Assembly: GCF_000512895.1 (NCBI RefSeq)
Contig: NZ_CP007033.1
Coordinates: 464,001-528,000, forward strand
Reading direction: 5' to 3'
Length of the DNA stretch: 64,000 nucleotides
DNA from: Dehalobacter restrictus DSM 9455
GTDB lineage: Bacteria; Bacillota; Desulfitobacteriia; Desulfitobacteriales; Syntrophobotulaceae
In this document: in pieces, positions 1-64,000 of the stretch
How positions within the stretch are numbered: position 1 is the first letter of the stretch
How the letters are laid out: the number at the start of each line of letters is the position of its first letter
Made by a program: the position numbers and the translations under genes
Notes under the pieces: generated by a model
Databases searched by the model: none
What the model saw: the letters and a program-made list of their open reading frames with translations, nothing else
Told to the model about the DNA's origin: nothing

Positions 1-1
1 C

Positions 2-286
2 GGCGGCGGATATTTAAGGATTGTTAGGCTGGGACTTGATCCTGAGGGTAAATTCCAGAGACTCATGTCGGAACTCATTGGGGATGACCTTTCCCAGGAT
101 CGGGCTAACAATCTTGTGGACAGACTCAGAGAAGAAGAGCTGTTCACCAAAAGAGAAGCAATCCTGGTAAAAACGATTTTTTCCGACCGGCTTTTGGCTG
201 GAGTGACGAATTTGCCTTCTACGCTTAGGGCCCGTATGATGAAAGAAATACTGGCGAATATGTGCCGGGACGATGTTAATGATTGA
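2..286 (+). CDS. ctsR: CtsR, class III heat-shock repressor (3' part)
   Basis: This is the C-terminal part of a gene that begins before the window. The open frame runs from base 2 to a TGA at 284-286. The first residues, GGGYLRI, match the glycine-rich wing of the CtsR winged helix, the part that contacts DNA. The rest is the helical C-terminal domain that takes part in dimerisation and in McsB/ClpC-dependent inactivation. CtsR represses clp genes at heptad operators; its own operator would lie upstream and is not visible. It is followed at once by mcsA, mcsB and clpC, the classic order. The identity rests on this order plus the wing motif. Confidence 0.93.
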   Translation, partial: GGGYLRIVRLGLDPEGKFQRLMSELIGDDLSQDRANNLVDRLREEELFTKREAILVKTIFSDRLLAGVTNLPSTLRARMMKEILANMCRDDVND

Positions 287-300
287 TCGGGGGAATAGCA

Positions 301-825
301 ATGCTTTGTCAGAACTGTCAACAACGGGAGGCTGTGGTTCATCTGACCAAAATCATTAATGGACAGGCGGCGCAGCTTCATCTTTGCCAGGAATGTGCTC
401 AGAAAGCGCCTGGTACCGGCTTCAATCTCTACCCTGGAATGGTATCGGATTTTTTACAGGCATTATTTGGGGTAAATCCGGCAGGACAGTATGATCAGAC
501 GATCGTAGACAGTCAGCCCGGAAAATGTCCCGGGTGCGGAAGAACTTTTTCCCAGATACAGCAAGCCGGGAAAATGGGCTGTAGCAAATGTTACGATGAA
601 TTTGAGCCCCAAATGGAAATGCTCCTGCGCCGGATCCATGGAAGAGGGATGCATGTCGGGAAAGTGCCGGTAAGACGAGGCGCTTCGTTCCGAAACAAAC
701 AGGAAATAGTCAAATCGAAAGAACAACTCTTGGAGCTAGTAAAAGCAGAAAAGTTTGAAGAGGCAGCTATATTAAGAGACCGGATTAAAGAAATGGAGAA
801 TACTGTCGGAGGTGAAAGCAAATGA
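301..825 (+). CDS. mcsA: McsA, zinc-binding activator of McsB
   Basis: The protein has 174 residues. The N-terminal half carries four CxxC pairs (CQNC, CQEC, CPGC, CSKC), the zinc-binding part of McsA. The C-terminus has a UVR-type coiled-coil motif (EKFEEAAILRDRIKEME, about residues 150-167). McsA activates the protein arginine kinase McsB and modulates CtsR. The ATG at 301 is chosen over an in-frame ATG at 283 because a GGGGGA ribosome site lies just before it and because the CxNC motif then starts at residue 3, as is usual. The end overlaps mcsB by 4 bases (ATGA), which implies translational coupling. Confidence 0.95.
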   Translation: MLCQNCQQREAVVHLTKIINGQAAQLHLCQECAQKAPGTGFNLYPGMVSDFLQALFGVNPAGQYDQTIVDSQPGKCPGCGRTFSQIQQAGKMGCSKCYDEFEPQMEMLLRRIHGRGMHVGKVPVRRGASFRNKQEIVKSKEQLLELVKAEKFEEAAILRDRIKEMENTVGGESK

Positions 826-1889
826 CTTATCGGGAACTGCTTGCCAAAGACAGCTTCTGGATGAAGGATACCCTGGACATTCCGATTGTACTGAGTTCCA
901 GGATCAGACTGGCCAGAAATATCGCGGACAATCCTTTCCCTCACGTCATGTCCCATGATGATGCCGAAAAAATTGAAGCACAGATTTCCGGCGTCCTGGA
1001 CGGTTTTACCGCTGAAGGGGAAAAGCTTGTTTATATTCCATTGAAAATGCTTATTCCGGTGGAGAAGAAGGTATTGATTGAAAAGCATCTGGTCAGCCCG
1101 GGTTTTAACGAGACTGAATATGCACGCGGTCTGGCCTTGTCCGAAAGCCATAAAATTGCAGTCATGGTCAATGAAGAAGATCACCTGAGAATTCAGGTGC
1201 TGATGCCGGGGAACAGCCTCAGGGAAGCTTGGCATCTTGCAGGATTGGTCGATGATCATCTGGAAGCGCATCTGGATATTGCTTATAAAGAAAAGCTTGG
1301 CTATTTGACGACTTGCCCCACCAATGTTGGAACCGGCCTGAGAGTATCCGTGATGGTTCACTTGCCAGCCCTGGTGCTGACCAATCAGGTCCAGCAGGTT
1401 CTGGGTGCCCTGACTTCGCTTGGGTTGGCAGTACGCGGTCTGTACGGTGAAGGCTCCAGGCCCTTCGGAAATATCTTTCAGATATCCAACCAGGTTACTT
1501 TAGGCAAGAGTGAAGAGGACACCTTAACGCATCTTGATGCGGTGACGCGGCAGCTGATGGAACGGGAAGTCCAGATGCGGGAAGTTATTCGCAAAGAATC
1601 TCCGCTTATCGTCGAAGACAAAGTATGGAGGGCCCGGGGGACTTTGGAAAATGTCAGGATCCTTGAAACGGAAGAGATCTATTCACTTCTATCGGAGGAC
1701 CGGCTGGGCATTGATATGGGCATTTTATCTAGAGTTTCTGCAGGTTTCGTGTCTGTCTTGATTAACTCAATGCAGGGATGTCTGCAATATAATCTCAATA
1801 AGCAGCTGGATGCTTATCATATTAACGCAGAAAGAGCTAATTTTGTGCGTGGAATCTATCATCACAAAATGAGTGAGAATGTAAATTAA
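822..1889 (+). CDS. mcsB: McsB, protein arginine kinase
   Basis: The 355-residue protein has the normal family length. McsB phosphorylates arginine residues on misfolded proteins and on CtsR, marking them for ClpCP degradation. The guanido-kinase signature VLSSRIRLARNIADNPFP (about residues 23-40) binds the nucleotide, and the phosphagen-kinase catalytic segment containing TCPTNVGTGLR lies near residues 165-175. The start overlaps the mcsA stop by 4 bases. clpC follows after a gap of 31 bases with an AAGGAAGG ribosome site. Confidence 0.96.
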   Translation: MTYRELLAKDSFWMKDTLDIPIVLSSRIRLARNIADNPFPHVMSHDDAEKIEAQISGVLDGFTAEGEKLVYIPLKMLIPVEKKVLIEKHLVSPGFNETEYARGLALSESHKIAVMVNEEDHLRIQVLMPGNSLREAWHLAGLVDDHLEAHLDIAYKEKLGYLTTCPTNVGTGLRVSVMVHLPALVLTNQVQQVLGALTSLGLAVRGLYGEGSRPFGNIFQISNQVTLGKSEEDTLTHLDAVTRQLMEREVQMREVIRKESPLIVEDKVWRARGTLENVRILETEEIYSLLSEDRLGIDMGILSRVSAGFVSVLINSMQGCLQYNLNKQLDAYHINAERANFVRGIYHHKMSENVN

Positions 1890-1920
1890 ACGCCGATAGA
1901 TTTGGAAAGGAAGGATCAAA

Positions 1921-4404
1921 ATGTCAAGAAAATTTACGCAAAAGGCAGAAAAAGTATTTATGCTTGCTGAGGCGATTGCCAAACGCATGGGCCATAAGAT
2001 TATAGGGACTGAGCATATTCTTTTGGCTTTGATTGAAGAAGGAGAAGGAGTTGCCGCGAAGGCGCTGACCGGGATTGGATTGGATCCTGACAAGGTAAGC
2101 GCAAAGATTACCCAGATCATTGGCGTAGGAACCCCTATCAGCGGAGAGGTCGGATTGTCTCCGCGAGTGAAGCGCGTGATTCAGCTTGCCACCGAAGAGG
2201 CTCAACGCCAGGGGGTCAATTATATCGGAACCGAGCACATTCTGCTTGGCATGATCATTGAGGGAGAAGGAATTGCTGCGAGAGTCCTGGCGGATCTTAA
2301 GATCAGCCCGGAAAAAATATGGGAGCAGGTTGTAGAGCTCCTGGGAGGAGAAACCGAAGGCACATCAATGCCCGGAAGTTCCGCCGCGAATAACAGCAAA
2401 CCCGGACAGGCAGGTGGAACACCGACTTTAAACGAGTTCGGACGGGACTTGACGGTTATGGCCGCTGAAGGGAAGCTTGACCCCGTCGTCGGCCGGGGAA
2501 ATGAGATTGAAAGAGTCATTCAGGTGCTGAGCCGCCGGACGAAGAATAACCCTGTATTGATTGGAGAACCCGGGGTCGGAAAAACGGCCATCGCCGAGGG
2601 TTTGGCCCAAAGGATTGTTAACAACCAAGTGCCGGAGATCCTTGTCGATAAACGGGTTGTAACACTCGATCTTTCTTCGATGGTAGCAGGGACAAAATAT
2701 CGCGGTGAATTTGAAGAGAGAATGAAAAAAGTCATGGAAGAAATCCGGCTGGCGGGCAACGTGGTCGTCTTCATCGACGAACTCCATACCCTGATCGGAG
2801 CGGGGGCTGCCGAAGGAGCCATTGACGCAGCCAATATTCTGAAACCGGCTCTGGCCAGAGGAGAAATGCAATGTATCGGAGCAACGACACTCGATGAATA
2901 CCGTAAGCATATTGAACGTGATCCAGCCTTGGAAAGACGTTTTCAACCGATTAAGGTAGGAGAGCCTACAGTTGAGGAAACCGTGGCCATTCTGAAGGGC
3001 TTAAGGGACAAGTATGAAGCCCATCACAGGGTGAAGATATCCGATGAGGCAATTGATATGGCAGCGCGCTTGTCCGACAGGTATATTTCCGACAGATTTT
3101 TGCCCGATAAAGCCATCGATTTAATTGATGAGGCTGCATCCAGAGTTCGCATTCACAGTTTTACGGCACCGTCGGATTTGAAAGAGCTGGAGGAAGAAAT
3201 CGAAAATCTGAAGAAAGAAAAAGAAGCAGCCGTAAAAAGGCAGGAATTCGAAAAGGCTGCCGAAATCAGAGACGAAGAGCAAAAGAAACGCGAAAAGCTC
3301 AGCGAGATTCGTAAGAACTGGGAGGAAAGCCGAGAAAAGGACCGGATGGTCGTGGGGCCAGAGGATATCTCCAGAATCGTATCAAGTTGGACAGGAGTCC
3401 CACTGAATAAACTGGAAGAAGGAGAAAGCTTCAGACTCTTGAAATTGGAATCCCTTCTGCATGACAGCGTGATCGGACAGGACGAGGCAGTCACGGCTGT
3501 TGCCCGTTCGATCAGACGGGCCAGGGCGGGACTCAAAGACCCTAAGCGGCCCATTGGTTCGTTTATCTTCCTCGGACCGACAGGAGTCGGAAAAACCCAG
3601 CTGGCGAGGTCTTTGGCTGAATCTCTGTTTGGGGATGAAAATTCGTTGATCAGAGTTGATATGTCCGAATATATGGAAAAGCATGCCGTATCCAGGATGG
3701 TAGGTTCGCCTCCGGGATATGTCGGTCATGATGAAGGTGGTCAGCTTACGGAGGCGGTCCGCAGGAAACCATACAGCGTCATTCTGTTTGACGAAATAGA
3801 GAAGGCCCATCCTGAAGTGTTTAATATTCTGTTGCAGGTACTGGAAGACGGCAGGCTCACGGATTCTAAGGGAAGGCTTGTGGATTTCCGCAACTGCGTA
3901 TTGATTATGACGTCCAACGTCGGAGCTTCTTTCCTCAAAAAAGAATCTCTGGGTTTTGTCTCCGGAAGAAACGAAGAAAGCGAATATAAATCCATGAGTT
4001 CCAGGATCATGGAGGAACTTAAGAAGACTTTTCGTCCGGAATTTTTGAACAGAGTGGATGAAATGGTGGTATTCCATCCGCTCAAGCAAGACGATCTTGT
4101 GAAGATTACCAAAATCCTGATCAAGGATGTCAGCAAACGACTAAAAGAGCAGGAACTTGAACTGGTCCTGGATGATGAGGTTCTGGAGCATCTGGCAGAA
4201 GAGGGTAATGATCCGACTTATGGGGCGCGTCCTTTACGGAGGGCTATCCAAAAAATGATTGAGGATCCTCTGTCTGAAAAGATTCTTGAAGGAACTTATA
4301 ACGCAGGCGATATGATTAAGGTCGAACTTTCCGACAAAGAAGTCGTTTTTGTGAAACCCGCTGCCGTCAAGAAAAAGGGCGGAAAGAAACTGGAAAAGGT
4401 CTAA
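1921..4404 (+). CDS. clpC: ClpC, AAA+ unfoldase of the Clp protease
   Basis: The 827-residue Hsp100 ATPase unfolds substrates for ClpP. In order it has a double Clp-N repeat (about 1-145), AAA domain 1 with Walker A GEPGVGKT near residue 216, a middle coiled coil with a UVR motif ([14 protein letters not shown], about 440-455), AAA domain 2 with Walker A GPTGVGKT near 552, and a C-terminal D2-small domain. The middle domain is the docking site for adaptors such as McsB and MecA in relatives. The C-terminus is lysine-rich. It is the last gene of the ctsR operon, and radA follows after 13 bases. Confidence 0.97.
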
Positions 4405-4417
4405 GGGGGAAGGGATT

Positions 4418-5758
4418 TTGGCAGGTCCGAAGACGAAGTTCTATTGCCGGGAATGCGGGCAGGAAAGCGCGAGATGGCTTGGAAGGTGTCCCGGATGCGG
4501 TGAATGGAATACACTGATTGAGGAGCGCGTAGAAAAATCCAAACCTACAGAACACAGAGGGATCGTTCAGGCGATCCCTCTGACTGAAATCCAAACGATG
4601 GAAGGGCAGAGACTTGATACCGGAAGTCCGGAACTTAACCGGGTTTTCGGGGGAGGGGTTGTCGAAGGGTCCTTTGTTCTATTAAGCGGGGAGCCCGGGA
4701 TTGGCAAATCCACTTTGTTTCTGCAAATGGCAGAATATCTTTCCCGGAAGGAAAATGTGCTTTATGTGTCGGGAGAGGAATCTGCCCGGCAAATCAAACT
4801 CAGGGCTGACAGAATGGAGCTTTCTTCTTCCCGGGTACATATACTCGCCGATAATTCCCTGGAAGCAGTACGTTCGGAGGTGCTGAACAAAGGCTATAAA
4901 GTCGTTTTTATTGATTCGATCCAGACAATGCTGCTCGAAGACGTTCAGTCTGCACCCGGAAGCGTCAGCCAGGTAAGGGAAGGGGCTTCTTTTTTGCTGA
5001 AACTGGCCAAAGAAAATGAGATTACGGTTTTCCTGGCCGGCCATATTACAAAGGAGGGTGCGATTGCCGGACCCAGGGTTCTGGAGCACATGGTCGATAC
5101 GGTCCTGTATTTTGAAGGAGATCAGCACCATATTTTCCGTCTGCTGCGGGCAGTTAAAAACCGTTTTGGTCCGGCCAACGAAATTGGGGTATTTGAGATG
5201 AGAGGCTGCGGTCTAGCTGATGTTACAAATCCCTCCATGTTTTTTATGGGCGATCATACACAGGTATCTGCTGGTTCCGGGGTGGCTGTCGTGATGGAAG
5301 GAACAAGGCCGCTCTTAGTGGAAGTCCAGGCTTTGGTAACATCGTCCATCTTTGCGCCGCCGAGAAGAACCGTAAACGGGATGGATTACCACCGCCTGCT
5401 GATGCTTCTGGCAGTCCTGGACAAACGAGCCGGGTACGCTTTTGGCACCCGGGATGTTTTTGTCAATATTGCCGGGGGTCTCGATGTGGATGAACCGGCA
5501 GCGGATCTTGCCGTTATTGCCTCTGTGATGTCGGGAATTAAAGATCAGCCGCTTGGAAATATGGCTTTAATCGGGGAACTCGGTTTGACCGGAGAAATTA
5601 GAGGGGTTTCTCATATTGAGCAGCGGATCAGAGAAGCGGAAAAATTTGGTTTCCAAAATTGCCTGGTACCAAAAGTCAATGCAGACAGTATCGGGAAGAC
5701 CGATTGCCGAATCATTCCGGTTAAGAACATTGAGGAAGTACTGGATTTTCTTTTTTAG
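4418..5758 (+). CDS. radA: RadA/Sms, DNA recombination ATPase
   Basis: The 446-residue protein processes branched DNA during homologous recombination and transformation. It has an N-terminal zinc finger (CREC...CPGCG, residues 10-28), a RecA-like ATPase with Walker A GEPGIGKST near residue 92, the RadA-specific KNRFG motif near residue 247, and a C-terminal Lon-like domain. The start is TTG at 4418 behind GGGGGAAGGG; no ATG fits. In most Firmicutes disA follows radA. Here the next gene is on the other strand and convergent. Confidence 0.96.
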   Translation: MAGPKTKFYCRECGQESARWLGRCPGCGEWNTLIEERVEKSKPTEHRGIVQAIPLTEIQTMEGQRLDTGSPELNRVFGGGVVEGSFVLLSGEPGIGKSTLFLQMAEYLSRKENVLYVSGEESARQIKLRADRMELSSSRVHILADNSLEAVRSEVLNKGYKVVFIDSIQTMLLEDVQSAPGSVSQVREGASFLLKLAKENEITVFLAGHITKEGAIAGPRVLEHMVDTVLYFEGDQHHIFRLLRAVKNRFGPANEIGVFEMRGCGLADVTNPSMFFMGDHTQVSAGSGVAVVMEGTRPLLVEVQALVTSSIFAPPRRTVNGMDYHRLLMLLAVLDKRAGYAFGTRDVFVNIAGGLDVDEPAADLAVIASVMSGIKDQPLGNMALIGELGLTGEIRGVSHIEQRIREAEKFGFQNCLVPKVNADSIGKTDCRIIPVKNIEEVLDFLF

Positions 5759-5777
5759 ATGATTTTGATACCAAAAT

Positions 5778-5801
5778 AAAAAAGGATGTCAAAAGACATC
5801 C
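5778..5801 (-). terminator. Intrinsic terminator of the reverse-strand gene at 5912-6304
   Basis: A perfect 7-bp stem, GGATGTC/GACATCC with an AAAA loop (5784-5801), is followed on the minus strand by six T residues and a further T-rich tract. It lies about 110 bases after the stop of the reverse gene. It is only about 25 bases past the radA stop, but on the plus strand no T-run follows it. Confidence 0.8.
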
Positions 5802-5911
5802 GCGGCAGTCATTCCAAGGCATCACTGATTTGTAAACATTAGTAACTGATATACAAATATACAAAATGACAGAAAATATCTCCGCATCCTTTAATCTTCT
5901 TTTAAGCTCAG

Positions 5912-6304
5912 CTATCTAAAATTAAAAACAGTAAGTGTTTTGAGTCTGTTTTCTTCTTTTTCCAGGATTTCGTTTACAGACAAGCCCAGAATATTGGCAA
6001 GAGCTGAGATATAAAAAAGCTGATTTCCCAGTTCGGTTTCGACAACTTCACGGCAGTTGGAACAAAGGTTTCCTACCAGATGACTGTTCAGGAGAAACTT
6101 AAGATCTGATATGGTAGCGTTTTCCGGAATTGGGCTCTTGTAGGCATCCACTGAGACACAGCCGCAAGAAGTCACAGCCTTTGTTATAGCCCTGTTTACC
6201 CGGGAAGAAGCCTCTTGTCCTTTTGATAAAATATCCAAGATGCTTTGGTGTCGAATTAGCATAGCATCAACCGTTTCTTGAAAATCATTATTGATTGGAC
6301 TCAT
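5912..6304 (-). CDS. Conserved clostridial protein of unknown function, cysteine-containing
   Basis: The 130-residue soluble protein is not one I can assign a function to. It has two cysteine clusters, CGC near residue 48 and CSNC near residue 82, which could bind a metal. It ends in a predicted helical part (NQLFYISALANILGLSVNEILEKEE). From memory, similar small proteins occur near radA and yacL in Desulfitobacterium relatives and are labelled DUF1573 in some annotations; this was not checked. A ribosome site (AGGAAG) precedes the ATG at 6304. The gene lies between radA and yacL, the place of disA in Bacillus, but its sequence does not look like DisA. Confidence 0.75.
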   Translation of the reverse strand: MSPINNDFQETVDAMLIRHQSILDILSKGQEASSRVNRAITKAVTSCGCVSVDAYKSPIPENATISDLKFLLNSHLVGNLCSNCREVVETELGNQLFYISALANILGLSVNEILEKEENRLKTLTVFNFR

Positions 6305-6424
6305 AGAACATACACTTCCTTTCTGCCAATTTCATTATAGACAGCATCTGAAGCTGTTGTCAATTTCATCAAATCGGGAAATATTTCTTGAATTAAGATA
6401 TATTGAAATAATTTGTCGTTTACT

Positions 6425-6452
6425 TTGAAAGAGAAATACAACCTGATATAAT
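6425..6452 (+). promoter_or_regulatory. Sigma-A type promoter for the yacL-ispDF genes
   Basis: TTGAAA at 6425-6430, a 16-base spacer and TATAAT at 6447-6452. It lies about 120 bases before the yacL start, in the divergent gap between yacL and the reverse gene. The rest of the gap 6305-6574 is AT-rich and shows no gene. Confidence 0.6.
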
Positions 6453-6574
6453 GATGAGATACAGGGGAAAATACCGCTAAACAATTTCATAGGGGACAGA
6501 TCAGGGAAATTTCAGACTCCTGGTATAAACAAAATAGTTTTTAGCCAAAATATAGAAAAAGGGAGGTGAATTTG

Positions 6575-7741
6575 ATGCTTAGCAAAATTGTTCGCGGCAT
6601 CATTACGCTGCTGTTTGGTGCAGCAGGAATTTACGTAGATTACTTGATATTAAAGGTTGTTGATATTCGTCAACTTAGTCAGACATTAGGTTTCGAGATT
6701 CACTTATACTGGACTTATATTATTATTTTTATTGTGTTATCTGCTTTTGGTTTCTTTCTTGCCCCTGTATGCATGAAAGTTTTCATTGGCCTTGTCAAAT
6801 GGCTGGAAAGCAGACTTATCCGCATGCCGATTCACGATTTGGTCGGAGGTTCACTTGGGGGTATTGTCGGTTTGCTGATTGCCCGTCTGGTTTGCATTAC
6901 TTTTGTGGGTATTCCGTTTCTCGGTCCGATTCTGTCGGTCATCATCAGTTTGTTACTTGGCTACGTCGGCCTGATTATTGGGATCAATCGCAAGGATGAT
7001 ATTCTTGGATTTTTCAACTTTTTACCCAAGCTGAAAGGGGAACGTGCTGAAAAAGAAAAGAATAAGGATAAAGGACACGGGAAACAATCCGCTGCTGCAG
7101 GCTATAAAGTGCTTGATACCAGTGTGATTATTGACGGCAGAATTGCGGATATTGTCAAAACGAGCTTTTTAGATGGGGTTCTTCTGATTCCTGGTTTTGT
7201 TCTGGAAGAGCTCAGACATATTGCCGATTCTTCAGACGCCTTGAAAAGAAACCGGGGTCGGAGAGGACTTGATATCCTGAATCAGATTTCCAAGGAATCG
7301 ATCATTAAGGTCGAGATCTACGAAGGTGATTTTGAAGACATCGCTGAAGTGGACAGTAAGCTTGTCAAACTGGCGAATATTCTGGACGCGCCGATATTGA
7401 CCAATGATTATAACCTAAACAAAGTGGCCGAGCTTCAGGGGATAAAAGTCTTAAATATCAATGAATTGGCCAATGCTGTGAAACCAGTCGTCCTTCCGGG
7501 CGAAGAGATGTATATTCAGATAATGAAGGAAGGAAAAGAGGCTGGACAGGGCGTAGCTTATCTGGATGACGGAACGATGGTTGTCGTTGACGGAGGACGC
7601 AGGTACATTGGGCAACAGACCACCGTGCTGGTTACGACTGTTCTGCAAACTGCTGCAGGTAGGATGATCTTTGCTAAACCCAAAGGGATGCAGGAAAAAT
7701 CATCTGAGGAGTTTTCCCATGAGTTTAATGCATTCGGCTGA
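6575..7741 (+). CDS. yacL: YacL/PilT-type PIN and TRAM domain membrane protein
   Basis: The 388-residue protein has an N-terminal region with four hydrophobic segments (about residues 8-28, 45-68, 85-105 and 108-130), a charged linker rich in Lys and Glu, a PIN nuclease-like domain starting [16 protein letters not shown] near residue 180, and a C-terminal TRAM domain. PIN acidic residues are kept, including the DTS aspartate and LTNDYN. The family is presumed to act on RNA at the membrane; its substrate is unknown. ATG 6575 is preferred to GTG 6566 because GGGAGGTG overlaps the GTG and is well placed for the ATG. ispDF starts inside its 3' end. Confidence 0.92.
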
Positions 7742-8906
7742 TATTGCGGCTATTGTACCTGCTGCTGGGCAGGGAAAAAGGATGGGGGGTCAAGGCAACA
7801 AGCTTCTGCTTGAACTTGCCGGGACCCCTATCCTTGTTTTTACTCTAAAAACACTGGAACTTTGTCCGCTAATTAAAGAGATCATTATTCCTGCGGCAAG
7901 GGCAGATATTTTGACAATTAAAAAGTTGGTGGCGAAATACAGTCTAAATAAGGTAACGGCAGTGGTTGAGGGAGGTGCTGAAAGGCAGGAATCCGTTTAC
8001 CGGGCGCTTCAGTCCTTAAGTACTGAGGTGGACAGCGTGATCGTCCATGACGGTGCCAGACCTTTATTAACACTGGATAATCTGAACCGTTTTGTTGAAG
8101 AAACGGCGGACTTCGAAGCGGCCGTCATGGCTGTACCTTTGAAAGATACTGTGAAAAAGGTTGATGCTCAGGGCCGGGTTGTGGAAACACCCCCGCGGGA
8201 ACAGCTTCGGGCGATTCAAACACCGCAGATTTTTAACCGGAACCTTTTAGAAAAAGTACACAAACTCGCCTTTGAACAGCAGTACCTGGCCACGGACGAT
8301 GCTTCTCTATTTGAGTGGCAGGGCTTACCGGTCAGGGTTGTTGAAGGTAGTTACGAGAATATCAAAGTGACCACGCCTGAAGATATGCTTTGGGCGGAGT
8401 CCATCCTGTGCAGAAGAAGAGAGGTGCCTCAAATGAAGATAGGACTGGGCTACGATGTCCATGCACTGGTTGAGGGACGGATGTTGATTCTGGGCGGAGT
8501 AGAAATTCCCCATGACAAAGGACTTTTGGGGCATTCTGATGCGGATGTTCTGACGCATGCCGTAATGGATGCGATGCTCGGGGCTTGTGCGCTTGGTGAT
8601 ATCGGCAAACATTTTCCCGACAGCGATGCCCGGTACAAAGGCATTTCCAGTCTGGCATTGCTGGCTGAAGTTGTAAAGCTTGCGCAAGGTGAAGGCTACA
8701 GGCTTGGGAATCTGGATAGTGTGATTGTCGCTCAGAAACCGAAAGTATTGCCTTATATCGCGCAGATGAGAAAGAATCTGGCAGAGATTCTGAACGCAAG
8801 TCCGGACTGTATATCGATCAAAGCAACGACGACGGAATATCTGGGCTTCGAAGGCAGAGAAGAAGGAATCAGTTCCCAGGCAATCGTTTGTCTTTTGCCT
8901 GTATGA
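7719..8906 (+). CDS. ispDF: IspDF, fused MEP cytidylyltransferase and MECDP synthase
   Basis: A single reading frame of 395 residues joins two enzymes of the non-mevalonate isoprenoid pathway. Residues 1-235 are IspD ([14 protein letters not shown] nucleotide site; [14 protein letters not shown]). Residues 239-395 are IspF ([24 protein letters not shown] metal site; [20 protein letters not shown]). No stop separates them. The start at ATG 7719 follows GAGGAG and overlaps the end of yacL by 23 bases. An internal ATG at 8433, preceded by GAGAGGTG, could also give free IspF. IspE, the enzyme acting between these two, is not in the window. Confidence 0.95.
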
Positions 8907-9013
8907 CCTGATATAATATTAAACGCAATTATTCTTATATTTTTAATATCTTGTATTTTATTAATACCTGCTGAAGACAAGCAGTACGAAGTAGAAATGA
9001 GGTTATGTCGGTT

Positions 9014-10471
9014 ATGACGGTGAAAGTAAGGTTTGCTCCAAGCCCGACCGGGCCCCTGCATATCGGAGGAGCCAGGTCAGCTCTTTTTAATTATTTGTTT
9101 GCAGCAGGCAGAGGCGGGACCTTCGTCTTTAGGATAGAGGATACCGACCTGGAACGGTCGAGCCGGGAATCAGAGCAGGATATCATGAAAGCGCTGCACT
9201 GGCTGGGGATCACCTGGGATGAGGGAATAGACGCCGGCGGAGATTCCGGCCCTTACAGGCAGACGGAAAGGCTCGATACATACCGTGAATACACGGATAA
9301 GCTTCTTCAGAACGGACATGCTTACCTGTGCTACTGTTCAGAAGAAGAACTGGAACAGGAGCGTCAGGAGCTGAGTTCCCGTGGGGAGACCCCGCGCTAT
9401 CTCGGAAAATGCCGGACGCTGACCGCAGAACAGCGCCAGGTTTATGAAGCGGAAGGGAGGAAACCTGTTGTCCGCTTCCGAGTGCCGGAAGACCAGGATA
9501 TCGTGATCAATGACCTGGTCAGAGGGAAAGTCATTTTTGAAAGTAATGGAATCGGGGATTATATCATTGTCAAATCAGATGGAATCCCCACATACAATTA
9601 TGCCGTGGTCATCGACGATGTCCTGATGGGCATCACGCATGTCGTCAGAGGAGAAGAACATCTATCCAATACGCCGCGTCAGGTCTTAATTTATGAGGCC
9701 CTTGGAATGAAAGTACCGGATTTTGCCCATATCTCCTTGATTTTGAATACTGAAGGGCGGAAGATGAGCAAACGGGACGGGGATACTGCTGTCATGGATT
9801 ATTTCCATAAAGGGTATTTGCCGGAGGCCGTCGTGAACTTTATCGCGCTTTTAGGCTGGTCGCCTTCCGGTGAGCAGGAATTTTTTACGATCGAAGAACT
9901 CAAGAAAGAATTTTCATTGGAAAAAGTATCAAAGAGCCCGGCAGTTTTTGATTTGAATAAACTGAACTACATTAATGCGCACTACCTGAAACAGACTGCT
10001 TCGGCAGACCTTGCCCGGTTGGTGCTGCCGTTTTTGAGAGAAAAAGGACTTTTTCCGAATGAGCTTTCTTTGGCTGAACAGCAGTGGGTGACCGGCTTTA
10101 TTGACGCCGTCAAGGAAAAAATCAACTGCTTAAGCGAGGTTAAGTCCTATATTCATTATTTTATTGGAACAGAAATTGATGTGCTGACGGAGGAAGCTGA
10201 AGCGATTATGAAGGCAGATACCGTACCGGTAGTGCTGCAGCTTTTTGCAGCCAAGGTCCGGGAAGCTGCGCTGCTTGACGCACCGGCAGCCAAGAGCATA
10301 TTAAAAGAGATCACCAAAGAACTTAACCTGAAAGGCAAGGATGTATTTATGCCGGTTAGGATTGCGCTTACGGGGCAGATGCATGGCCCTGACCTCGACC
10401 GGATCATGGAGCTGCTCGGCAAAGAAAATATTTACGGGCGATTGGAGAAAACGGCTGCTTATCCGAAGTAA
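9014..10471 (+). CDS. gltX: Glutamyl-tRNA synthetase
   Basis: The 485-residue class I synthetase charges tRNA-Glu. The HIGH-type site is [11 protein letters not shown] (near residue 10) and the KMSKR loop is [12 protein letters not shown] (near 250). The helical anticodon-binding domain is complete. Cysteines in CYC...C near residues 110-135 recall the zinc-binding part of some GluRS. ATG 9014 is preferred to ATG 9005 because the GAGG ribosome site lies only 2 bases from the latter. The 107-base gap before it is AT-rich and holds a small CTGCT/AGCAG hairpin. cysE, usual between gltX and cysS in Bacilli, is absent. Confidence 0.95.
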
Positions 10472-10490
10472 GTACAAGGAGGAAATCGTG

Positions 10491-11954
10491 ATGGCGATCA
10501 GACTGTATAATACACTCACGCGCCGCAAAGAGGAGTTTGTGCCGAGGGAACCGGGAAAGGCTTCAATGTACGCCTGCGGCCCCACGACGTATAATTATTT
10601 TCATTTGGGAAATGCCCGGATGCTGGTAGTATTCGATATGATCAGGCGCTACCTGATCCATAAAGGATTTGACGTTACGTATATCCAGAATTTTACCGAC
10701 GTCGATGATAAGATTATTAAACGGGCGGCTGAAGAAGACTGTGACCCGATAGCGCTGGCCGGCAAATATATTAATGAGTACTTTACGGATGCCAAGGCTT
10801 TGAATATTCTTCCTGCCGATATCCACCCGAGAGCCACGGAACATATCCCGGAGATGATTGACATTATCCGCAGGTTGGAGGAAAAGGGCTTAGCCTATAA
10901 TATTGACGGGGATGTCTATTTCGCTGTCGACAAATTCCCGGGATACGGCAAGCTGTCCGGCCGGACTCTTGAAGATATGCAGGCCGGAGCACGTGTAGAG
11001 GTGGACGATAAGAAGCATAACCCGATGGATTTTGCGCTATGGAAAAAAGCCAAAGCGGGAGAACCTTTCTGGGAGAGTCCCTGGGGTAAGGGAAGGCCCG
11101 GCTGGCATATTGAATGTTCAGCGATGTCCTTGAAATACCTCGGGCCTGGGTTTGATATTCATGGGGGCGGAGGCGACCTGGTTTTTCCGCATCATGAGAA
11201 TGAAATTGCGCAGTCCGAAGGCTGTCTGGAGGGTCAGCAGTTTGCGCGGTACTGGATGCATAATGCGTTTATTACCATTAATCAGGAGAAAATGTCCAAA
11301 TCGCTGGGGAACTTCTTTTTGGTCAGAGATGTTACAGGAAAATTCCCGGGAGATGTTATCCGTTTTTATCTGCTCGGAACACACTACCGCAGTCCGCTGG
11401 ATTTTGATGATGAGAAGCTGGTCATGGCCTCTAAAGGACTGGACCGCCTGAAAAACAGCGTGCGTCTGGCCAAAGAGGCCTTGGGCAAAGCGCTGGGTAA
11501 AGAGGGTATGACGTTCGGTATCATTGCTGCGAACCGAGACCAGAAGGCGGATAATGAAATGGCTGAGGCCAGTCTGGAGGCCAGGAATGCTTTCGAACAG
11601 GCTATGGACGATGATTTTAATTCGGCCCAGGCTTATGCAGCCTTATTCGAGCTGGCCAAAGGAATCAATACGTACCTTGCCAAAGTTTCTATAAAGACTG
11701 AATCTCTGGCTGAAGCAGCACAGACTTTGATAGAGCTGGCTGGGATACTTGGATTTGATCTGGAAGCCGAGGCTGAAGTTTTACAGGGGGATTCCGGAAA
11801 ACTGGCCCAGGTTATGGAGCTTGTGATGGAGATCAGAGCCAATGCCCGTAAGAACAAGGACTGGACGACTGCGGATCTCATCAGGGACAGGATTAAAGAA
11901 ATCGGGATTGTGATTGAAGATACCCCTGAGGGTGCCCGCTGGTATTTGAAATAG
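10491..11954 (+). CDS. cysS: Cysteinyl-tRNA synthetase
   Basis: The 487-residue class I synthetase shows [18 protein letters not shown] near residue 24, with the catalytic zinc Cys and the HIGH-like HLGN, and KMSKSLGN near residue 267. A conserved zinc-ligand segment, [10 protein letters not shown], lies in between. The start is ATG 10491 behind AAGGAGG, 20 bases after gltX, so the two are probably cotranscribed. Length and motifs are normal. Confidence 0.96.
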
Positions 11955-11971
11955 TTAAGGGATGATAACAT

Positions 11972-12490
11972 TTGCCTAAGCAAAACGAACCTAAACAGGA
12001 TAACGGCATGCCGGATATTTGGTCGGTACAAATCAATAAACGGTGGCAGGATATTAATATCCTGCTGCTTGCCTATATAGGTGACGCCGTTTACGAATTA
12101 TGGGTACGCAAGCATCTTCTGGAGCAGGACATTGCCAAGGTACAACTCATGCATAAGCGGGCTATTTTCTATGTACAGGCCAAAACGCAAGCAGGTATTC
12201 TGAGGCATCTCATGAACGAACTGGATGAAACGGAAACAGAGGTTGTTCTGAGGGGTCGGAATGCGAAGGGCCACTATCCGCGTAGTGTTGATGTTGTCAC
12301 CTACAGGCATTCTACAGCCTTCGAAGCGCTTATCGGTTACTGGCATATTACTGGCCAAAATACTCGGATGGGCGCGGTTCTAAACAACATAGACGGGATT
12401 CTTGAGACAATGGCGATAGAAAATAGCAAGAAAACAGAAAGAGGTACTTTACCCGAAGAAACCGGAAAACGGGGGGGAGTCGGAACATGA
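11972..12490 (+). CDS. mrnC: Mini-ribonuclease III
   Basis: The 172-residue protein is an RNase III catalytic domain without a double-stranded RNA-binding domain. It matures 23S rRNA in Bacillus. The catalytic helix LAYIGDAVYELWVRKHL (about residues 32-49) and a second acidic motif STAFEALIGYWHI (about 113-125) are present. The start is TTG 11972 behind AAGGGATG. The C-terminal 30 residues are charged and low in complexity. Its end overlaps the next gene by 4 bases. The order cysS-mrnC is conserved in Firmicutes. Confidence 0.94.
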   Translation: MPKQNEPKQDNGMPDIWSVQINKRWQDINILLLAYIGDAVYELWVRKHLLEQDIAKVQLMHKRAIFYVQAKTQAGILRHLMNELDETETEVVLRGRNAKGHYPRSVDVVTYRHSTAFEALIGYWHITGQNTRMGAVLNNIDGILETMAIENSKKTERGTLPEETGKRGGVGT

Positions 12491-13821
12491 AGATCACAAA
12501 CTTTGAACATACCGGACTGGACCGAGTCGCAGCCTGGATTAAACGGAATCATTTAAGCGGGATATCCGCCACGGAACTAAAGAAAGTTCTGAAAACGGTC
12601 AATATATTCTTTGTTGCAGAAGGTATCAACCGGGTTCAGAGCATGCTGCTCTGTGAGCTGAAAGCATCCTATGTACAACAAAGTCAAAGATACGTGGCGC
12701 TTGATCAGGACGCGTTTGCTTTTCCCGACCTGCCGCCAGAAGATTACCACAGAGCCTTGGAGCTCGGGCAGCAAGCATTGGATCTGTATACCAGAATGTG
12801 TGCACTGAAGGAAGGCGGGTTTAAAGGGAGACCTAAGCCTGAGCATTACCTTTACGCGATTCCGATTGAAGATGCCCGCTATATACTGCCGCTCGCGGCA
12901 AAGACGAATCTATCCGTTTCGATGTCCGGGGACAAACTGTGGGAGTTCTTTCTTTTATTCAATGACAGGAAATATGAAGGGATATTCGAGACCCTGAAAA
13001 ATGAGCTGGAAGCCTTCCTTCCGGCTGAATTACGCGCGCTGTTCCCCGATGACTATGACAGTACGGCAGAATTAACAATCATTGAGGACTTCTATCGGAC
13101 AGATTTGGCGAGAATTAATTCCGAAGATGACCTCATCTTATTATCCAGTTGTCAGGATCCGGACATTAAGGCTGGTCTAGGCGCTCTGACCAGCACCCAA
13201 AGCAGGGCGTCTTCCGAGGTTTTGCTGTCCTGGGGGGAGGAAGCTCCAGTTAAGGCGAAAGAAATTGTCCAGAGAGTGCTTGGTTACGGTCATGAAAGTA
13301 TTGCCGAACAGGTCCGGACCACTTTTGGGATGATGTGTTCCTTGGTGACGTATCACCAGCAGGTCCGTCATCGTCTGCCGGAAATGTTCCGGGAAGACTT
13401 CAGTAACCTTTTCAGCGACACAGAAAGACCGGTAATCGTTCCGGATAGCATTCGCAATTCTCCGTTTTTGGAGGAGTTCTTAAATCTGACGGAAGCCTAT
13501 CGGACATTTTCCAGGGAGATTTATCAAAAATTGGGGCTGGGCAAAGCTATGCCGTTTATCCTGAACTGCCAGCTTTTAAAAATGATTATGTCCACAAATG
13601 CGAGGATAGACAATCAGATGCTCTCGGAAAGGACCTGCCTGAACGCCCAGTGGGAAATCAGAAAGCTCGCAGTCAAGAAACTGAAGATCCTCAGAGAATT
13701 ATCCGGTGTACTCTATGAAAAAGCACTGCCGCCCTGTCTGGTCAGCAAATGCCATGAAGGGAAGATGACCTGCGGCAAACAGCAGGAAGTAAGAGATCTG
13801 TTCTATTTCAGGCAAAAGTAA
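12487..13821 (+). CDS. thyX: Tandem two-domain ThyX-like protein (FAD-dependent thymidylate synthase family)
   Basis: At 444 residues it is about twice the length of ordinary ThyX (210-250). The first half has an SQRY-like motif (VQQSQRYVALDQD) and a ThyX-like ARYILPLAAKTNLSVSM core. The second half has GYGHESIAEQVRTTF, a YHQQVRHR motif and an AQWEIRKLA helix. Neither half shows the complete RHRx7S signature: the first lacks RHR, and in the second residue 8 after RHR is Asp, with Ser two places later. The C-terminus has three cysteines (CLVSKC, MTC). The active site may be split between the repeats, or the protein may do something related. The order mrnC-thyX matches other clostridia. folA follows after 81 bases. 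Confidence 0.82.
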   Translation: MKITNFEHTGLDRVAAWIKRNHLSGISATELKKVLKTVNIFFVAEGINRVQSMLLCELKASYVQQSQRYVALDQDAFAFPDLPPEDYHRALELGQQALDLYTRMCALKEGGFKGRPKPEHYLYAIPIEDARYILPLAAKTNLSVSMSGDKLWEFFLLFNDRKYEGIFETLKNELEAFLPAELRALFPDDYDSTAELTIIEDFYRTDLARINSEDDLILLSSCQDPDIKAGLGALTSTQSRASSEVLLSWGEEAPVKAKEIVQRVLGYGHESIAEQVRTTFGMMCSLVTYHQQVRHRLPEMFREDFSNLFSDTERPVIVPDSIRNSPFLEEFLNLTEAYRTFSREIYQKLGLGKAMPFILNCQLLKMIMSTNARIDNQMLSERTCLNAQWEIRKLAVKKLKILRELSGVLYEKALPPCLVSKCHEGKMTCGKQQEVRDLFYFRQK

Positions 13822-13902
13822 CGGCTGCGCACTACATGCAGCATTTTATTATCTTCAGAGGATTTGCCGCGTTGTTCTGAAAATTTTTTAGGGGGCTAAT
13901 GA

Positions 13903-14391
13903 ATGAAAGCAATCGTTTCGGTAGATCAAAACTGGGGTATTGGCTATAAAGGAGACCTGCTGCTGAAAATTCCGGAAGATATGAAGTTTTTTAAGCAGAT
14001 GACTGTTGGCAAGGTCGTGGTCATGGGCAGAGGAACCTATGAATCATTGCCGGGAAAAGAGCCCTTAAAGGGCAGAACGAATATTATCCTGAGCACAAAC
14101 AAGGATTTTCAGGATGAAAGATTTATTATCTGTCATTCTCTGGAGGACCTGCTTCAGGAGCTGAAAAAATACCCTTCGGACGATATCTGTGTGATTGGCG
14201 GAGAATCACTTTTTCAGCTGCTCATGCCCTATCTGAATGAACTGTATGTAACAAAAATCAGGCACACATTCCCTGCGGATAAGCATCTTAGGAATGTCGA
14301 TGAAGATGACAACTGGAAAGTCGAGTCTGAAGGTGAATTGCAAACTTATAATGACATTCAGTACAGTGTTGTAAAATATATAAGAAAGTGA
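13903..14391 (+). CDS. folA: Dihydrofolate reductase
   Basis: The 162-residue enzyme reduces dihydrofolate to tetrahydrofolate with NADPH. It shows the N-terminal IVSVDQNWGIGYKGDLL loop, the PEDMKFFKQMT helix containing the substrate-binding acidic residue, VVMGRGTYESLPG, and the nucleotide-binding CVIGGESLFQLLMP. A GGGGG ribosome site precedes ATG 13903. Having DHFR beside a ThyX-type protein is notable: classical ThyA makes dihydrofolate, while ThyX does not, so DHFR here is not explained simply by thymidylate synthesis. Confidence 0.94.
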   Translation: MKAIVSVDQNWGIGYKGDLLLKIPEDMKFFKQMTVGKVVVMGRGTYESLPGKEPLKGRTNIILSTNKDFQDERFIICHSLEDLLQELKKYPSDDICVIGGESLFQLLMPYLNELYVTKIRHTFPADKHLRNVDEDDNWKVESEGELQTYNDIQYSVVKYIRK

Positions 14392-14458
14392 ACGTCGTAA
14401 TATACAAATTTTAAAGGTTAGTATGCTTACAATAAACTTTCGGAAGGGGAAACCGGCA

Positions 14459-15196
14459 TTGGAAGAAAATATTGTGTGCGGGCGCAACGCTGTGACCGAA
14501 CTGATCAAATCCGGGAATCCGGTGAATAAAGTGCTGATCAAAAATGAAAAGGGGCAGGGAAGAAATTCGGACATACTGCATCTACTTAAAGCGCGCGGCA
14601 TACCGTACCAATTTGTGGAGAATACTGTCCTGGACAAATATACTGCCGGAGAAAAGCATCAGGGAGTGGTGGCATTTGCTGCTGCCAAAGAATATGCAGA
14701 ACCATCCGATATTTTGGAGATAGCAAGGCAAAGAGGGGAAGATCCATTTATCCTTGTTCTGGATGAGATCGAGGATCCGCATAATTTAGGGGCTCTTCTT
14801 CGAACTGCCGATGCAGCGGGTGTTCATGGGGTGATCATTCCCAAAAGAAGAAGTGCCGCACTCACGCCAGCTGTCGGCAGAACGTCGGCCGGAGCTGTGG
14901 AATATGTGCCTGTGGCCAGAGTAAGCAACCTTGTCCAGACACTTAAATATCTCAAAGAAGAGGGCTGCTGGGTATCCGGTGCGGAAGCAGGCGGCAAAGA
15001 TATCTATCAGGCGGAACTGAAAGGGCCAAGGGTCGTCGTCATTGGCGGAGAGGATAAGGGACTCGGGAGACTGATCCGGGAAACCTGCGATGAAATTATA
15101 TCCTTGCCAATGTATGGCAGAATTTCATCTTTGAATGCCAGCGTAGCCGGATCCATTATCATGTATGAGGTCCGGAGACAGAGAAATCAGACTTAA
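14459..15196 (+). CDS. rlmB: RlmB-type 23S rRNA 2'-O-ribose methyltransferase
   Basis: This SPOUT-family methyltransferase of about 245 residues has an N-terminal substrate-binding domain (VCGRNAVTELIKSGN) and the three SPOUT motifs: DEIEDPHNLGALLRTADAAG, VVVIGGEDKGLGRLI, and ISLPMYGRISSLNASVAG, which form the trefoil knot and the SAM site. The start is taken as TTG 14459 behind GGAAGGGGA; an in-frame ATG at 14423 would add 12 residues that the family lacks. It belongs to the conserved cysS-mrnC-rlmB string. The small NYN-domain gene yacP, usual between rlmB and sigH, is missing. Confidence 0.92.
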   Translation: MEENIVCGRNAVTELIKSGNPVNKVLIKNEKGQGRNSDILHLLKARGIPYQFVENTVLDKYTAGEKHQGVVAFAAAKEYAEPSDILEIARQRGEDPFILVLDEIEDPHNLGALLRTADAAGVHGVIIPKRRSAALTPAVGRTSAGAVEYVPVARVSNLVQTLKYLKEEGCWVSGAEAGGKDIYQAELKGPRVVVIGGEDKGLGRLIRETCDEIISLPMYGRISSLNASVAGSIIMYEVRRQRNQT

Positions 15197-15222
15197 TCTG
15201 CCATATCCCGCCAATCTTCATC

Positions 15223-15252
15223 TTGACGCTATTTGTGCATTTCAGGTATAAT
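15223..15252 (+). promoter_or_regulatory. Sigma-A type promoter of sigH
   Basis: TTGACG at 15223-15228, an 18-base spacer and a perfect TATAAT at 15247-15252, about 70 bases before the sigH start. In Bacillus sigH is transcribed from a sigma-A promoter under AbrB control; no AbrB site can be judged by eye. Confidence 0.65.
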
Positions 15253-15321
15253 TGTTTTGTTATAAGCATATAATGGAGGCTTCAGCGTTACCTTCGTGAA
15301 TCGGTTTCGGGAGGGATGGAC

Positions 15322-15975
15322 TTGACTTACAGTATCCAGACAGAGATTCCAGAAGAATTCGAGGCTAATGAATACATAGCGGATGAGGAACTAGTTGAGT
15401 TAGCAAAGATCGGTGACGCAGAAGCTCAGGAGTACTTAATCAATAAGTACAAGAATTTTGTCAGGGCAAAAGCCAGATCGTATTTCTTGATCGGCGCGGA
15501 TAGGGAAGATATCATTCAAGAAGGCATGATTGGACTGTATAAAGCAATTCGTGACTTCCGTGGGGACAAGCTCTCCTCTTTCAGAGCATTTGCCGAGTTA
15601 TGCATAACTCGGCAGATCATTACAGCAATCAAGACGGCTACCAGACAAAAGCATATTCCGCTCAATTCGTACGTATCACTGAACAAACCTATTTACGATG
15701 AGGATTCCGACAGGACGCTCTTGGATGTTATTTCTGGAAATAAGATCACGGATCCCGAGGAACTAATCATCAGCAGGGAAGAATTTGACGATATTGAAGA
15801 AAAAATGGGCGAGATTTTAAGTTCGCTCGAATGGGAAGTGCTGATGTCCTATCTTGAAGGCAAATCTTATCAGGAGATTGCCGTTGATCTCGACAGGCAT
15901 GTCAAATCCATTGACAATGCACTGCAGCGGGTCAAGCGAAAGTTGGAAAGGTATCTGGAGCACAGAGGGGCCTAA
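15322..15975 (+). CDS. sigH: RNA polymerase sigma factor SigH (Spo0H)
   Basis: The sigma-70 family factor of about 217 residues controls entry into sporulation in relatives. Region 2 contains DIIQEGMIGLYKAIRDFR and SSFRAFAELCITRQIITAI; region 4 has the helix-turn-helix SYQEIAVDLDRHVKSIDNAL. The start is uncertain: GGGAGGG directly abuts ATG 15316 but is well spaced for TTG 15322, which is chosen. It stands alone behind its own promoter and is followed by the tRNA genes. Confidence 0.93.
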   Translation: MTYSIQTEIPEEFEANEYIADEELVELAKIGDAEAQEYLINKYKNFVRAKARSYFLIGADREDIIQEGMIGLYKAIRDFRGDKLSSFRAFAELCITRQIITAIKTATRQKHIPLNSYVSLNKPIYDEDSDRTLLDVISGNKITDPEELIISREEFDDIEEKMGEILSSLEWEVLMSYLEGKSYQEIAVDLDRHVKSIDNALQRVKRKLERYLEHRGA

Positions 15976-16048
15976 AATTCCATACAATATGAATAGAATC
16001 ACACACTCTGTTTTGTAAATTATTCCAGAAAAAAAACACTTTTTTTTG

Positions 16049-16078
16049 TTGACAAGTGGCCGTAATCTTTGATACAAT
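16049..16078 (+). promoter_or_regulatory. Promoter of the tRNA cluster
   Basis: TTGACA at 16049-16054, an 18-base spacer and TACAAT at 16073-16078, ending 15 bases before the first tRNA. An A8/T8 stretch just upstream (16029-16048) resembles an A/T-rich upstream element. Confidence 0.7.
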
Positions 16079-16093
16079 ACGTTGGTGTCCAAT

Positions 16094-16169
16094 GCCGATG
16101 TAGCTCAATTGGTAGAGCAGCTGATTTGTAATCAGCAGGTTGCGGGTTCGAGTCCCATCGTCGGCTCCA
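16094..16169 (+). tRNA. tRNA-Thr (TGT)
   Basis: A complete 76-base cloverleaf. The acceptor stem GCCGATG/CGTCGGC has one G-T wobble. The anticodon loop TTTGTAA gives anticodon TGT. The T arm carries GTTCGAG. The 3' CCA is encoded. It is the first gene of a three-tRNA cluster after sigH. Confidence 0.97.
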
Positions 16170-16177
16170 ATTGAAAT

Positions 16178-16261
16178 GGGTAGGTGGCCGAGTGGTTAAA
16201 GGCGGCAGACTGTAAATCTGTTCCGAAAGGTACGGTGGTTCGAATCCATCCCTGCCCACCA
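16178..16261 (+). tRNA. tRNA-Tyr (GTA)
   Basis: An 84-base class II tRNA with a long variable arm (TTCCGAAAGGTACGG region). The acceptor stem GGGTAGG/CCTGCCC has one wobble pair. Anticodon GTA sits in the stem-loop CAGACTGTAAATCTG. The CCA end is encoded. It lies 8 bases after tRNA-Thr. Confidence 0.97.
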
Positions 16262-16302
16262 TTCTATAATTGGAGATATCGAGCTGGAACTTTATTTAAC
16301 AT

Positions 16303-16377
<75 letters not shown>

Positions 16378-16386
16378 AAGAAAATT

Positions 16387-16417
16387 AAAGCCTTAGACAA
16401 ATGTCTAAGGCTTTTGT
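16387..16417 (+). terminator. Intrinsic terminator of the tRNA cluster
   Basis: An almost uninterrupted stem, AAAGCCTTAGACA/TGTCTAAGGCTTT, with a very small loop and a T-rich tail, lies 10 bases after tRNA-fMet. Because of the A-rich 5' flank it could also end transcription of the reverse-strand genes beyond it. Confidence 0.85.
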
Positions 16418-16484
16418 ATTGTATCCTAGTGATTCCTACAAACTGAATTTTTAAACCACAAAAACCCATTTTCTTGTTCCTCCT

Positions 16485-16952
16485 TTATTTATTCATCAGA
16501 CTTACATAGGCACTCAGTTCAATATCATCAATCAGGAAATTTACGACAATCGATTTTGGCACGGGTAGGGTCGCCTCACCGTTCTCGCTGATCATAAGGG
16601 TCGGAGGCGAGATATCCAGATCAGTGATACCAATTTTTGTGAACTGCGTGCACGTATTAGCACAGACCATATTTCCCATTTCAGAAATTGCGCTTCTGGC
16701 CATAGCATCCAGTTCAGCCACCGGCATACCCATCATCATTTTAGAGGCAAACTTTTTGGCAGCTTCAATATCCATCCCGAATAGGATCGCGCCTTTCACT
16801 GTTCCGAAAAGTGAGATATTCAGAAGAATACCGTTGTACTGAAAGGCCGCTTCTATTTTGGATACCTTGCGCCGTTCGACCGACTGGAAGCCGAGCTGCG
16901 GCAGAACTTCTGTAAAAGCAGTCAGAAGAGGATTAATGATACTTACATCCAT
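16485..16952 (-). CDS. cheX: CheX-family phosphatase-like protein
   Basis: The 155-residue protein belongs to the CheC/CheX/FliY family, which removes phosphate from response regulators. The signature helix SEMGNMVCAN (about residues 89-98) contains the E-x-x-N pair needed for catalysis. A hydrophobic sheet region with GAILFGM precedes it. Its start overlaps the end of the upstream REC-CheX gene by 10 bases, so the two are translated together. No chemotaxis genes are near, so its partner is probably the REC domain next door. Confidence 0.88.
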   Translation of the reverse strand: MDVSIINPLLTAFTEVLPQLGFQSVERRKVSKIEAAFQYNGILLNISLFGTVKGAILFGMDIEAAKKFASKMMMGMPVAELDAMARSAISEMGNMVCANTCTQFTKIGITDLDISPPTLMISENGEATLPVPKSIVVNFLIDDIELSAYVSLMNK

Positions 16953-17806
16953 ATACTCGACCCCTTCTTAAAACCAACACCTAGGAAAATATTCCCGAAG
17001 TTGGTTCCTGCCGTCACGGCATCCATTTTAAGATTCGGACTCATAATTTCGGTCCCGGTACCGTAAAACAGACTGGGTGGAGAAACGCTCAGACTATAAG
17101 TTTTATCGGACTTATTCAGCATCGAGCAGGCAACTCCGGCAATAATATTGGCCAATTCGGCAACCATGGACAATACCTCTTCACGGTTTCTATGAGCGCG
17201 TTTCAGGAGCATCTCAACAATTCTTTCCGCTGTCTCCATCGACATATCTAAGATCATAGATCCGGAGTGGCGGCCGATCAGCCCGATAACAGCTGTAATT
17301 CCCTGGGATAAGTAATGGTCTCCAAAATTTTCGTATGAAGCAAAAGAAACGGGTGATTTGGTCATCCGGGCAATATTCTGGGTTAGAGATTCCTTAAAGG
17401 TTTCCAGACCATAGGCAAGCAGATGGTCATAATGAATATCCGGTGCCATAACGTTGTTGATCATCTGGACCAGGTAGTCGCTGTCAACAGGTTTTTGAAT
17501 GTATCCGGAAATCCCGATGCGGCGCGCTTCAACTTCCGATTCTTCATCTTTCATCGAGCTGACAAGAATAATCTTTGCATTGGGGTCTTTTACAAAAAGG
17601 GCACGGCTGCACTCAAATCCGTCCATATCCGGCATAACAATATCCATCGTTACGACATCGGGTCTGCACCGTTCATATGTTTCGATTAAGCTGTCGTAGG
17701 AATCGGCTTCCCCGACGACTTCCAAGCCGCTGTCGCGAAGTATTTCCACAATGAGTGTTCTTGAAAACAGAGAGTCGTCAACGACCATTACTTTTATTGC
17801 ACTCAC
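16943..17806 (-). CDS. Response regulator receiver fused to a CheX-like domain
   Basis: The 287-residue protein has an N-terminal receiver (about 1-122) with the acid pair VVDDS, the phosphoacceptor Asp in TMDIVMPDMDG (about residue 54) and the conserved lysine in IQKPV (about 104). The C-terminal half (about 130-287) is a CheX-type domain with an E-x-x-N pair in VAELANIIAG. A phosphatase-like output fused to its own receiver suggests self-limiting signalling or regulated phosphatase action. It is the first gene of a two-gene minus-strand operon. No histidine kinase lies nearby. Confidence 0.88.
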   Translation of the reverse strand: MSAIKVMVVDDSLFSRTLIVEILRDSGLEVVGEADSYDSLIETYERCRPDVVTMDIVMPDMDGFECSRALFVKDPNAKIILVSSMKDEESEVEARRIGISGYIQKPVDSDYLVQMINNVMAPDIHYDHLLAYGLETFKESLTQNIARMTKSPVSFASYENFGDHYLSQGITAVIGLIGRHSGSMILDMSMETAERIVEMLLKRAHRNREEVLSMVAELANIIAGVACSMLNKSDKTYSLSVSPPSLFYGTGTEIMSPNLKMDAVTAGTNFGNIFLGVGFKKGSSIWM

Positions 17807-17953
17807 TTTTTCGGATTACCCCCATTCAATGCCAGTACTAAGGTACTAGTCAATATGCACTCTAAATTATAGCAAGTAATTTTTGGGATTGCTATCATTG
17901 ATATGGGGTTATCAATAAATAGAACAAATTTAACCGGTCTAATTCAAAAACAA

Positions 17954-17973
17954 AGCCAGGCTGTTGCCTGGCT
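17954..17973 (-). terminator. Intrinsic terminator after tlp (possibly bidirectional)
   Basis: A perfect 8-bp stem, AGCCAGGC/GCCTGGCT, with a TGTT loop. On the minus strand it is followed by TTTGTTTTTG, 14 bases after the tlp stop. On the plus strand CTATTTTTT follows, so it may work in both directions. Confidence 0.75.
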
Positions 17974-17987
17974 GCTATTTTTTGGAT

Positions 17988-18215
17988 CTATTCATACTCT
18001 CTTTTTTTATCCAGGGCTTCGTCCCGGATTTCCGCCCTCATTCCGTTTAGCGCATCACGCCTCCGTTCGTTCTTCTCTTTCAGATCTTTCTTACTTTTAG
18101 GATCATCAGTTTTCGCAATCATTTCATCAGCAAGCTCCATATTCTGGATCGTGTGATTAATATTTTTTTGGATTCTGTCGGCATTATCCCTGCGGTCATC
18201 CGGATTGTGTTTCAT
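17988..18215 (-). CDS. tlp: Tlp, small acid-soluble spore protein
   Basis: The 75-residue, highly charged protein matches the Tlp family of spore-core proteins: it starts NPDDRRDNADRIQKNINHTI and contains LKEKNERRRDALNGMR. The ATG at 18215 is chosen over an in-frame ATG at 18242 because an AGGAGGA site lies correctly before it and family members begin at this point. Tlp is made in the forespore under sigma-G/F control in Bacillus. It is direct evidence that the host forms spores. Confidence 0.88.
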   Translation of the reverse strand: MKHNPDDRRDNADRIQKNINHTIQNMELADEMIAKTDDPKSKKDLKEKNERRRDALNGMRAEIRDEALDKKREYE

Positions 18216-18303
18216 TAATACTGTTCCTCCTTTGGTCTGCACTTAAAAAAATTTGTTGCAAGTATATTGTTTGAGGAGTGAACAAGTCTTATACCATAAA
18301 ATT

Positions 18304-19584
18304 TTAAAGCAGTTTCTTTACATTGTATAAAGATCTTAAAACCAGCCAGTTCTGGGGAAAATATCTTCCGATCGTCCAGTAGCTTATGCCCCCGATCCGA
18401 AATTCTTTGGCCAGGGTCAGTTTGGCATAGATGCTTCGGGCATCTTCAAACCATACTTCGTGCTTTTTGCTGGCATCGTCGTAGTAGGTAAAATACGGAG
18501 ACTGCGCTGTTGAATCATAATGGATTGCTATCTTTTCAGTTCTGGCCAGATCTACCGCCCCGCTGTTGGAGACTGTTCTGGCGGCAGTACCGGAAACGTA
18601 TGGAAGGGTCCAGTCATAGCCATAATTGGGGATACCCATAAAGATTTTCTGTCTCGGAATAGCCGACACCGCATAGGTCAATACTTTGCGCACTTCATTT
18701 ACAGGAGCGACTGCTTTGGGTGGGCTGTAGGTGTAGCCCCATTCATAGGTCATTAGGATGACGTGGTTGGCCAGAGCCCCGTGAACAGGATAGTCATGGG
18801 CTTCGTATAGCAGACCTTTTTGATCGGCAGTCAGCTTAGGAGCGAGAGCTGTCGTCACAGGATAGCCTAAAGGGCGGAGCGTATTAACGATCCTTCGGAG
18901 AAAGTTGTTATAGTTTTCCCGGTCGGATGGATAGATATATTCAAAATCAATATCGAGGCCGTAATAGTTTTTTTCTCTCAGCGTTCTGATAACCTGACTG
19001 ATTAAAGTATTCTGAGCAGTCTGGTTCGTCAGGATGGATCTGGCCAGCGTACTGTTGAAGCTTCCGCCCTGCTGGATATTCGTAATGACCATTAGTGGAG
19101 CTGTCTGGGCTTCTCTTGCTGCCTGAATCAGCGGTTCATCCGGAATCGTATTCAGGGTGCCGTCCGCGTTGACCTGATAACTGAAGATACTAAGATATGT
19201 AAGATGGCGAAGGCTTTTTCGGAGAATGTCTCTGTTAATATTCGGAAAGGCATACCCGTTCACTTCTATCGTTCCATAGCTGGCAGCTGCTGCCGGAATC
19301 GCAATAGTCTGACCGGCATAGATACGGCTCGGATCTGTTATCCGTGGATTGGCGGCGAGTAAAGCATTCACCGTTACTCCGTGTTTTTGGGCAATCAGAT
19401 AAAGCGACTCACCGGCGGTAACCGTATGTGTCCCGCTACTTTCCAGAATGACCAGCGTCTGCCCGACAACCAGCTGATTTGGATTGGTCAGTTCATTATC
19501 CGCAATTATTTTCTGGGGTGAGACCCCGTATTTGCGGGCAATGGAATAGATGCTCTGTCCTGAGCTTACAACATGAATTTTCAA
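18304..19584 (-). CDS. LysM-GH18 spore cortex hydrolase, SleL/YaaH-like
   Basis: The protein has about 426 residues. Two LysM domains (about residues 1-45 and 50-95; HVVSSGQSIYSIARKYGVS and HTVTAGESLYLIAQKHGVT) bind peptidoglycan. A glycoside hydrolase 18 domain follows, with the catalytic D-x-D-x-E motif in YGLDIDFEY. The architecture matches SleL/YaaH, an N-acetylglucosaminidase that acts on cortex fragments during germination. The TTG at 19584 follows GGAAGTG well; an ATG at 19605 has no good ribosome site. There is no signal peptide, as is usual for YaaH. It stands beside tlp. Confidence 0.9.
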   Translation of the reverse strand: MKIHVVSSGQSIYSIARKYGVSPQKIIADNELTNPNQLVVGQTLVILESSGTHTVTAGESLYLIAQKHGVTVNALLAANPRITDPSRIYAGQTIAIPAAAASYGTIEVNGYAFPNINRDILRKSLRHLTYLSIFSYQVNADGTLNTIPDEPLIQAAREAQTAPLMVITNIQQGGSFNSTLARSILTNQTAQNTLISQVIRTLREKNYYGLDIDFEYIYPSDRENYNNFLRRIVNTLRPLGYPVTTALAPKLTADQKGLLYEAHDYPVHGALANHVILMTYEWGYTYSPPKAVAPVNEVRKVLTYAVSAIPRQKIFMGIPNYGYDWTLPYVSGTAARTVSNSGAVDLARTEKIAIHYDSTAQSPYFTYYDDASKKHEVWFEDARSIYAKLTLAKEFRIGGISYWTIGRYFPQNWLVLRSLYNVKKLL

Positions 19585-19716
19585 GAAACACACTTCCTTT
19601 TTCATACTGTATGCTTCAGAGAAAAAAGAAGTGTTTGGGTGCGGGTTTATTATTCGGGACAGGTTGTGTTATCATAAGACAATAAACACAAGGAATAAAC
19701 CTTAAGGAGCTGTGGA

Positions 19717-20802
19717 ATGAATATCGGAGCCAGGACGTTAAAGACAAGTCTCGCTGTGGCAGTCAGTGTTTATATCTGTATCCTTTTGGATATTGAGCCA
19801 TCTTTGTTTGCTGCGACATCGGCAGTGGTTTGTATGCAGCAATCACTCGGAAGAAGTTTTCGAAATGCGCTCGAAGAAATTATGGTAAACATCATTGCAA
19901 TTATTGTGGCTGTGGCGATCGGACTGGCCATACCGCTGCAGTTTCTGAGTATGGCACTTGCAACGATCGTTCTGATCATCATATTTACGACAGTGATTAA
20001 AGTGCCAAACCAGATCGTACTGGCGGTCATTTCAGCTATTTTTATCCTGGCTTCTCCACAGGAGCAGTTTTTGTCCCATGCCGTTTCAAGGTCGCTGGCC
20101 ATCCTTATCGGACTGGTGACAGCCAATGTGATCAATTTGACGATCGTACCTCCGCGTTACCAAAAAGTGCTTGAGGATAAACTGATTGAACTAAATAATT
20201 TTGCTGTCCGGATGTTTGTCGATGCAGTGAACCGGTATCTATACCTGAACCTGGCTTCCGAAGAAGAAATGCATAAAAATAAAGCGGAATTCAACAGCTT
20301 GTTTCAGGAAGCTGAGAATTTGTATGATTTATACCGCAAAGAGTGGAACGTTTTGTGGTTCGGTAAAAACAAGAAAGATCCCAAGGCCCGTAAACCATTA
20401 TATAAGGAATATTTAAATTACAGCCGGGGCCTCTGGCAAAGATCGCAGGATTTGCTTTTTCTTGCCGCAGAACGAAAAACCCGCCGGGAGGAAGCCAATG
20501 ATCCGGCGGTGAGTGCTGAATTTGAACATGTTTTTGAAATGCTGCACAATGTGATGTTCAGTGCAACAAGCTACAATCTGCAGCTTCAGAAGAAGGTCAA
20601 GGGAGAAGAGGCAGCTCAGTTTCCCGAATTACGTGTCTGGAGCAAACTGCACGCTATTTTGAATGAATGGCAGGAGAATACACCCTCGACAAGCTTTTAC
20701 TATCATGCACTGATTGAATTGTCTGTTGTTACCTACAGCATTCGCTGGTTTGCGAAGGAGTCCTCCCGGCTGCTGAATCTGGAGATGGAAATGAGTGTCT
20801 GA
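19717..20802 (+). CDS. Aromatic acid exporter (ArAE/DUF939) family membrane protein
   Basis: The 361-residue protein has an N-terminal membrane half with about five to six hydrophobic segments (residues 10-150) and a soluble helical C-terminal half. The N-terminal pattern TLKTSLAVAVSVYICILL followed by AATSAVVCMQQSLGRSFRNA is typical of the FUSC/ArAE family. Members are proposed to export aromatic acids, but the substrate here is unknown. AAGGAG precedes the ATG. It is a single gene between divergent and convergent neighbours. Confidence 0.85.
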   Translation: MNIGARTLKTSLAVAVSVYICILLDIEPSLFAATSAVVCMQQSLGRSFRNALEEIMVNIIAIIVAVAIGLAIPLQFLSMALATIVLIIIFTTVIKVPNQIVLAVISAIFILASPQEQFLSHAVSRSLAILIGLVTANVINLTIVPPRYQKVLEDKLIELNNFAVRMFVDAVNRYLYLNLASEEEMHKNKAEFNSLFQEAENLYDLYRKEWNVLWFGKNKKDPKARKPLYKEYLNYSRGLWQRSQDLLFLAAERKTRREEANDPAVSAEFEHVFEMLHNVMFSATSYNLQLQKKVKGEEAAQFPELRVWSKLHAILNEWQENTPSTSFYYHALIELSVVTYSIRWFAKESSRLLNLEMEMSV

Positions 20803-20842
20803 AGAAGACTAGATGCAGCTTGATTTGATAGTATTGTAGGGT

Positions 20843-21658
20843 TTACAGCTGCAGGCCAAACAGTTTTCTGCCGTTTTCCCAGAGAATTTTCTGGTTTTCC
20901 TCTTTCGTCAGGCCAAGAGATAGGAAACGCTCAAGTTCGGCTTCGGGAGACCACATCGGGTAATCCGTGCCAAACAGGACTTTGTCAACACCATGGGAGC
21001 GGATAATTTCAACGGCTGTTTCTTTTTCTGTTAACATCAGGGAACTGGACGTATCGATGTAGACATTTCGTTTGAACAGGCTGTGGTCAAAATCATCCCA
21101 CATACTCCAGCCACCCAGATGGGCTGCAATCACCACCAAATTAGGAAATATTTTCAGAATGTGGGCAAGTCTGTGCGGATTGGAGTAATCCGTGCGCGTA
21201 TCTCCGACATGAAAAAGGATCGGCAATTTGCTTTCTGCTGCCTCGTATATAGGAAACAAAGATGGATTATCAATGTTATATTCCTGAAAATCCGGGTGAA
21301 GCTTTAAACCTTTTAAACCGAGTGAAAGTACCCGCTCGATTTCCAGTTGAGGATTAGGAAATTCAGGATGCATGGTGCCGAAGCCGACGAACCGCGAATC
21401 GGTGCAAACACCGGCAATGAAATCGTTGATTGACTCGACTTGTTCTGTTCTCGTAGCGGTGGAGGAAATCAAAAAGCGGTTGATCCCGACGCCTGCGCCG
21501 GAAGCGATCAGATCGGAGGCGGTTCCTTTTCCAGGCTCCATATCTTGAATAAGTTCGTCGTAGAAGGACAAGATGGAATTGACTGCCCTGGGAGCTACTT
21601 TTTGCGGAAAAATATGGGCATGGGCATCAAAAATGTTTGGATAATCTGGATTGGACAT
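20843..21658 (-). CDS. Amidohydrolase-2 family metal hydrolase
   Basis: The 271-residue TIM-barrel protein has the metal-binding pattern of PF04909-type amidohydrolases: FDAHAHIFP near residue 10, a lysine in LKGLKLHPDF near 120, HVGD near 152, AAHLGG near 178 and FGTDYPMW near 229. Members hydrolyse or decarboxylate small cyclic or aromatic acids; the substrate cannot be read from the sequence. It converges on the ArAE exporter gene, with 40 bases between the stops. A link to aromatic acid handling is possible but only inferred. Confidence 0.85.
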   Translation of the reverse strand: MSNPDYPNIFDAHAHIFPQKVAPRAVNSILSFYDELIQDMEPGKGTASDLIASGAGVGINRFLISSTATRTEQVESINDFIAGVCTDSRFVGFGTMHPEFPNPQLEIERVLSLGLKGLKLHPDFQEYNIDNPSLFPIYEAAESKLPILFHVGDTRTDYSNPHRLAHILKIFPNLVVIAAHLGGWSMWDDFDHSLFKRNVYIDTSSSLMLTEKETAVEIIRSHGVDKVLFGTDYPMWSPEAELERFLSLGLTKEENQKILWENGRKLFGLQL

Positions 21659-21803
21659 AAGACAGACCTCTAATTCTTTTTTATTTTCTAAGCACAGTTA
21701 TGATATAATGAATAAATATCGACAATAATACAATCCTAATTCGTTCTGCCTATTTTGGCAAGAGAATTTCACAGTTTATTTGCGGCATACAAAGGAATCT
21801 TCC

Positions 21804-21832
21804 TTGACAAAGACTTTATTATTGTGTTAAAT
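21804..21832 (+). promoter_or_regulatory. Promoter of rpmG-secE-nusG
   Basis: TTGACA at 21804-21809, a 17-base spacer and TTAAAT at 21827-21832, about 58 bases before the rpmG start. It sits in the 232-base gap after the amidohydrolase gene, which otherwise shows only AT-rich DNA. Confidence 0.7.
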
Positions 21833-21890
21833 TATTCTGTGCGACTTGTAAAATATGCAGTTTAATGCCATTGCCGGGGGGGTGTTCCGA

Positions 21891-22040
21891 ATGCGTGTTG
21901 CAATTACATTGGCTTGTACTGAGTGCAAAAACAGAAATTATCAGTCCAATAAGAATAAGAAAAATGACCCAGATCGTATAGAGATCAAAAAATATTGCAG
22001 AACTTGCAAAGCTCATACTGTTCATAAGGAAACAAAATAG
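21891..22040 (+). CDS. rpmG: 50S ribosomal protein L33 (zinc type)
   Basis: The 49-residue protein begins [17 protein letters not shown]. It keeps both cysteine pairs (CTEC and CRTC), so it is the zinc-binding form of L33. ATG 21891 is preferred over ATG 21855 because L33 proteins start here and a G-rich ribosome site (GGGGGGG) lies before it. The order rpmG-secE-nusG is standard. Confidence 0.95.
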
Positions 22041-22078
22041 TACGAACCGGAAGAATATTCCGTTAAGGATGTGAAAAT

Positions 22079-22330
22079 ATGGCAGTGGCAAAGAAAGCAG
22101 ATACCACAGGTGCAAAAGGCGGCTTTCTTAATAGGTTTAAGAACCCCGGAAAACGGTTTGCTTTTTTTCGTGAGGTTGGGCTTGAGCTGAAAAAAGTACA
22201 TTGGCCGACTCGTCAGACGTTGCTGACGTATACCGGTGTCGTGCTTGTTTCTGTGGCAATTGTTGCTTTGTTGATTTGGATTGTAGACAGTGGCTTGACT
22301 TACGCAATGACCAACTTGCTTGGTATTTAA
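22079..22330 (+). CDS. secE: SecE, preprotein translocase subunit
   Basis: The 83-residue protein has the SecE core: the amphipathic segment FREVGLELKKVHWPTRQT followed by a single membrane helix (about residues 53-75). It clamps SecY in the membrane. The N-terminal 25 residues are basic and not conserved. It sits between rpmG and nusG. Confidence 0.95.
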   Translation: MAVAKKADTTGAKGGFLNRFKNPGKRFAFFREVGLELKKVHWPTRQTLLTYTGVVLVSVAIVALLIWIVDSGLTYAMTNLLGI

Positions 22331-22378
22331 CAATTCATTTGACAATTGGATGAATCTTTCTTAGGAGGCTTTCGGTTA

Positions 22379-22906
22379 ATGACGAAGAACTGGTATGTTA
22401 TTCACACTTATTCCGGATATGAGAACAAGGTGAAAACAAATCTGGAAAAACGCGTGGAATCCATGAATATGGAGGATAAAATTTTTCGCGTTTTAGTTCC
22501 TATGGAAGACGAGATCGAAATAAAGAACGGCAAGAAAAAAATCTCCAAACGCAAGGTGTTTCCAGGTTACGTTTTAGTGGAGATGGACATGACTGACGAC
22601 TCTTGGTATGTGGTCCGCAATACACCTGGGGTGACCGGGTTTGTAGGAAGCGGCAGCAAACCGATTCCGCTTCTGGATCCAGAGGTCGCTGTTATTTTAC
22701 GCCAAATGGGACTCGAGAAAATCCGCACCAAGATTGACGTTGTTGTCGGGCAGTCTGTCCGGGTCATTTCCGGTCCGTTCAAAGACTTTATTGGTGTTGT
22801 GAAAGAGGTCCTCGAAGAAAAGCAAAAAGTCAGGGTCTCGGTTTCCATGTTTGGGAGAGAGACGCCGGTCGAACTCGAGTTTGGGCAAGTGGAAAAGCTT
22901 GACTAA
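22379..22906 (+). CDS. nusG: NusG transcription elongation factor
   Basis: The 175-residue protein has an NGN domain that starts KNWYVIHTYSGYENKVK and contains PGYVLVEMDMTD, and a C-terminal KOW domain with VRVISGPFKDFIGVV. It links RNA polymerase to Rho or the ribosome and promotes pausing in Firmicutes. ATG 22379 is chosen because AGGAGG lies 10 bases before it and the family starts here; an upstream in-frame ATG at 22346 is rejected. Confidence 0.97.
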   Translation: MTKNWYVIHTYSGYENKVKTNLEKRVESMNMEDKIFRVLVPMEDEIEIKNGKKKISKRKVFPGYVLVEMDMTDDSWYVVRNTPGVTGFVGSGSKPIPLLDPEVAVILRQMGLEKIRTKIDVVVGQSVRVISGPFKDFIGVVKEVLEEKQKVRVSVSMFGRETPVELEFGQVEKLD

Positions 22907-22936
22907 ATAGATATTCCACAGCAAGGAGGTGTAATT

Positions 22937-23359
22937 ATGGCAAAGAAAGTTATTGGGCTGGTAAAATTGGCAATCACCGCAGGTAAGGCAAATCCGGCAC
23001 CTCCGGTTGGTCCTGCTTTGGGTCAGCACGGTGTTAATATCATGGGCTTCTGCAAAGAATACAATGAAAGAACGAAGGATCAGGCTGGACTGATCATTCC
23101 TGCAGAGATTACGATTTATGAAGACCGTTCCTTTACTTTTGTTCTGAAGACTCCGCCGGCATCCGTATTGCTTAAGAAGGCAGCCAACATTCCGTCTGGT
23201 TCCGCTGTTCCGAACAAGCAAAAGGTTGCGAAAGTGACCAAAGATCAGGTTAGGGAAATTGCTGAACAAAAGATGAAAGACTTAAATGCAGCAAGCATTG
23301 AAGCTGCAATGCGTATGGTCGAAGGTACTGCGCGCAGTATGGGAATCGATATTGTTTGA
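22937..23359 (+). CDS. rplK: 50S ribosomal protein L11
   Basis: The 140-residue protein has the normal length. The proline-rich segment [19 protein letters not shown], site of thiopeptide contacts and of stringent-factor activation, is intact. AAGGAGG precedes the ATG. It is the first gene of the L11-L1 pair, 30 bases after nusG. Confidence 0.98.
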
Positions 23360-23416
23360 TTCCGTTGAACAATGTGGGAGGGTTTGGCCCGAAGACCACA
23401 AGGAGGTTAAAGAAAG

Positions 23417-24109
23417 ATGCCAAAAAGAGGTAAGAAATACCTTGATGCTTTAAAAGCATTTGATAATCAGGCTGTGTTTGAGCCGGCCGAAGCAATTGGT
23501 GTTGTAAAAACCAATGCCAAAGCAAAATTTGATGAGACAGTTGAAGTTGCTTTCAAATTAGGAATCGATACCCGCCATGCTGATCAGCAGATCCGCGGAG
23601 CGGTTGTTCTTCCACATGGAACAGGCAAAACTTTAAGTGTACTTGTTTTTGCCAAGGGAGACAAAGCCAAGGAAGCCGAAGCTGCCGGCGCTGATTTTGT
23701 CGGAGCTGAAGAAATGGTTGAGAAAATTCAACAAGGTTGGTTTGGTTTTGACGTTGCTGTAGCGACACCGGATATGATGGGTACTGTCGGTAAGCTGGGT
23801 AAGCTTTTGGGACCTAAGGGCCTCATGCCGAACCCGAAGACCGGAACTGTATCGTTTGATGTCGAAAGAGCAGTTAAAGAGATTAAAGCCGGTAAAGTGG
23901 AATACAGGGCTGATAAAGCCGGTATTATCCATGTACCGATCGGCAAGGTTTCTTTTGATCAGGATAAGCTGATGGACAACTACAAAACCATTGCCGAAGT
24001 TGTCACAAAAGCAAAACCTGCAGCTGCCAAAGGACAGTATGTCCGTAGCGTAACGGTATCTTCCACCATGGGACCAGGAGTGAAAATCAATCCTTTGAAA
24101 ATTGTCTAA
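23417..24109 (+). CDS. rplA: 50S ribosomal protein L1
   Basis: The 230-residue two-domain protein forms the L1 stalk and binds 23S rRNA. It contains the family signature around [20 protein letters not shown]. In many bacteria L1 represses its own operon by binding the mRNA. No obvious L1 site could be picked out in the 57-base gap before it. AAGGAGG lies 9 bases from the ATG. Confidence 0.98.
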
Positions 24110-24127
24110 AGACTTTTTAAGGGCTGA

Positions 24128-24345
24128 GATATACCCGACTAGACTGAAAAAAATTAATAAATTTTCCGCTGTAGAAAGCAGGCGCTTTATTGAGCTTAAT
24201 ATCCTGCCGAGGTGGAGACAAGATCGTCTTTTGAAGACATGAAAGACATTAATAATCTTGCCTCTGCGCCCAGCAGAGGCTTGTTTATTGACAGCCATGG
24301 ATGGCAACGAAACGCATACGACAGTATGCGTTCGGAAGGAGGTGT
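24128..24345 (+). promoter_or_regulatory. Ribosomal protein L10 leader
   Basis: The 240-base gap between rplA and rplJ holds the conserved Firmicute L10-leader pattern. The core runs from CCGCTGTAGAAAGCAGGCGC (from 24168) through GCTTAATATCCTGCCGAGG (to about 24213). L10 bound to L12 recognises this kink-turn structure and reduces expression of its own genes. Downstream lie an attenuator-like hairpin (24260-24280) and a 9-bp hairpin, AACGCATAC/GTATGCGTT (24311-24332), that ends just before the rplJ ribosome site. Confidence 0.85.
24260..24290 (+). terminator. Attenuator-like hairpin in the L10 leader
   Basis: A perfect stem, GCCTCTGC/GCAGAGGC, with a 5-base loop is followed by TTGTTTATTG, an imperfect T-rich tail. 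Its place in the L10 leader, before rplJ, suggests conditional termination governed by L10 binding. The weak T-tail would allow substantial read-through. Confidence 0.6.
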
Positions 24346-24349
24346 GTGT

Positions 24350-24874
24350 ATGCCAAATTTTGAAGAGAAGCAAAAAGTTGTTGAAGATATCAAACAGAAG
24401 TTTGAAGGTGCAAACGGAGTGATTCTGGCAGACTACAGAGGTCTGACGGTATCGCAGGTGACCAATTTGAGAGTAGAACTGCGCCAGGCTGGTATTGAAT
24501 ATCGCGTATTGAAAAATACAATGGTTCGCCGGGCTGCAGATGAAATCGGGATTACCGGTTTGGCTGAATTTCTGGAAGGTCCTACTGCTTTAGCCTTTTC
24601 TACAGATCCTGTTGCTCCTGCGAAGATTCTCAGTGAATTCAGCAAGAAAAACAAGAGCCTGACCATTAAGGCCGGGGTTCTTGACGGCAAGGTCATTAAC
24701 GCTGAAAAAGTAAAAGATCTCGCAAATCTTCCGTCCAGAGAAGTTCTTCTTTCCCAGGTACTTGCTGGAATGCAAGGCCCGCTTCAAGGAATGGTCAATG
24801 TTCTGCAAGGGCCTATCCGCAAATTTGGTTATGCTTTGGAAGAAGTTCGTAAACTTAAAGAAGCCCAGGCATAG
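24350..24874 (+). CDS. rplJ: 50S ribosomal protein L10
   Basis: The 174-residue protein anchors L7/L12 dimers at the stalk base. N-terminal KQKVVEDIKQKFEGANGVIL and the rRNA-binding LRQAGIEYRVLKNTMVRRA are typical, and the C-terminal helix that carries L12 dimers is present. The true start is ATG 24350, behind AAGGAGG. The frame stays open upstream to 24212 but that part is the leader. Expression is expected to be controlled by the L10 leader. Confidence 0.97.
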   Translation: MPNFEEKQKVVEDIKQKFEGANGVILADYRGLTVSQVTNLRVELRQAGIEYRVLKNTMVRRAADEIGITGLAEFLEGPTALAFSTDPVAPAKILSEFSKKNKSLTIKAGVLDGKVINAEKVKDLANLPSREVLLSQVLAGMQGPLQGMVNVLQGPIRKFGYALEEVRKLKEAQA

Positions 24875-25036
24875 TCGAGGCATGGGATTCGATGCCCGAG
24901 GCCCGATACATGCGCGGACTCTGGGACTATCCAACATCTGACACGAAGATTTGGACGGTACCGGATGTTAACAGATCTAATGACTGGTCAAAACAAAAAT
25001 AAAAAATATGTGAATTATTTTAAGGAGGATATTCTA

Positions 25037-25415
25037 ATGTCCAAAACTGCTGAAATTTTAGAAGCCGTAAAAGGTATGACTGTTCTTGAGCTTGCTGAGC
25101 TCGTTAAAGCTTTCGAAGAAGAGTTTGGTGTAAGCGCTGCTGCTCCCGCAGCTGTTATGGCTGCCCCGGCAGCTGGTGCTGCTGCTCCTGTTGCTGAAGA
25201 GCAAACAGAATTTGATGTTATCCTGACCAGCGCTGGTGCTGCAAAGATCAACGTCATCAAAGTTGTCCGTGAAATCACTGGCCTGGGCTTAAAAGAAGCT
25301 AAAGATCTTGTTGACGGCGCACCGAAACCTGTCAAAGAAAAAATTGACCAAAGAAGAAGCTGAAGCCATCAAAGCTAAACTTGTTGAAGCTGGTGCCGGC
25401 GTAGACGTAAAATAA
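25037..25415 (+). pseudogene. rplL: 50S ribosomal protein L7/L12, interrupted by a one-base frameshift
   Basis: The protein reads normally from ATG 25037 (AAGGAGG ribosome site): an N-terminal dimerisation domain, an Ala-rich hinge and a C-terminal domain down to GAPKPVKEK. After an A6 run at 25338-25343 the frame changes and stops at 25361-25363, giving 108 residues. Removing one A restores [19 protein letters not shown] and the usual end VDVK at 25415, for a 125-residue protein of normal length. L7/L12 is needed for elongation-factor recruitment, and no second copy is in the window. A sequencing or assembly error in the homopolymer is the simplest explanation; slippage is the alternative. 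Confidence 0.9.
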
Positions 25416-25439
25416 TCTGAAACAAAAATGTACCGCAGA

Positions 25440-25477
25440 CTGAACCGGCCATGCTTAAGCCGGTTCAGTTTTTATTT
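25440..25477 (+). terminator. Intrinsic terminator after rplL
   Basis: A perfect 10-bp stem, CTGAACCGGC/GCCGGTTCAG, with a 9-base loop and a TTTTTATTT tail lies 25 bases past the intended rplL stop. It separates the rplJL unit from rpoBC. Confidence 0.92.
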
Positions 25478-25967
25478 GACGCCGGGTGCTCGCGGATGTC
25501 AAATGTGTTCTGAACCAGACTAATGGAATGTAGAAACAGGCAAAAAATATCTAAATGCCTTTAACTTTTTGGAATTTAATATATAATAATAGATATTTAA
25601 CCTATAATGCCAGAAAAATGTTGCAGGAATGATGATTAGTAAATAAAATATACTTGACAAATATCGGTATACTTGTTAGGATTAATAACTGTCACTGTGA
25701 TCTTAAGCTAAGACAAACCAATAAAGTTGGGAGATAATAGTGTGGATGTATTGCATCTCATGTGAGGCAGCTCCATAAACATTGAAGCGAGGTTTTTTCC
25801 CAAAAGCCTTGCTTTTGGTTGTTTATGCCTATCTGCTCTTTGCTTTTTGGTGTTTGGATAGTAATGGATATTTGTATTAAGGTATTCGCAAACAATTATA
25901 ATTATTTCTTGATTATCTAGTTTTCTGTTGGAACGATCAGGAAAAAACACTGGAAGGGTGAAACGGC
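25478..25967 (+). other. Long non-coding leader region before rpoB
   Basis: This 490-base gap contains no convincing gene. It is AT-rich up to the promoter at 25654. The transcribed part after it (about 25690-25967) can fold: CATAAAC at 25774-25780 pairs with GTTTATG at 25821-25827, and inside lies a hairpin CCAAAAGC/GCTTTTGG (25800-25818). A T6 run (25793-25798) has no strong stem directly before it. The function of the leader is unknown; control of rpoBC is the natural guess. Confidence 0.5.
25654..25682 (+). promoter_or_regulatory. Promoter of rpoBC
   Basis: TTGACA at 25654-25659, a 17-base spacer and TAGGAT at 25677-25682. It lies about 286 bases before the rpoB start, so the mRNA would have a long leader. 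Confidence 0.65.
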
Positions 25968-28900
25968 ATGGTGAATCCTATCAAAGTTGGAACAAGAGAA
26001 CGGGCAAGTTATGCGAGGCTTCGGGAAGTTCTGGATATGCCCAACTTAATCGAAATTCAACAGAATTCCTACGAGTGGTTTCTGAAGGAAGGGCTGCGCG
26101 AAATGTTTCGCGACATTTCCCCAATTCAGGATTTTACCGGAAATCTGGTTTTGGAATTCATAGACTACAGCCTCGGCGATCCAAAATATGAGGTCGAGGA
26201 ATGTAAAGAACGTGATGTTACGTTTGCAGCGCCTCTCAGAGTCAAAGTACGCCTTATTAATAAGGAAACAGGAGAGGTTAAAGAGCAGGAAGTATTCATG
26301 GGGGACTTTCCCCTGATGACCGATAAAGGCACCTTCATTATTAATGGTGCGGAACGTGTTATTGTCAGTCAGTTGGTAAGATCACCCGGCGTTTATTATT
26401 CTGAAACAATCGACACCAGCGGTAAAAAGCTTTACGGCGCAACGATTATTCCGAACCGCGGTGCCTGGCTGGAATTTGAGACAGATATTAATGATAATAT
26501 TTTTGTCCGGGTTGACAGAACCCGTAAACTACCGGCTACTGTACTGATCAGAGCCCTAGGCTATTCAACCAATGGCCGGATTCTCGAAGCGTTCGCTGAC
26601 AATGAGAACGTTAAAATTACGCTGGAAAGAGACAATACGGAATCAACAGAAGAAGCGCTGGTTGAGATTTATAAACGTCTTCGTCCTGGAGAACCGCCTA
26701 CGGTGGAGAGTGCCCGCAGTCTTCTGGAATCCTTGTTCTTTGATCCTAGAAGATATGATCTGGCAAAAGTAGGTCGTTATAAGCTGAATAACAAACTGGG
26801 TTTGGATATTCCCAAAAACATACGGCATTTGACACCTGAGGACATCATCGCATCGATTTCTCGGATGCTTAAAATAATCAATGGTGAAGGACATATTGAT
26901 GATATTGATCATCTTGGTAACAGACGTTTGCGTTCGGTTGGCGAGCTTCTTCAGAATCAGTTTAGAATCGGTCTCTCCCGTATGGAGAGAGTGGTAAGAG
27001 AAAGAATGACGATTCAGGACATTGAGGGAATTACGCCTCAGGTACTGATCAATATACGTCCAGTCGTGGCCGCGATTAAAGAGTTTTTTGGCAGCAGCCA
27101 GTTGTCGCAGTTTATGGACCAGACCAATCCGCTGGCCGAGCTCACGCATAAACGCCGTCTCAGCGCGCTGGGACCTGGCGGTTTAAGCAGAGAGAGAGCC
27201 GGATTTGAAGTGCGTGACGTGCATCATTCCCACTATGGCCGGATGTGCCCGATTGAAACGCCTGAAGGTCCAAACATTGGTTTGATTGGTTCACTCAGCA
27301 CATATGGCCGCATTAATGAGTATGGCTTTATTGAGGCACCTTACCGCAAAGTAGAAAATGGCAAAGTGACGGATGAGATCCATTACTTAACAGCTGATGA
27401 AGAGGAAAAATATATTATTGCCCAGGCCAATGCCGCGGTTGGTGAAAATGGGGAGTTTTTAAGCGAAAAGATCGAAGCGCGCCACGGTGAAGATTTCGTC
27501 CTGGTTCCGCCGGTAAACATTCAGTATATGGACGTATCGCCGAAGCAGATGGTATCGATTGCCACCGCCTTGATTCCATTCCTCGAGCATGACGATGCTA
27601 ACCGTGCTCTGATGGGTTCCAACATGCAGCGCCAGGCTGTGCCTCTACTCAAAACAGATGCGCCGTATATTGGCACCGGCATGGAGTATAAGGCTGCTGT
27701 TGATTCCGGTGTTTGTCTGGTTTCTCCAAAAGAAGGAACTGCTTTACGGGTTACTTCCGATGAGATCATCATTCAAAACAATGATGGTACAACAACCCGG
27801 AATAGACTTTTGAAATACACGCGCAGCAACCAGGGAACCTGTATCAATCAGAAACCGATTGTTGTCAAAGGCCAGAGAATCGATGCTGGTCAGGTAATTG
27901 CCGACGGCCCGTCAACAGATAACGGTGAACTTGCCCTCGGGCGAAACGTTCTGGTAGCGTTTATGCCCTGGGAAGGATACAACTATGAGGATGCTATTCT
28001 GATCAGCGAGAAGCTGGTTAAAGAAGATTATTTTACGTCCATTCATATTGAGGAATACGAAGCAGATGCCCGGGATACCAAACTTGGGCCTGAAGAGATT
28101 ACCAGAGATATTCCAAACGTCGGAGAAGATGTTTTGAAAGATCTTGACGAACGTGGTATTATCCGGATCGGTGCCGAAGTGCGCCCTGGAGATATCTTAG
28201 TGGGCAAGGTTACTCCGAAAGGGGAAACGGAGCTTACGGCTGAAGAACGCCTGCTAAGAGCAATCTTTGGTGAGAAAGCCAGAGAAGTCAGGGATACTTC
28301 TTTACGTGTTCCGCATGGCGAGGCCGGAAAAGTTGTTGATGTTAAAGTATTTAAGCGTGAGAACGGCGATGAACTGGCCCCTGGGGTCAACCAACTCGTA
28401 AGAGTCTATATTGCCCAGAAACGTAAGATATCCGTCGGCGATAAAATGGCAGGAAGACACGGAAACAAAGGGGTTATTTCCAGAATTATGCGCCAGGAGG
28501 ATATGCCCTTTATGCCGGACGGCACGCCGATTGAAATCGTTCTGAACCCGCTCGGTGTTCCATCCCGTATGAATATCGGACAGGTTCTGGAAACCCATCT
28601 TGGTTGGGCGGCGAAAGCACTGGGCATGTATATTGCCACACCGGTTTTTGACGGAGCCAGAGAAGATGATGTCTTTGATACCTTGAGAAAGGCCGGACTT
28701 CCCGGACATGGAAAATCCGTTCTTTATGACGGCCGTACCGGTGAGCCTTTTGATAATGAAGTTACTGTTGGCTACATGTATATGCTGAAACTTCACCATC
28801 TTGTTGATGACAAGATCCATGCCCGTTCTACAGGGCCGTACTCGCTGGTCACCCAGCAGCCGCTCGGCGGGAAAGCGCAGTTCGGTGGTCAGCGCTTCGG

Positions 28901-29408
28901 TGAGATGGAAGTTTGGGCACTTGAAGCTTATGGCGCATCGTTTACGCTGCAGGAGATACTTACCGTTAAGTCCGATGATGTGGTAGGTAGGGTCAAGACC
29001 TACGAAGCAATTGTCAAAGGTGAGAATATTCCTGAGCCGGGTGTGCCAGAATCGTTTAAGGTACTCATCAAGGAATTGCAGAGCCTTGGACTTGATGTTT
29101 CCGTACTTTCGGAAGAAGATCAGGAAATTGAAATTAAGGATCTGGATGATGATGTCACAGAAGTTGCCCATGAACTGGGAATGGATGATCAGTATTCCGT
29201 GATTGATGCCAATGACGAAAGCGGCATTGGCTATGATAATGAAGATGAGACTCTTGATGAAGATTTGGATGGCGATTTGAATGACAAAACTGAAGATTTC
29301 CCTGTCCTGAGTGTTCCCGAGTCTGACCTTGGTAATGATCTTGTTAATGATCTGGACAATGATTTCAGCGACAACATGGATGATGATTTTGATCCGGATT
29401 ACAAGTAA
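25968..29408 (+). CDS. rpoB: RNA polymerase beta subunit
   Basis: The 1146-residue subunit is complete. The rifampicin pocket, with [20 protein letters not shown] and [10 protein letters not shown], is of the normal sensitive type. Active-site segments including [12 protein letters not shown] are kept. After the usual end near [11 protein letters not shown] the protein carries a tail of some 85 residues that is very rich in Asp, Glu and Asn (for example [15 protein letters not shown] and [17 protein letters not shown]). GAAGGGTG serves as ribosome site. rpoC follows after 49 bases. Confidence 0.98.
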
Positions 29409-29457
29409 AGTGTGCGTTTAGATCGAGAAAGCTTGATGGGCGAAAGGAGAGAATACC

Positions 29458-32400
29458 GTGCTTGATGTGAATAATTTTGAGAGGATGCGTATCGGGTTGG
29501 CTTCTCCGGAGATGATCCGCAAATGGTCCTATGGGGAAGTAAAAAAACCTGAAACCATTAATTACCGCACCTTAAAGCCCGAAAGAGAAGGCCTTTTCTG
29601 TGAAAAAATATTTGGCCCTACCCGTGACTGGGAGTGCCACTGCGGTAAATATAAGAGAGTCCGTTATAAAGGCATTATTTGTGACCGATGCGGTGTTGAA
29701 GTAACGAGGTCTAAAGTCCGCCGCGAGAGAATGGGACATATTGAGCTGGCTGCGCCGGTTTCCCATATCTGGTACTTCAAAGGGATTCCGAGCAGAATGG
29801 GGCTTCTGCTGGACATGTCACCACGTTCCCTGGAAAAAGTTCTATATTTTGTCGCGTATATCGTTGTTGATCCAAAGGATACCTCCCTGATGAAAAAACA
29901 GCTTCTTACCGAGACAGAATACCGGGAGGCCAGGGAAAAATACGGCAGTGGCTTCAAGGCGGAGATGGGTGCTGAGGCCATCAAGGCGTTATTAACCGAG
30001 ATTGATCTGGATAAACTGAACGAAGAACTTCGCACCGAGCTTAAGGAAGTGTCCGGTCAGCGGAAAATCAGGGCGATCAGACGTCTGGAAGTTGTCGAAG
30101 CATTTAAACAGTCCGGAAACAGTCCGGAATGGATGGTTCTTGATGCGATCCCGGTTATTCCACCAGAACTGCGGCCGATGGTTCAGCTGGATGGCGGAAG
30201 GTTTGCAACCTCCGACCTGAATGATCTGTACCGCAGGGTTATTAATAGAAATAACAGGCTGAAAAAGCTTCTTGACCTTGGCGCTCCTGATATTATTGTC
30301 CGGAACGAAAAAAGAATGCTTCAAGAAGCTGTTGACGCACTGATTGACAATGGCCGTCGCGGACGGCCGGTTACCGGACCCGGCAACAGGCCGCTAAAAT
30401 CGTTGAGTGATATGCTGAAAGGCAAGCAGGGAAGATTCCGTCAGAACCTTTTAGGAAAACGTGTTGACTATTCCGGCCGTTCTGTTATCGTTGTAGGGCC
30501 GACACTGAAGCTTTCCCAGTGCGGGTTGCCGAAAGAGATGGCGATTGAGCTGTTTAAGCCTTTCGTGATGAAAAACTTAGTTAATGAGGGTTATGCCCAT
30601 AATATTAAAAGCGCCAAGCGAATGGTGGAAAGGGTAAGACCGGAAGTATGGGATGTCCTGGAAAAAGTCATTGCTGAGCATCCAGTGCTCCTGAACCGTG
30701 CCCCAACGCTGCACAGACTTGGAATTCAGGCTTTTGAGCCTATCCTTGTCGAAGGTAAGGCTCTGCAGATTCACCCGCTCGTTTGTACGGCTTACAATGC
30801 CGACTTCGATGGGGACCAGATGGCGGTTCACGTGCCGCTTTCCGCTGAGGCCCAGTCTGAAGCTCGGCTGCTGATGCTGTCTGCGCACAATATCCTGAAC
30901 CCGAAAGACGGACGCCCGGTAGCTTCACCAACCAAAGATATGGTTCTGGGCTGCTACTATCTGACAATGGAAAGACCTGGAGCCCTTGGTGAAGGCAAGA
31001 TCTTCAAGGATCTGGATGAAGCGGTTCTGGCGTACAATTCCAAAGCTGTCCATCTTCAAGCCTTGATCAAGGTGCGCAAGGATGGAAAACTTCTGGAGAC
31101 AACGACAGGAAGACTCATTTTCAATACCGTTATTCCTGAAGAAGCCGGTTATATAAACGAAATGGTCACTAAGAAGTCTTTAGATAAAATTGTTGCCAAG
31201 ACTTACCGTTTTTGCGGTTACGAGAAGACAGCCTTATTGCTGGACGGAATAAAAAATCTAGGCTTTAAGTTTTCGACACGAGCCGGAGTCACGGTCGGTA
31301 TTGACGATATCCAGGTTCCCGAAGTCAAGAGAACGATTCTGGCCGAGGCGGATATTGCTGTTGCCAAGACCGAACAGCAGTACCGACGCGGTCTCATTAC
31401 CGATGAAGAGCGCAAGATCCTTGTTATCGAAATCTGGACTAAAGCCAATGATTCCGTAACGAAAGCTTTGATGGAATCACTGGATAAGTTTAATCCGGTT
31501 TATATGATGGCCAATTCCGGAGCGCGTGGTAATATTCAGCAGCTGCGTCAGCTGGCAGGGATGCGCGGACTGATGGCAGACCCGTCAGGCCGAACGATTG
31601 AACTGCCTATTAAAGCCAACTTCCGTGAAGGCCTGACTGTGTTGGAGTACTTTATCTCTTCGCACGGTGCGCGTAAAGGTTTGGCTGACACCGCACTCAG
31701 AACTGCCGACTCCGGGTATCTGACCCGCAGACTCGTCGATGTATCCCAGGATGTCATTGTCCGGGAGGATGATTGCGGCTCCGATAAAGGCATTATGGTC
31801 GAAGACATCAAGGAAGGCAGTGAAATGATCGAGAAACTGGAAGAACGTCTGGTAGGACGGTTCCTGGTAAGAGAGATCCGTCATCCTGAAACAGGCGAAC
31901 TGCTGGCTTCTCCCGATTACGAAATCAGTGAAGAACAAGCTAAAGCGATTGCTGATGTTTATGACAAAGTTGAGATAAGGTCCGTGCTGAACTGTAAGAC
32001 CCGTTACGGCGTTTGCAAGAAATGCTACGGCAGAAACCTTGCCACCGGACGTCAGGTTGAAATCGGCGAAGCAGTCGGCATTATCGCTGCCCAATCTATC
32101 GGTGAACCTGGAACCCAGCTTACGATGCGTACTTTCCACACCGGTGGTGTTGCCGGAGACGACATTACTCAGGGTCTGCCGAGGGTAGAGGAACTGTTTG
32201 AAGCACGCAAGCCCAAAGGCCAGGCGATTATCTCCGAAATCAGTGGCACAATTACGATTAGAGAAGTCAAAGGCCGCAGAGAAGTGGAAGTCACGAGCGA
32301 AACCGGGGAACAAGGAATCTATACCATACCGTTTGGTTCCCGCCTCAAAGTCAAGAATGGCCAGGTCATTTCCCCATGTGACGAATTGACCGAAGGCAGC

Positions 32401-32910
32401 ATTAATCCTCATGATACGCTGAAGATCAAGGGAATAATCGGTGTACAGGTCTATCTGCTCGGAGAAGTGCAGCGGGTATACCGTCTGCAGGGCGTTGATA
32501 TCAATGACAAGCATATCGAGGTGATGGTCCGGCAGATGCTCAGAAAAGTTAAGATAGAAGAAGCCGGAGACACCAGCCTTCTACCCGGTGGACTGATCGA
32601 TATCTTCGAGTTTGAGGAGGAAAACGCGAAAGTCTTGCAGGAAGGCGGAGAACCTGCTGAATGCCGTCCGGTTCTGCTCGGAATTACCAAGGCTTCTCTC
32701 GCTACCGATTCCTTCCTCTCGGCAGCATCTTTCCAGGAGACAACCAGAGTACTCACGGAAGCTGCTATTAAAGGAAAAGTCGATCCGCTGATTGGCCTGA
32801 AAGAGAATGTCATCATCGGAAAACTAATCCCTGCTGGTACCGGGATGTCCAAATACCGCACCCTGAAGGTCACAGACAGCGGGGCCCTTCAGTCCAGGAC
32901 TGAAGTCTAG
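29458..32910 (+). CDS. rpoC: RNA polymerase beta' subunit
   Basis: The 1150-residue subunit starts at GTG 29458 behind GAAAGGAGAG. It has the N-terminal zinc site ([19 protein letters not shown]), the catalytic NADFDGDQM loop (about residue 450), the bridge and trigger helices, and the second zinc site ([17 protein letters not shown]). There is no large lineage insert. Confidence 0.98.
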
Positions 32911-32923
32911 AGCAATTGTGTTC

Positions 32924-32952
32924 TTGACATGGAAATAGGCTACTGCTAAAAT
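32924..32952 (+). promoter_or_regulatory. Promoter of the str operon (ybxF-rpsL-rpsG-fusA-tuf)
   Basis: TTGACA at 32924-32929, a 17-base spacer and TAAAAT at 32947-32952. It is one of the best sigma-A matches in the window. It begins 14 bases after the rpoC stop, so the L7Ae-like gene and the str genes can be transcribed apart from rpoBC. Confidence 0.8.
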
Positions 32953-32994
32953 AGTATAGTCTGATTTTAGAATAGGGGAGGAGAGCATTTTAAA

Positions 32995-33246
32995 ATGCTT
33001 GATGAATCTATAAAAAAAACGCAAAGAGTTGTGGTTGGTTTTAAACAAACCAGCCGGGCGCTGGAGAAAGGCGAAGTCGGCAGTATTTATCTTGCCAAGG
33101 ATGCAGATCAAAAGCTTCTTCGCCCGATCCTGGAGATGTGTGCTGTCAGACAAATTGAAATCAAGGAAGTTCCTACGATGACTGAATTGGGTAAAGCCTG
33201 TGGTATTAAAGTAGGTGCTGCAGTCGCAGCCATTCTGAATGACTAG
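32995..33246 (+). CDS. ybxF: L7Ae-family ribosomal protein-like (YbxF type)
   Basis: The 83-residue protein belongs to the L7Ae/L30e family, which binds kink-turns in RNA. It has IYLAKDADQKLLRPILEMC and ends with the LGKACGIKVGAAVAAIL segment typical of the family. In Bacillus the same gene (ybxF/rplGB) sits between rpoC and rpsL, as here. Its role is not settled. The start is ATG 32995. Confidence 0.9.
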   Translation: MLDESIKKTQRVVVGFKQTSRALEKGEVGSIYLAKDADQKLLRPILEMCAVRQIEIKEVPTMTELGKACGIKVGAAVAAILND

Positions 33247-33326
33247 GGTTCCTATAAACAGCTTTCTTGGTTGCCAAAAACCATCTGATTTTTGTAGAAT
33301 AATTATTACAGGAAGGAGGTGCAGTT

Positions 33327-33746
33327 ATGCCGACAATTCATCAGCTTATCCGCAAAGGGAGAGAAAAGGTTATTGCAAAATCGACCGCTCCTGCTCTGCA
33401 ATGGGGACATAATTCACTGAAACGCAAGGATTTTCCTTCGGGTGGTTCTCCGCAAAAGAGAGGGGTATGTACGAGAGTGTATACCACAACACCTAAAAAA
33501 CCGAATTCTGCTCTGAGAAAGGTAGCCCGTGTCCGCCTGACCAATGGCATTGAAATAACCACGTATATTCCTGGAATCGGCCATAACCTTCAGGAACACT
33601 CCGTAGTTCTGGTTCGTGGAGGCCGTGTTAAGGATCTTCCGGGCGTACGTTATCATATCGTTCGTGGGGCATTGGATACAACCGGTGTTCAAAACCGAAG
33701 TCAGGCTCGTTCCAAGTATGGGGCCAAGAGACCTAAGAAAAAATAA
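33327..33746 (+). CDS. rpsL: 30S ribosomal protein S12 with a short insertion
   Basis: The 139-residue protein carries the decoding-site loop [19 protein letters not shown] and [14 protein letters not shown]. It is about 15 residues longer than the common 124-residue form because of an insert after STAPAL ([16 protein letters not shown], about residues 25-40) before SPQKRGVCT. Similar inserts exist, from memory, in some clostridial relatives. The streptomycin-contact lysine in PKKPNS is wild type. AAGGAGG precedes the ATG. Confidence 0.96.
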
Positions 33747-33815
33747 TGTATAAGTATCGTAGCCTAAAATATGTTATATTTTGGCTGCACTCTAATTTTA
33801 TTGCAGTGTTTTTAG

Positions 33816-34301
<486 letters not shown>

Positions 34302-34364
34302 TCACAATGATTAGCTTGGGGTTACTTTAGAGTTTATTTATCTGGATAGAGAGGCTGATAATAA

Positions 34365-36443
34365 GTGGCAAGGCAAGTTCCCTTGGAGAAAACTCGGAAT
34401 ATCGGCATCATGGCGCATATTGATGCTGGAAAGACCACAACCACAGAGCGCATCTTATTTTACACTGGCCGTGTTCATAAAATCGGTGAAGTGCATGATG
34501 GTGCTGCCACGATGGATTGGATGGTTCAGGAGCAGGAGCGTGGGATTACCATTACTTCTGCAGCTACCACCTGTCAATGGAAAGGGCACAATGTTAATAT
34601 CATTGACACACCCGGGCACGTTGATTTTACTGTTGAGGTTGAGCGCTCTCTGCGCGTGCTGGACGGCGCTGTAGCAGTGTTCTGTTCAGTTGGCGGGGTT
34701 GAGCCTCAGTCGGAAACAGTTTGGCGCCAGGCCGACAAATACGGTGTACCTCGTATCGCTTATATAAATAAGATGGACAGAGTCGGTGCGGATTTTTTCC
34801 GTGGAGTTTCCATGATTGTTGACCGCCTGGGATCAAATCCTGTTCCTATTCAGCTTCCGATTGGAACTGAAGACAAATTTAGCGGGATTGTGGATTTGGT
34901 TACCATGAAAGCAACAATATACACAGATGACCTCGGCACAGCAAGCGATGTTTCCGATATTCCTGCAGACCTGATGGAATTGGCGCAGGAATACCGTGAA
35001 AAATTGCTGGAAGCTGTCTCAGATGTCGATGAAGAATTGATGATGAAATATCTGGAGGGCGCAGAGATTTCCGAACAGGAAATCAAGCAGGCGATCCGCA
35101 AAGGCACAATTAACTTAAAATTCATTCCGGTTTTATGCGGATCATCCTTCAAGAACAAAGGGGTTCAGCCTTTGCTTGATGCTGTCGTCGATTATATGCC
35201 GTCGCCTCTTGATGTGCCGGCTATCCAGGGTGTCAATCCGGATACCGGTGAGGAAGACGTGCGTCATTCCGATGATAACGCACCTTTTTCAGCATTGGCA
35301 TTTAAAATTATGTCGGATCCTTATGTTGGAAAATTGACCTTCTTCCGCGTTTATTCCGGAACGCTCAGTGCGGGTTCCTATATCACGAACTCGACCAAGG
35401 GCAAGAAGGAAAGAATTGGCCGTATTCTTCGGATGCACGCCAATCACCGCGAAGATGTCGATGAAGTCCGCGCTGGGGATATCGCTGCAGCTGTCGGCAT
35501 CAAAGATGTCAGCACAGGGGATACGTTATGCGATGAAAAGAACCGCGTTATTCTCGAATCGATGGTATTCCCCGAACCAGTTATTCATATTGCAATTGAA
35601 CCTAAAACAAAGGCTGACCAGGAAAAGCTTGGCGGATCACTCGCAAAGCTTGCTGAAGAAGATCCTACCTTTAAGATGCGTACGGATGAAGAAACCGGAC
35701 AAACCATTATTTCAGGGATGGGAGAACTTCACCTGGAAATCATTGTTGACAGACTGATGAGAGAGTTTAAAGTTGACTGTAATGTGGGTCGTCCACAGGT
35801 AGCCTATAAGGAAACGATCCGCAAGCATGTCAAAGCAGAAGGAAAATATGTTCGGCAGTCTGGTGGACGTGGACAGTATGGTCACTGCTGGGTTGAATTC
35901 GAACCGCTAGAACAGGGCACTGGCTTTGTATTTGAAAGCAAGATTGTCGGTGGCGTTATTCCTAAAGAATATATATCGCCGATCGGTGCTGGTATAGAAG
36001 AAGCCCTTCAAAATGGTATCTTGGCCGGGTATCCGGTTCTGGATATCAAGGCGACCGTCGTTGACGGATCCTACCATGATGTCGACTCCTCTGAAATGGC
36101 CTTCAAAATTGCCGGTTCAATGGCTTTCAAAGCAGCGGCTGCCAAAGCAGACCCCGCAATTCTGGAGCCAATGATGAAGGTGGAAGTCACCGTGCCGGAA
36201 GAATATATGGGCGATGTCATCGGAGATTTGAACTCGCGCCGAGGCAGAATCGAAGGTATGGAAGCTCGTTCGGGTGCCCAGATTATTCGTGGTTATGTGC
36301 CGCTTTCGGAGATGTTCGGTTATGCGACAGAGCTCCGTTCCCGTACTCAGGGCAGGGGCGTATATTCAATGCAGTTTGATCACTATGAGGAAGTGCCCAA
36401 AAATATTGCCGAAGGTATTATTGCCAAGCGGCAGGGGGCTTAA
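34365..36443 (+). CDS. fusA: Elongation factor G
   Basis: The 692-residue translocase starts at GTG 34365. G motifs are AHIDAGKTT (P loop), [11 protein letters not shown] and [10 protein letters not shown]. Domains II to V follow, with the domain IV loop around [11 protein letters not shown]. Length and motifs are those of canonical EF-G1. The ribosome site, GAGAGG, is modest. Confidence 0.98.
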
Positions 36444-36501
36444 TATAGAAATTAACTGCAAAAAAATAACATTTTAAATTTATTTAAGGAGTGAAACTTA
36501 A

Positions 36502-37704
36502 ATGGGTAAACAAAAATTTGACCGTTCCAAGCCGCACGTTAACGTAGGTACAATTGGCCACGTTGACCATGGTAAAACGACAACGACTGCTGCGATTACA
36601 TTTGTTTTGTCCAAGGTCGGCGGTGCTGTTGCAACTGCATTTGATCAGATCGACAAAGCGCCTGAAGAGCGTGAACGCGGAATTACGATTTCTACCGCTC
36701 ATGTTGAGTATGAAACGGCAAACCGTCACTATGCTCACGTTGACTGCCCGGGCCATGCTGACTATGTTAAAAACATGATCACCGGTGCTGCTCAGATGGA
36801 CGGTGCCATCCTGGTTGTATCCGCTGCTGACGGCCCGATGCCTCAGACGCGTGAACACATCCTTCTTGCCCGTCAGGTAGGTGTGCCTTACATCGTTGTA
36901 TGGCTGAACAAAGTTGACATGGTTGATGATCCTGAACTTCTCGAACTGGTTGAAATGGAAGTTCGTGAGCTGTTAAGTGAATATGAATTTCCCGGTGATG
37001 ATATTCCTGTTATTCCCGGTTCCGGACTCAAAGCTCTGGAGTGCGGATGCGGACAGAGAGACTGCGAATGGTGCGGCAAAATCTGGAATCTGATGGATGC
37101 TGTTGACAGCTATATTCCTCAACCGGAACGTGCTGTAGACAAACCATTCCTGATGCCTGTAGAAGATGTCTTCACGATCACTGGTCGTGGTACTGTTGCT
37201 ACCGGCCGTGTAGAGCGTGGTGTCCTTAAAGTCGGCGATGAAATTGAAATCGTTGGTCTTTCTGAAAAACCGCGTAAGAGTGTTTGCACAGGCGTTGAAA
37301 TGTTCCGAAAACTGCTCGATCAGGCTCAGGCCGGTGACAATATCGGCGCTCTGCTGCGTGGTGTCGAGCGTAAAGACATTGAGCGCGGACAGGTTCTGGC
37401 TAAACCAGGAAGTATTAAACCGCATACGAAGTTTAGCGGTGAAGTTTACATTCTGAGTAAAGAAGAAGGCGGACGTCATACGCCGTTCTTCAACAACTAT
37501 CGTCCTCAGTTCTACTTCAGAACAACCGACGTTACTGGTGTAATCAAACTCCCAGAAGGCACAGAAATGATTATGCCTGGTGACCGTGTATCCATCGAGT
37601 GCGAATTGATCACCCCCATTGCTATGGAAGAGGGACTCCGCTTCGCTATCCGTGAAGGCGGACGTACTGTTGGGTCCGGCGTTGTAGCCAAAGTTGTCGA
37701 ATAA
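36502..37704 (+). CDS. tuf: Elongation factor Tu with a four-cysteine insert
   Basis: The 400-residue GTPase delivers aminoacyl-tRNA. G motifs [24 protein letters not shown] and NKVDMVDD are intact. After [11 protein letters not shown], near the end of the G domain (about residues 180-195), the usual short charged loop is replaced by [11 protein letters not shown], which has the C-x-C-x5-C-x2-C spacing of a possible metal knuckle. The rest is canonical. This is the only tuf gene seen here. AAGGAG precedes the ATG. Confidence 0.97.
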
Positions 37705-37720
37705 TTAGCTGCTGATATTA

Positions 37721-37756
37721 AGGGAAGCTGCCAGAAATTGTCTGCACAGCTTCCCT
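37721..37756 (+). other. Hairpin between tuf and rpsJ
   Basis: A perfect 10-bp stem, AGGGAAGCTG/CAGCTTCCCT, with a 16-base loop lies 17 bases after the tuf stop. No T-run follows, so it is not a clear intrinsic terminator. The rest of the 160-base gap to rpsJ shows no gene and no strong promoter. The hairpin could mark an mRNA end or a processing site between the str and S10 units. Confidence 0.5.
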
Positions 37757-37864
37757 GATGCTCTCTACGCAAAAGGTTGCTGTCTTCGGTGACTCCGCCG
37801 TAAGGCAGGGAATTTTTGCGCCAATAGTCCTGTTTAACAGGCGATATATTTAGGAGGTAAAGAA

Positions 37865-38170
37865 ATGAACCAAAAGATTAGAATTCGGCTGAAGGCCTTT
37901 GACCACAAAACGCTTGATCAGTCGGCAGAAAGAATTGTTGATACCGCGAAAAGAACCGGTGCGAGCGTCAATGGGCCAATACCCCTTCCGACCGAAAAGA
38001 GTATTTACACTATTTTACGTTCTCCGCATGTCAACAAGGATTCCCGTGAACAGTTTGAAATGAGAACACACAAGAGATTGATCGATATTATTGATCCTAC
38101 CTCGAAAACAGTGGATGCACTGATGAGACTGGATCTGCCTTCCGGTGTAGATATCGAAATTAAATTATAA
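37865..38170 (+). CDS. rpsJ: 30S ribosomal protein S10
   Basis: The 101-residue protein is also the antitermination factor Nus[22 protein letters not shown] and the loop [22 protein letters not shown] are canonical. AGGAGG precedes the ATG. It opens the S10 operon but is separated from rplC by an unusual 180-base gap. Confidence 0.98.
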
Positions 38171-38349
38171 TTAGAGTCTGGCGTTTTTTTAGAATATGTG
38201 GTAGAATAGATATGTTTGTGACACGAAACACCCGGAGGTGTGGAACACCTTTGGGGTAAGTGTTGCTAAACGCATATAATATATTAATTGATTACACTCT
38301 CGTGCCCCGTTTCAGACGGTGCACTTCAAAGTGTACAGGAGGTGGCGTC
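38171..38349 (+). promoter_or_regulatory. Structured gap between rpsJ and rplC
   Basis: This gap is long for an S10 operon and shows several hairpins. ACACC (38228-38232) can pair with GGTGT (38237-38241). The same GGTGT, as AGGTGT (38236-38241), can instead pair with ACACCT (38245-38250). A third hairpin, GTGCACTT/AAGTGTAC (38319-38336), ends just before the rplC ribosome site AGGAGG. The arrangement looks like a translational control element; no known family is recognised. Confidence 0.45.
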
Positions 38350-38979
38350 GTGTCTAGAGGAATTCTGGGTAAAAAAGTGGGTATGACCCAAATTTTTGCA
38401 GAAGACGGAAAAGTGATTCCGGTGACTGTTGTTCAGGCCGGTCCTTGTTATGTCCTGCAGAAAAAAACTGAAGCTTCAGACGGTTATAATGCAATTCAGG
38501 TTGGTTTTGATGAGAAAAGAGAAAATCTTGCAACTAAACCTGAAAAAGGTCATTTCAAAAAATCCGGTGTCAAATTCATGCGCTTCATCAAGGAATTCAG
38601 AACTGCTGAGGCAGATTCCTTCGAAGTTGGTCAGGAAATCAAAGCAGATATCTTCGCAGCCGGTGACAAAGTTGATGTAGTCGGAACTTCCAAAGGTAAG
38701 GGCTTTGCTGGTATGCATAAGCGTCATGGAGCCCGCCGCGGACCCATGGGTCATGGATCAAAATATCATCACCGTACAGGTTCCATGGGCGCGAAAGGGC
38801 CAGCTCGTGTTTTCAAGGGAAGAAATTTACCTGGACGGATGGGTGGAGAAAGAGTTACGGTTCAAAACCTTGAAGTTGTAAGGGTTGATACTGATAAAAA
38901 CTACATCCTTATTCGAGGATGCGTACCTGGTGCTAAAAAAAGCCTGCTGATACTGAAAGAATCGGTTAAAGCGAAATAA
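38350..38979 (+). CDS. rplC: 50S ribosomal protein L3
   Basis: The 209-residue protein begins [18 protein letters not shown] and has the peptidyl-transferase-reaching loop region [14 protein letters not shown]. The start is GTG 38350, directly after AGGAGGTGGCGTC. The frame is open up to 38260, but the extra residues are leader. Confidence 0.97.
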
Positions 38980-39004
38980 TCCGTAAGGAAAGGAGGATAA
39001 AGCA

Positions 39005-39637
39005 ATGCCTAAGGTACAGGTTGTAAATATGCAAGGATCTCCGGTTGGAGAAATGGAATTAAATGAAACGATATTTGGAATAGAGCCCAATACCCATGTT
39101 ATGCATTCCGCTGTTGTAGCCCAGCTGGCCAACGCCAGAGTCGGCACCCATTCTACATTAGGTCGGAGCGAAGTCAGAGGCGGCGGTCGCAAGCCTTGGA
39201 AACAAAAAGGAACAGGTCGGGCCAGAGCCGGCACGATCCGTTCACCGCTCTGGAGAGGCGGCGGCATCGTATTTGGACCAAAACCGAGAGACTATAGTAA
39301 AAAGCTTCCTAAGAAAGTGAAGAGACTGGCTCTGTGCTCTGCGCTTTCCAGCAAAGTGATTGACAACAGCCTGATCGTGGTTGATCAAATCAGCTTTGAG
39401 CAGCCAAAAACCAAAGAAATGGTTAAACTTTTGGAAGCTCTGAAAATTGATAAAAAAGCGCTTCTCGTTGTCGAGAACAATGACGATAATAACGTTCTGG
39501 TCTCTGCGCGCAACATTCAGGGAGTGCTTACCTCAAGAGCAGATGCCTTAAATGTTATAGATCTTTTGAAATATGATTTTGTGGTATTTACCAAGGCGGC
39601 TGTGATGAGGACTGAGGAGGTGCTGAGCAATGCGTGA
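39005..39637 (+). CDS. rplD: 50S ribosomal protein L4
   Basis: The 210-residue protein has the exit-tunnel loop [20 protein letters not shown] and the surface domain with [16 protein letters not shown]. In E. coli L4 represses the S10 operon; whether it does so here is unknown. AAAGGAGG precedes the ATG. The end overlaps rplW by 8 bases. Confidence 0.97.
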
Positions 39638-39917
39638 TGCTCGTGACGTACTGATTCGACCGGTCATTTCTGAAAAATCGGTCGGATTGGTAGAGGAAAA
39701 CAAATACTCCTTCTGGGTTAGCACTGCAGCTAATAAGATTGAAATCAAATCAGCTGTAGAGAAAATGTTCAAAGTTAAAGTTGATGACGTTCGCACCATG
39801 AAGGTTAAAGGAAAAGAAAAACGTCAGGGCCGTTATTCGGGCATGACACCTACCAGGAAGAAAGCTATCGTAACCCTGAAGGCCGGCGACAAAATTGAAG
39901 GATTTGCAGGTCTGTAG
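39630..39917 (+). CDS. rplW: 50S ribosomal protein L23
   Basis: The 95-residue protein sits at the tunnel exit and docks trigger factor and SRP. It begins [16 protein letters not shown] and contains [16 protein letters not shown]. The start lies inside the last codons of rplD, behind a GAGGAGG site, which suggests coupled translation. Confidence 0.97.
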
Positions 39918-39943
39918 TTTTAAGGCAAAGGAGGTAGAAAAAA

Positions 39944-40774
39944 ATGCCAATTAGATCGTACAAACCAACATCTCCGGGACGCAGACAGATGACTGTACTG
40001 AATTTCGATGAGATTACCAGGAATGAGCCTGAACGTTCCCTTATCGCCCCCCTGCGCAAGAAGGCTGGAAGGAATAATACAGGACGTTTGACAGTCCGTC
40101 ACCAAGGCGGCGGTCATAAGAGACGTTATCGTCTGATAGATTTTAAAAGAATCAAAGATGGCGTTCCTGCCAAAGTTGCTAGCATTGAATATGATCCGAA
40201 CCGTTCTGCTAACATCGCTCTTCTGAACTATGCTGACGGCTTTAAAAGTTACATTATTGCTCCCAATGGACTTAAGGTGGGCCAGGAAATTGTAAGCGGC
40301 GAACAGGCCGATATTAAAGCCGGCAATACGTTAAAGCTTAAGAATATTCCGGTCGGAACACTGATTCATAATATTGAGATGAAACCCGGCAAAGGCGGCC
40401 AGTTAGTCCGTTCAGCCGGTGGATCAGCTCAGTTGATGGCCAAAGAAGGCAGTTATGCAACACTCAGACTCCCGTCGGGAGAAATGAGAATGATCCACAT
40501 CGAGTGCCGGGCCACGATTGGCCAGGTCGGGAACTTGGATTATGAAAACGTGACGATCGGTAAAGCCGGAAGATCCCGTTGGCTTGGGATTCGTCCGACA
40601 GTCCGTGGTTCAGTCATGAACCCGTGTGATCACCCCCACGGCGGTGGTGAAGGACGTAACCCGATTGGACGTAATCCTGTCACTCCTTGGGGTAAACCCG
40701 CCCTTGGCGCCAAGACCAGGAAAAAGAAGAACCAAAGCAATAAGTTCATTGTCAAGCGTAGAGATAAGAAGTAA
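39944..40774 (+). CDS. rplB: 50S ribosomal protein L2
   Basis: The 276-residue protein near the peptidyl transferase centre shows [19 protein letters not shown] and the signature [19 protein letters not shown] with its conserved histidine. AAAGGAGG precedes the ATG. Length is normal. Confidence 0.98.
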
Positions 40775-40792
40775 GCGAAAGGAGACCTCATA

Positions 40793-41074
40793 ATGGGCAG
40801 ATCTCTAAAAAAGGGACCTTATGTCAGCGCTCGTTTGTTAGAACGGGTGGAAGATATGAATAAAAACGGCGAGAAGAGAGTATTGAAGACTTGGTCCAGA
40901 CGATCCACCATTTTCCCGCAGATGATTGGTCATACGATTGCCGTCCATGACGGACGCAAGCATGTACCTGTTTATATTACAGAAGATATGGTTGGGCATA
41001 AACTTGGTGAATTTGCACTGACCCGGACTTTCAAAGGACATGCCGGAAGTGAAAAATCGAGCGGCTTACGCTAG
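40793..41074 (+). CDS. rpsS: 30S ribosomal protein S19
   Basis: The 93-residue protein of the 30S head begins [19 protein letters not shown] and has [18 protein letters not shown] and [13 protein letters not shown]. The ribosome site is GAAAGGAGA, and the order rplB-rpsS-rplV is standard. Confidence 0.98.
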
Positions 41075-41094
41075 TTGAGAGGAGGTAAAGAAAA

Positions 41095-41436
41095 ATGGAA
41101 ACAAAAGCAGTTGCTAAATTTATCCGTATCTCTCCTCGCAAGGTGCGCCTGGTTGTAGATCTGATTCGCGGTAAGAAAGTTGAAGAAGCGATGGCGATCT
41201 TGAAATTTACGCCGAATATATCTGCTGAACCGGTTGGCAAGGTGCTGAAGTCAGCAGTAGCAAACGCGGAACACAACCTGGAAATGAGTCCGGATGATCT
41301 GTATGTTACCAAAGTATTCGTTGATCAAGGACCAACCTTAAAGCGTATCATGCCTCGGGCGCAGGGAAGAGCTGACAGGATCCGCAAACGGACCAGTCAC
41401 ATTACCGTTGTCGTCGGGGATAAGAAGGAGGAATAG
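41095..41436 (+). CDS. rplV: 50S ribosomal protein L22
   Basis: The 113-residue protein has [20 protein letters not shown] and the tunnel hairpin [20 protein letters not shown], the region altered in macrolide-resistant mutants and wild type here. GAGGAGG precedes the ATG. Confidence 0.98.
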
Positions 41437-41443
41437 GCAAAGC

Positions 41444-42103
41444 ATGGGTCAAAAAGTTAACCCCAAAGGTCTTCGTATTGGCATTATCCGTTCGTGGGAA
41501 GGCCGCTGGTATGCTGATAAGAACTACAGGGAGCTCCTCCACGAAGACTTAAAAATCCGTAAATTTGTAACCAACAAACTCCAACAAGCAGGAGTTCCTA
41601 AAGTTGAAATAGAGCGCGCTGCAAACCGGGTCAAAGTATCTGTTCATGCCGCAAAACCCGGGATCGTAATTGGCCGCGGTGGCGCTGAAGTCGAGAACCT
41701 GCGCAAGGCATTAGAAACAATGACCGGCAAACAGGTTGCAGTTAATATTGTTGAAATTAAAAAGCCTGAACTGGATGCCAAGCTGGTGGCTGACAGTGTC
41801 GCTCAGCAACTTGAAAAACGTATTTCTTTCCGGAGGGCGATGAAACAGACCGTAGGTCGCACCATGCGTGCAGGCGCTCAAGGGATCAAGATTTCATGCA
41901 GCGGACGTCTGGGTGGAGCTGAAATTGCCCGTACAGAATGGTATAACGAGGGAAAAGTCCCCCTTCATACGCTGCGCGCAGACATTGACTACGGATTTTC
42001 CGAAGCCAATACAACGTATGGCAAAATCGGCGTAAAAGTATGGATTTACCGTGGAGAAGTTCTTCCGACCAAGAAGTCCGTTCAGGAGGAAGGAGGATTA
42101 TAA
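41444..42103 (+). CDS. rpsC: 30S ribosomal protein S3
   Basis: The 219-residue protein begins [19 protein letters not shown] and has a KH domain with [19 protein letters not shown] 41444 lies 8 bases past the rplV stop, and its AAGGAGGA site lies inside the rplV end, so the two are tightly coupled. Confidence 0.98.
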
Positions 42104-42104
42104 A

Positions 42105-42557
42105 ATGTTAGTACCAACCAGAGTAAAGCATCGTAAACAACATCGTCCGAGCCTTAAAGGAAAGGCTCAGAGAGGTACTAAAGTAGTTTACGGTGAATAT
42201 GGACTTATGGCGCTCGAGAATGCCTGGGTTACCAACCGGCAGATTGAGGCAGCTCGTATTGCAATGACCCGTTACATTAAGCGTGGCGGTAAAGTATGGA
42301 TAAATATCTTTCCTGACAGGCCGATAACTGCAAAACCGGCTGAGACCAGAATGGGTAGTGGTAAAGGTACTCCGGAATACTGGATTGCTGTTATCAAACC
42401 CAACAGAGTCATGTTTGAACTGGCCGGTGTTTCTGAGGAAGTTGCCCGTGAAGCGTTAAGGCTCGCAGCTCATAAACTTCCGATTAAATGCAAGTTTGTC
42501 CGCAAAGAGGATCAGGCTGAAGAACAGGTTGGAGGTGGCGCAGATGGCGAAGAATAA
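42105..42557 (+). CDS. rplP: 50S ribosomal protein L16
   Basis: The 150-residue protein begins [20 protein letters not shown] and has the basic core with [19 protein letters not shown]. It contacts the A-site tRNA. The C-terminal tail ([14 protein letters not shown]) is slightly longer and more acidic than usual. It starts 1 base after rpsC and overlaps rpmC by 14 bases. Confidence 0.98.
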
Positions 42558-42744
42558 GAATTTCCCTGATATGACCGATGAAGAGCTCCTGAAACAGATT
42601 GACGGGCTCAAAACGGAATTATTCAATTTGCGTTTCCAATTAGCTACCGGACAACTTGATAACCCGATGCGGATCAAAGAGGTCCGTAAAGGGATCGCGA
42701 GAGGCAAAACCATTCTCCGTGAGCGCGAGCTCAAACGTGCTTAA
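42544..42744 (+). CDS. rpmC: 50S ribosomal protein L29
   Basis: The 66-residue helical hairpin protein has [20 protein letters not shown] and [20 protein letters not shown], the standard family core. ATG 42544 overlaps the rplP end; a GGAGGTGG site precedes it. The in-frame ATG at 42496 is too early. Confidence 0.97.
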
Positions 42745-42766
42745 GGTAGGAAAGGAGGCAAAAACA

Positions 42767-43027
42767 TTGGAAAGAACAATGCGCAAAACGCAATATGGCA
42801 AAGTTGTCAGCGATAAAATGGATAAAACGATTGTTGTTGCAATTGAAACCAGAAAAAAACATCCAATCTATCATAAAACAGTAAAGGTTACCAAAAAATA
42901 TAAGGCGCATGATGAGAATAACGAGGCTAGACTAGGGGATACCGTCCTGATTATGGAGACCAGACCGTTAAGCAAAGAAAAGAACTGGAGACTGGTCAAA
43001 GTTGTTGAAAAAGCGGTTATTCTCTAA
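42767..43027 (+). CDS. rpsQ: 30S ribosomal protein S17
   Basis: The 86-residue OB-fold protein begins [20 protein letters not shown] and has [20 protein letters not shown]. The start is TTG 42767, 9 bases after AAAGGAGG. A later ATG at 42779 would remove four conserved residues. Confidence 0.96.
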
Positions 43028-43069
43028 GCCAAGGAAATATCAAGCAGCTAAGAAAGGAGGTTCCGCCCA

Positions 43070-43438
43070 ATGATTCAGGCTGAATCAACCCTTAAAGTGG
43101 GAGATAATACCGGAGCAAAAAAACTTTTATGTATCCGTGTGTTGGGTGGTTCTAAACGTCGTTACGCATCAATTGGTGATATCATCGTTGCTGCGGTTAA
43201 AGAAGCAACACCAGGCGGCGTTGTCAAAAAAGGTGATGTTGTCAAAGCTGTTGTTGTCCGTACTACCAAAGAAATTAAAAGACCAGACGGTTCATATATT
43301 CGATTCTCCGAAAATGCAGCAGTTATTATCAAAGATGACAAGAGTCCGAAAGGAACGCGTATTTTTGGACCTGTTGCCCGTGAACTCAGAGAAAAAGATT
43401 ACATGAAAATCGTTTCGCTGGCACCGGAAGTACTATAG
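43070..43438 (+). CDS. rplN: 50S ribosomal protein L14
   Basis: The 122-residue protein begins [20 protein letters not shown] and has [20 protein letters not shown] and [13 protein letters not shown]. It is the first gene of the spc part. AAAGGAGG precedes the ATG. Confidence 0.98.
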
Positions 43439-43465
43439 AAAAAACCGGACGGAGGTGAATAAATA

Positions 43466-43810
43466 ATGTCCGCCGAAAGAACAAAAGTAAACGTCAGAAA
43501 AGGCGATATGGTCATGGTGATAACCGGCAAGGACGCCGGAAAAAAAGGCAAGGTTCTTGAAGTTCTAACCCAGAAGGGCAGAGTTGTGGTCGAGAAGGTC
43601 AACGTTGTAAAGAAACATCAGAAACCGACCAAAGATATGCCCCAAGGTGGAATTGTCGATAAAGAAGCTCCGATTCACAGCTCCAATGTGATGCTGTTTT
43701 GCACAGAATGTAATTCTGTCACCAGGAAGAGTGTTAAGATTACTGGAGAAGGTAAAGTGAGAGTCTGCAAGAATTGCGGACACAATTTGCCGGAAGAAAA
43801 TAAGAAGTAA
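43466..43810 (+). CDS. rplX: 50S ribosomal protein L24 (with Cys4 motif)
   Basis: The 114-residue protein has a KOW motif (KGDMVMVITGKDAGKKGKVL) and a C-terminal domain with two cysteine pairs, LFCTECN and RVCKNCG, which could bind zinc. Many bacterial L24 proteins lack these cysteines. GGAGGTG precedes the ATG. Confidence 0.97.
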   Translation: MSAERTKVNVRKGDMVMVITGKDAGKKGKVLEVLTQKGRVVVEKVNVVKKHQKPTKDMPQGGIVDKEAPIHSSNVMLFCTECNSVTRKSVKITGEGKVRVCKNCGHNLPEENKK

Positions 43811-43831
43811 TTCTGGAAGGGAGGTACTCTG

Positions 43832-44371
43832 GTGGCTCGCTTAAGAGATTATTATAAAAATGAGATAACCCCGGCTCTGCAGAAAAAATTTGATTATAAG
43901 AATATCATGCAAACACCGCGTTTGGAAAAAGTGGTTATCAATATAGGTTTGGGAGAAGCGATTCAAAATCCGAAAGCCATAGATTCCGCTGTAGATGATC
44001 TCATGACGATTACGGGTCAGAAACCGGTCGTAACACGGGCGAAGAAGTCGATCGCAGCATTTAAGCTTCGTGCAGGCATGCCGATTGGCGTGAAGGTTAC
44101 TTTAAGAGGTGACCGGATGTATGAGTTTGTTGACAGGCTGCTGAACGTAGCGCTTCCTCGTGTCAGAGATTTTCAGGGAGTATCCGCCAAGGCATTTGAC
44201 GGCAGAGGCAATTATACCCTCGGCATTAAAGAGCAGCTCATTTTCCCGGAAATTAATTTTGACAAAATTGATAAAATTAGAGGTATGGATATCGTCTTTG
44301 TAACAACGGCCAATACGGATGAAGAAGCAAAAGAGCTGCTTAAAGCATTCAGAATGCCGTTTAAGGACTAG
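43832..44371 (+). CDS. rplE: 50S ribosomal protein L5
   Basis: The 179-residue 5S rRNA-binding protein has [20 protein letters not shown] and [19 protein letters not shown]. The start is GTG 43832 behind GGGAGG. Length is standard. Confidence 0.98.
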
Positions 44372-44391
44372 ATATGAAGGAGGCTTAAGAT

Positions 44392-44571
44392 ATGGCCAAG
44401 ACGTCGATGATTGTTCGTCACCAACCAAAATATTCTGTACGTGTGCATAACCGCTGCAAAATATGTGGCCGCCCGCATGCTTATATGAGGAAATTTGGAA
44501 TATGCAGGATATGCTTCAGAGAACTGGCTTATAAAGGCGAACTGCCTGGTGTAACGAAGGCTAGTTGGTAA
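44392..44571 (+). CDS. rpsN: 30S ribosomal protein S14, type Z (zinc)
   Basis: The 59-residue protein is too short for ordinary open-frame cut-offs. It carries the zinc ligands CKICG and CRICF and the ending [10 protein letters not shown]. It is the short zinc-binding form found in Firmicutes, two residues shorter than the common 61. AAGGAGG lies 10 bases before ATG 44392. Confidence 0.97.
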
Positions 44572-44599
44572 GCATTATTGGAGAAAGGGGGAAATAAAA

Positions 44600-45001
44600 G
44601 TGTCAACAACATCAGATCCTATTGCCGATTTCCTGACACGGATCCGGAATGCCGGGATGGTTTACCACGATAAAGTAGAAATTCCTGCTTCAAGTATCAA
44701 GAAGGCTCTGGCCGAACTGCTGAAACAGGAAGGCTTTATCAAGGATTATGAATATATTGATGACAATAAACAGGGGGTCTTGAGATTATACCTCAAGTAC
44801 GGCCCTAACCGGGAAAGAGTCATTACCGGTTTGAAACGTATCAGTCGTCCCGGTTTAAGAGTTTATGCAAAAAAAGACCAGATTCCTAAGGTTTTAGGAG
44901 GTTTGGGCGTTGCTGTGATATCTACCTCCAAAGGCATCATGCCTGACAGACAAGCACGCAGTGAAGGTTTGGGTGGAGAAGTTATCTGCTATATTTGGTA
45001 A
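44600..45001 (+). CDS. rpsH: 30S ribosomal protein S8
   Basis: The 133-residue protein has [19 protein letters not shown] and the C-terminal signature [18 protein letters not shown]. In E. coli S8 represses the spc operon. The start is GTG 44600 behind AAAGGGGG. Confidence 0.98.
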
Positions 45002-45019
45002 AGGATGGAGGTGTAGAAT

Positions 45020-45562
45020 ATGTCTCGAATTGGTAGAAAAGCAATCACCATTCCAGGCGGGGTGGAAGTTAAACAAGAAGGTCAGGTCGTTACCGTTAAA
45101 GGCCCCAAAGGAACGCTTACCAGAGAATTCCGGCCTGAAATCGGTATTCAAGTAGAAGAAAATACAATCAGCGTTACCCGTCCCAACGACGAACCTTTCT
45201 ACCGTTCGCTTCACGGACTGACCCGCACCCTTCTTGCCAATATGGTGGAAGGTGTATCGAACGGGTTTAGCAAGAATTTGGACCTTGTCGGAGTAGGCTA
45301 TCGTGCTGCTCTTTCAGGTAAAAAACTTGTGCTTACTGTCGGCAAATCTCATCCGGTTGAAATGGAACCCTATGAAGGGATTGAAATCGAAGTTCCTGCA
45401 CCGAACAAGGTGATCATTAAAGGAATCGATAAGGAACAAGTCGGTAATTTTGCTGCAGATGTTCGTAAGCAACGTGAACCGGAACCGTATAAAGGTAAAG
45501 GGATTAAATACGAAAAAGAAGTCATCCGCCGCAAGGAAGGTAAAACCGGCGGTAAGAAATAA
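45020..45562 (+). CDS. rplF: 50S ribosomal protein L6
   Basis: The 180-residue two-domain protein begins [20 protein letters not shown] and has the [19 protein letters not shown] motif near its end. GGATGGAGGTG precedes the ATG. Confidence 0.98.
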
Positions 45563-45605
45563 GGTAAGGGCAAAATCTCTTGCCGCGTAGAAAGGATGAA
45601 AAAGC

Positions 45606-45974
45606 TTGATTAAAAAGAGTGACCGCAGAAAAATTTTGAAACATAAGCATAAAAGTGTCCGTAAAAGAATCCAGGGCACAGCTGAAAGACCGCGTATGGC
45701 AGTATTTAGAAGCTTAAACCATATTTATGCCCAGGTTATCAACGATGACCTTGGAATCACCCTGGCTGCAGCTTCTTCTCTCGATGCTGAGTTTAAAGCA
45801 GCAGAGCTGTCCGGAGGAAACGTTGAGGGAGCTAAAAAAGTTGGCGAACTCATTGCGAAAAAAGTGCTGGATAAAGGAATCACCAAAGTGGTCTATGACC
45901 GCGGCGGCAGCCTATATCACGGTAGAGTTGCAGCTCTGGCCGAAGCCGCTAGAGAAGCAGGACTTGACTTCTAA
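45606..45974 (+). CDS. rplR: 50S ribosomal protein L18
   Basis: The 122-residue 5S rRNA-binding protein has [20 protein letters not shown]-type motifs and ends [20 protein letters not shown]. The start is TTG 45606, behind AAAGGATG. Confidence 0.98.
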
Positions 45975-45998
45975 TCTTTAGAAAAGGAGGGAAAATCA

Positions 45999-46496
45999 TT
46001 GTCAAATATCGATCCTAGTAAACTGGAGCTCACCGAGAAAATTGTACACATTGCCCGTGTTGCTAAAGTTGTCAAAGGCGGAAGACGTTTCAGCTTCAGT
46101 GCTCTGGTTGTCGTCGGCGACGGCAATGGTATTGTCGGCGCAGGACTCGGAAAAGCAACCGAAGTTCCGGAGGCTATTCGTAAAGGCGTAGAAGATGCTA
46201 AAAAGAATCTGATTGCTGTACCTTTAAAAGGAACATCGATCCCGCATCCGATTCTCGGCCAATTTGGTGCCGGCGAGGTTCTGCTGAAACCCGCTGCCAA
46301 AGGTACTGGAGTTATTGCCGGTGGTCCGGTGCGTGCTGTACTCGAAGTAGCAGGGGTTAAAGATATACTCACAAAATCACTGGGATCTTCCAATGCTCAT
46401 AACGTTGTCAATGCAACGATGGCTGGCCTCAAGGCGCTGAAGCGCGACGTCGACGTTGCCAAAGCCCGCGGCAAGGCAGTGGAAGAAATACTCTAA
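45999..46496 (+). CDS. rpsE: 30S ribosomal protein S5
   Basis: The 165-residue protein has [20 protein letters not shown] and [20 protein letters not shown], the ribosomal-ambiguity and spectinomycin regions. The start is TTG 45999, behind AAAGGAGGG. In most bacteria rpmD follows; here rplO follows directly. Confidence 0.98.
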
Positions 46497-46534
46497 AATA
46501 ATGTATCGCAGCACCAAGTAAGGAGGTGTCCATA

Positions 46535-46978
46535 TTGAAACTCCATGAACTCAAACCTGCAGAAGGTTCGACAAAATCACGTAAACGTGTTGGAAGAGGC
46601 AATGGCTCAGGACTTGGAAATACAGCCGGCCGTGGCAGCAAGGGTCAGAAAGCCCGTTCCGGCGGCGGTGTCCGTCCCGGATTCGAAGGTGGCCAAATGC
46701 CCATTACCCGCAGACTCCCGAAACGCGGTTTTACAAATAATTTTAGAAAAGAATATGAGGTCATCAATGTATCCGATCTTGAAGAAAGATTTGAAAATGG
46801 TGAAGAAGTTACCATTGAAGCTTTATTTGAGACTGGACTCATCAATAAAGTCAAGGATGGTGTCAAAGTACTCGGAGACGGGGAATTGACCAAATCATTA
46901 ACCGTAAAAGTTCATAAGGTAAGCAAAACAGCAGCAGAGAAGATTACTGCTGCCGGAGGAAAAGTAGAGGTGGAATAA
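46535..46978 (+). CDS. rplO: 50S ribosomal protein L15
   Basis: The 147-residue protein begins [20 protein letters not shown] and has the glycine-rich RNA-binding segment to [18 protein letters not shown]. The start is TTG 46535; the in-frame GTG at 46526 overlaps the AAGGAGG site and is rejected. The gap from rpsE is only 38 bases, leaving no room for rpmD. Confidence 0.97.
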
Positions 46979-46979
46979 A

Positions 46980-48269
46980 TTGATACTTGAAACCCTGAAG
47001 GATGCCTGGAAAGTTCCGAGCATTAGAAAGAAAATAGGGTTCACCTTGCTTATGCTTCTGATCTTTAGGATTGGGTCTCACATCCCGATTCCGTTTATGG
47101 ATCGTGAAGTGCTTCAAAACATGATGGGCAGTGGAGGATTGTTTGATTTCTTCAACACATTCTCTGGTGGCTCCCTGAAACGCTTCTCTGTATTCTCATT
47201 AAGTATCATGCCCTATATCACTGCCTCGATCATTATTCAGCTCTTAACGGTCGTCATTCCTTATTTGGAAAGACTATCAAAAGAGGGCGATCAGGGCAGA
47301 AAAAAGATTGTTCAGTATACCTGCTATGGTACGGTTGTACTTGGCTTCATCAACGGTTTTGGACTGACCATCGGCTTAAGAGGTGCGCTTACGATTCCTC
47401 AAGAGTCGCTTAGGATTCTAATTTACATTATGATTGCAATCGTACTGACCGCAGGTACAGCTTTTCTGATGTGGCTGGGCGAACAGATCACCGAAAAAGG
47501 CATTGGCAATGGCATCTCACTCATTATCTTTGCCGGTATTGTTGCTGGGATTCCAGATGCAATCAAGTACTTGGTTGGGCTGCTGCAGGTTGGCGAAATC
47601 GGTTGGATATCAATCGTAGGCTTAGTGGTTATTGCAGCGCTGATTATTGCCGCTGTTGTATTTATCCAGGAGGGCCAAAGAAGAATTCCGGTTCAATATG
47701 CCAAAAGAGTCGTCGGCCGCAAGCAATACGGTGGACAGAGCTCTCATATTCCATTAAAAGTTAATCAGGCGGGCGTCATTCCGATTATTTTCGGTATTTC
47801 CTTAATGGCCTTTCCGGCAACCATTGCGACCTGGCTCCCACAGGACTCAGCCTTCGCTCTTTTTGCCCAGAAATGGCTGCAAATGAACGGCTCAGCCTAT
47901 TCAATACCGTACTTGATCATGTATGCATTGCTCATTATTTTCTTTACCTATTTCTATACAGGAATTACCTTTAATCCTGTAGATGTCGCGGATAATCTTA
48001 AAAAGTACGGCGGTTTTATTCCCGGAATTCGTCCGGGTCGTCCGACTTCAGATTATTTGTTTAAAATCCTGAGCAGAGTGACTTTGGCAGGTGGGATATT
48101 CCTGGCACTAATTGCTGTTCTCCCCAGTCTGATCATGGGATTCACCGGAATAGATAACATCTATTTAGGTGGAACATCCCTGCTGATTGTGGTCAGCGTT
48201 GCTCTTGATACGATGAAACAGATGGAGAATCAGCTGATGCAGCGTCACTATCAAGGATTTTTAAAGTAG
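46980..48269 (+). CDS. secY: SecY, preprotein translocase channel subunit
   Basis: The 429-residue protein has ten predicted membrane helices and SecY signatures such as the GSGGLFDFFNTFSGGSLKRF plug area and ASIIIQLLTVVIPYLE. The start is TTG 46980, one base after the rplO stop, with GAGGTGG inside the rplO end. It works with SecE (22079-22330). Confidence 0.98.
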   Translation: MILETLKDAWKVPSIRKKIGFTLLMLLIFRIGSHIPIPFMDREVLQNMMGSGGLFDFFNTFSGGSLKRFSVFSLSIMPYITASIIIQLLTVVIPYLERLSKEGDQGRKKIVQYTCYGTVVLGFINGFGLTIGLRGALTIPQESLRILIYIMIAIVLTAGTAFLMWLGEQITEKGIGNGISLIIFAGIVAGIPDAIKYLVGLLQVGEIGWISIVGLVVIAALIIAAVVFIQEGQRRIPVQYAKRVVGRKQYGGQSSHIPLKVNQAGVIPIIFGISLMAFPATIATWLPQDSAFALFAQKWLQMNGSAYSIPYLIMYALLIIFFTYFYTGITFNPVDVADNLKKYGGFIPGIRPGRPTSDYLFKILSRVTLAGGIFLALIAVLPSLIMGFTGIDNIYLGGTSLLIVVSVALDTMKQMENQLMQRHYQGFLK

Positions 48270-48281
48270 GAGGCTATCGAG

Positions 48282-48923
48282 ATGAGAATGATACTCATGG
48301 GTCCTCCTGGAGCAGGAAAAGGAACACAAGCCGATTTGCTCATTGAGCATTATCATATACCCCACATTTCAACTGGGGACATGTTCAGAGCCGCAATCAA
48401 GGAACAGACTGCCCTGGGAATGAAGGCCAAAGAATACATGGATGCCGGCGGCCTTGTCCCGGATGAAGTAACGATTGGGATTGTAGCCGACAGATTGGCT
48501 CAGGCTGATTGTCAAAATGGTTTCCTTCTGGACGGGTTTCCCCGTACGGCTGCCCAGGCGGATGCATTGGCGAAAATCTTAAGCGACATGAAAATTGCCC
48601 TGGATGGAGTTATCAACATTGAACTGGGCGAAGCAGATCTCTTGGAACGGCTCACCGGAAGAAGAGTCTGCAAACAGTGCGGTGCAACCTTCCATACTGT
48701 CTTCAACGCTCCTAAACAACAGGACGTTTGTGACAAGTGCGGTGGTGCACTCTACCAGAGAAGCGATGACACACTTGAAACAGCACAAAATCGGCTGAAG
48801 GTATATAATACACAGACTGAACCCCTGATTGCATATTATAACAACCAAGGCTTGCTCAAGAGAATTCAAGGGGATAAAGAAATTAAGCAGGTTTTCAGCA
48901 ATGTTCTCAGCGTGTTGGAGTAA
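48282..48923 (+). CDS. adk: Adenylate kinase (zinc lid type)
   Basis: The 213-residue enzyme interconverts ATP, ADP and AMP. P loop [10 protein letters not shown] (residue 7 on), AMP site STGDMFR, and DGFPRTAAQ are present. The lid has four cysteines (CKQCGATFH...CDKCGG), the zinc-binding Gram-positive form. AGGAGG precedes the ATG, 12 bases after secY. Confidence 0.98.
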
Positions 48924-48929
48924 GAAGCC

Positions 48930-49682
48930 ATGATTGAACTGAAGAGTAAGGAACAGCTTGGCCGCATGCGGAAAGCTGGCCGGATCGTGGCAGAAACTCT
49001 GGAACTGATGCGGGAAATGGTTGCCCCGGGAGTAACTACGGAACAACTGGACAGAGCAGCGGAAGATTACATTGGCAAATGCAATGCGATTCCTGCCTTC
49101 AAAGGGTATAACGGCTTCCCCGCAACACTATGTACTTCGATTAATGAAGAAGTGGTGCATGGGATCCCGGGTTTAAGGGCCCTGAAAACTGGAGATATTA
49201 TCAGTATTGATTGCGGGGCAATCATTGACGGATACGTCGGTGATTCTGCGATCACACTGCCGGTAGGAGAAATCAGCAGGGAACTTCAGAATCTGCTGGC
49301 AGTGACTGAAGAATCTCTCAGGTGTGGAATTGCCCAGGCGCTGAAAGGTAATCGGCTGTTTGATATATCCTACGCTATTCAGACGTATGTAGAAGAGAAT
49401 ACAATGTCGGTCGTTCGGGACTATGTAGGTCACGGAATCGGCAGAAAAATGCATGAAGAACCTCAAGTACCCAATTTTGGCAAACCCGGCAGGGGGCCGA
49501 GACTCGAGGTAGGAATGGTCCTGGCGATAGAACCAATGGTCAACTTAGGAGGCTATCAGGTTGAGACTCTTGAGAACCAGTGGACTGTAGTAACGAAAGA
49601 TCGCCGAGCATCGGCGCATTTTGAACACACAGTGGCCATCACTGAAAATGGCCCGGAAATACTAACTCGAATTGAAGGCTGA
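48930..49682 (+). CDS. map: Methionine aminopeptidase type I
   Basis: The 250-residue metalloenzyme removes initiator methionine. Metal ligands lie in SIDCGAIIDGYVGDSA (two Asp), GHGIGRKMHEEP (His), AIEPMVNLG (Glu) and the final Glu in HFEHTVAIT. It starts 6 bases after adk; a weak AAGAAG serves as ribosome site. Confidence 0.97.
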   Translation: MIELKSKEQLGRMRKAGRIVAETLELMREMVAPGVTTEQLDRAAEDYIGKCNAIPAFKGYNGFPATLCTSINEEVVHGIPGLRALKTGDIISIDCGAIIDGYVGDSAITLPVGEISRELQNLLAVTEESLRCGIAQALKGNRLFDISYAIQTYVEENTMSVVRDYVGHGIGRKMHEEPQVPNFGKPGRGPRLEVGMVLAIEPMVNLGGYQVETLENQWTVVTKDRRASAHFEHTVAITENGPEILTRIEG

Positions 49683-49720
49683 AGACCGGTAAATAAATGT
49701 CAAAGGAGGGATAGGCGCAA

Positions 49721-49939
49721 ATGTCAAAAGAAGATGTGATTGAGGTCGAAGGCAAAGTACTGGAACCATTGCCGAACGCAATGTTTACGGTAGAATTAAA
49801 CAATGGTCATAAGGTACTGGCGCATGTCTCCGGCAAGATTCGGATGCATTTTATCAGAATTTTGCCTGGAGATCGGGTCACGGTGGAGCTTTCTCCCTAT
49901 GACTTGACCAGAGGAAGAATTGTGTACAGATTTAAGTAA
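49721..49939 (+). CDS. infA: Translation initiation factor IF-1
   Basis: The 72-residue S1-like OB-fold protein has [20 protein letters not shown] and [29 protein letters not shown] precedes the ATG. The KOW-domain gene often found between map and infA in Clostridia is not present. Confidence 0.98.
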
Positions 49940-49959
49940 GGACAAGGGAGGAATCACAG

Positions 49960-50073
49960 GTGAAAGTAAGACCTTCTGTGAAACCGATTTGTGAAAAGTG
50001 TAAAATTATTAGACGGCACGGAAAAGTAATGGTTATTTGCGAAAATCCGAAACATAAGCAACGCCAGGGCTAA
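49960..50073 (+). CDS. rpmJ: 50S ribosomal protein L36 (zinc type)
   Basis: The 37-residue protein, [20 protein letters not shown] onward, has the C-x2-C and later Cys/His zinc ligands ([11 protein letters not shown]). The start is GTG 49960 behind GGGAGG. It is too short for ordinary open-frame cut-offs but is unmistakable. Confidence 0.97.
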
Positions 50074-50079
50074 ATCGAG

Positions 50080-50107
50080 GATGAAGTTCGAGGTTCGAAG
50101 GTCGATG
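50080..50107 (+). repeat. Heptad tandem repeat tract between rpmJ and rpsM
   Basis: Seven-base units GATGAAG, TTCGAGG, TTCGAAG and GTCGATG lie in tandem just after the rpmJ stop. The rest of the 205-base gap to rpsM is unlike the compact gaps around it and shows no gene or clear promoter. The same unit recurs at 53053-53087. Confidence 0.7.
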
Positions 50108-50278
50108 ATTAAGCATCAAAGATCTAGCAGACAATACCGGACAACGAACTTAGAATATCGATTAGCAATATGTGCGGGTTGTCGCCTTTGGACCGGATTA
50201 ACACTAACAAAGTCGGACGCTAAATATGAAAATCAAGTAACTGGAACTAATTATCGAACATGGGGGTGTGAAATTTAG

Positions 50279-50650
50279 ATGGCACGTATCGCAGGGGTGG
50301 ATATACCTCGGGACAAACGTGTTGAGGTTGCACTTACCTACATCTATGGTATCGGCAATTCTCAATCCAAAAAAATCCTGACAAAAACACAGATTAACCC
50401 TGACACCAGGGTCAAAGATCTTACAGACGACGAAGTCGCCAAGATCAGGGAAACAATTGATAAAGAATACAAGGTCGAAGGCGATCTGCGTCGGGAAGTG
50501 TCCCTTAACATTAAAAGACTGATGGAAATCGGCAGTTATCGTGGCCTTCGCCATCGTCGTGGACTACCTGTGCGCGGACAGCGGACCAAAACCAATGCCC
50601 GTACACGCAAAGGTCCCGCAAGAGCAATTGGCGGAAAGAAGAAAAAGTAA
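50279..50650 (+). CDS. rpsM: 30S ribosomal protein S13
   Basis: The 123-residue protein begins [20 protein letters not shown] and has [20 protein letters not shown] and [26 protein letters not shown] site precedes ATG 50279. It opens the alpha operon. Confidence 0.98.
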
Positions 50651-50666
50651 AGGGGGGCATTGAAGC

Positions 50667-51056
50667 ATGGCTCGTAAAGTTGTTCGTACCAGAAAAAGAG
50701 AACGTAAAAATGTTGAAAGCGGCATAGCACATATTAAGTCGACTTTTAATAATACGATTGTCACCATAACAGACACGACCGGAAACGCACTTTCCTGGTC
50801 CAGTTCCGGTTCTTTGGGTTTCAAAGGATCACGTAAAAGCACACCTTTTGCTGCGCAGATGGCTGCAGAGACAGCTGCCAAAGCAGCAATGGAGCATGGG
50901 CTCAAAATTGTTGAATGTTTTGTCAAAGGTCCAGGATCAGGCCGTGAAGCCGCAATCAGAGCATTGCAGGCGGCAGGTCTGGAAGTGAACCTTATTCGGG
51001 ACGTAACTCCGGTACCGCATAACGGATGTCGGCCGCCCAAACGCAGAAGAGTATAG
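50667..51056 (+). CDS. rpsK: 30S ribosomal protein S11
   Basis: The 129-residue protein has [20 protein letters not shown] and ends [19 protein letters not shown]. It forms part of the 30S platform. GGGGGG precedes the ATG. Confidence 0.98.
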
Positions 51057-51068
51057 GGGGTGTAAAAC

Positions 51069-51698
51069 ATGGCTAAATATACAGAATCAGTATGTCGTCT
51101 GTGCCGGCGTGAGGGTCAGAAGTTATTCCTGAAGGGGGATCGCTGCTATACCAATAAATGTGCTGTGGACCGTCGGGCGTATGCTCCGGGCATGCACGGA
51201 CAGGCTAGAGGCAAAAAACCGACTGAGTACGGCATTCAGCTCAGAGAAAAGCAGAAAGTCCGGAGGATCTACGGCGTTCTTGAGAAACAGTTCCGTGGAT
51301 ATTTCGACAAAGCTGCCCGTCAAAAAGGTATGACCGGGGAAAATCTTCTCCGTTTATTGGAACGCCGTTTGGATAATGTTGTTTTCAGACTTGGCTTTGC
51401 TTCATCCAGACCCGAAGCACGTCAGCTTGTGACACATGGTCATATCACAATCAATGGCAAACGCGTCGATATTGCATCTTATCTCGTCAGCACTGGCGAA
51501 GCAATTTCGATTAAAGAAAGCAGCAAAGACAACAATAGAATCAAGGAAATGGCCGAATCCTTAAAGGATCGTGCTGTTCCTGCATGGTTAAGCCTGGATA
51601 TCAACAGCATCACAGGGACTGTAATCAACATGCCAACCCGTGAAGATATTCAGATTCCGATTGAAGAACATCTTATCGTAGAGAAATATTCTCGTTAA
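51069..51698 (+). CDS. rpsD: 30S ribosomal protein S4
   Basis: The 209-residue protein has an N-terminal cysteine set ([14 protein letters not shown]) that can bind zinc and the S4 RNA-binding domain with [21 protein letters not shown]4 represses the alpha operon or its own gene in several bacteria; no leader could be assigned here. GGGGGTG precedes the ATG. Confidence 0.98.
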
Positions 51699-51728
51699 AC
51701 TTTTCCGGGAAAGAAGGGGTGCATTCCG

Positions 51729-52676
51729 ATGCTTGAAATCGAAAAGCCCAATATTGAATGTGTTGAGAGATCTGAAGATAATACCTATGCCAAATTCATT
51801 ATTGAACCCTTAGAGAGAGGCTATGGCATTACCTTGGGGAATTCCCTGCGTCGTATCCTGCTTTCTTCTCTACCCGGGTCCGCGGTTACTTCAGTAAAAA
51901 TAGAAGGCGTACTACACGAATTCTCAACCATTCCAGGAGTCTTGGAAGACGTAACTGAGATCATTCTCAATATTAAATCCCTCGCTCTCAAAGGCCATAC
52001 GGATGAACCGCGCGTTCTGCGTTTGGAATGTGAAGGGGAACGGGTTGTTACCGCAAGAGACATTATCACCGGTCCCGATATTGAGATTCTCAATCCAGAT
52101 TTGAAGATCGCCACGTTGGATAAAGACGGACGTCTCTTCATGGAAATGAACGTCGAACGTTCCCGCGGCTATGTCTCAGCTGAGAAGAATAAAAAAGCAG
52201 ATCAGGTAATCGGCGTTATTCCTGTCGATTCCATTTTTACCCCAATTTATAAAGTCAACTATGCTGTAGAAGATACCCGGGTCGGTATGATGACTGACTT
52301 TGACAAGCTTACCCTGGAAGTATGGTCTAACGGCAGTATTACCCCGAAAGAGGCAACGAGTCTCGCAGCCAAGATTTTGAGCGAACATTTGAGGCTCTTT
52401 ATCGGACTGAACGATAATCTGGGTAATGTTGAAATCATGGTGGAAAAAGAAGAAGAGGCCAAAGATAAGATTCTGGAAATGACCATTGAAGAACTGGATC
52501 TTTCCGTAAGATCTTATAATTGCCTGAAACGCGCCGGCATAAACAGCGTTGAAGAACTGACACAAAGAACTGAAGAAGATATGATTAAAGTACGCAATCT
52601 TGGGCGCAAATCTCTGGAAGAAGTCGAACACAAGCTCAGAGAACTTGAGCTGGGATTCCGTACTCCGGAAGATTAA
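51729..52676 (+). CDS. rpoA: RNA polymerase alpha subunit
   Basis: The 315-residue protein has the N-terminal assembly domain ([20 protein letters not shown]) and a C-terminal domain with [20 protein letters not shown], which binds UP elements and activators. Length is normal. GAAGGGGTG precedes the ATG. Confidence 0.98.
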
Positions 52677-52696
52677 ACCTAAAGGGGGGATCACAG

Positions 52697-53038
52697 TTGG
52701 CATACCGTAAGCTTGGAGTTAACATGAGCCGCAGAAGGGCTATGTTAAGAAATATTGTAACTTCCTTGCTGAAGCATGGAAAGATTGAGACAACAGAAGC
52801 AAGAGCAAAAGAACTGAATTCCCTGGCAGAGAAAATGATTACCCTAGGCAAAAGGGGTGACCTGGCTGCCAGACGTCAGGCGATGGAATTTTTGCTGGAT
52901 GAGACGGTAGTAAAAGAGCTTTTTGATACAATAGCTCCGAAATATGCCGATAGGCAGGGTGGCTACACCAGAATCATGAAAAACGGCTATCGTCGTGGAG
53001 ATGCTGCCGAAATGGTTTTAGTTGAGCTTGTGGACTAA
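52697..53038 (+). CDS. rplQ: 50S ribosomal protein L17
   Basis: The 113-residue protein begins [20 protein letters not shown] and has [19 protein letters not shown]. The start is TTG 52697 behind AAAGGGGGG. It ends the alpha operon. The ECF transporter genes usual between rplQ and truA are absent. Confidence 0.98.
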
Positions 53039-53052
53039 GATGAAGGCCTAAT

Positions 53053-53087
53053 TTCGAAGTTCGAAGTTCGAGGTTCGGTGTTCGATC
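53053..53087 (+). repeat. Heptad tandem repeat tract between rplQ and truA
   Basis: Five tandem 7-base units: TTCGAAG, TTCGAAG, TTCGAGG, TTCGGTG, TTCGATC. They begin 14 bases after the rplQ stop. They are followed by a GCAGATAACGGAAACCGGA segment that resembles the DNA after the tract at 50080-50107. Further on, CTTCGAACTTC (53208-53218) is complementary to the units, and TGAACAT/ATGTTCA (53187-53206) forms a hairpin. No gene lies in the 245-base gap. Confidence 0.75.
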
Positions 53088-53283
53088 GCAGATAACGGAA
53101 ACCGGATACCAGGAATTGATTGATACCGGGTAACGAAACCAAATAAGCTATCGATAACCATTAATCACACACATGAATCGTACCTCTGAACATTGACACA
53201 TGTTCAGCTTCGAACTTCCTGTTGGCTCTTTTGAAAACAAGCATACCGTCCAGTTCAATATTATAAGATTGCTGGAGAAAAAA

Positions 53284-54060
53284 ATGCGCAACATCCTTCT
53301 GCGATTAGCCTATGATGGTACAAACTACCACGGATTCCAGCGCCAGCCAGAGGAACATGGACAAACTATCCAGGGAGAACTGGAAAAGGTCTGGAAGAAG
53401 CTTTTTGCCGAAGAAATAAAAATCACAACAGCGGGCAGGACGGATACTGGTGTACACGCTGCCGGCCAAGTGGTTAATTTCTGCTCAGAAGCGCGTATTC
53501 CGCAGGAGAAGATTCCTAAGGCCATGAACAGTATTCTGCCGTATGATATCAGAATACGTGAGGCCAGGGATATGCCTGAAGATTTTAGTGCCAGGAAAAG
53601 CGCCAAGTGGAAGAGATACGATTACAGAATCGATAACGGACGAATTCCTGACGTATTCAGAAGACTGTATTCTCTCCATGAGCCGTTGCAGCTGAATGTC
53701 AGCGCCATGCAAATGGCTGCTTCCCAGCTTGAAGGGAAACATGACTTCAGTGCATTTGCCGCTGCTGGGTCTTCGGCTAAAAGTTTTGTCCGGACACTGT
53801 ACCGCTGCAAAGTATGTTGGCTGGATGAACAAATCGTTGTTACCTGTATTGGTGACGGGTTTCTATATAACATGGTAAGAATTATTGCCGGTACCTTGAT
53901 GGATGCGGGTAAAGGCCGAACACAGCCGGAAGAAATCCCTGAAGTACTAGCGTCCAGGGATCGAACCAAAGCAGGTGAAACTGCTCCGGCCAGAGGACTC
54001 ACCTTGACCTATGTCAATTATGACGCATCCAGTCCCGGTGAAATCTTTCCGGAACTTTAA
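53284..54060 (+). CDS. truA: tRNA pseudouridine synthase A
   Basis: The 258-residue enzyme makes pseudouridine at tRNA positions 38-40. The catalytic aspartate lies in TAGRTDTGVHAAGQVVNF, and FLYNMVRIIAGTLMDAGKG is the conserved C-terminal motif. The start is ATG 53284 (MRNILLRLAYDGTNYHG) behind TGGAGA; the frame is open from 53200, but the extra residues are not family-like. Confidence 0.96.
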   Translation: MRNILLRLAYDGTNYHGFQRQPEEHGQTIQGELEKVWKKLFAEEIKITTAGRTDTGVHAAGQVVNFCSEARIPQEKIPKAMNSILPYDIRIREARDMPEDFSARKSAKWKRYDYRIDNGRIPDVFRRLYSLHEPLQLNVSAMQMAASQLEGKHDFSAFAAAGSSAKSFVRTLYRCKVCWLDEQIVVTCIGDGFLYNMVRIIAGTLMDAGKGRTQPEEIPEVLASRDRTKAGETAPARGLTLTYVNYDASSPGEIFPEL

Positions 54061-54125
54061 GAAACAGGAAACCATAGGTTGACGAAAGACGTTATTTTAG
54101 TTAAACTTTTTAAGTAGTCTTTTAC

Positions 54126-54154
54126 CGAACGTGAATGAGCCCTTCACGTCCGGT
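54126..54154 (+). promoter_or_regulatory. Hairpin in the leader of rplM (possible L13 leader)
   Basis: ACGTGAA (54130-54136) pairs with TTCACGT (54144-54150), with an outer CCG/CGG extension broken by one mismatch. It lies about 70 bases before rplM, in the 164-base gap after truA. An L13 leader is known in Firmicutes at this place; the match to that family was not tested. Confidence 0.45.
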
Positions 54155-54224
54155 GATGATATAACGAACTCAAAAATCGTACATGAGAACATGATGGACG
54201 CGATTAAAAATGGAGGGAACCAAC

Positions 54225-54659
54225 ATGACCACCACGCAATTTGCGAAAGCCCATGAGGTGGACCGTAAATGGTTAGTCATTGACGCAGCCGGTGTTTCTT
54301 TGGGAAGAGTGGCAGCTGAAGCCGCCCGCTTGCTCAGAGGAAAACATAAGCCGATATTTACCCCGAACGTTGACACAGGTGATTTTGTCATTATCGTCAA
54401 TGCAGATAAAACATTGATTACCGGCAATAAACTGGATAAGAAAATGTATCGCTGGCACACCGGTTATCCAGGCGGACTGAAAGAAATGACCTACCGAGTG
54501 CTGATGAGCAAAGCCCCCGAAAAAGCTATGGAACATGCTGTAAAAGGAATGCTTCCTCACAACAAACTTGGTGCACAGATGTATAAGAAACTTAAAGTAT
54601 ACTCGGGACCGGAACATCCGCATCAGGCCCAAAAAGCAGAAGTATGGAATATGAAATAG
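54225..54659 (+). CDS. rplM: 50S ribosomal protein L13
   Basis: The 144-residue protein has [40 protein letters not shown] and [23 protein letters not shown] 54225 follows GGAGGG; the in-frame ATG at 54210 lies on the upstream side of that site. It is cotranscribed with rpsI. Confidence 0.98.
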
Positions 54660-54677
54660 TTGGAAGGAGGTAAAAGC

Positions 54678-55073
54678 ATGTCAGCACAGCTTCAGTATCA
54701 AGGCACAGGCAGAAGGAAAAATGCAGTTGCCCGGGTCAGACTTCTGGCCGGTAACGGAAAATATACGATTAACGACAGAGACCTAAGTGAATACTTCGGC
54801 AAGAAAACTTTAGAGATGATTGTTCAGCAGCCCTTAGAAGTTACTGAAACTTTAGGGAAATACGATTTAATTGCCAGAGTTCACGGCGGCGGTACAACCG
54901 GCCAGGCCGGTGCCCTCAGAATGGGTATTGCCAGAGCTTTGCTTAAAGCAGATGAAAGTCTTCGTCCGGCTTTAAAACGCGCAGGTTTTCTTACCCGTGA
55001 CCCGCGTATGAAAGAGCGCCGCAAATACGGACTCAAAAAGGCCCGCAAAGCGCCTCAATTCTCGAAACGTTAA
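54678..55073 (+). CDS. rpsI: 30S ribosomal protein S9
   Basis: The 131-residue protein has [40 protein letters not shown] and the C-terminal basic tail [12 protein letters not shown] that touches P-site tRNA. ATG 54678 lies 8 bases after GGAAGGAGG. Confidence 0.98.
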
Positions 55074-55089
55074 TATCCAAGAAACAGCG

Positions 55090-55119
55090 AATCCCTCAAC
55101 TAAAGGTTGGGGGATTTTT
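55090..55119 (+). terminator. Intrinsic terminator after rpsI
   Basis: The stem AATCCCTCAAC/GGTTGGGGGATT, with a TAAA loop and a TTTTT tail, lies 16 bases after the rpsI stop and ends the ribosomal supercluster. The following DNA up to 55352 is AT-rich and holds no gene. Confidence 0.9.
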
Positions 55120-55352
55120 CTCTTTTTCTCATTTTTTACCTTTCTATACTTTATTAATTGAATAAAAAAATTGCTGATATCATTTTGACCATAAAAATGC
55201 GGGTATTATGTTGAAAACAGGTGAAGTAATTGGCAAAACAAAATCACTGCATGCAGACAGGCAAACCTTATCCGATCAAAGGTCGCTGAAATCATTCCCT
55301 TTTGAATAATTCACTGCCCTTCACCATAGATATAGGTGAGAGGGGGAAAACC

Positions 55353-56132
55353 ATGGCCAAACACCTGAATTATTCACGGATCAGTGGACTGATGCACGGA
55401 CAGATAATGCCAAGACCAAAGATTATACTGGCATCAAGCATTCTCATTCTTCTGGCCGTAACCGGTATTTTTCTCAGCCAGAAAACAGCAGTGCATACCG
55501 CCAAGGATGTTCCCGGATGGAGCTGGATACTTGGCGGAGTAACCATTTCGATCGATGCCGGTCATGGCGGGGTTGACCCTGGGGCTGTTGGTGTCAATAA
55601 AACCCTGGAGAAGGATGTGAATCTGCAAGTTTCTAAAAGGCTGCAGGTACTTTTCACCCAGGCCGGAAGCAAAGTTGTGATGCTAAGGGAGCAGGACCGG
55701 GATTTTGGGACTTCTTTAAGCTTGCTTCAACGCAAAAGAGAGGACTTGGCCTACCGGATTCAGACCGCTATGGAATCCCAGGCTAAAATATATCTGAGTA
55801 TTCATGCCAATAGTTTTTCCGATCAAAGACAGCATGGCCCGCAAGTGTTTTATCATCCGGAATCCGATGGAGGAAAACTGCTGGCTGAAAGTATCCAGCA
55901 AAGTTTGAATAAAGTCGGAACAAAAGAACGGGAAGCAAAGGCAAACCAAAGCTATTTTATCCTCAAGAATACGGATATGGTGGCCGTGACAATTGAAGTC
56001 GGGTTCCTGTCCAATCCGGAGGAAGAAAAGAAATTAAACGAAAGTGCTTATCAGCAGCAGCTGGCCATGGCTATTTTCGAAGGAGTGGGCAATTATCTGG
56101 CCAAGGAACAGCCGGTGGCGGCAGCCGATTAA
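55353..56132 (+). CDS. cwlD: CwlD-type N-acetylmuramoyl-L-alanine amidase
   Basis: The 259-residue protein has an N-terminal membrane anchor (about residues 23-42, IILASSILILLAVTGIFL) and an Amidase_3 domain: SIDAGHGGVDPGAVG (zinc His), EKDVNLQVSKRLQ (zinc Glu), YLSIHANSFS (zinc His) and TIEVGFLSNPEEE (catalytic Glu). CwlD removes peptide side chains during spore cortex muramic-lactam synthesis. GAGAGGGGG lies before ATG 55353; the in-frame TTG at 55302 is rejected. The place after rpsI is the same as in Bacillus. Confidence 0.95.
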   Translation: MAKHLNYSRISGLMHGQIMPRPKIILASSILILLAVTGIFLSQKTAVHTAKDVPGWSWILGGVTISIDAGHGGVDPGAVGVNKTLEKDVNLQVSKRLQVLFTQAGSKVVMLREQDRDFGTSLSLLQRKREDLAYRIQTAMESQAKIYLSIHANSFSDQRQHGPQVFYHPESDGGKLLAESIQQSLNKVGTKEREAKANQSYFILKNTDMVAVTIEVGFLSNPEEEKKLNESAYQQQLAMAIFEGVGNYLAKEQPVAAAD

Positions 56133-56445
56133 TTTTGAAATTACCATCCTAGTAATAAATAAAGGAAGATACGCAATTAATCCCGAATATATCAGATAAT
56201 CCCGAATATATCAGATAATCGCTTTGGAAGCTGCAACGCACCTGACCTTTCAAAGACTCGTGCTTAATTCCATTTCAAATTAATTTCAAAGAGTAAAAAA
56301 GAGTAAAAAACTAAAAAGAAGAATTGTCCATTTTGCCCAGAAGCATTGTTTATAAATTGTTTAGATTCTGTTTACAGATATTCAAGATATTGGGAGTAAA
56401 ATAAGATCAGGAAGCTTTCCAATATTTGAAAAGGAGTAAGTGAAG
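56133..56445 (+). other. Non-coding gap between cwlD and the secreted-protein gene, with short tandem duplications
   Basis: No gene is seen in these 313 bases. A 19-base unit (TCCCGAATATATCAGATAA) occurs twice in tandem at 56181-56218, and GAGTAAAAAA occurs twice at 56291-56310. The DNA is AT-rich, and no strong terminator follows cwlD. A promoter for the next gene should lie near 56340-56400 but no clear match stands out. Confidence 0.6.
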
Positions 56446-57699
56446 ATGAGAATATCTAAAAAAGCGGCGCTGCCGTTAGTCTTTACTGTCGGGATTCTGT
56501 TGTTTGCGACGACTGCACTGGCGGACATTGTCAGCAAGAGCGGCTATGATACGCTTAAGGACGGCTTGAAGCAAAGCGCCGCGAGCTGTTCAGAGAAATT
56601 TAACAACTTTACCCTGGATTATTCATTTGCCATAAAGTATAACGGTGAAATCATCAGTTCCCAGAACGATGTCAAAAAGTTTGACCGGCTGAATGGTGCG
56701 ACCGAAGACAGCTCCCACAGTCTGAGTCAAGACGGAAAAGTTTCCGATTCTTATTACTATACGGATAAGAATACCTGGATCAATGGCACGGATATCGGCA
56801 CCAGCAATGAAGCTTATTACTATACCGAATATACCCAGGAGCGCGAAACGGATGTATTTGACAATCCTTTTAAACAGGATGAAGCGGAAGATGTTGAGAA
56901 GATTGTGGATGCGGTTGTCGGCAGTTTGAAGGACCATGTGGTTGTTCAGGAAAATGCCGATGGCAGCAAAGGGCTTTCGGGTTCCCTGTCTGAAGTACAG
57001 ATTCCGGCTTTAGTCAACGCGGTGGCTTCCCTTCAGGTCAAACAGGCTTTTTCGGGACAAAACAGCTATCGTGCCAGAATCCCTGTACTAACGCAGGATA
57101 TCTATGTGAAACAAATTGAAGGGTCGGCCACAGTTAATTCGGACGGTCTCTTGGATTATATTCTGGCGACAGTGATATTATCCGGAAAGGACGCACAGGA
57201 ACAGGTCCATGAAATTACGATGGAAACGCTTGTAAAATTGACGGATATCAACGAAACGGTTGTTCAGAAGCCGGATCTTAGCGGCAAAGAAGTTCAGAGA
57301 ACAACAGAAAGAAACAGTGCCGGACCTCAGATCTCCAATCCTGAAAAATTTATCGGGACATTTAAAAACGATATTATCATTGAGCAAGACGGTAAATTTA
57401 TCAAGATTGGCGAGCGCATTCTGCAAATCGCCCATGTTGAGAGCGCAAATATTGCCGGAAAATATTCCGAGGAATACAGAGAAGGCTTTGAAACGTATGC
57501 TCAGAATGCCTTGGCCTTTACGTTTGACGCCACAACTTCCAATCAGGCAAAATCGGATGCCATGTTTGAATTCAGAGATAATGATGGATCGAACCGGTCC
57601 GGAAGTATCTATCTGGATGAAGCAAATGCCAAGGTGTATTTCAACTTGAACATGTCTAATGGGTCTTACGATTCCGTCTTCTCGCCTGTCCTGGAATGA
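56446..57699 (+). CDS. Secreted protein of unknown function, first gene of an ABC/two-component cluster
   Basis: The 417-residue protein is not one I recognise by function. A signal peptide is clear (basic start MRISKK, hydrophobic core PLVFTVGILLFATTA, cleavage near ALA-DIV). The mature part starts YDTLKDGLKQSAASC and contains tyrosine-rich strands (SDSYYYTDKNTW and NEAYYYTEYTQE). It appears beta-rich, rather like LolA/RseB-type fold proteins, but this is only an impression. ATG 56446 lies 9 bases from AAGGAG; GTG 56440 is too close. The next genes are an ABC transporter, kinase, regulator and L,D-transpeptidase, which suggests a sensor or substrate role at the envelope. Confidence 0.8.
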   Translation: MRISKKAALPLVFTVGILLFATTALADIVSKSGYDTLKDGLKQSAASCSEKFNNFTLDYSFAIKYNGEIISSQNDVKKFDRLNGATEDSSHSLSQDGKVSDSYYYTDKNTWINGTDIGTSNEAYYYTEYTQERETDVFDNPFKQDEAEDVEKIVDAVVGSLKDHVVVQENADGSKGLSGSLSEVQIPALVNAVASLQVKQAFSGQNSYRARIPVLTQDIYVKQIEGSATVNSDGLLDYILATVILSGKDAQEQVHEITMETLVKLTDINETVVQKPDLSGKEVQRTTERNSAGPQISNPEKFIGTFKNDIIIEQDGKFIKIGERILQIAHVESANIAGKYSEEYREGFETYAQNALAFTFDATTSNQAKSDAMFEFRDNDGSNRSGSIYLDEANAKVYFNLNMSNGSYDSVFSPVLE

Positions 57700-57719
57700 A
57701 CAGATGCTGTTAGATGACA

Positions 57720-57773
57720 GATAACGAATAACAAGTAACAAAACGAATAACAAATAGCAAATAGCAAATAGCT
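57720..57773 (+). repeat. Heptad tandem repeat tract (AATARCA type)
   Basis: Seven-base units GATAACG, AATAACA, AGTAACA, then AAACG (5 bases), then AATAACA, AATAGCA, AATAGCA, AATAGCT. The tract lies 20 bases after the stop of the secreted protein. Its unit differs from the TTCGAAG tracts but shares the 7-base period, and its start (CAGATAACG) is also seen next to the tract at 53053. Confidence 0.75.
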
Positions 57774-57780
57774 TAAAATT

Positions 57781-57809
57781 GGAGCTGCCGGGGTATCCCG
57801 GCAGGCTCC
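57781..57809 (+). other. Strong hairpin between the secreted-protein gene and the ABC genes
   Basis: GGAG-CTGCCGGG pairs with CCCGGCAG-CTCC around a GTAT loop, with one bulged G: twelve pairs. The tail is only TTGCAG, so termination on the plus strand should be weak. It may set the ratio of upstream to downstream mRNA or protect a 3' end. Confidence 0.55.
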
Positions 57810-57835
57810 TTGCAGTGCGCAATGGGGGCAATTAA

Positions 57836-58561
57836 ATGGAAAAAGTGATTGAAATATGCAGCCTGACCAAACTGTATAAAAATGGCCGGGGCATTGACGA
57901 TATTAACCTGGAAATTAATCAGGGGGATATTTTTGGTTTTCTTGGGCCAAACGGTGCAGGAAAAACAACGGCAATGAAGATCATGACCGGATTAATCCGG
58001 CCGGACCGCGGTGACGTCAGGATTTTCGGGCATAGTATTACCGAATCGTACGAGAAGGCCATGGCGGAAGTTGGCTGTATTATTGAAATTGCTGACTCTT
58101 ATCCGTTTTTGACCGCTTATGAGAACTTAAGGCAGCGTGCCCGGTATTATCAGGGAGTCGATGACTGCAGAATTGATGAGGTTCTGGAGCTTACCGGTAT
58201 GATCAAATACAAACAGGAAAAACCTAGGAAGTTTTCCCTGGGCATGAAGCAGCGTTTGGGTTTAGCTGCAGCTATTCTGGCCAGGCCCAAAGTTTTGATC
58301 CTGGATGAGCCATTGAACGGACTCGATGTCGAGGGGATGATCGATGTCCGTAATCTCATTAAGCAGATGGCTGAACAGGAAGGAACCACCTTTTTTATTT
58401 CAAGCCATCTGATCCATGATGTCGAACTTACCTGCAGCAGGATCGGGGTCATCGTCAATGGAAAGATGCTCAATGTGGACAGCACGGAAGAGATTCTGCA
58501 AAATTACGCCACGTTGGAGAATTACTTTGTCAGTGAGGTGGAACGCAATGGCCGCGTATAA
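57836..58561 (+). CDS. ABC transporter ATP-binding protein
   Basis: The 241-residue ATPase has Walker A GPNGAGKTTAMK (about residue 38), a Q-loop area, the signature LGMKQRLGLA (about 135), Walker B VLILDEPLNGLD and the switch His in ISSHLIHD. It resembles bacitracin/lantibiotic-type export ATPases (BcrA/CcmA group). It overlaps the permease gene by 14 bases. The substrate is unknown. Confidence 0.93.
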   Translation: MEKVIEICSLTKLYKNGRGIDDINLEINQGDIFGFLGPNGAGKTTAMKIMTGLIRPDRGDVRIFGHSITESYEKAMAEVGCIIEIADSYPFLTAYENLRQRARYYQGVDDCRIDEVLELTGMIKYKQEKPRKFSLGMKQRLGLAAAILARPKVLILDEPLNGLDVEGMIDVRNLIKQMAEQEGTTFFISSHLIHDVELTCSRIGVIVNGKMLNVDSTEEILQNYATLENYFVSEVERNGRV

Positions 58562-59300
58562 AGCTGCTTTGATCAATGAAATTGAAAAGCTGTACAAAAA
58601 GAAAAAAGCCCTGGTTGCGCTGATTATTTCACTGGTTGTGATTGTACTGGGGCAGCTGGCTGTCGTTGGTGTCAGAAGCGGCTTTGGCGTAAGAGGCGCC
58701 GGCAGCGTAGAATTTCCCGTACTGGTTTTGTCGGTCGTCGTCAATACGATTCTGCCGCTGTTTACAGCGCTCATTGCCATTGACTGTTTTTCCGGGGAGT
58801 TCTCCCATAACCTGATGCGCGTCACGCTGACCAGGCCGGTCAGCAGGCTAAAAATCTATACGGCCAAAGTCACAGCTATTGCAGTCTTTATTCTGGCCAA
58901 CCTGCTGATCTTAATGGTCTTCTCCATGCTTGCCGGTTTTCTGTTTAATGCCAATTCCGCTACGATTACCGCTGTAGCGAGAACCGTGCTCGTTTATGTG
59001 ATCAGCCTGTTTCCGCTGTTTACATTGGCCCTAGGGATTGTGTTTTTGGCCAATATTCTAAAGAGCGGCACGTCGGTATTTTTTGTTGCAATTATTGTCT
59101 TTCTGGCCATCAAGGCTTTTGGTATTTTCTTTTCTGAGTACGCAAGCCTGTTGATTACCACACAGCTCGACTGGTACAATTTGTGGCTGGCCAATTCTTT
59201 GCCGCTGGCGAAGATTGGCCGGGAGTTTTGTCTGATGCTTGGCTACGCATTGATGTTTTTTGCAGCGGGGTTTTATTTGTTTGATAAAAAAGAGTTCTAG
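58548..59300 (+). CDS. ABC-2 type transporter permease
   Basis: The 250-residue membrane protein has about six hydrophobic helices (residues 20-40, 58-78, 105-130, 145-165, 170-190 and 225-243), the usual form of one-subunit ABC-2 permeases. The segment ALIAIDCFSGEFSHNLMRVT is typical of the family. ATG 58548 lies inside the ATPase gene behind GTGAGGTGG. Together the two would make one exporter or protective pump. Confidence 0.9.
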   Translation: MAAYKAALINEIEKLYKKKKALVALIISLVVIVLGQLAVVGVRSGFGVRGAGSVEFPVLVLSVVVNTILPLFTALIAIDCFSGEFSHNLMRVTLTRPVSRLKIYTAKVTAIAVFILANLLILMVFSMLAGFLFNANSATITAVARTVLVYVISLFPLFTLALGIVFLANILKSGTSVFFVAIIVFLAIKAFGIFFSEYASLLITTQLDWYNLWLANSLPLAKIGREFCLMLGYALMFFAAGFYLFDKKEF

Positions 59301-59352
59301 ATTTCAGAATTTGCTTAAAATGATGCTAAATGACTGAATAAGAGGACCGGCA

Positions 59353-60801
59353 ATGAATCTTAAGAAGCGTTTAATTGCAGCAAATGCAGCTACCGTGGCG
59401 ATTCCGGTACTGATTACAGCACTGGTCGCCATAGCGTATCTGTTTATATACAGCAAACTATATGGCAATATATATTCCTGGGAAAGCTACCAGCGGGCCT
59501 CTAAGATTGAAGCAGCACTGATGGATACAGAAAGACTGATCCAGCAGGAGAGCCCCGACGCGATTGCTGATGAAAAGTTTCAGCGGCTGTTGCGCCAGAA
59601 AATAGCCGAAATCGGAGGCGAACTGATCATCCTGAAGGATGATAGCGTGATCTATACCTCGCTGGATGCACCGGGAATTGGCAAGATTGAGCTGGCTAAG
59701 GCCCTGGAAGCAGGGCAAAACAAGCCTGGCAAGGAAACCATTGTGATCAGCAGTCAGTCCTTTACGGTTCAAATTATTGAGCAGGATCCCGCAGATGCCG
59801 CCGGAGGAACCGTGCTGCTGCTCGTTCCGCCGGATCAGGAAGCTAACGGCCTGATTCAATTTCTCATTGTGATCGGCCTGACGTTTCTTTGCACTTTTAT
59901 TGCTACGAACATCCTGATCTCCTATCAGTTTTCGCGGGCGGTTTTGCAGCCCCTAAATCACCTGCAGCATGCTGCAGATGAGATTCGGACCGGCAACCTG
60001 GACTGCCAGATTGCCGAAGAAGGTGACCGGGAGATTGAAGCATTGTGCCGGGACCTCGAGCTTATGCGCCTTAAGCTCAAGGAATCGATCCATACCCAGC
60101 TGAAATATGAAGACAACAGAAAAATGCTGATATCCAGCATATCCCATGATTTAAAGACTCCCGTTACGTCGATTAAGGGTTATGTTGAAGGCATTTTGGA
60201 TGGCGTCGCAAATACCCCGGAAAAAACGGAGAAATATTTAAAAACCATCTATGTAAAGGCTGAGCAGGTTGATAAGATGATTGATGATTTGCTGCTCTAC
60301 GCCAAACTTGATCTAAACCAGATTCCGTTTAATTTTGAAAGGACCGATGTTCAGGAATTTATTAGAAGCTGTTTGCTGGAAAGTGAACCTGAACTCGAAA
60401 ACAATAGAATACACACGGAAATGTTCAGTGACCTGACCCAAAAGCGCTGCGTTTTTCTTGATCGGGAACGAATGAAAAGAATTGTAATGAACATTCTGGA
60501 TAACTCCCGTAAGTATATGGACAAAGATGAGGCAGTGATAAGGGTTCTGCTCAGGGAGACTCCTTCCAGTATTATTATGGAGTTTCAGGACAATGGGTGT
60601 GGAGTCAGTGAAAAGGATCTGCCGTATATTTTTGACCGGTTTTACCGTTCCGATCAGGCCAGAACAGGGATTGAGGGAAGCGGCCTCGGACTTGCGATTG
60701 CCCAACAGGTTGTCGAGGGGCATCAGGGGATTATCTGGGCAATGTCCCACGGCAAGGAAGGAATGAGTATTCTGATTTCACTGGCCTATCTTAAAGACTA
60801 G
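59353..60801 (+). CDS. Membrane histidine kinase
   Basis: The 482-residue kinase has two membrane helices (about 12-36 and 168-190) enclosing an extracellular sensor of about 130 residues, a HAMP linker (FSRAVLQPLNHLQHAADEIR), the phosphoacceptor His in SSISHDLKTPVTS near residue 265, N box MNILDNSRKYM, and G boxes DNGCG, FDRFYR and GSGLGLAIA. It probably phosphorylates the regulator encoded next. GAGGACC is a modest ribosome site. The extracytoplasmic loop is large enough to sense a ligand or the secreted protein directly. Confidence 0.95.
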   Translation: MNLKKRLIAANAATVAIPVLITALVAIAYLFIYSKLYGNIYSWESYQRASKIEAALMDTERLIQQESPDAIADEKFQRLLRQKIAEIGGELIILKDDSVIYTSLDAPGIGKIELAKALEAGQNKPGKETIVISSQSFTVQIIEQDPADAAGGTVLLLVPPDQEANGLIQFLIVIGLTFLCTFIATNILISYQFSRAVLQPLNHLQHAADEIRTGNLDCQIAEEGDREIEALCRDLELMRLKLKESIHTQLKYEDNRKMLISSISHDLKTPVTSIKGYVEGILDGVANTPEKTEKYLKTIYVKAEQVDKMIDDLLLYAKLDLNQIPFNFERTDVQEFIRSCLLESEPELENNRIHTEMFSDLTQKRCVFLDRERMKRIVMNILDNSRKYMDKDEAVIRVLLRETPSSIIMEFQDNGCGVSEKDLPYIFDRFYRSDQARTGIEGSGLGLAIAQQVVEGHQGIIWAMSHGKEGMSILISLAYLKD

Positions 60802-60855
60802 TACCACGTCAACTCTAAATCTACATGAAGAACACCATCCAAAACGAGGACTGTT

Positions 60856-61554
60856 ATGAAAAAAATTCTGATTATTGAAGATGATCTGAATATTGCGGAA
60901 CTGCAACAAGATTACCTGGAAGTGGAAGGTTTTGCAGCCGACATTTGTGCGGATGGTTCTGCCGGTCTGAAGCAGTTCCAGGAAAACGGCTATGATCTTC
61001 TAATCCTTGATATCATGCTTCCGGGTCTGGATGGTCTGGAGATTCTGCGCAGTCTAAGAGATGAAAAAGAGGTCCCTGTGATTTTGGTATCTGCTAAAAA
61101 AGAGGAAATCGACAAAATCAAAGGCTTTAATCTCGGAGCGGATGATTATATCACGAAACCCTTCAGCCCCGGTGAACTTGTCGCCAGGGTCAAAGCTCAT
61201 CTGCAGAATTATGAAAAACTGAAGAAGAAATTCAGCGAAAAGCAGATAAGCAACAACGCTGTTGTGATCCGTGGACTCAGGATCGAGAAAGAAGCCCGCA
61301 GGGTCTATATCCATAACCGGGAAGCAAATCTCGCCCAGAAAGAATTTGAGCTGCTTTTATATCTGGCCAAGCATCCCAACCGGGTATTCGGCAGAGACGA
61401 ATTATTCGAAAAGGTCTGGGGACTTGAGGCACTCGGTGATTCCGCTACGGTCACGGTTCATATCGCCCGGCTGCGCGATAAAATTGAAAGCGACCCTTCC
61501 AACCCGCAATATATCGAAACGGTATGGGGAGCGGGCTATCGGTTCAGGGTTTAA
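60856..61554 (+). CDS. OmpR-family response regulator
   Basis: The 232-residue regulator has a receiver with acid pair IIEDD, phosphoacceptor Asp in LLILDIMLPGLDG near residue 52 and lysine in YITKPFSPGE, and a winged-helix DNA-binding domain ending YIETVWGAGYRFRV. Likely targets include its own cluster, but no repeat operators were identified. It lies 54 bases after the kinase gene. Confidence 0.95.
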   Translation: MKKILIIEDDLNIAELQQDYLEVEGFAADICADGSAGLKQFQENGYDLLILDIMLPGLDGLEILRSLRDEKEVPVILVSAKKEEIDKIKGFNLGADDYITKPFSPGELVARVKAHLQNYEKLKKKFSEKQISNNAVVIRGLRIEKEARRVYIHNREANLAQKEFELLLYLAKHPNRVFGRDELFEKVWGLEALGDSATVTVHIARLRDKIESDPSNPQYIETVWGAGYRFRV

Positions 61555-61603
61555 TAAGAACATCAGAAATGAACCCATTACGCAGCAAAGGAAGAAGATC
61601 ATT

Positions 61604-62296
61604 TTGAAAAGAAAACAATCTAAAATCGCAATTGCCACGGTAGTTATATTATTTATTGTTGCCGGGTTAATGAGCTTTCTGGGCGGATCTGAAGTAGTCA
61701 GTGTGTTTTCTCGGTACAATTCTAATCAGGACCAGACAACCCCGCAAGATAACCAGACTTCTTATCATAACCAACAGAATGGAACGGCTGAAAACAGCGG
61801 TGGGAATAACCAGGGTACAGAAAACAATCAGAATGCTGAAGTACAACAGCAGGAATCCGCGAATAGACAGCAGGAAACGGCCAACTCTCAGGAAACACAG
61901 CAAAGCCACTACCGGATTGATGTTGATGTGACCGAACAAATTGTCCGGATCTATTATCGGGACTCTGAAATCAAACAATTTACAGCGTCGACAGGCGTCA
62001 ATAATTTGACTCCGCTGGGGGATTTTGAAATTCAAAACCGTGGCGAATGGTTTTTCTCGGAAAAATACCAGCAGGGCGCCAAATACTGGGTCTCTTTCAA
62101 AGACTGGGGTGTATACCTTTTCCATTCCGTCCCGATGGATGAACAGAAAAAAATGATTGCCGAAGAAGCGACTAAACTTGGCACACCGGCTTCTCATGGC
62201 TGTATCAGGCTCGAAGTGGAAAACGCCAAATGGATTTATGACAACATTCCGCAGGAACGAAGGTGCATATTCATTAATGTTATTAATGATGCCTAA
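61604..62296 (+). CDS. L,D-transpeptidase (YkuD family), membrane-anchored
   Basis: The 230-residue protein has an N-terminal membrane anchor (about residues 8-28), a linker of some 70 residues very rich in Gln and Asn, and a YkuD domain with HSVP and the catalytic SHGCIRLEVENAKWIYD (Cys near residue 200). Such enzymes make 3-3 cross-links or modify peptidoglycan. The start is TTG 61604 behind AGGAAG; the frame is open much further upstream but that part shadows the regulator gene. It lies 49 bases after the regulator and is probably part of the same unit. Confidence 0.92.
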   Translation: MKRKQSKIAIATVVILFIVAGLMSFLGGSEVVSVFSRYNSNQDQTTPQDNQTSYHNQQNGTAENSGGNNQGTENNQNAEVQQQESANRQQETANSQETQQSHYRIDVDVTEQIVRIYYRDSEIKQFTASTGVNNLTPLGDFEIQNRGEWFFSEKYQQGAKYWVSFKDWGVYLFHSVPMDEQKKMIAEEATKLGTPASHGCIRLEVENAKWIYDNIPQERRCIFINVINDA

Positions 62297-62317
62297 AGAC
62301 GTGTTGTAAGGTCTCAT

Positions 62318-62355
62318 GAAAAATACTTTTCGCATAACGGAGAGTATTTTTTTTT
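62318..62355 (+). terminator. Intrinsic terminator after the L,D-transpeptidase gene
   Basis: AAAAATACT and AGTATTTTT pair around a loop of about 15 bases, and the T-run extends through 62355. It closes the envelope cluster. The stem is A/T-rich and so only moderately stable. Confidence 0.7.
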
Positions 62356-62454
62356 GGAAAAAGACGGAATGTATAGTAAGATAAACTTTAGAGAACTTGA
62401 TCAGAATAATTTAAAAGAAGTATTGGAGAAAAGTAAAAATAAATGGCTTAAGTA

Positions 62455-62489
62455 TTGAATAATTATTCGTCCGTGTGTATAATTATTAA
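62455..62489 (+). promoter_or_regulatory. arg operon promoter with two ARG-box-like operators
   Basis: TTGAAT (62455-62460), a 17-base spacer and TATAAT (62478-62483) form the promoter. TGAATAATTATTCG (62456-62469) differs by one base from the perfect ARG-box palindrome TGAATAATTATTCA and covers the -35. TGTATAATTATTAA (62476-62489) is a second, weaker box over the -10. Their centres are 20 bases apart, about two helical turns, as expected for ArgR/AhrC binding. Confidence 0.75.
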
Positions 62490-62529
62490 ATAGACTAAAC
62501 GCTGCATTACCGTTACAGGAGGGATATAG

Positions 62530-63558
62530 ATGATTAAAGTTGGAATTCTTGGAGCAACCGGCTATACAGGGCAGGAACTGCTTCGTTTATTAAATAACCA
62601 TCCAGAGGTCACGCTGGCGCATTTGGGCTCTTCTACATCTGCGGGAAAGCGTATTTCAGATATTTGCCCTCACCTTCAGGAAAGTCTGGAGAATGTGCTG
62701 GAGACAGAGGAGCTACCTGATGTCGACGTGGTGTTTATGGCGCTTCCGCATGGCATAGCAGCGGCTAGAGCTAGGGAATTGATGGAACACGGCATAAAAA
62801 TCGTGGATCTTGGAGCCGACTTCAGACTTAAAGACGCCCAGGAGTATGAAAATTGGTATAAGGTTAAGCATGCTGATCCGGCTTTACTGCCAAAGGCTGT
62901 TTACGGACTGCCTGAACTATACAGAAATGAAATTGCGGGGAAAGCCCTTGTGGCGAATCCGGGCTGTTATCCCACAGCATCCCAGCTAGCGCTGGTACCG
63001 CTACTCCGGGCAGGGCTGCTTGATCCGAACAGTATCATCATCGATGCCAAGTCGGGGGTCTCAGGAGCAGGCCGCGGGATTGTTCAGAACCTTCATTATT
63101 CCGAAGTGAATGAGAATTTTAAAGCTTACGGTGTTGGTGTGCATCGCCACACACCGGAGATCGAGCAGCAGTTAAGCGGTGCGGCGGATGCGAAAGTCGT
63201 GATTAGTTTTACCCCACATCTCGTACCAATGACCCGAGGCATACTGGCTACCATCTATGCCGGTGTCAAGAGCGGAATAACGGAGCAGGAACTGCGGGAT
63301 TGCTGGCAGCAAGATTACGAGAAGGAACCGTTTATTCATGTGATGCCGGAAAGAGAGTGGCCCCAGACGAAATATACGAATGGGAGCAACCACGCATTCC
63401 TTCAGCTAAGATATGACCAGCGGACCGGCAGGGTCGTCCTGGTTTCCGTTATTGACAATTTGGTCAAAGGAGCATCCGGCCAAGCCATCCAGAATATGAA
63501 CATCCTGTTTGATCTGCCGGAAACGACTGGGCTTCAAACCACCGCGCTCTGGCCATAG
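62530..63558 (+). CDS. argC: N-acetyl-gamma-glutamyl-phosphate reductase
   Basis: The 342-residue enzyme performs the third step of arginine synthesis with NADPH. GILGATGYTGQELLRLL is the nucleotide site; the catalytic Cys lies in VANPGCYPTAS (about residue 147), and the conserved His in GVGVHRHTPEI. ACAGGAGGG precedes the ATG. It is the first gene behind the ArgR-type promoter. Confidence 0.97.
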   Translation: MIKVGILGATGYTGQELLRLLNNHPEVTLAHLGSSTSAGKRISDICPHLQESLENVLETEELPDVDVVFMALPHGIAAARARELMEHGIKIVDLGADFRLKDAQEYENWYKVKHADPALLPKAVYGLPELYRNEIAGKALVANPGCYPTASQLALVPLLRAGLLDPNSIIIDAKSGVSGAGRGIVQNLHYSEVNENFKAYGVGVHRHTPEIEQQLSGAADAKVVISFTPHLVPMTRGILATIYAGVKSGITEQELRDCWQQDYEKEPFIHVMPEREWPQTKYTNGSNHAFLQLRYDQRTGRVVLVSVIDNLVKGASGQAIQNMNILFDLPETTGLQTTALWP

Positions 63559-63625
63559 GGAGACAAATGGACGTTTTTTTGTCCCCAAACATACAGACAC
63601 AGAAACGATCTAAGGAGGAATAGAA

Positions 63626-64000
63626 ATGATGGATAAATTGTATCCCTGGAAAGAAATAAATGGCGGGATTTCCGCGCCGCTTGGATTTTATGCCTGCGGG
63701 GTCAAAGCAGGAATCAAATATAAAGACAAATACGATCTGGCGCTGATCTTATCTGAAACCCCGGCCAGTGCGGCAGGGACGTTCACGCGCAATGTCGTGA
63801 AGGCCCACCCGCTGGTACTCACCGAGAAACATCTTGCAGACGGCAAAGCGCAGGCTGTTATTGTCAACAGTGGTAATGCCAATGCCTGTATGGGCGAGAT
63901 TGGTGACAACGCTGCCTCGGAGATGGCCAAGGTGACCGCAGAAGAGCTCGCTCTTGCTCCGGAAGATATCCTGGTATCGTCCACAGGGGTAATCGGACAG
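63626..64000 (+). CDS. argJ: ArgJ, glutamate N-acetyltransferase (5' part)
   Basis: The first 125 codons are present and run off the window edge without a stop. KLYPWKEINGGISAPLGFYA, IVNSGNANACMGEIGD and LVSSTGVIGQ match the alpha chain of ArgJ, which recycles acetyl groups from acetylornithine to glutamate. The self-cleavage threonine lies past the edge. AAGGAGGA lies before ATG 63626; ATG 63629 directly follows and is possible. The argC-argJ order is standard. Confidence 0.95.
   Translation, partial: MMDKLYPWKEINGGISAPLGFYACGVKAGIKYKDKYDLALILSETPASAAGTFTRNVVKAHPLVLTEKHLADGKAQAVIVNSGNANACMGEIGDNAASEMAKVTAEELALAPEDILVSSTGVIGQ

Follow-up and report, generated by a model that had tools for sequence, protein, structure and literature searches.

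A worn heptad-armed spacer between rpmJ and rpsM of Dehalobacter restrictus, and the placement of heptad tracts in its relatives and in other phyla

The STRR of cyanobacteria are heptad repeats defined by the high copy number of one 7-base word in the genome. A rule of location has been stated by Rehm et al. (2015) for the heptads GGGAATC of Xanthomonas and GGGGA(C/T)T of Nostoc, and the excerpts of that article used here also describe inverted pairs, numerous in Xanthomonas (70 in Xcc) but few in Nostoc, and give an earlier proposal of heptad slippage quoted from their reference 33 (PMC4692102). The heptad stem of the Nostoc tRNA-Leu intron is described, again in excerpt, as having undergone one-sided changes of 7 nt and 14 nt (PMC4476775).

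A first-pass annotation of a stretch of the Dehalobacter restrictus genome had likened a tract of 7-base units after rpmJ to the heptads of cyanobacteria and had known of no description in this group. The likeness is apt, the same build and placement being published for Nostoc and Xanthomonas in the excerpted text (PMC4692102). Heptad tracts in this order were likewise without a description among the matches listed in the openly licensed literature. The words 'tandem' and 'intergenic' do not occur in the D. restrictus genome paper (PMC3910700), nor 'tandem repeat', 'intergenic' or 'heptamer' in the genome paper of a sister Dehalobacter. As Rehm et al. already state the location rule and report inverted pairs in those excerpts (PMC4692102), neither of the two rules described below is new; the addition made here is the reach of the placement rules to other words and other phyla. 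The reported tract is itself minor, and its interest lies in the heptad tracts with one placement rule that occur in Clostridia and many other phyla.

Heptad tracts in the window and genome of D. restrictus

The window analysed was a stretch of 64,000 nucleotides, positions 464001-528000 of the single-contig 2,943,336 bp genome of D. restrictus (G000 below), and coordinates are given within it. With the rpmJ stop at 50073 and the rpsM start at 50279, the 205 non-coding bases reported earlier between the two genes are exact. The features are as follows.

50074..50278, + strand: rpmJ-rpsM spacer of 205 nt with worn heptad arms (orthologous gaps measured in 28 genomes)
50080..50107, + strand: left arm, four heptads, two of them exact TTCGARG at 50087-50100 (sequence, Tandem Repeats Finder, word count)
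50243..50259, + strand: remnant of the right inverted arm, just 5' of the rpsM ribosome-binding region (sequence, fold, intact counterparts in G003, G004 and G006)
53048..53085, + strand: second and better heptad tract, TTCGAAG, 4.7 copies, about 10 nt past the rplQ stop (Tandem Repeats Finder, shuffles)
57717..57775, + strand: third period-7 tract, words AATAACG and AAATAGC (Tandem Repeats Finder, shuffles, congener comparison)

The units at 50080-50107 read GATGAAG, TTCGAGG, TTCGAAG and GTCGATG, two of the four matching TTCGARG, and an additional unit, ATCGAGG (50074-50080), adjoins the rpmJ stop codon. The G-rich strand of this left arm points away from rpmJ. Tandem Repeats Finder gave the reported tract 3.3 copies, 81% matches and a score of 32 (threshold 30). 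Since 40 shuffled windows had a mean of 1.2 period-7 rows at a score of at least 30, the tract is unremarkable by score alone. By word it is beyond chance: TTCGARGTTCGARG with at most one mismatch was found three times in the window, once at the reported tract and twice, overlapping, at 53053, against 0.13 expected. Of 2000 shuffles of the rpmJ-rpsM gap, 0.5% reached its period-7 signal. The heptad tract claimed after rpmJ is therefore real on its word excess, but it is short, half of its units are inexact and its score is marginal. Tandem 7-base units beyond chance, weak by score at this site, are clear at 53048-53085 and in relatives. Scores were 45 for the 53053-53085 tract and 52 for the 57717-57770 tract, and no period-7 row of 45 or more was seen in 40 shuffled windows. 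The predicted fold of 53040-53225 had a z of -2.34, but this region runs into the start of the next gene and the value was given no weight. A perfect 19-base tandem repeat of 2.3 copies lies at 56178-56220.

In the predicted fold of the rpmJ-rpsM gap, 50243..50259 pairs with approximately 50075-50093, although the fold as a whole is no better than shuffles (z -0.12). Promoter and terminator scans of this gap gave nothing convincing. A 65-aa open reading frame, 50081-50278, runs across the whole gap; it was dropped as a small protein because of a one-base deletion inside it in the congener G002.

Exact TTCGARGTTCGARG was found five times in the genome, always on one strand of the record, against one for the reversed control, and two of the five sites represent a single tRNA-Val/tRNA-Asp spacer that is repeated in two tRNA arrays. 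Allowing two mismatches gave 53 sites against 82 for the reversed control, hence no excess, and a genome-wide repeat family was unsupported once mismatches were allowed. A sample of 464 kb, made up of the window and 20 stretches of 20 kb at even spacing, had five period-7 gap tracts, against 0.3 in shuffles; other periods gave 0-5, and period 7 is not clearly above them. With few exact copies, no mismatch excess and comparable other periods, D. restrictus has a handful of sites, in ribosomal protein gaps, in tRNA spacers and as heptad remnants just before 5S rRNA. By the first-pass annotation's own test, which asked for further genomic copies beyond chance, the outcome is mixed. In D. restrictus itself the scan yields five against one with no two-mismatch excess, but across 41 relatives the excess is clear. 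The high copy number of STRR is similarly lacking in D. restrictus (five exact copies against one) and present in relatives, for example G036 and G022.

The tRNA-Val/Asp and Asp/Phe spacers of D. restrictus are about 150 nt long, other tRNAs in the arrays being 1 to 43 bases apart. Their arms are intact and their predicted folds had z values of -5.43 and -4.14. A scan of five loci of relatives and of one tRNA/rRNA locus of D. restrictus found no known RNA family in their spacers.

The rpmJ-rpsM gap and its copy number across relatives

An RpsM match was obtained in 39 of 41 genomes, and the gap was measurable in 28 of the 30 loci taken. Its length is 20-65 nt in seven genomes and 204-272 nt in the five Dehalobacter-genus genomes. 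Eight genomes have 92-95 nt, all but one of them from group g12, which we take to be the Desulfosporosinus group; another seven have 112-194 nt, and G022 has 129 nt. The earlier statement that the tract interrupts a tightly packed cluster thus stands against the seven relatives with 20-65 nt, but less so against others, where gaps of 92-194 nt mostly lack such arms.

Left heptads at the rpmJ stop together with inverted units before rpsM were present in six of the 28 gaps (G000, G001, G002, G003, G004 and G006). These arms are worn in G000-G002 and intact in G003, G004 and G006. The G022 gap has the left arm only, and the left arm is absent from 21 of the 28. The middles of the gaps in G000, G003, G004 and G006 gave no reliable alignment among them. 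When G000 gap DNA was used as query, full-length matches were obtained only in G001 and G002, and elsewhere only heptad stretches. Predicted gap folds compared with shuffles had z values of -5.83 in G004, -3.45 in G003 and -5.27 in G006 (150 of 153 nt), with the ends paired in all three.

Other elements were noted in these gaps. Seven g12 genomes (L226, L227, L228, L230, L231, L232 and L233), with gaps of 92-94 nt, share a conserved hairpin-like TTTCGGTTGCGCGGCTGATTGGAG ... CTCCAATGCACCGATTT, with variation. It is a candidate ribosomal protein leader, and matched no Rfam family at threshold in L226, L228 and L230. L209 and L212 (G005 and G015, of one genus) have a different element in common, with CGCCGC ... 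GCGGC pairing potential and without heptads.

At the reported tract, the units are the same in G000, G001 and G002, with an additional exact unit in G004. The rplQ tract (53048-53085) also has an equal copy number in G000-G002, and no alignable tract was found in G004. At 57.7 kb the repeat is 8 bases longer in G000 than in three congeners. The tRNA-Val/Asp spacer is longer in G001 by two heptads (14 bases), all in the right arm. Copy-number change, which the first-pass annotation had proposed to look for between strains, was therefore not seen at the reported tract in the two nearest congeners but was found there in G004 and at other tracts. A change in copy between close strains at the locus, as in a phase-variable SSR, was not observed among the congeners G000, G001 and G002.

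Abundance, orientation and inverted pairing of heptad tracts

The exact two-unit TTCGARG pattern was present in 22 of 41 genomes, and counts against the reversed control were 33 to 0 in G036, 17 to 0 in G030, 10 to 0 in G028 and 9 to 0 in G022. In the family member G022, 400 kb picked without regard to tracts contained 54 period-7 gap tracts against 0.0 in shuffles. Periods 14 and 21 gave 41 and 27, and other periods 1-9, so that only 7 and its multiples are high. This is the densest case (L234-L253), with about one period-7 tract per 7 kb, mostly GGACAAT and also the telomere-like TTAGGGG. The heptad words of the relatives include GGACAAT, TTCGAGG, TCCGARG, CAGGAGT, GAGTTAT and TTAGGGG, among others.

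A scan of a genome contigs collection gave at least 119 stretches with three exact TTCGARG units. The matches listed include Desulfosporosinus, Halomonas, Geobacter, Nitrospira, Chloroflexi, Verrucomicrobia, Acidobacteria, Polyangia, a cyanobacterium, Vibrio and others, which is a lower bound on the phyla with such tracts and not a rate. Two further arrangements were seen. On Nitrospira-group contigs (L095, L099, L103, L135 and L162) a compact hairpin recurs, with TTCGAGGTTCGAAGTTCGAGG and inverted heptads joined by a short loop, and it resembles a multi-copy element. In Polyangia 4_bin.22 (L127, L124, L143, L157 and L158) long TTCGAGG arrays adjoin 6-base GAGGTC-type arrays on several contigs.

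Orientation was scored relative to gene edges from a small codon-model caller, not from annotation, and the same caller underlies the gap lengths across relatives and the counts of tracts by period. As tracts that share a gap or a genome are not independent, p values are only a guide. The order-level set held 105 gap tracts, of which four were undecided and 101 were scored. The set from named genomes, among the matches listed (119 loci), held 126 tracts, 23 in called genes and 103 in gaps, 81 of the latter with two unequal edges. The G-rich strand pointed away from the nearer gene edge in 82 of the 101 order-level tracts and, among the matches listed, in 61 of the 81 TTCGARG tracts of named genomes. 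At no more than 60 nt from the edge these figures became 67 of 76 (67 to 9) and, among the matches listed, 51 of 60 (51 to 9). Start and stop edges behave alike: within 60 nt, outward and inward tracts numbered 24 to 3 at order level and 18 to 1 in named genomes at starts, and 43 to 6 and 33 to 8, respectively, at stops, the named genomes again being those among the matches listed. Over both sets, with the named set among the matches listed, convergent gaps were outward by 22 to 3, and the rule was weaker in divergent gaps, 12 to 6. The median distance of a tract to the gene edge on the 5' side was 28 nt. As with heptad SSRs elsewhere, the tracts, including the reported one, are intergenic, close to a gene edge and outward in their G-rich strand.

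Two or more tracts were held by 24 of 74 tract-bearing gaps. In 22 of these 24 the first tract was G-rich and the last C-rich, and the reverse order was never seen (0 of 24). Inverted pairs are therefore found in multi-tract gaps, and at the reported site the pair is worn. Inverted ends were also looked for in gaps in general. At a score of at least 24 such ends were found in 2 of 139 gaps of D. restrictus (0.4% of shuffled pairs; those matches were not heptads), in 0 of 93 in G003, in 0 of 68 in G037, in 5 of 100 in G022 (1.0% of shuffled pairs) and in 7 of 103 in G036 (0.7%), the last rate being inflated because sampling was mostly at tract-bearing contigs. Inverted ends as a trait of all gaps were rejected on these rates.

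Origin of the heptad arms and comparison with described systems

We favour, at a probability of roughly 60%, the reading that the tract is the worn arm of a heptad-armed intergenic spacer that grew by slippage and has no needed function. It builds on what was observed, namely the anatomy, the orientation rule, the inverted pairing in relatives, the heptad-sized copy changes and the wear in D. restrictus. Such a spacer occupies the room from a gene's stop codon to the start region of the gene after it. Both ends carry a few degenerate 7-base units, G-rich strand outward from the gene, and, being inverted, they can pair to close a hairpin over a middle that species do not have in common. Heptads may arise and grow by slipped-strand mispairing in DNA free of selection, in which case gene edges would merely be where selection halts their growth, and the spacer would probably serve no needed function. 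Slippage at heptads was reportedly suggested by Mrazek in 2007, said to be reference 33 of Rehm et al.

Slippage in unconstrained DNA is favoured because the changes are heptad-sized and one-sided, G.U is not preferred, the left arm is absent from 21 of 28 gaps and the arms have decayed in D. restrictus. Mismatches in the arms were 17 G.U and 10 A.C (p 0.25), giving no sign of selection on RNA pairing, and RNA-level selection on arm pairing was rejected on this count. Several points tell against slippage. The outward choice of strand and the matched inverted arms are not predicted by simple slippage. The hairpins predicted at z -3.4 to -5.8 in G003, G004, G006 and the two tRNA spacers could be selected. 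The arms are kept in G003, G004 and G006 around unalignable middles, which would be surprising in neutral DNA without renewal of the arms. Finally, period 7 does not clearly stand out in G000, with 5 tracts against 0.3 where other periods give 0-5.

Selected hairpins would fit a functional transcript hairpin that insulates rpsM translation, stops transcription or guides the processing of tRNA and ribosomal protein transcripts. The strong predicted folds of the D. restrictus tRNA spacers (-5.43, -4.14) and of the gaps of G004, G006 and G003, and the closeness of tracts to gene edges, speak for such a role. We nevertheless consider it unlikely, given that shuffled sequences fold as well as the reported gap does (z -0.12), that 21 of 28 orthologous gaps do without the left arm, that the outward rule is independent of gene direction (22 to 3 in convergent gaps, both sets), that G.U is not favoured over A.C and that the 14-base growth in G001 is one-sided. 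MITEs are multi-copy, with conserved terminal repeats, related interiors and a target-site duplication. A small non-autonomous element of this kind, with the heptad arms as terminal inverted repeats, is distinctly improbable here: the middles are unshared between copies, and the arms differ in unit number and register and adjoin gene ends, not a fixed target. It would account for inverted arms at both ends, for spacer sizes of approximately 150-270 nt, for the location inside otherwise tight tRNA and ribosomal arrays, and for the recurrence of arm sequences at many sites in relatives.

The outward G-rich strand and the inverted pairs, whatever the gene direction, would also be given by a polymerase that heals broken DNA ends by adding heptads outward, with two such ends subsequently joined. 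This seems very unlikely, as no enzyme tracks with the tracts. Ku (PF02735) was found in 33 of 41 genomes and was absent from the tract-richest, G022 (a draft, 93% complete), on which non-homologous end joining was rejected as the source. Reverse transcriptase (PF00078), in 32 of 41, was rejected likewise, being absent from the tract-bearing G000, G004 and G026. A chance short repeat in a long spacer is hardly credible. The score of 32 is near the shuffle level and the genome has no two-mismatch excess, but the window excess is specific to the word (3 against 0.13) and the orthologous gaps of three other lineages bear the same arms at the same two places, by which chance was already disfavoured.

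A broader proposal, which we regard as a long shot, is that bacteria have a general process by which heptads are added 5'-to-3', from each side of an intergenic gap outward, G-rich strand leading, in genome-specific words. If true, it would leave inverted heptad arms flanking gaps whatever the gene direction and would be akin to end-healing, or to telomere-like synthesis, at broken ends that are joined afterwards. One mechanism, not many regulators, would then explain the rule in Clostridia, Xanthomonas, Nostoc and many other phyla. The origin of heptads becomes testable, in that the rule concerns DNA ends and gaps and not gene direction, and one family holds both tract-rich and tract-poor relatives for comparison.

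Our preferred reading, of spacers with slippage-grown arms, can be set beside the described systems, each taken from excerpts of its source. The heptanucleotide elements of Geobacter metallireducens are also four or five tandem heptads and partly intergenic, but they are multicopy aligned families, GGGACCG or MTYCTGA, that also occur inside genes (PMC2700814). The TAACTGA repeats of Beggiatoaceae, Cyanobacteria and Bacteroidetes are intergenic heptads, some in ribosomal protein operons; they differ in being nearly all direct (one indirect), mostly just 5' of start codons and of fixed word (PMC4679880). Closer in form is P6b of the Nostoc tRNA-Leu intron, a hairpin of complementary 7-nt repeats with 14-nt insertions and one-sided 7-nt indels, although these repeats sit inside a group I intron with the words TDNGATT or NNTGAGT (PMC4476775). 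The G-rich heptads of Xanthomonas and Nostoc differ in word, TTCGARG here being without the G runs needed for quadruplexes, and in hosts, here Clostridia and many other phyla, and the arms here close a hairpin around an unshared middle (PMC4692102). As TTCGARG has no run of three G, a G-quadruplex is not expected. With those heptads the tracts described here share 7-base intergenic units and convergent inverted pairs and, as here, relatives have tracts at the same gene positions with different lengths (PMC4692102).
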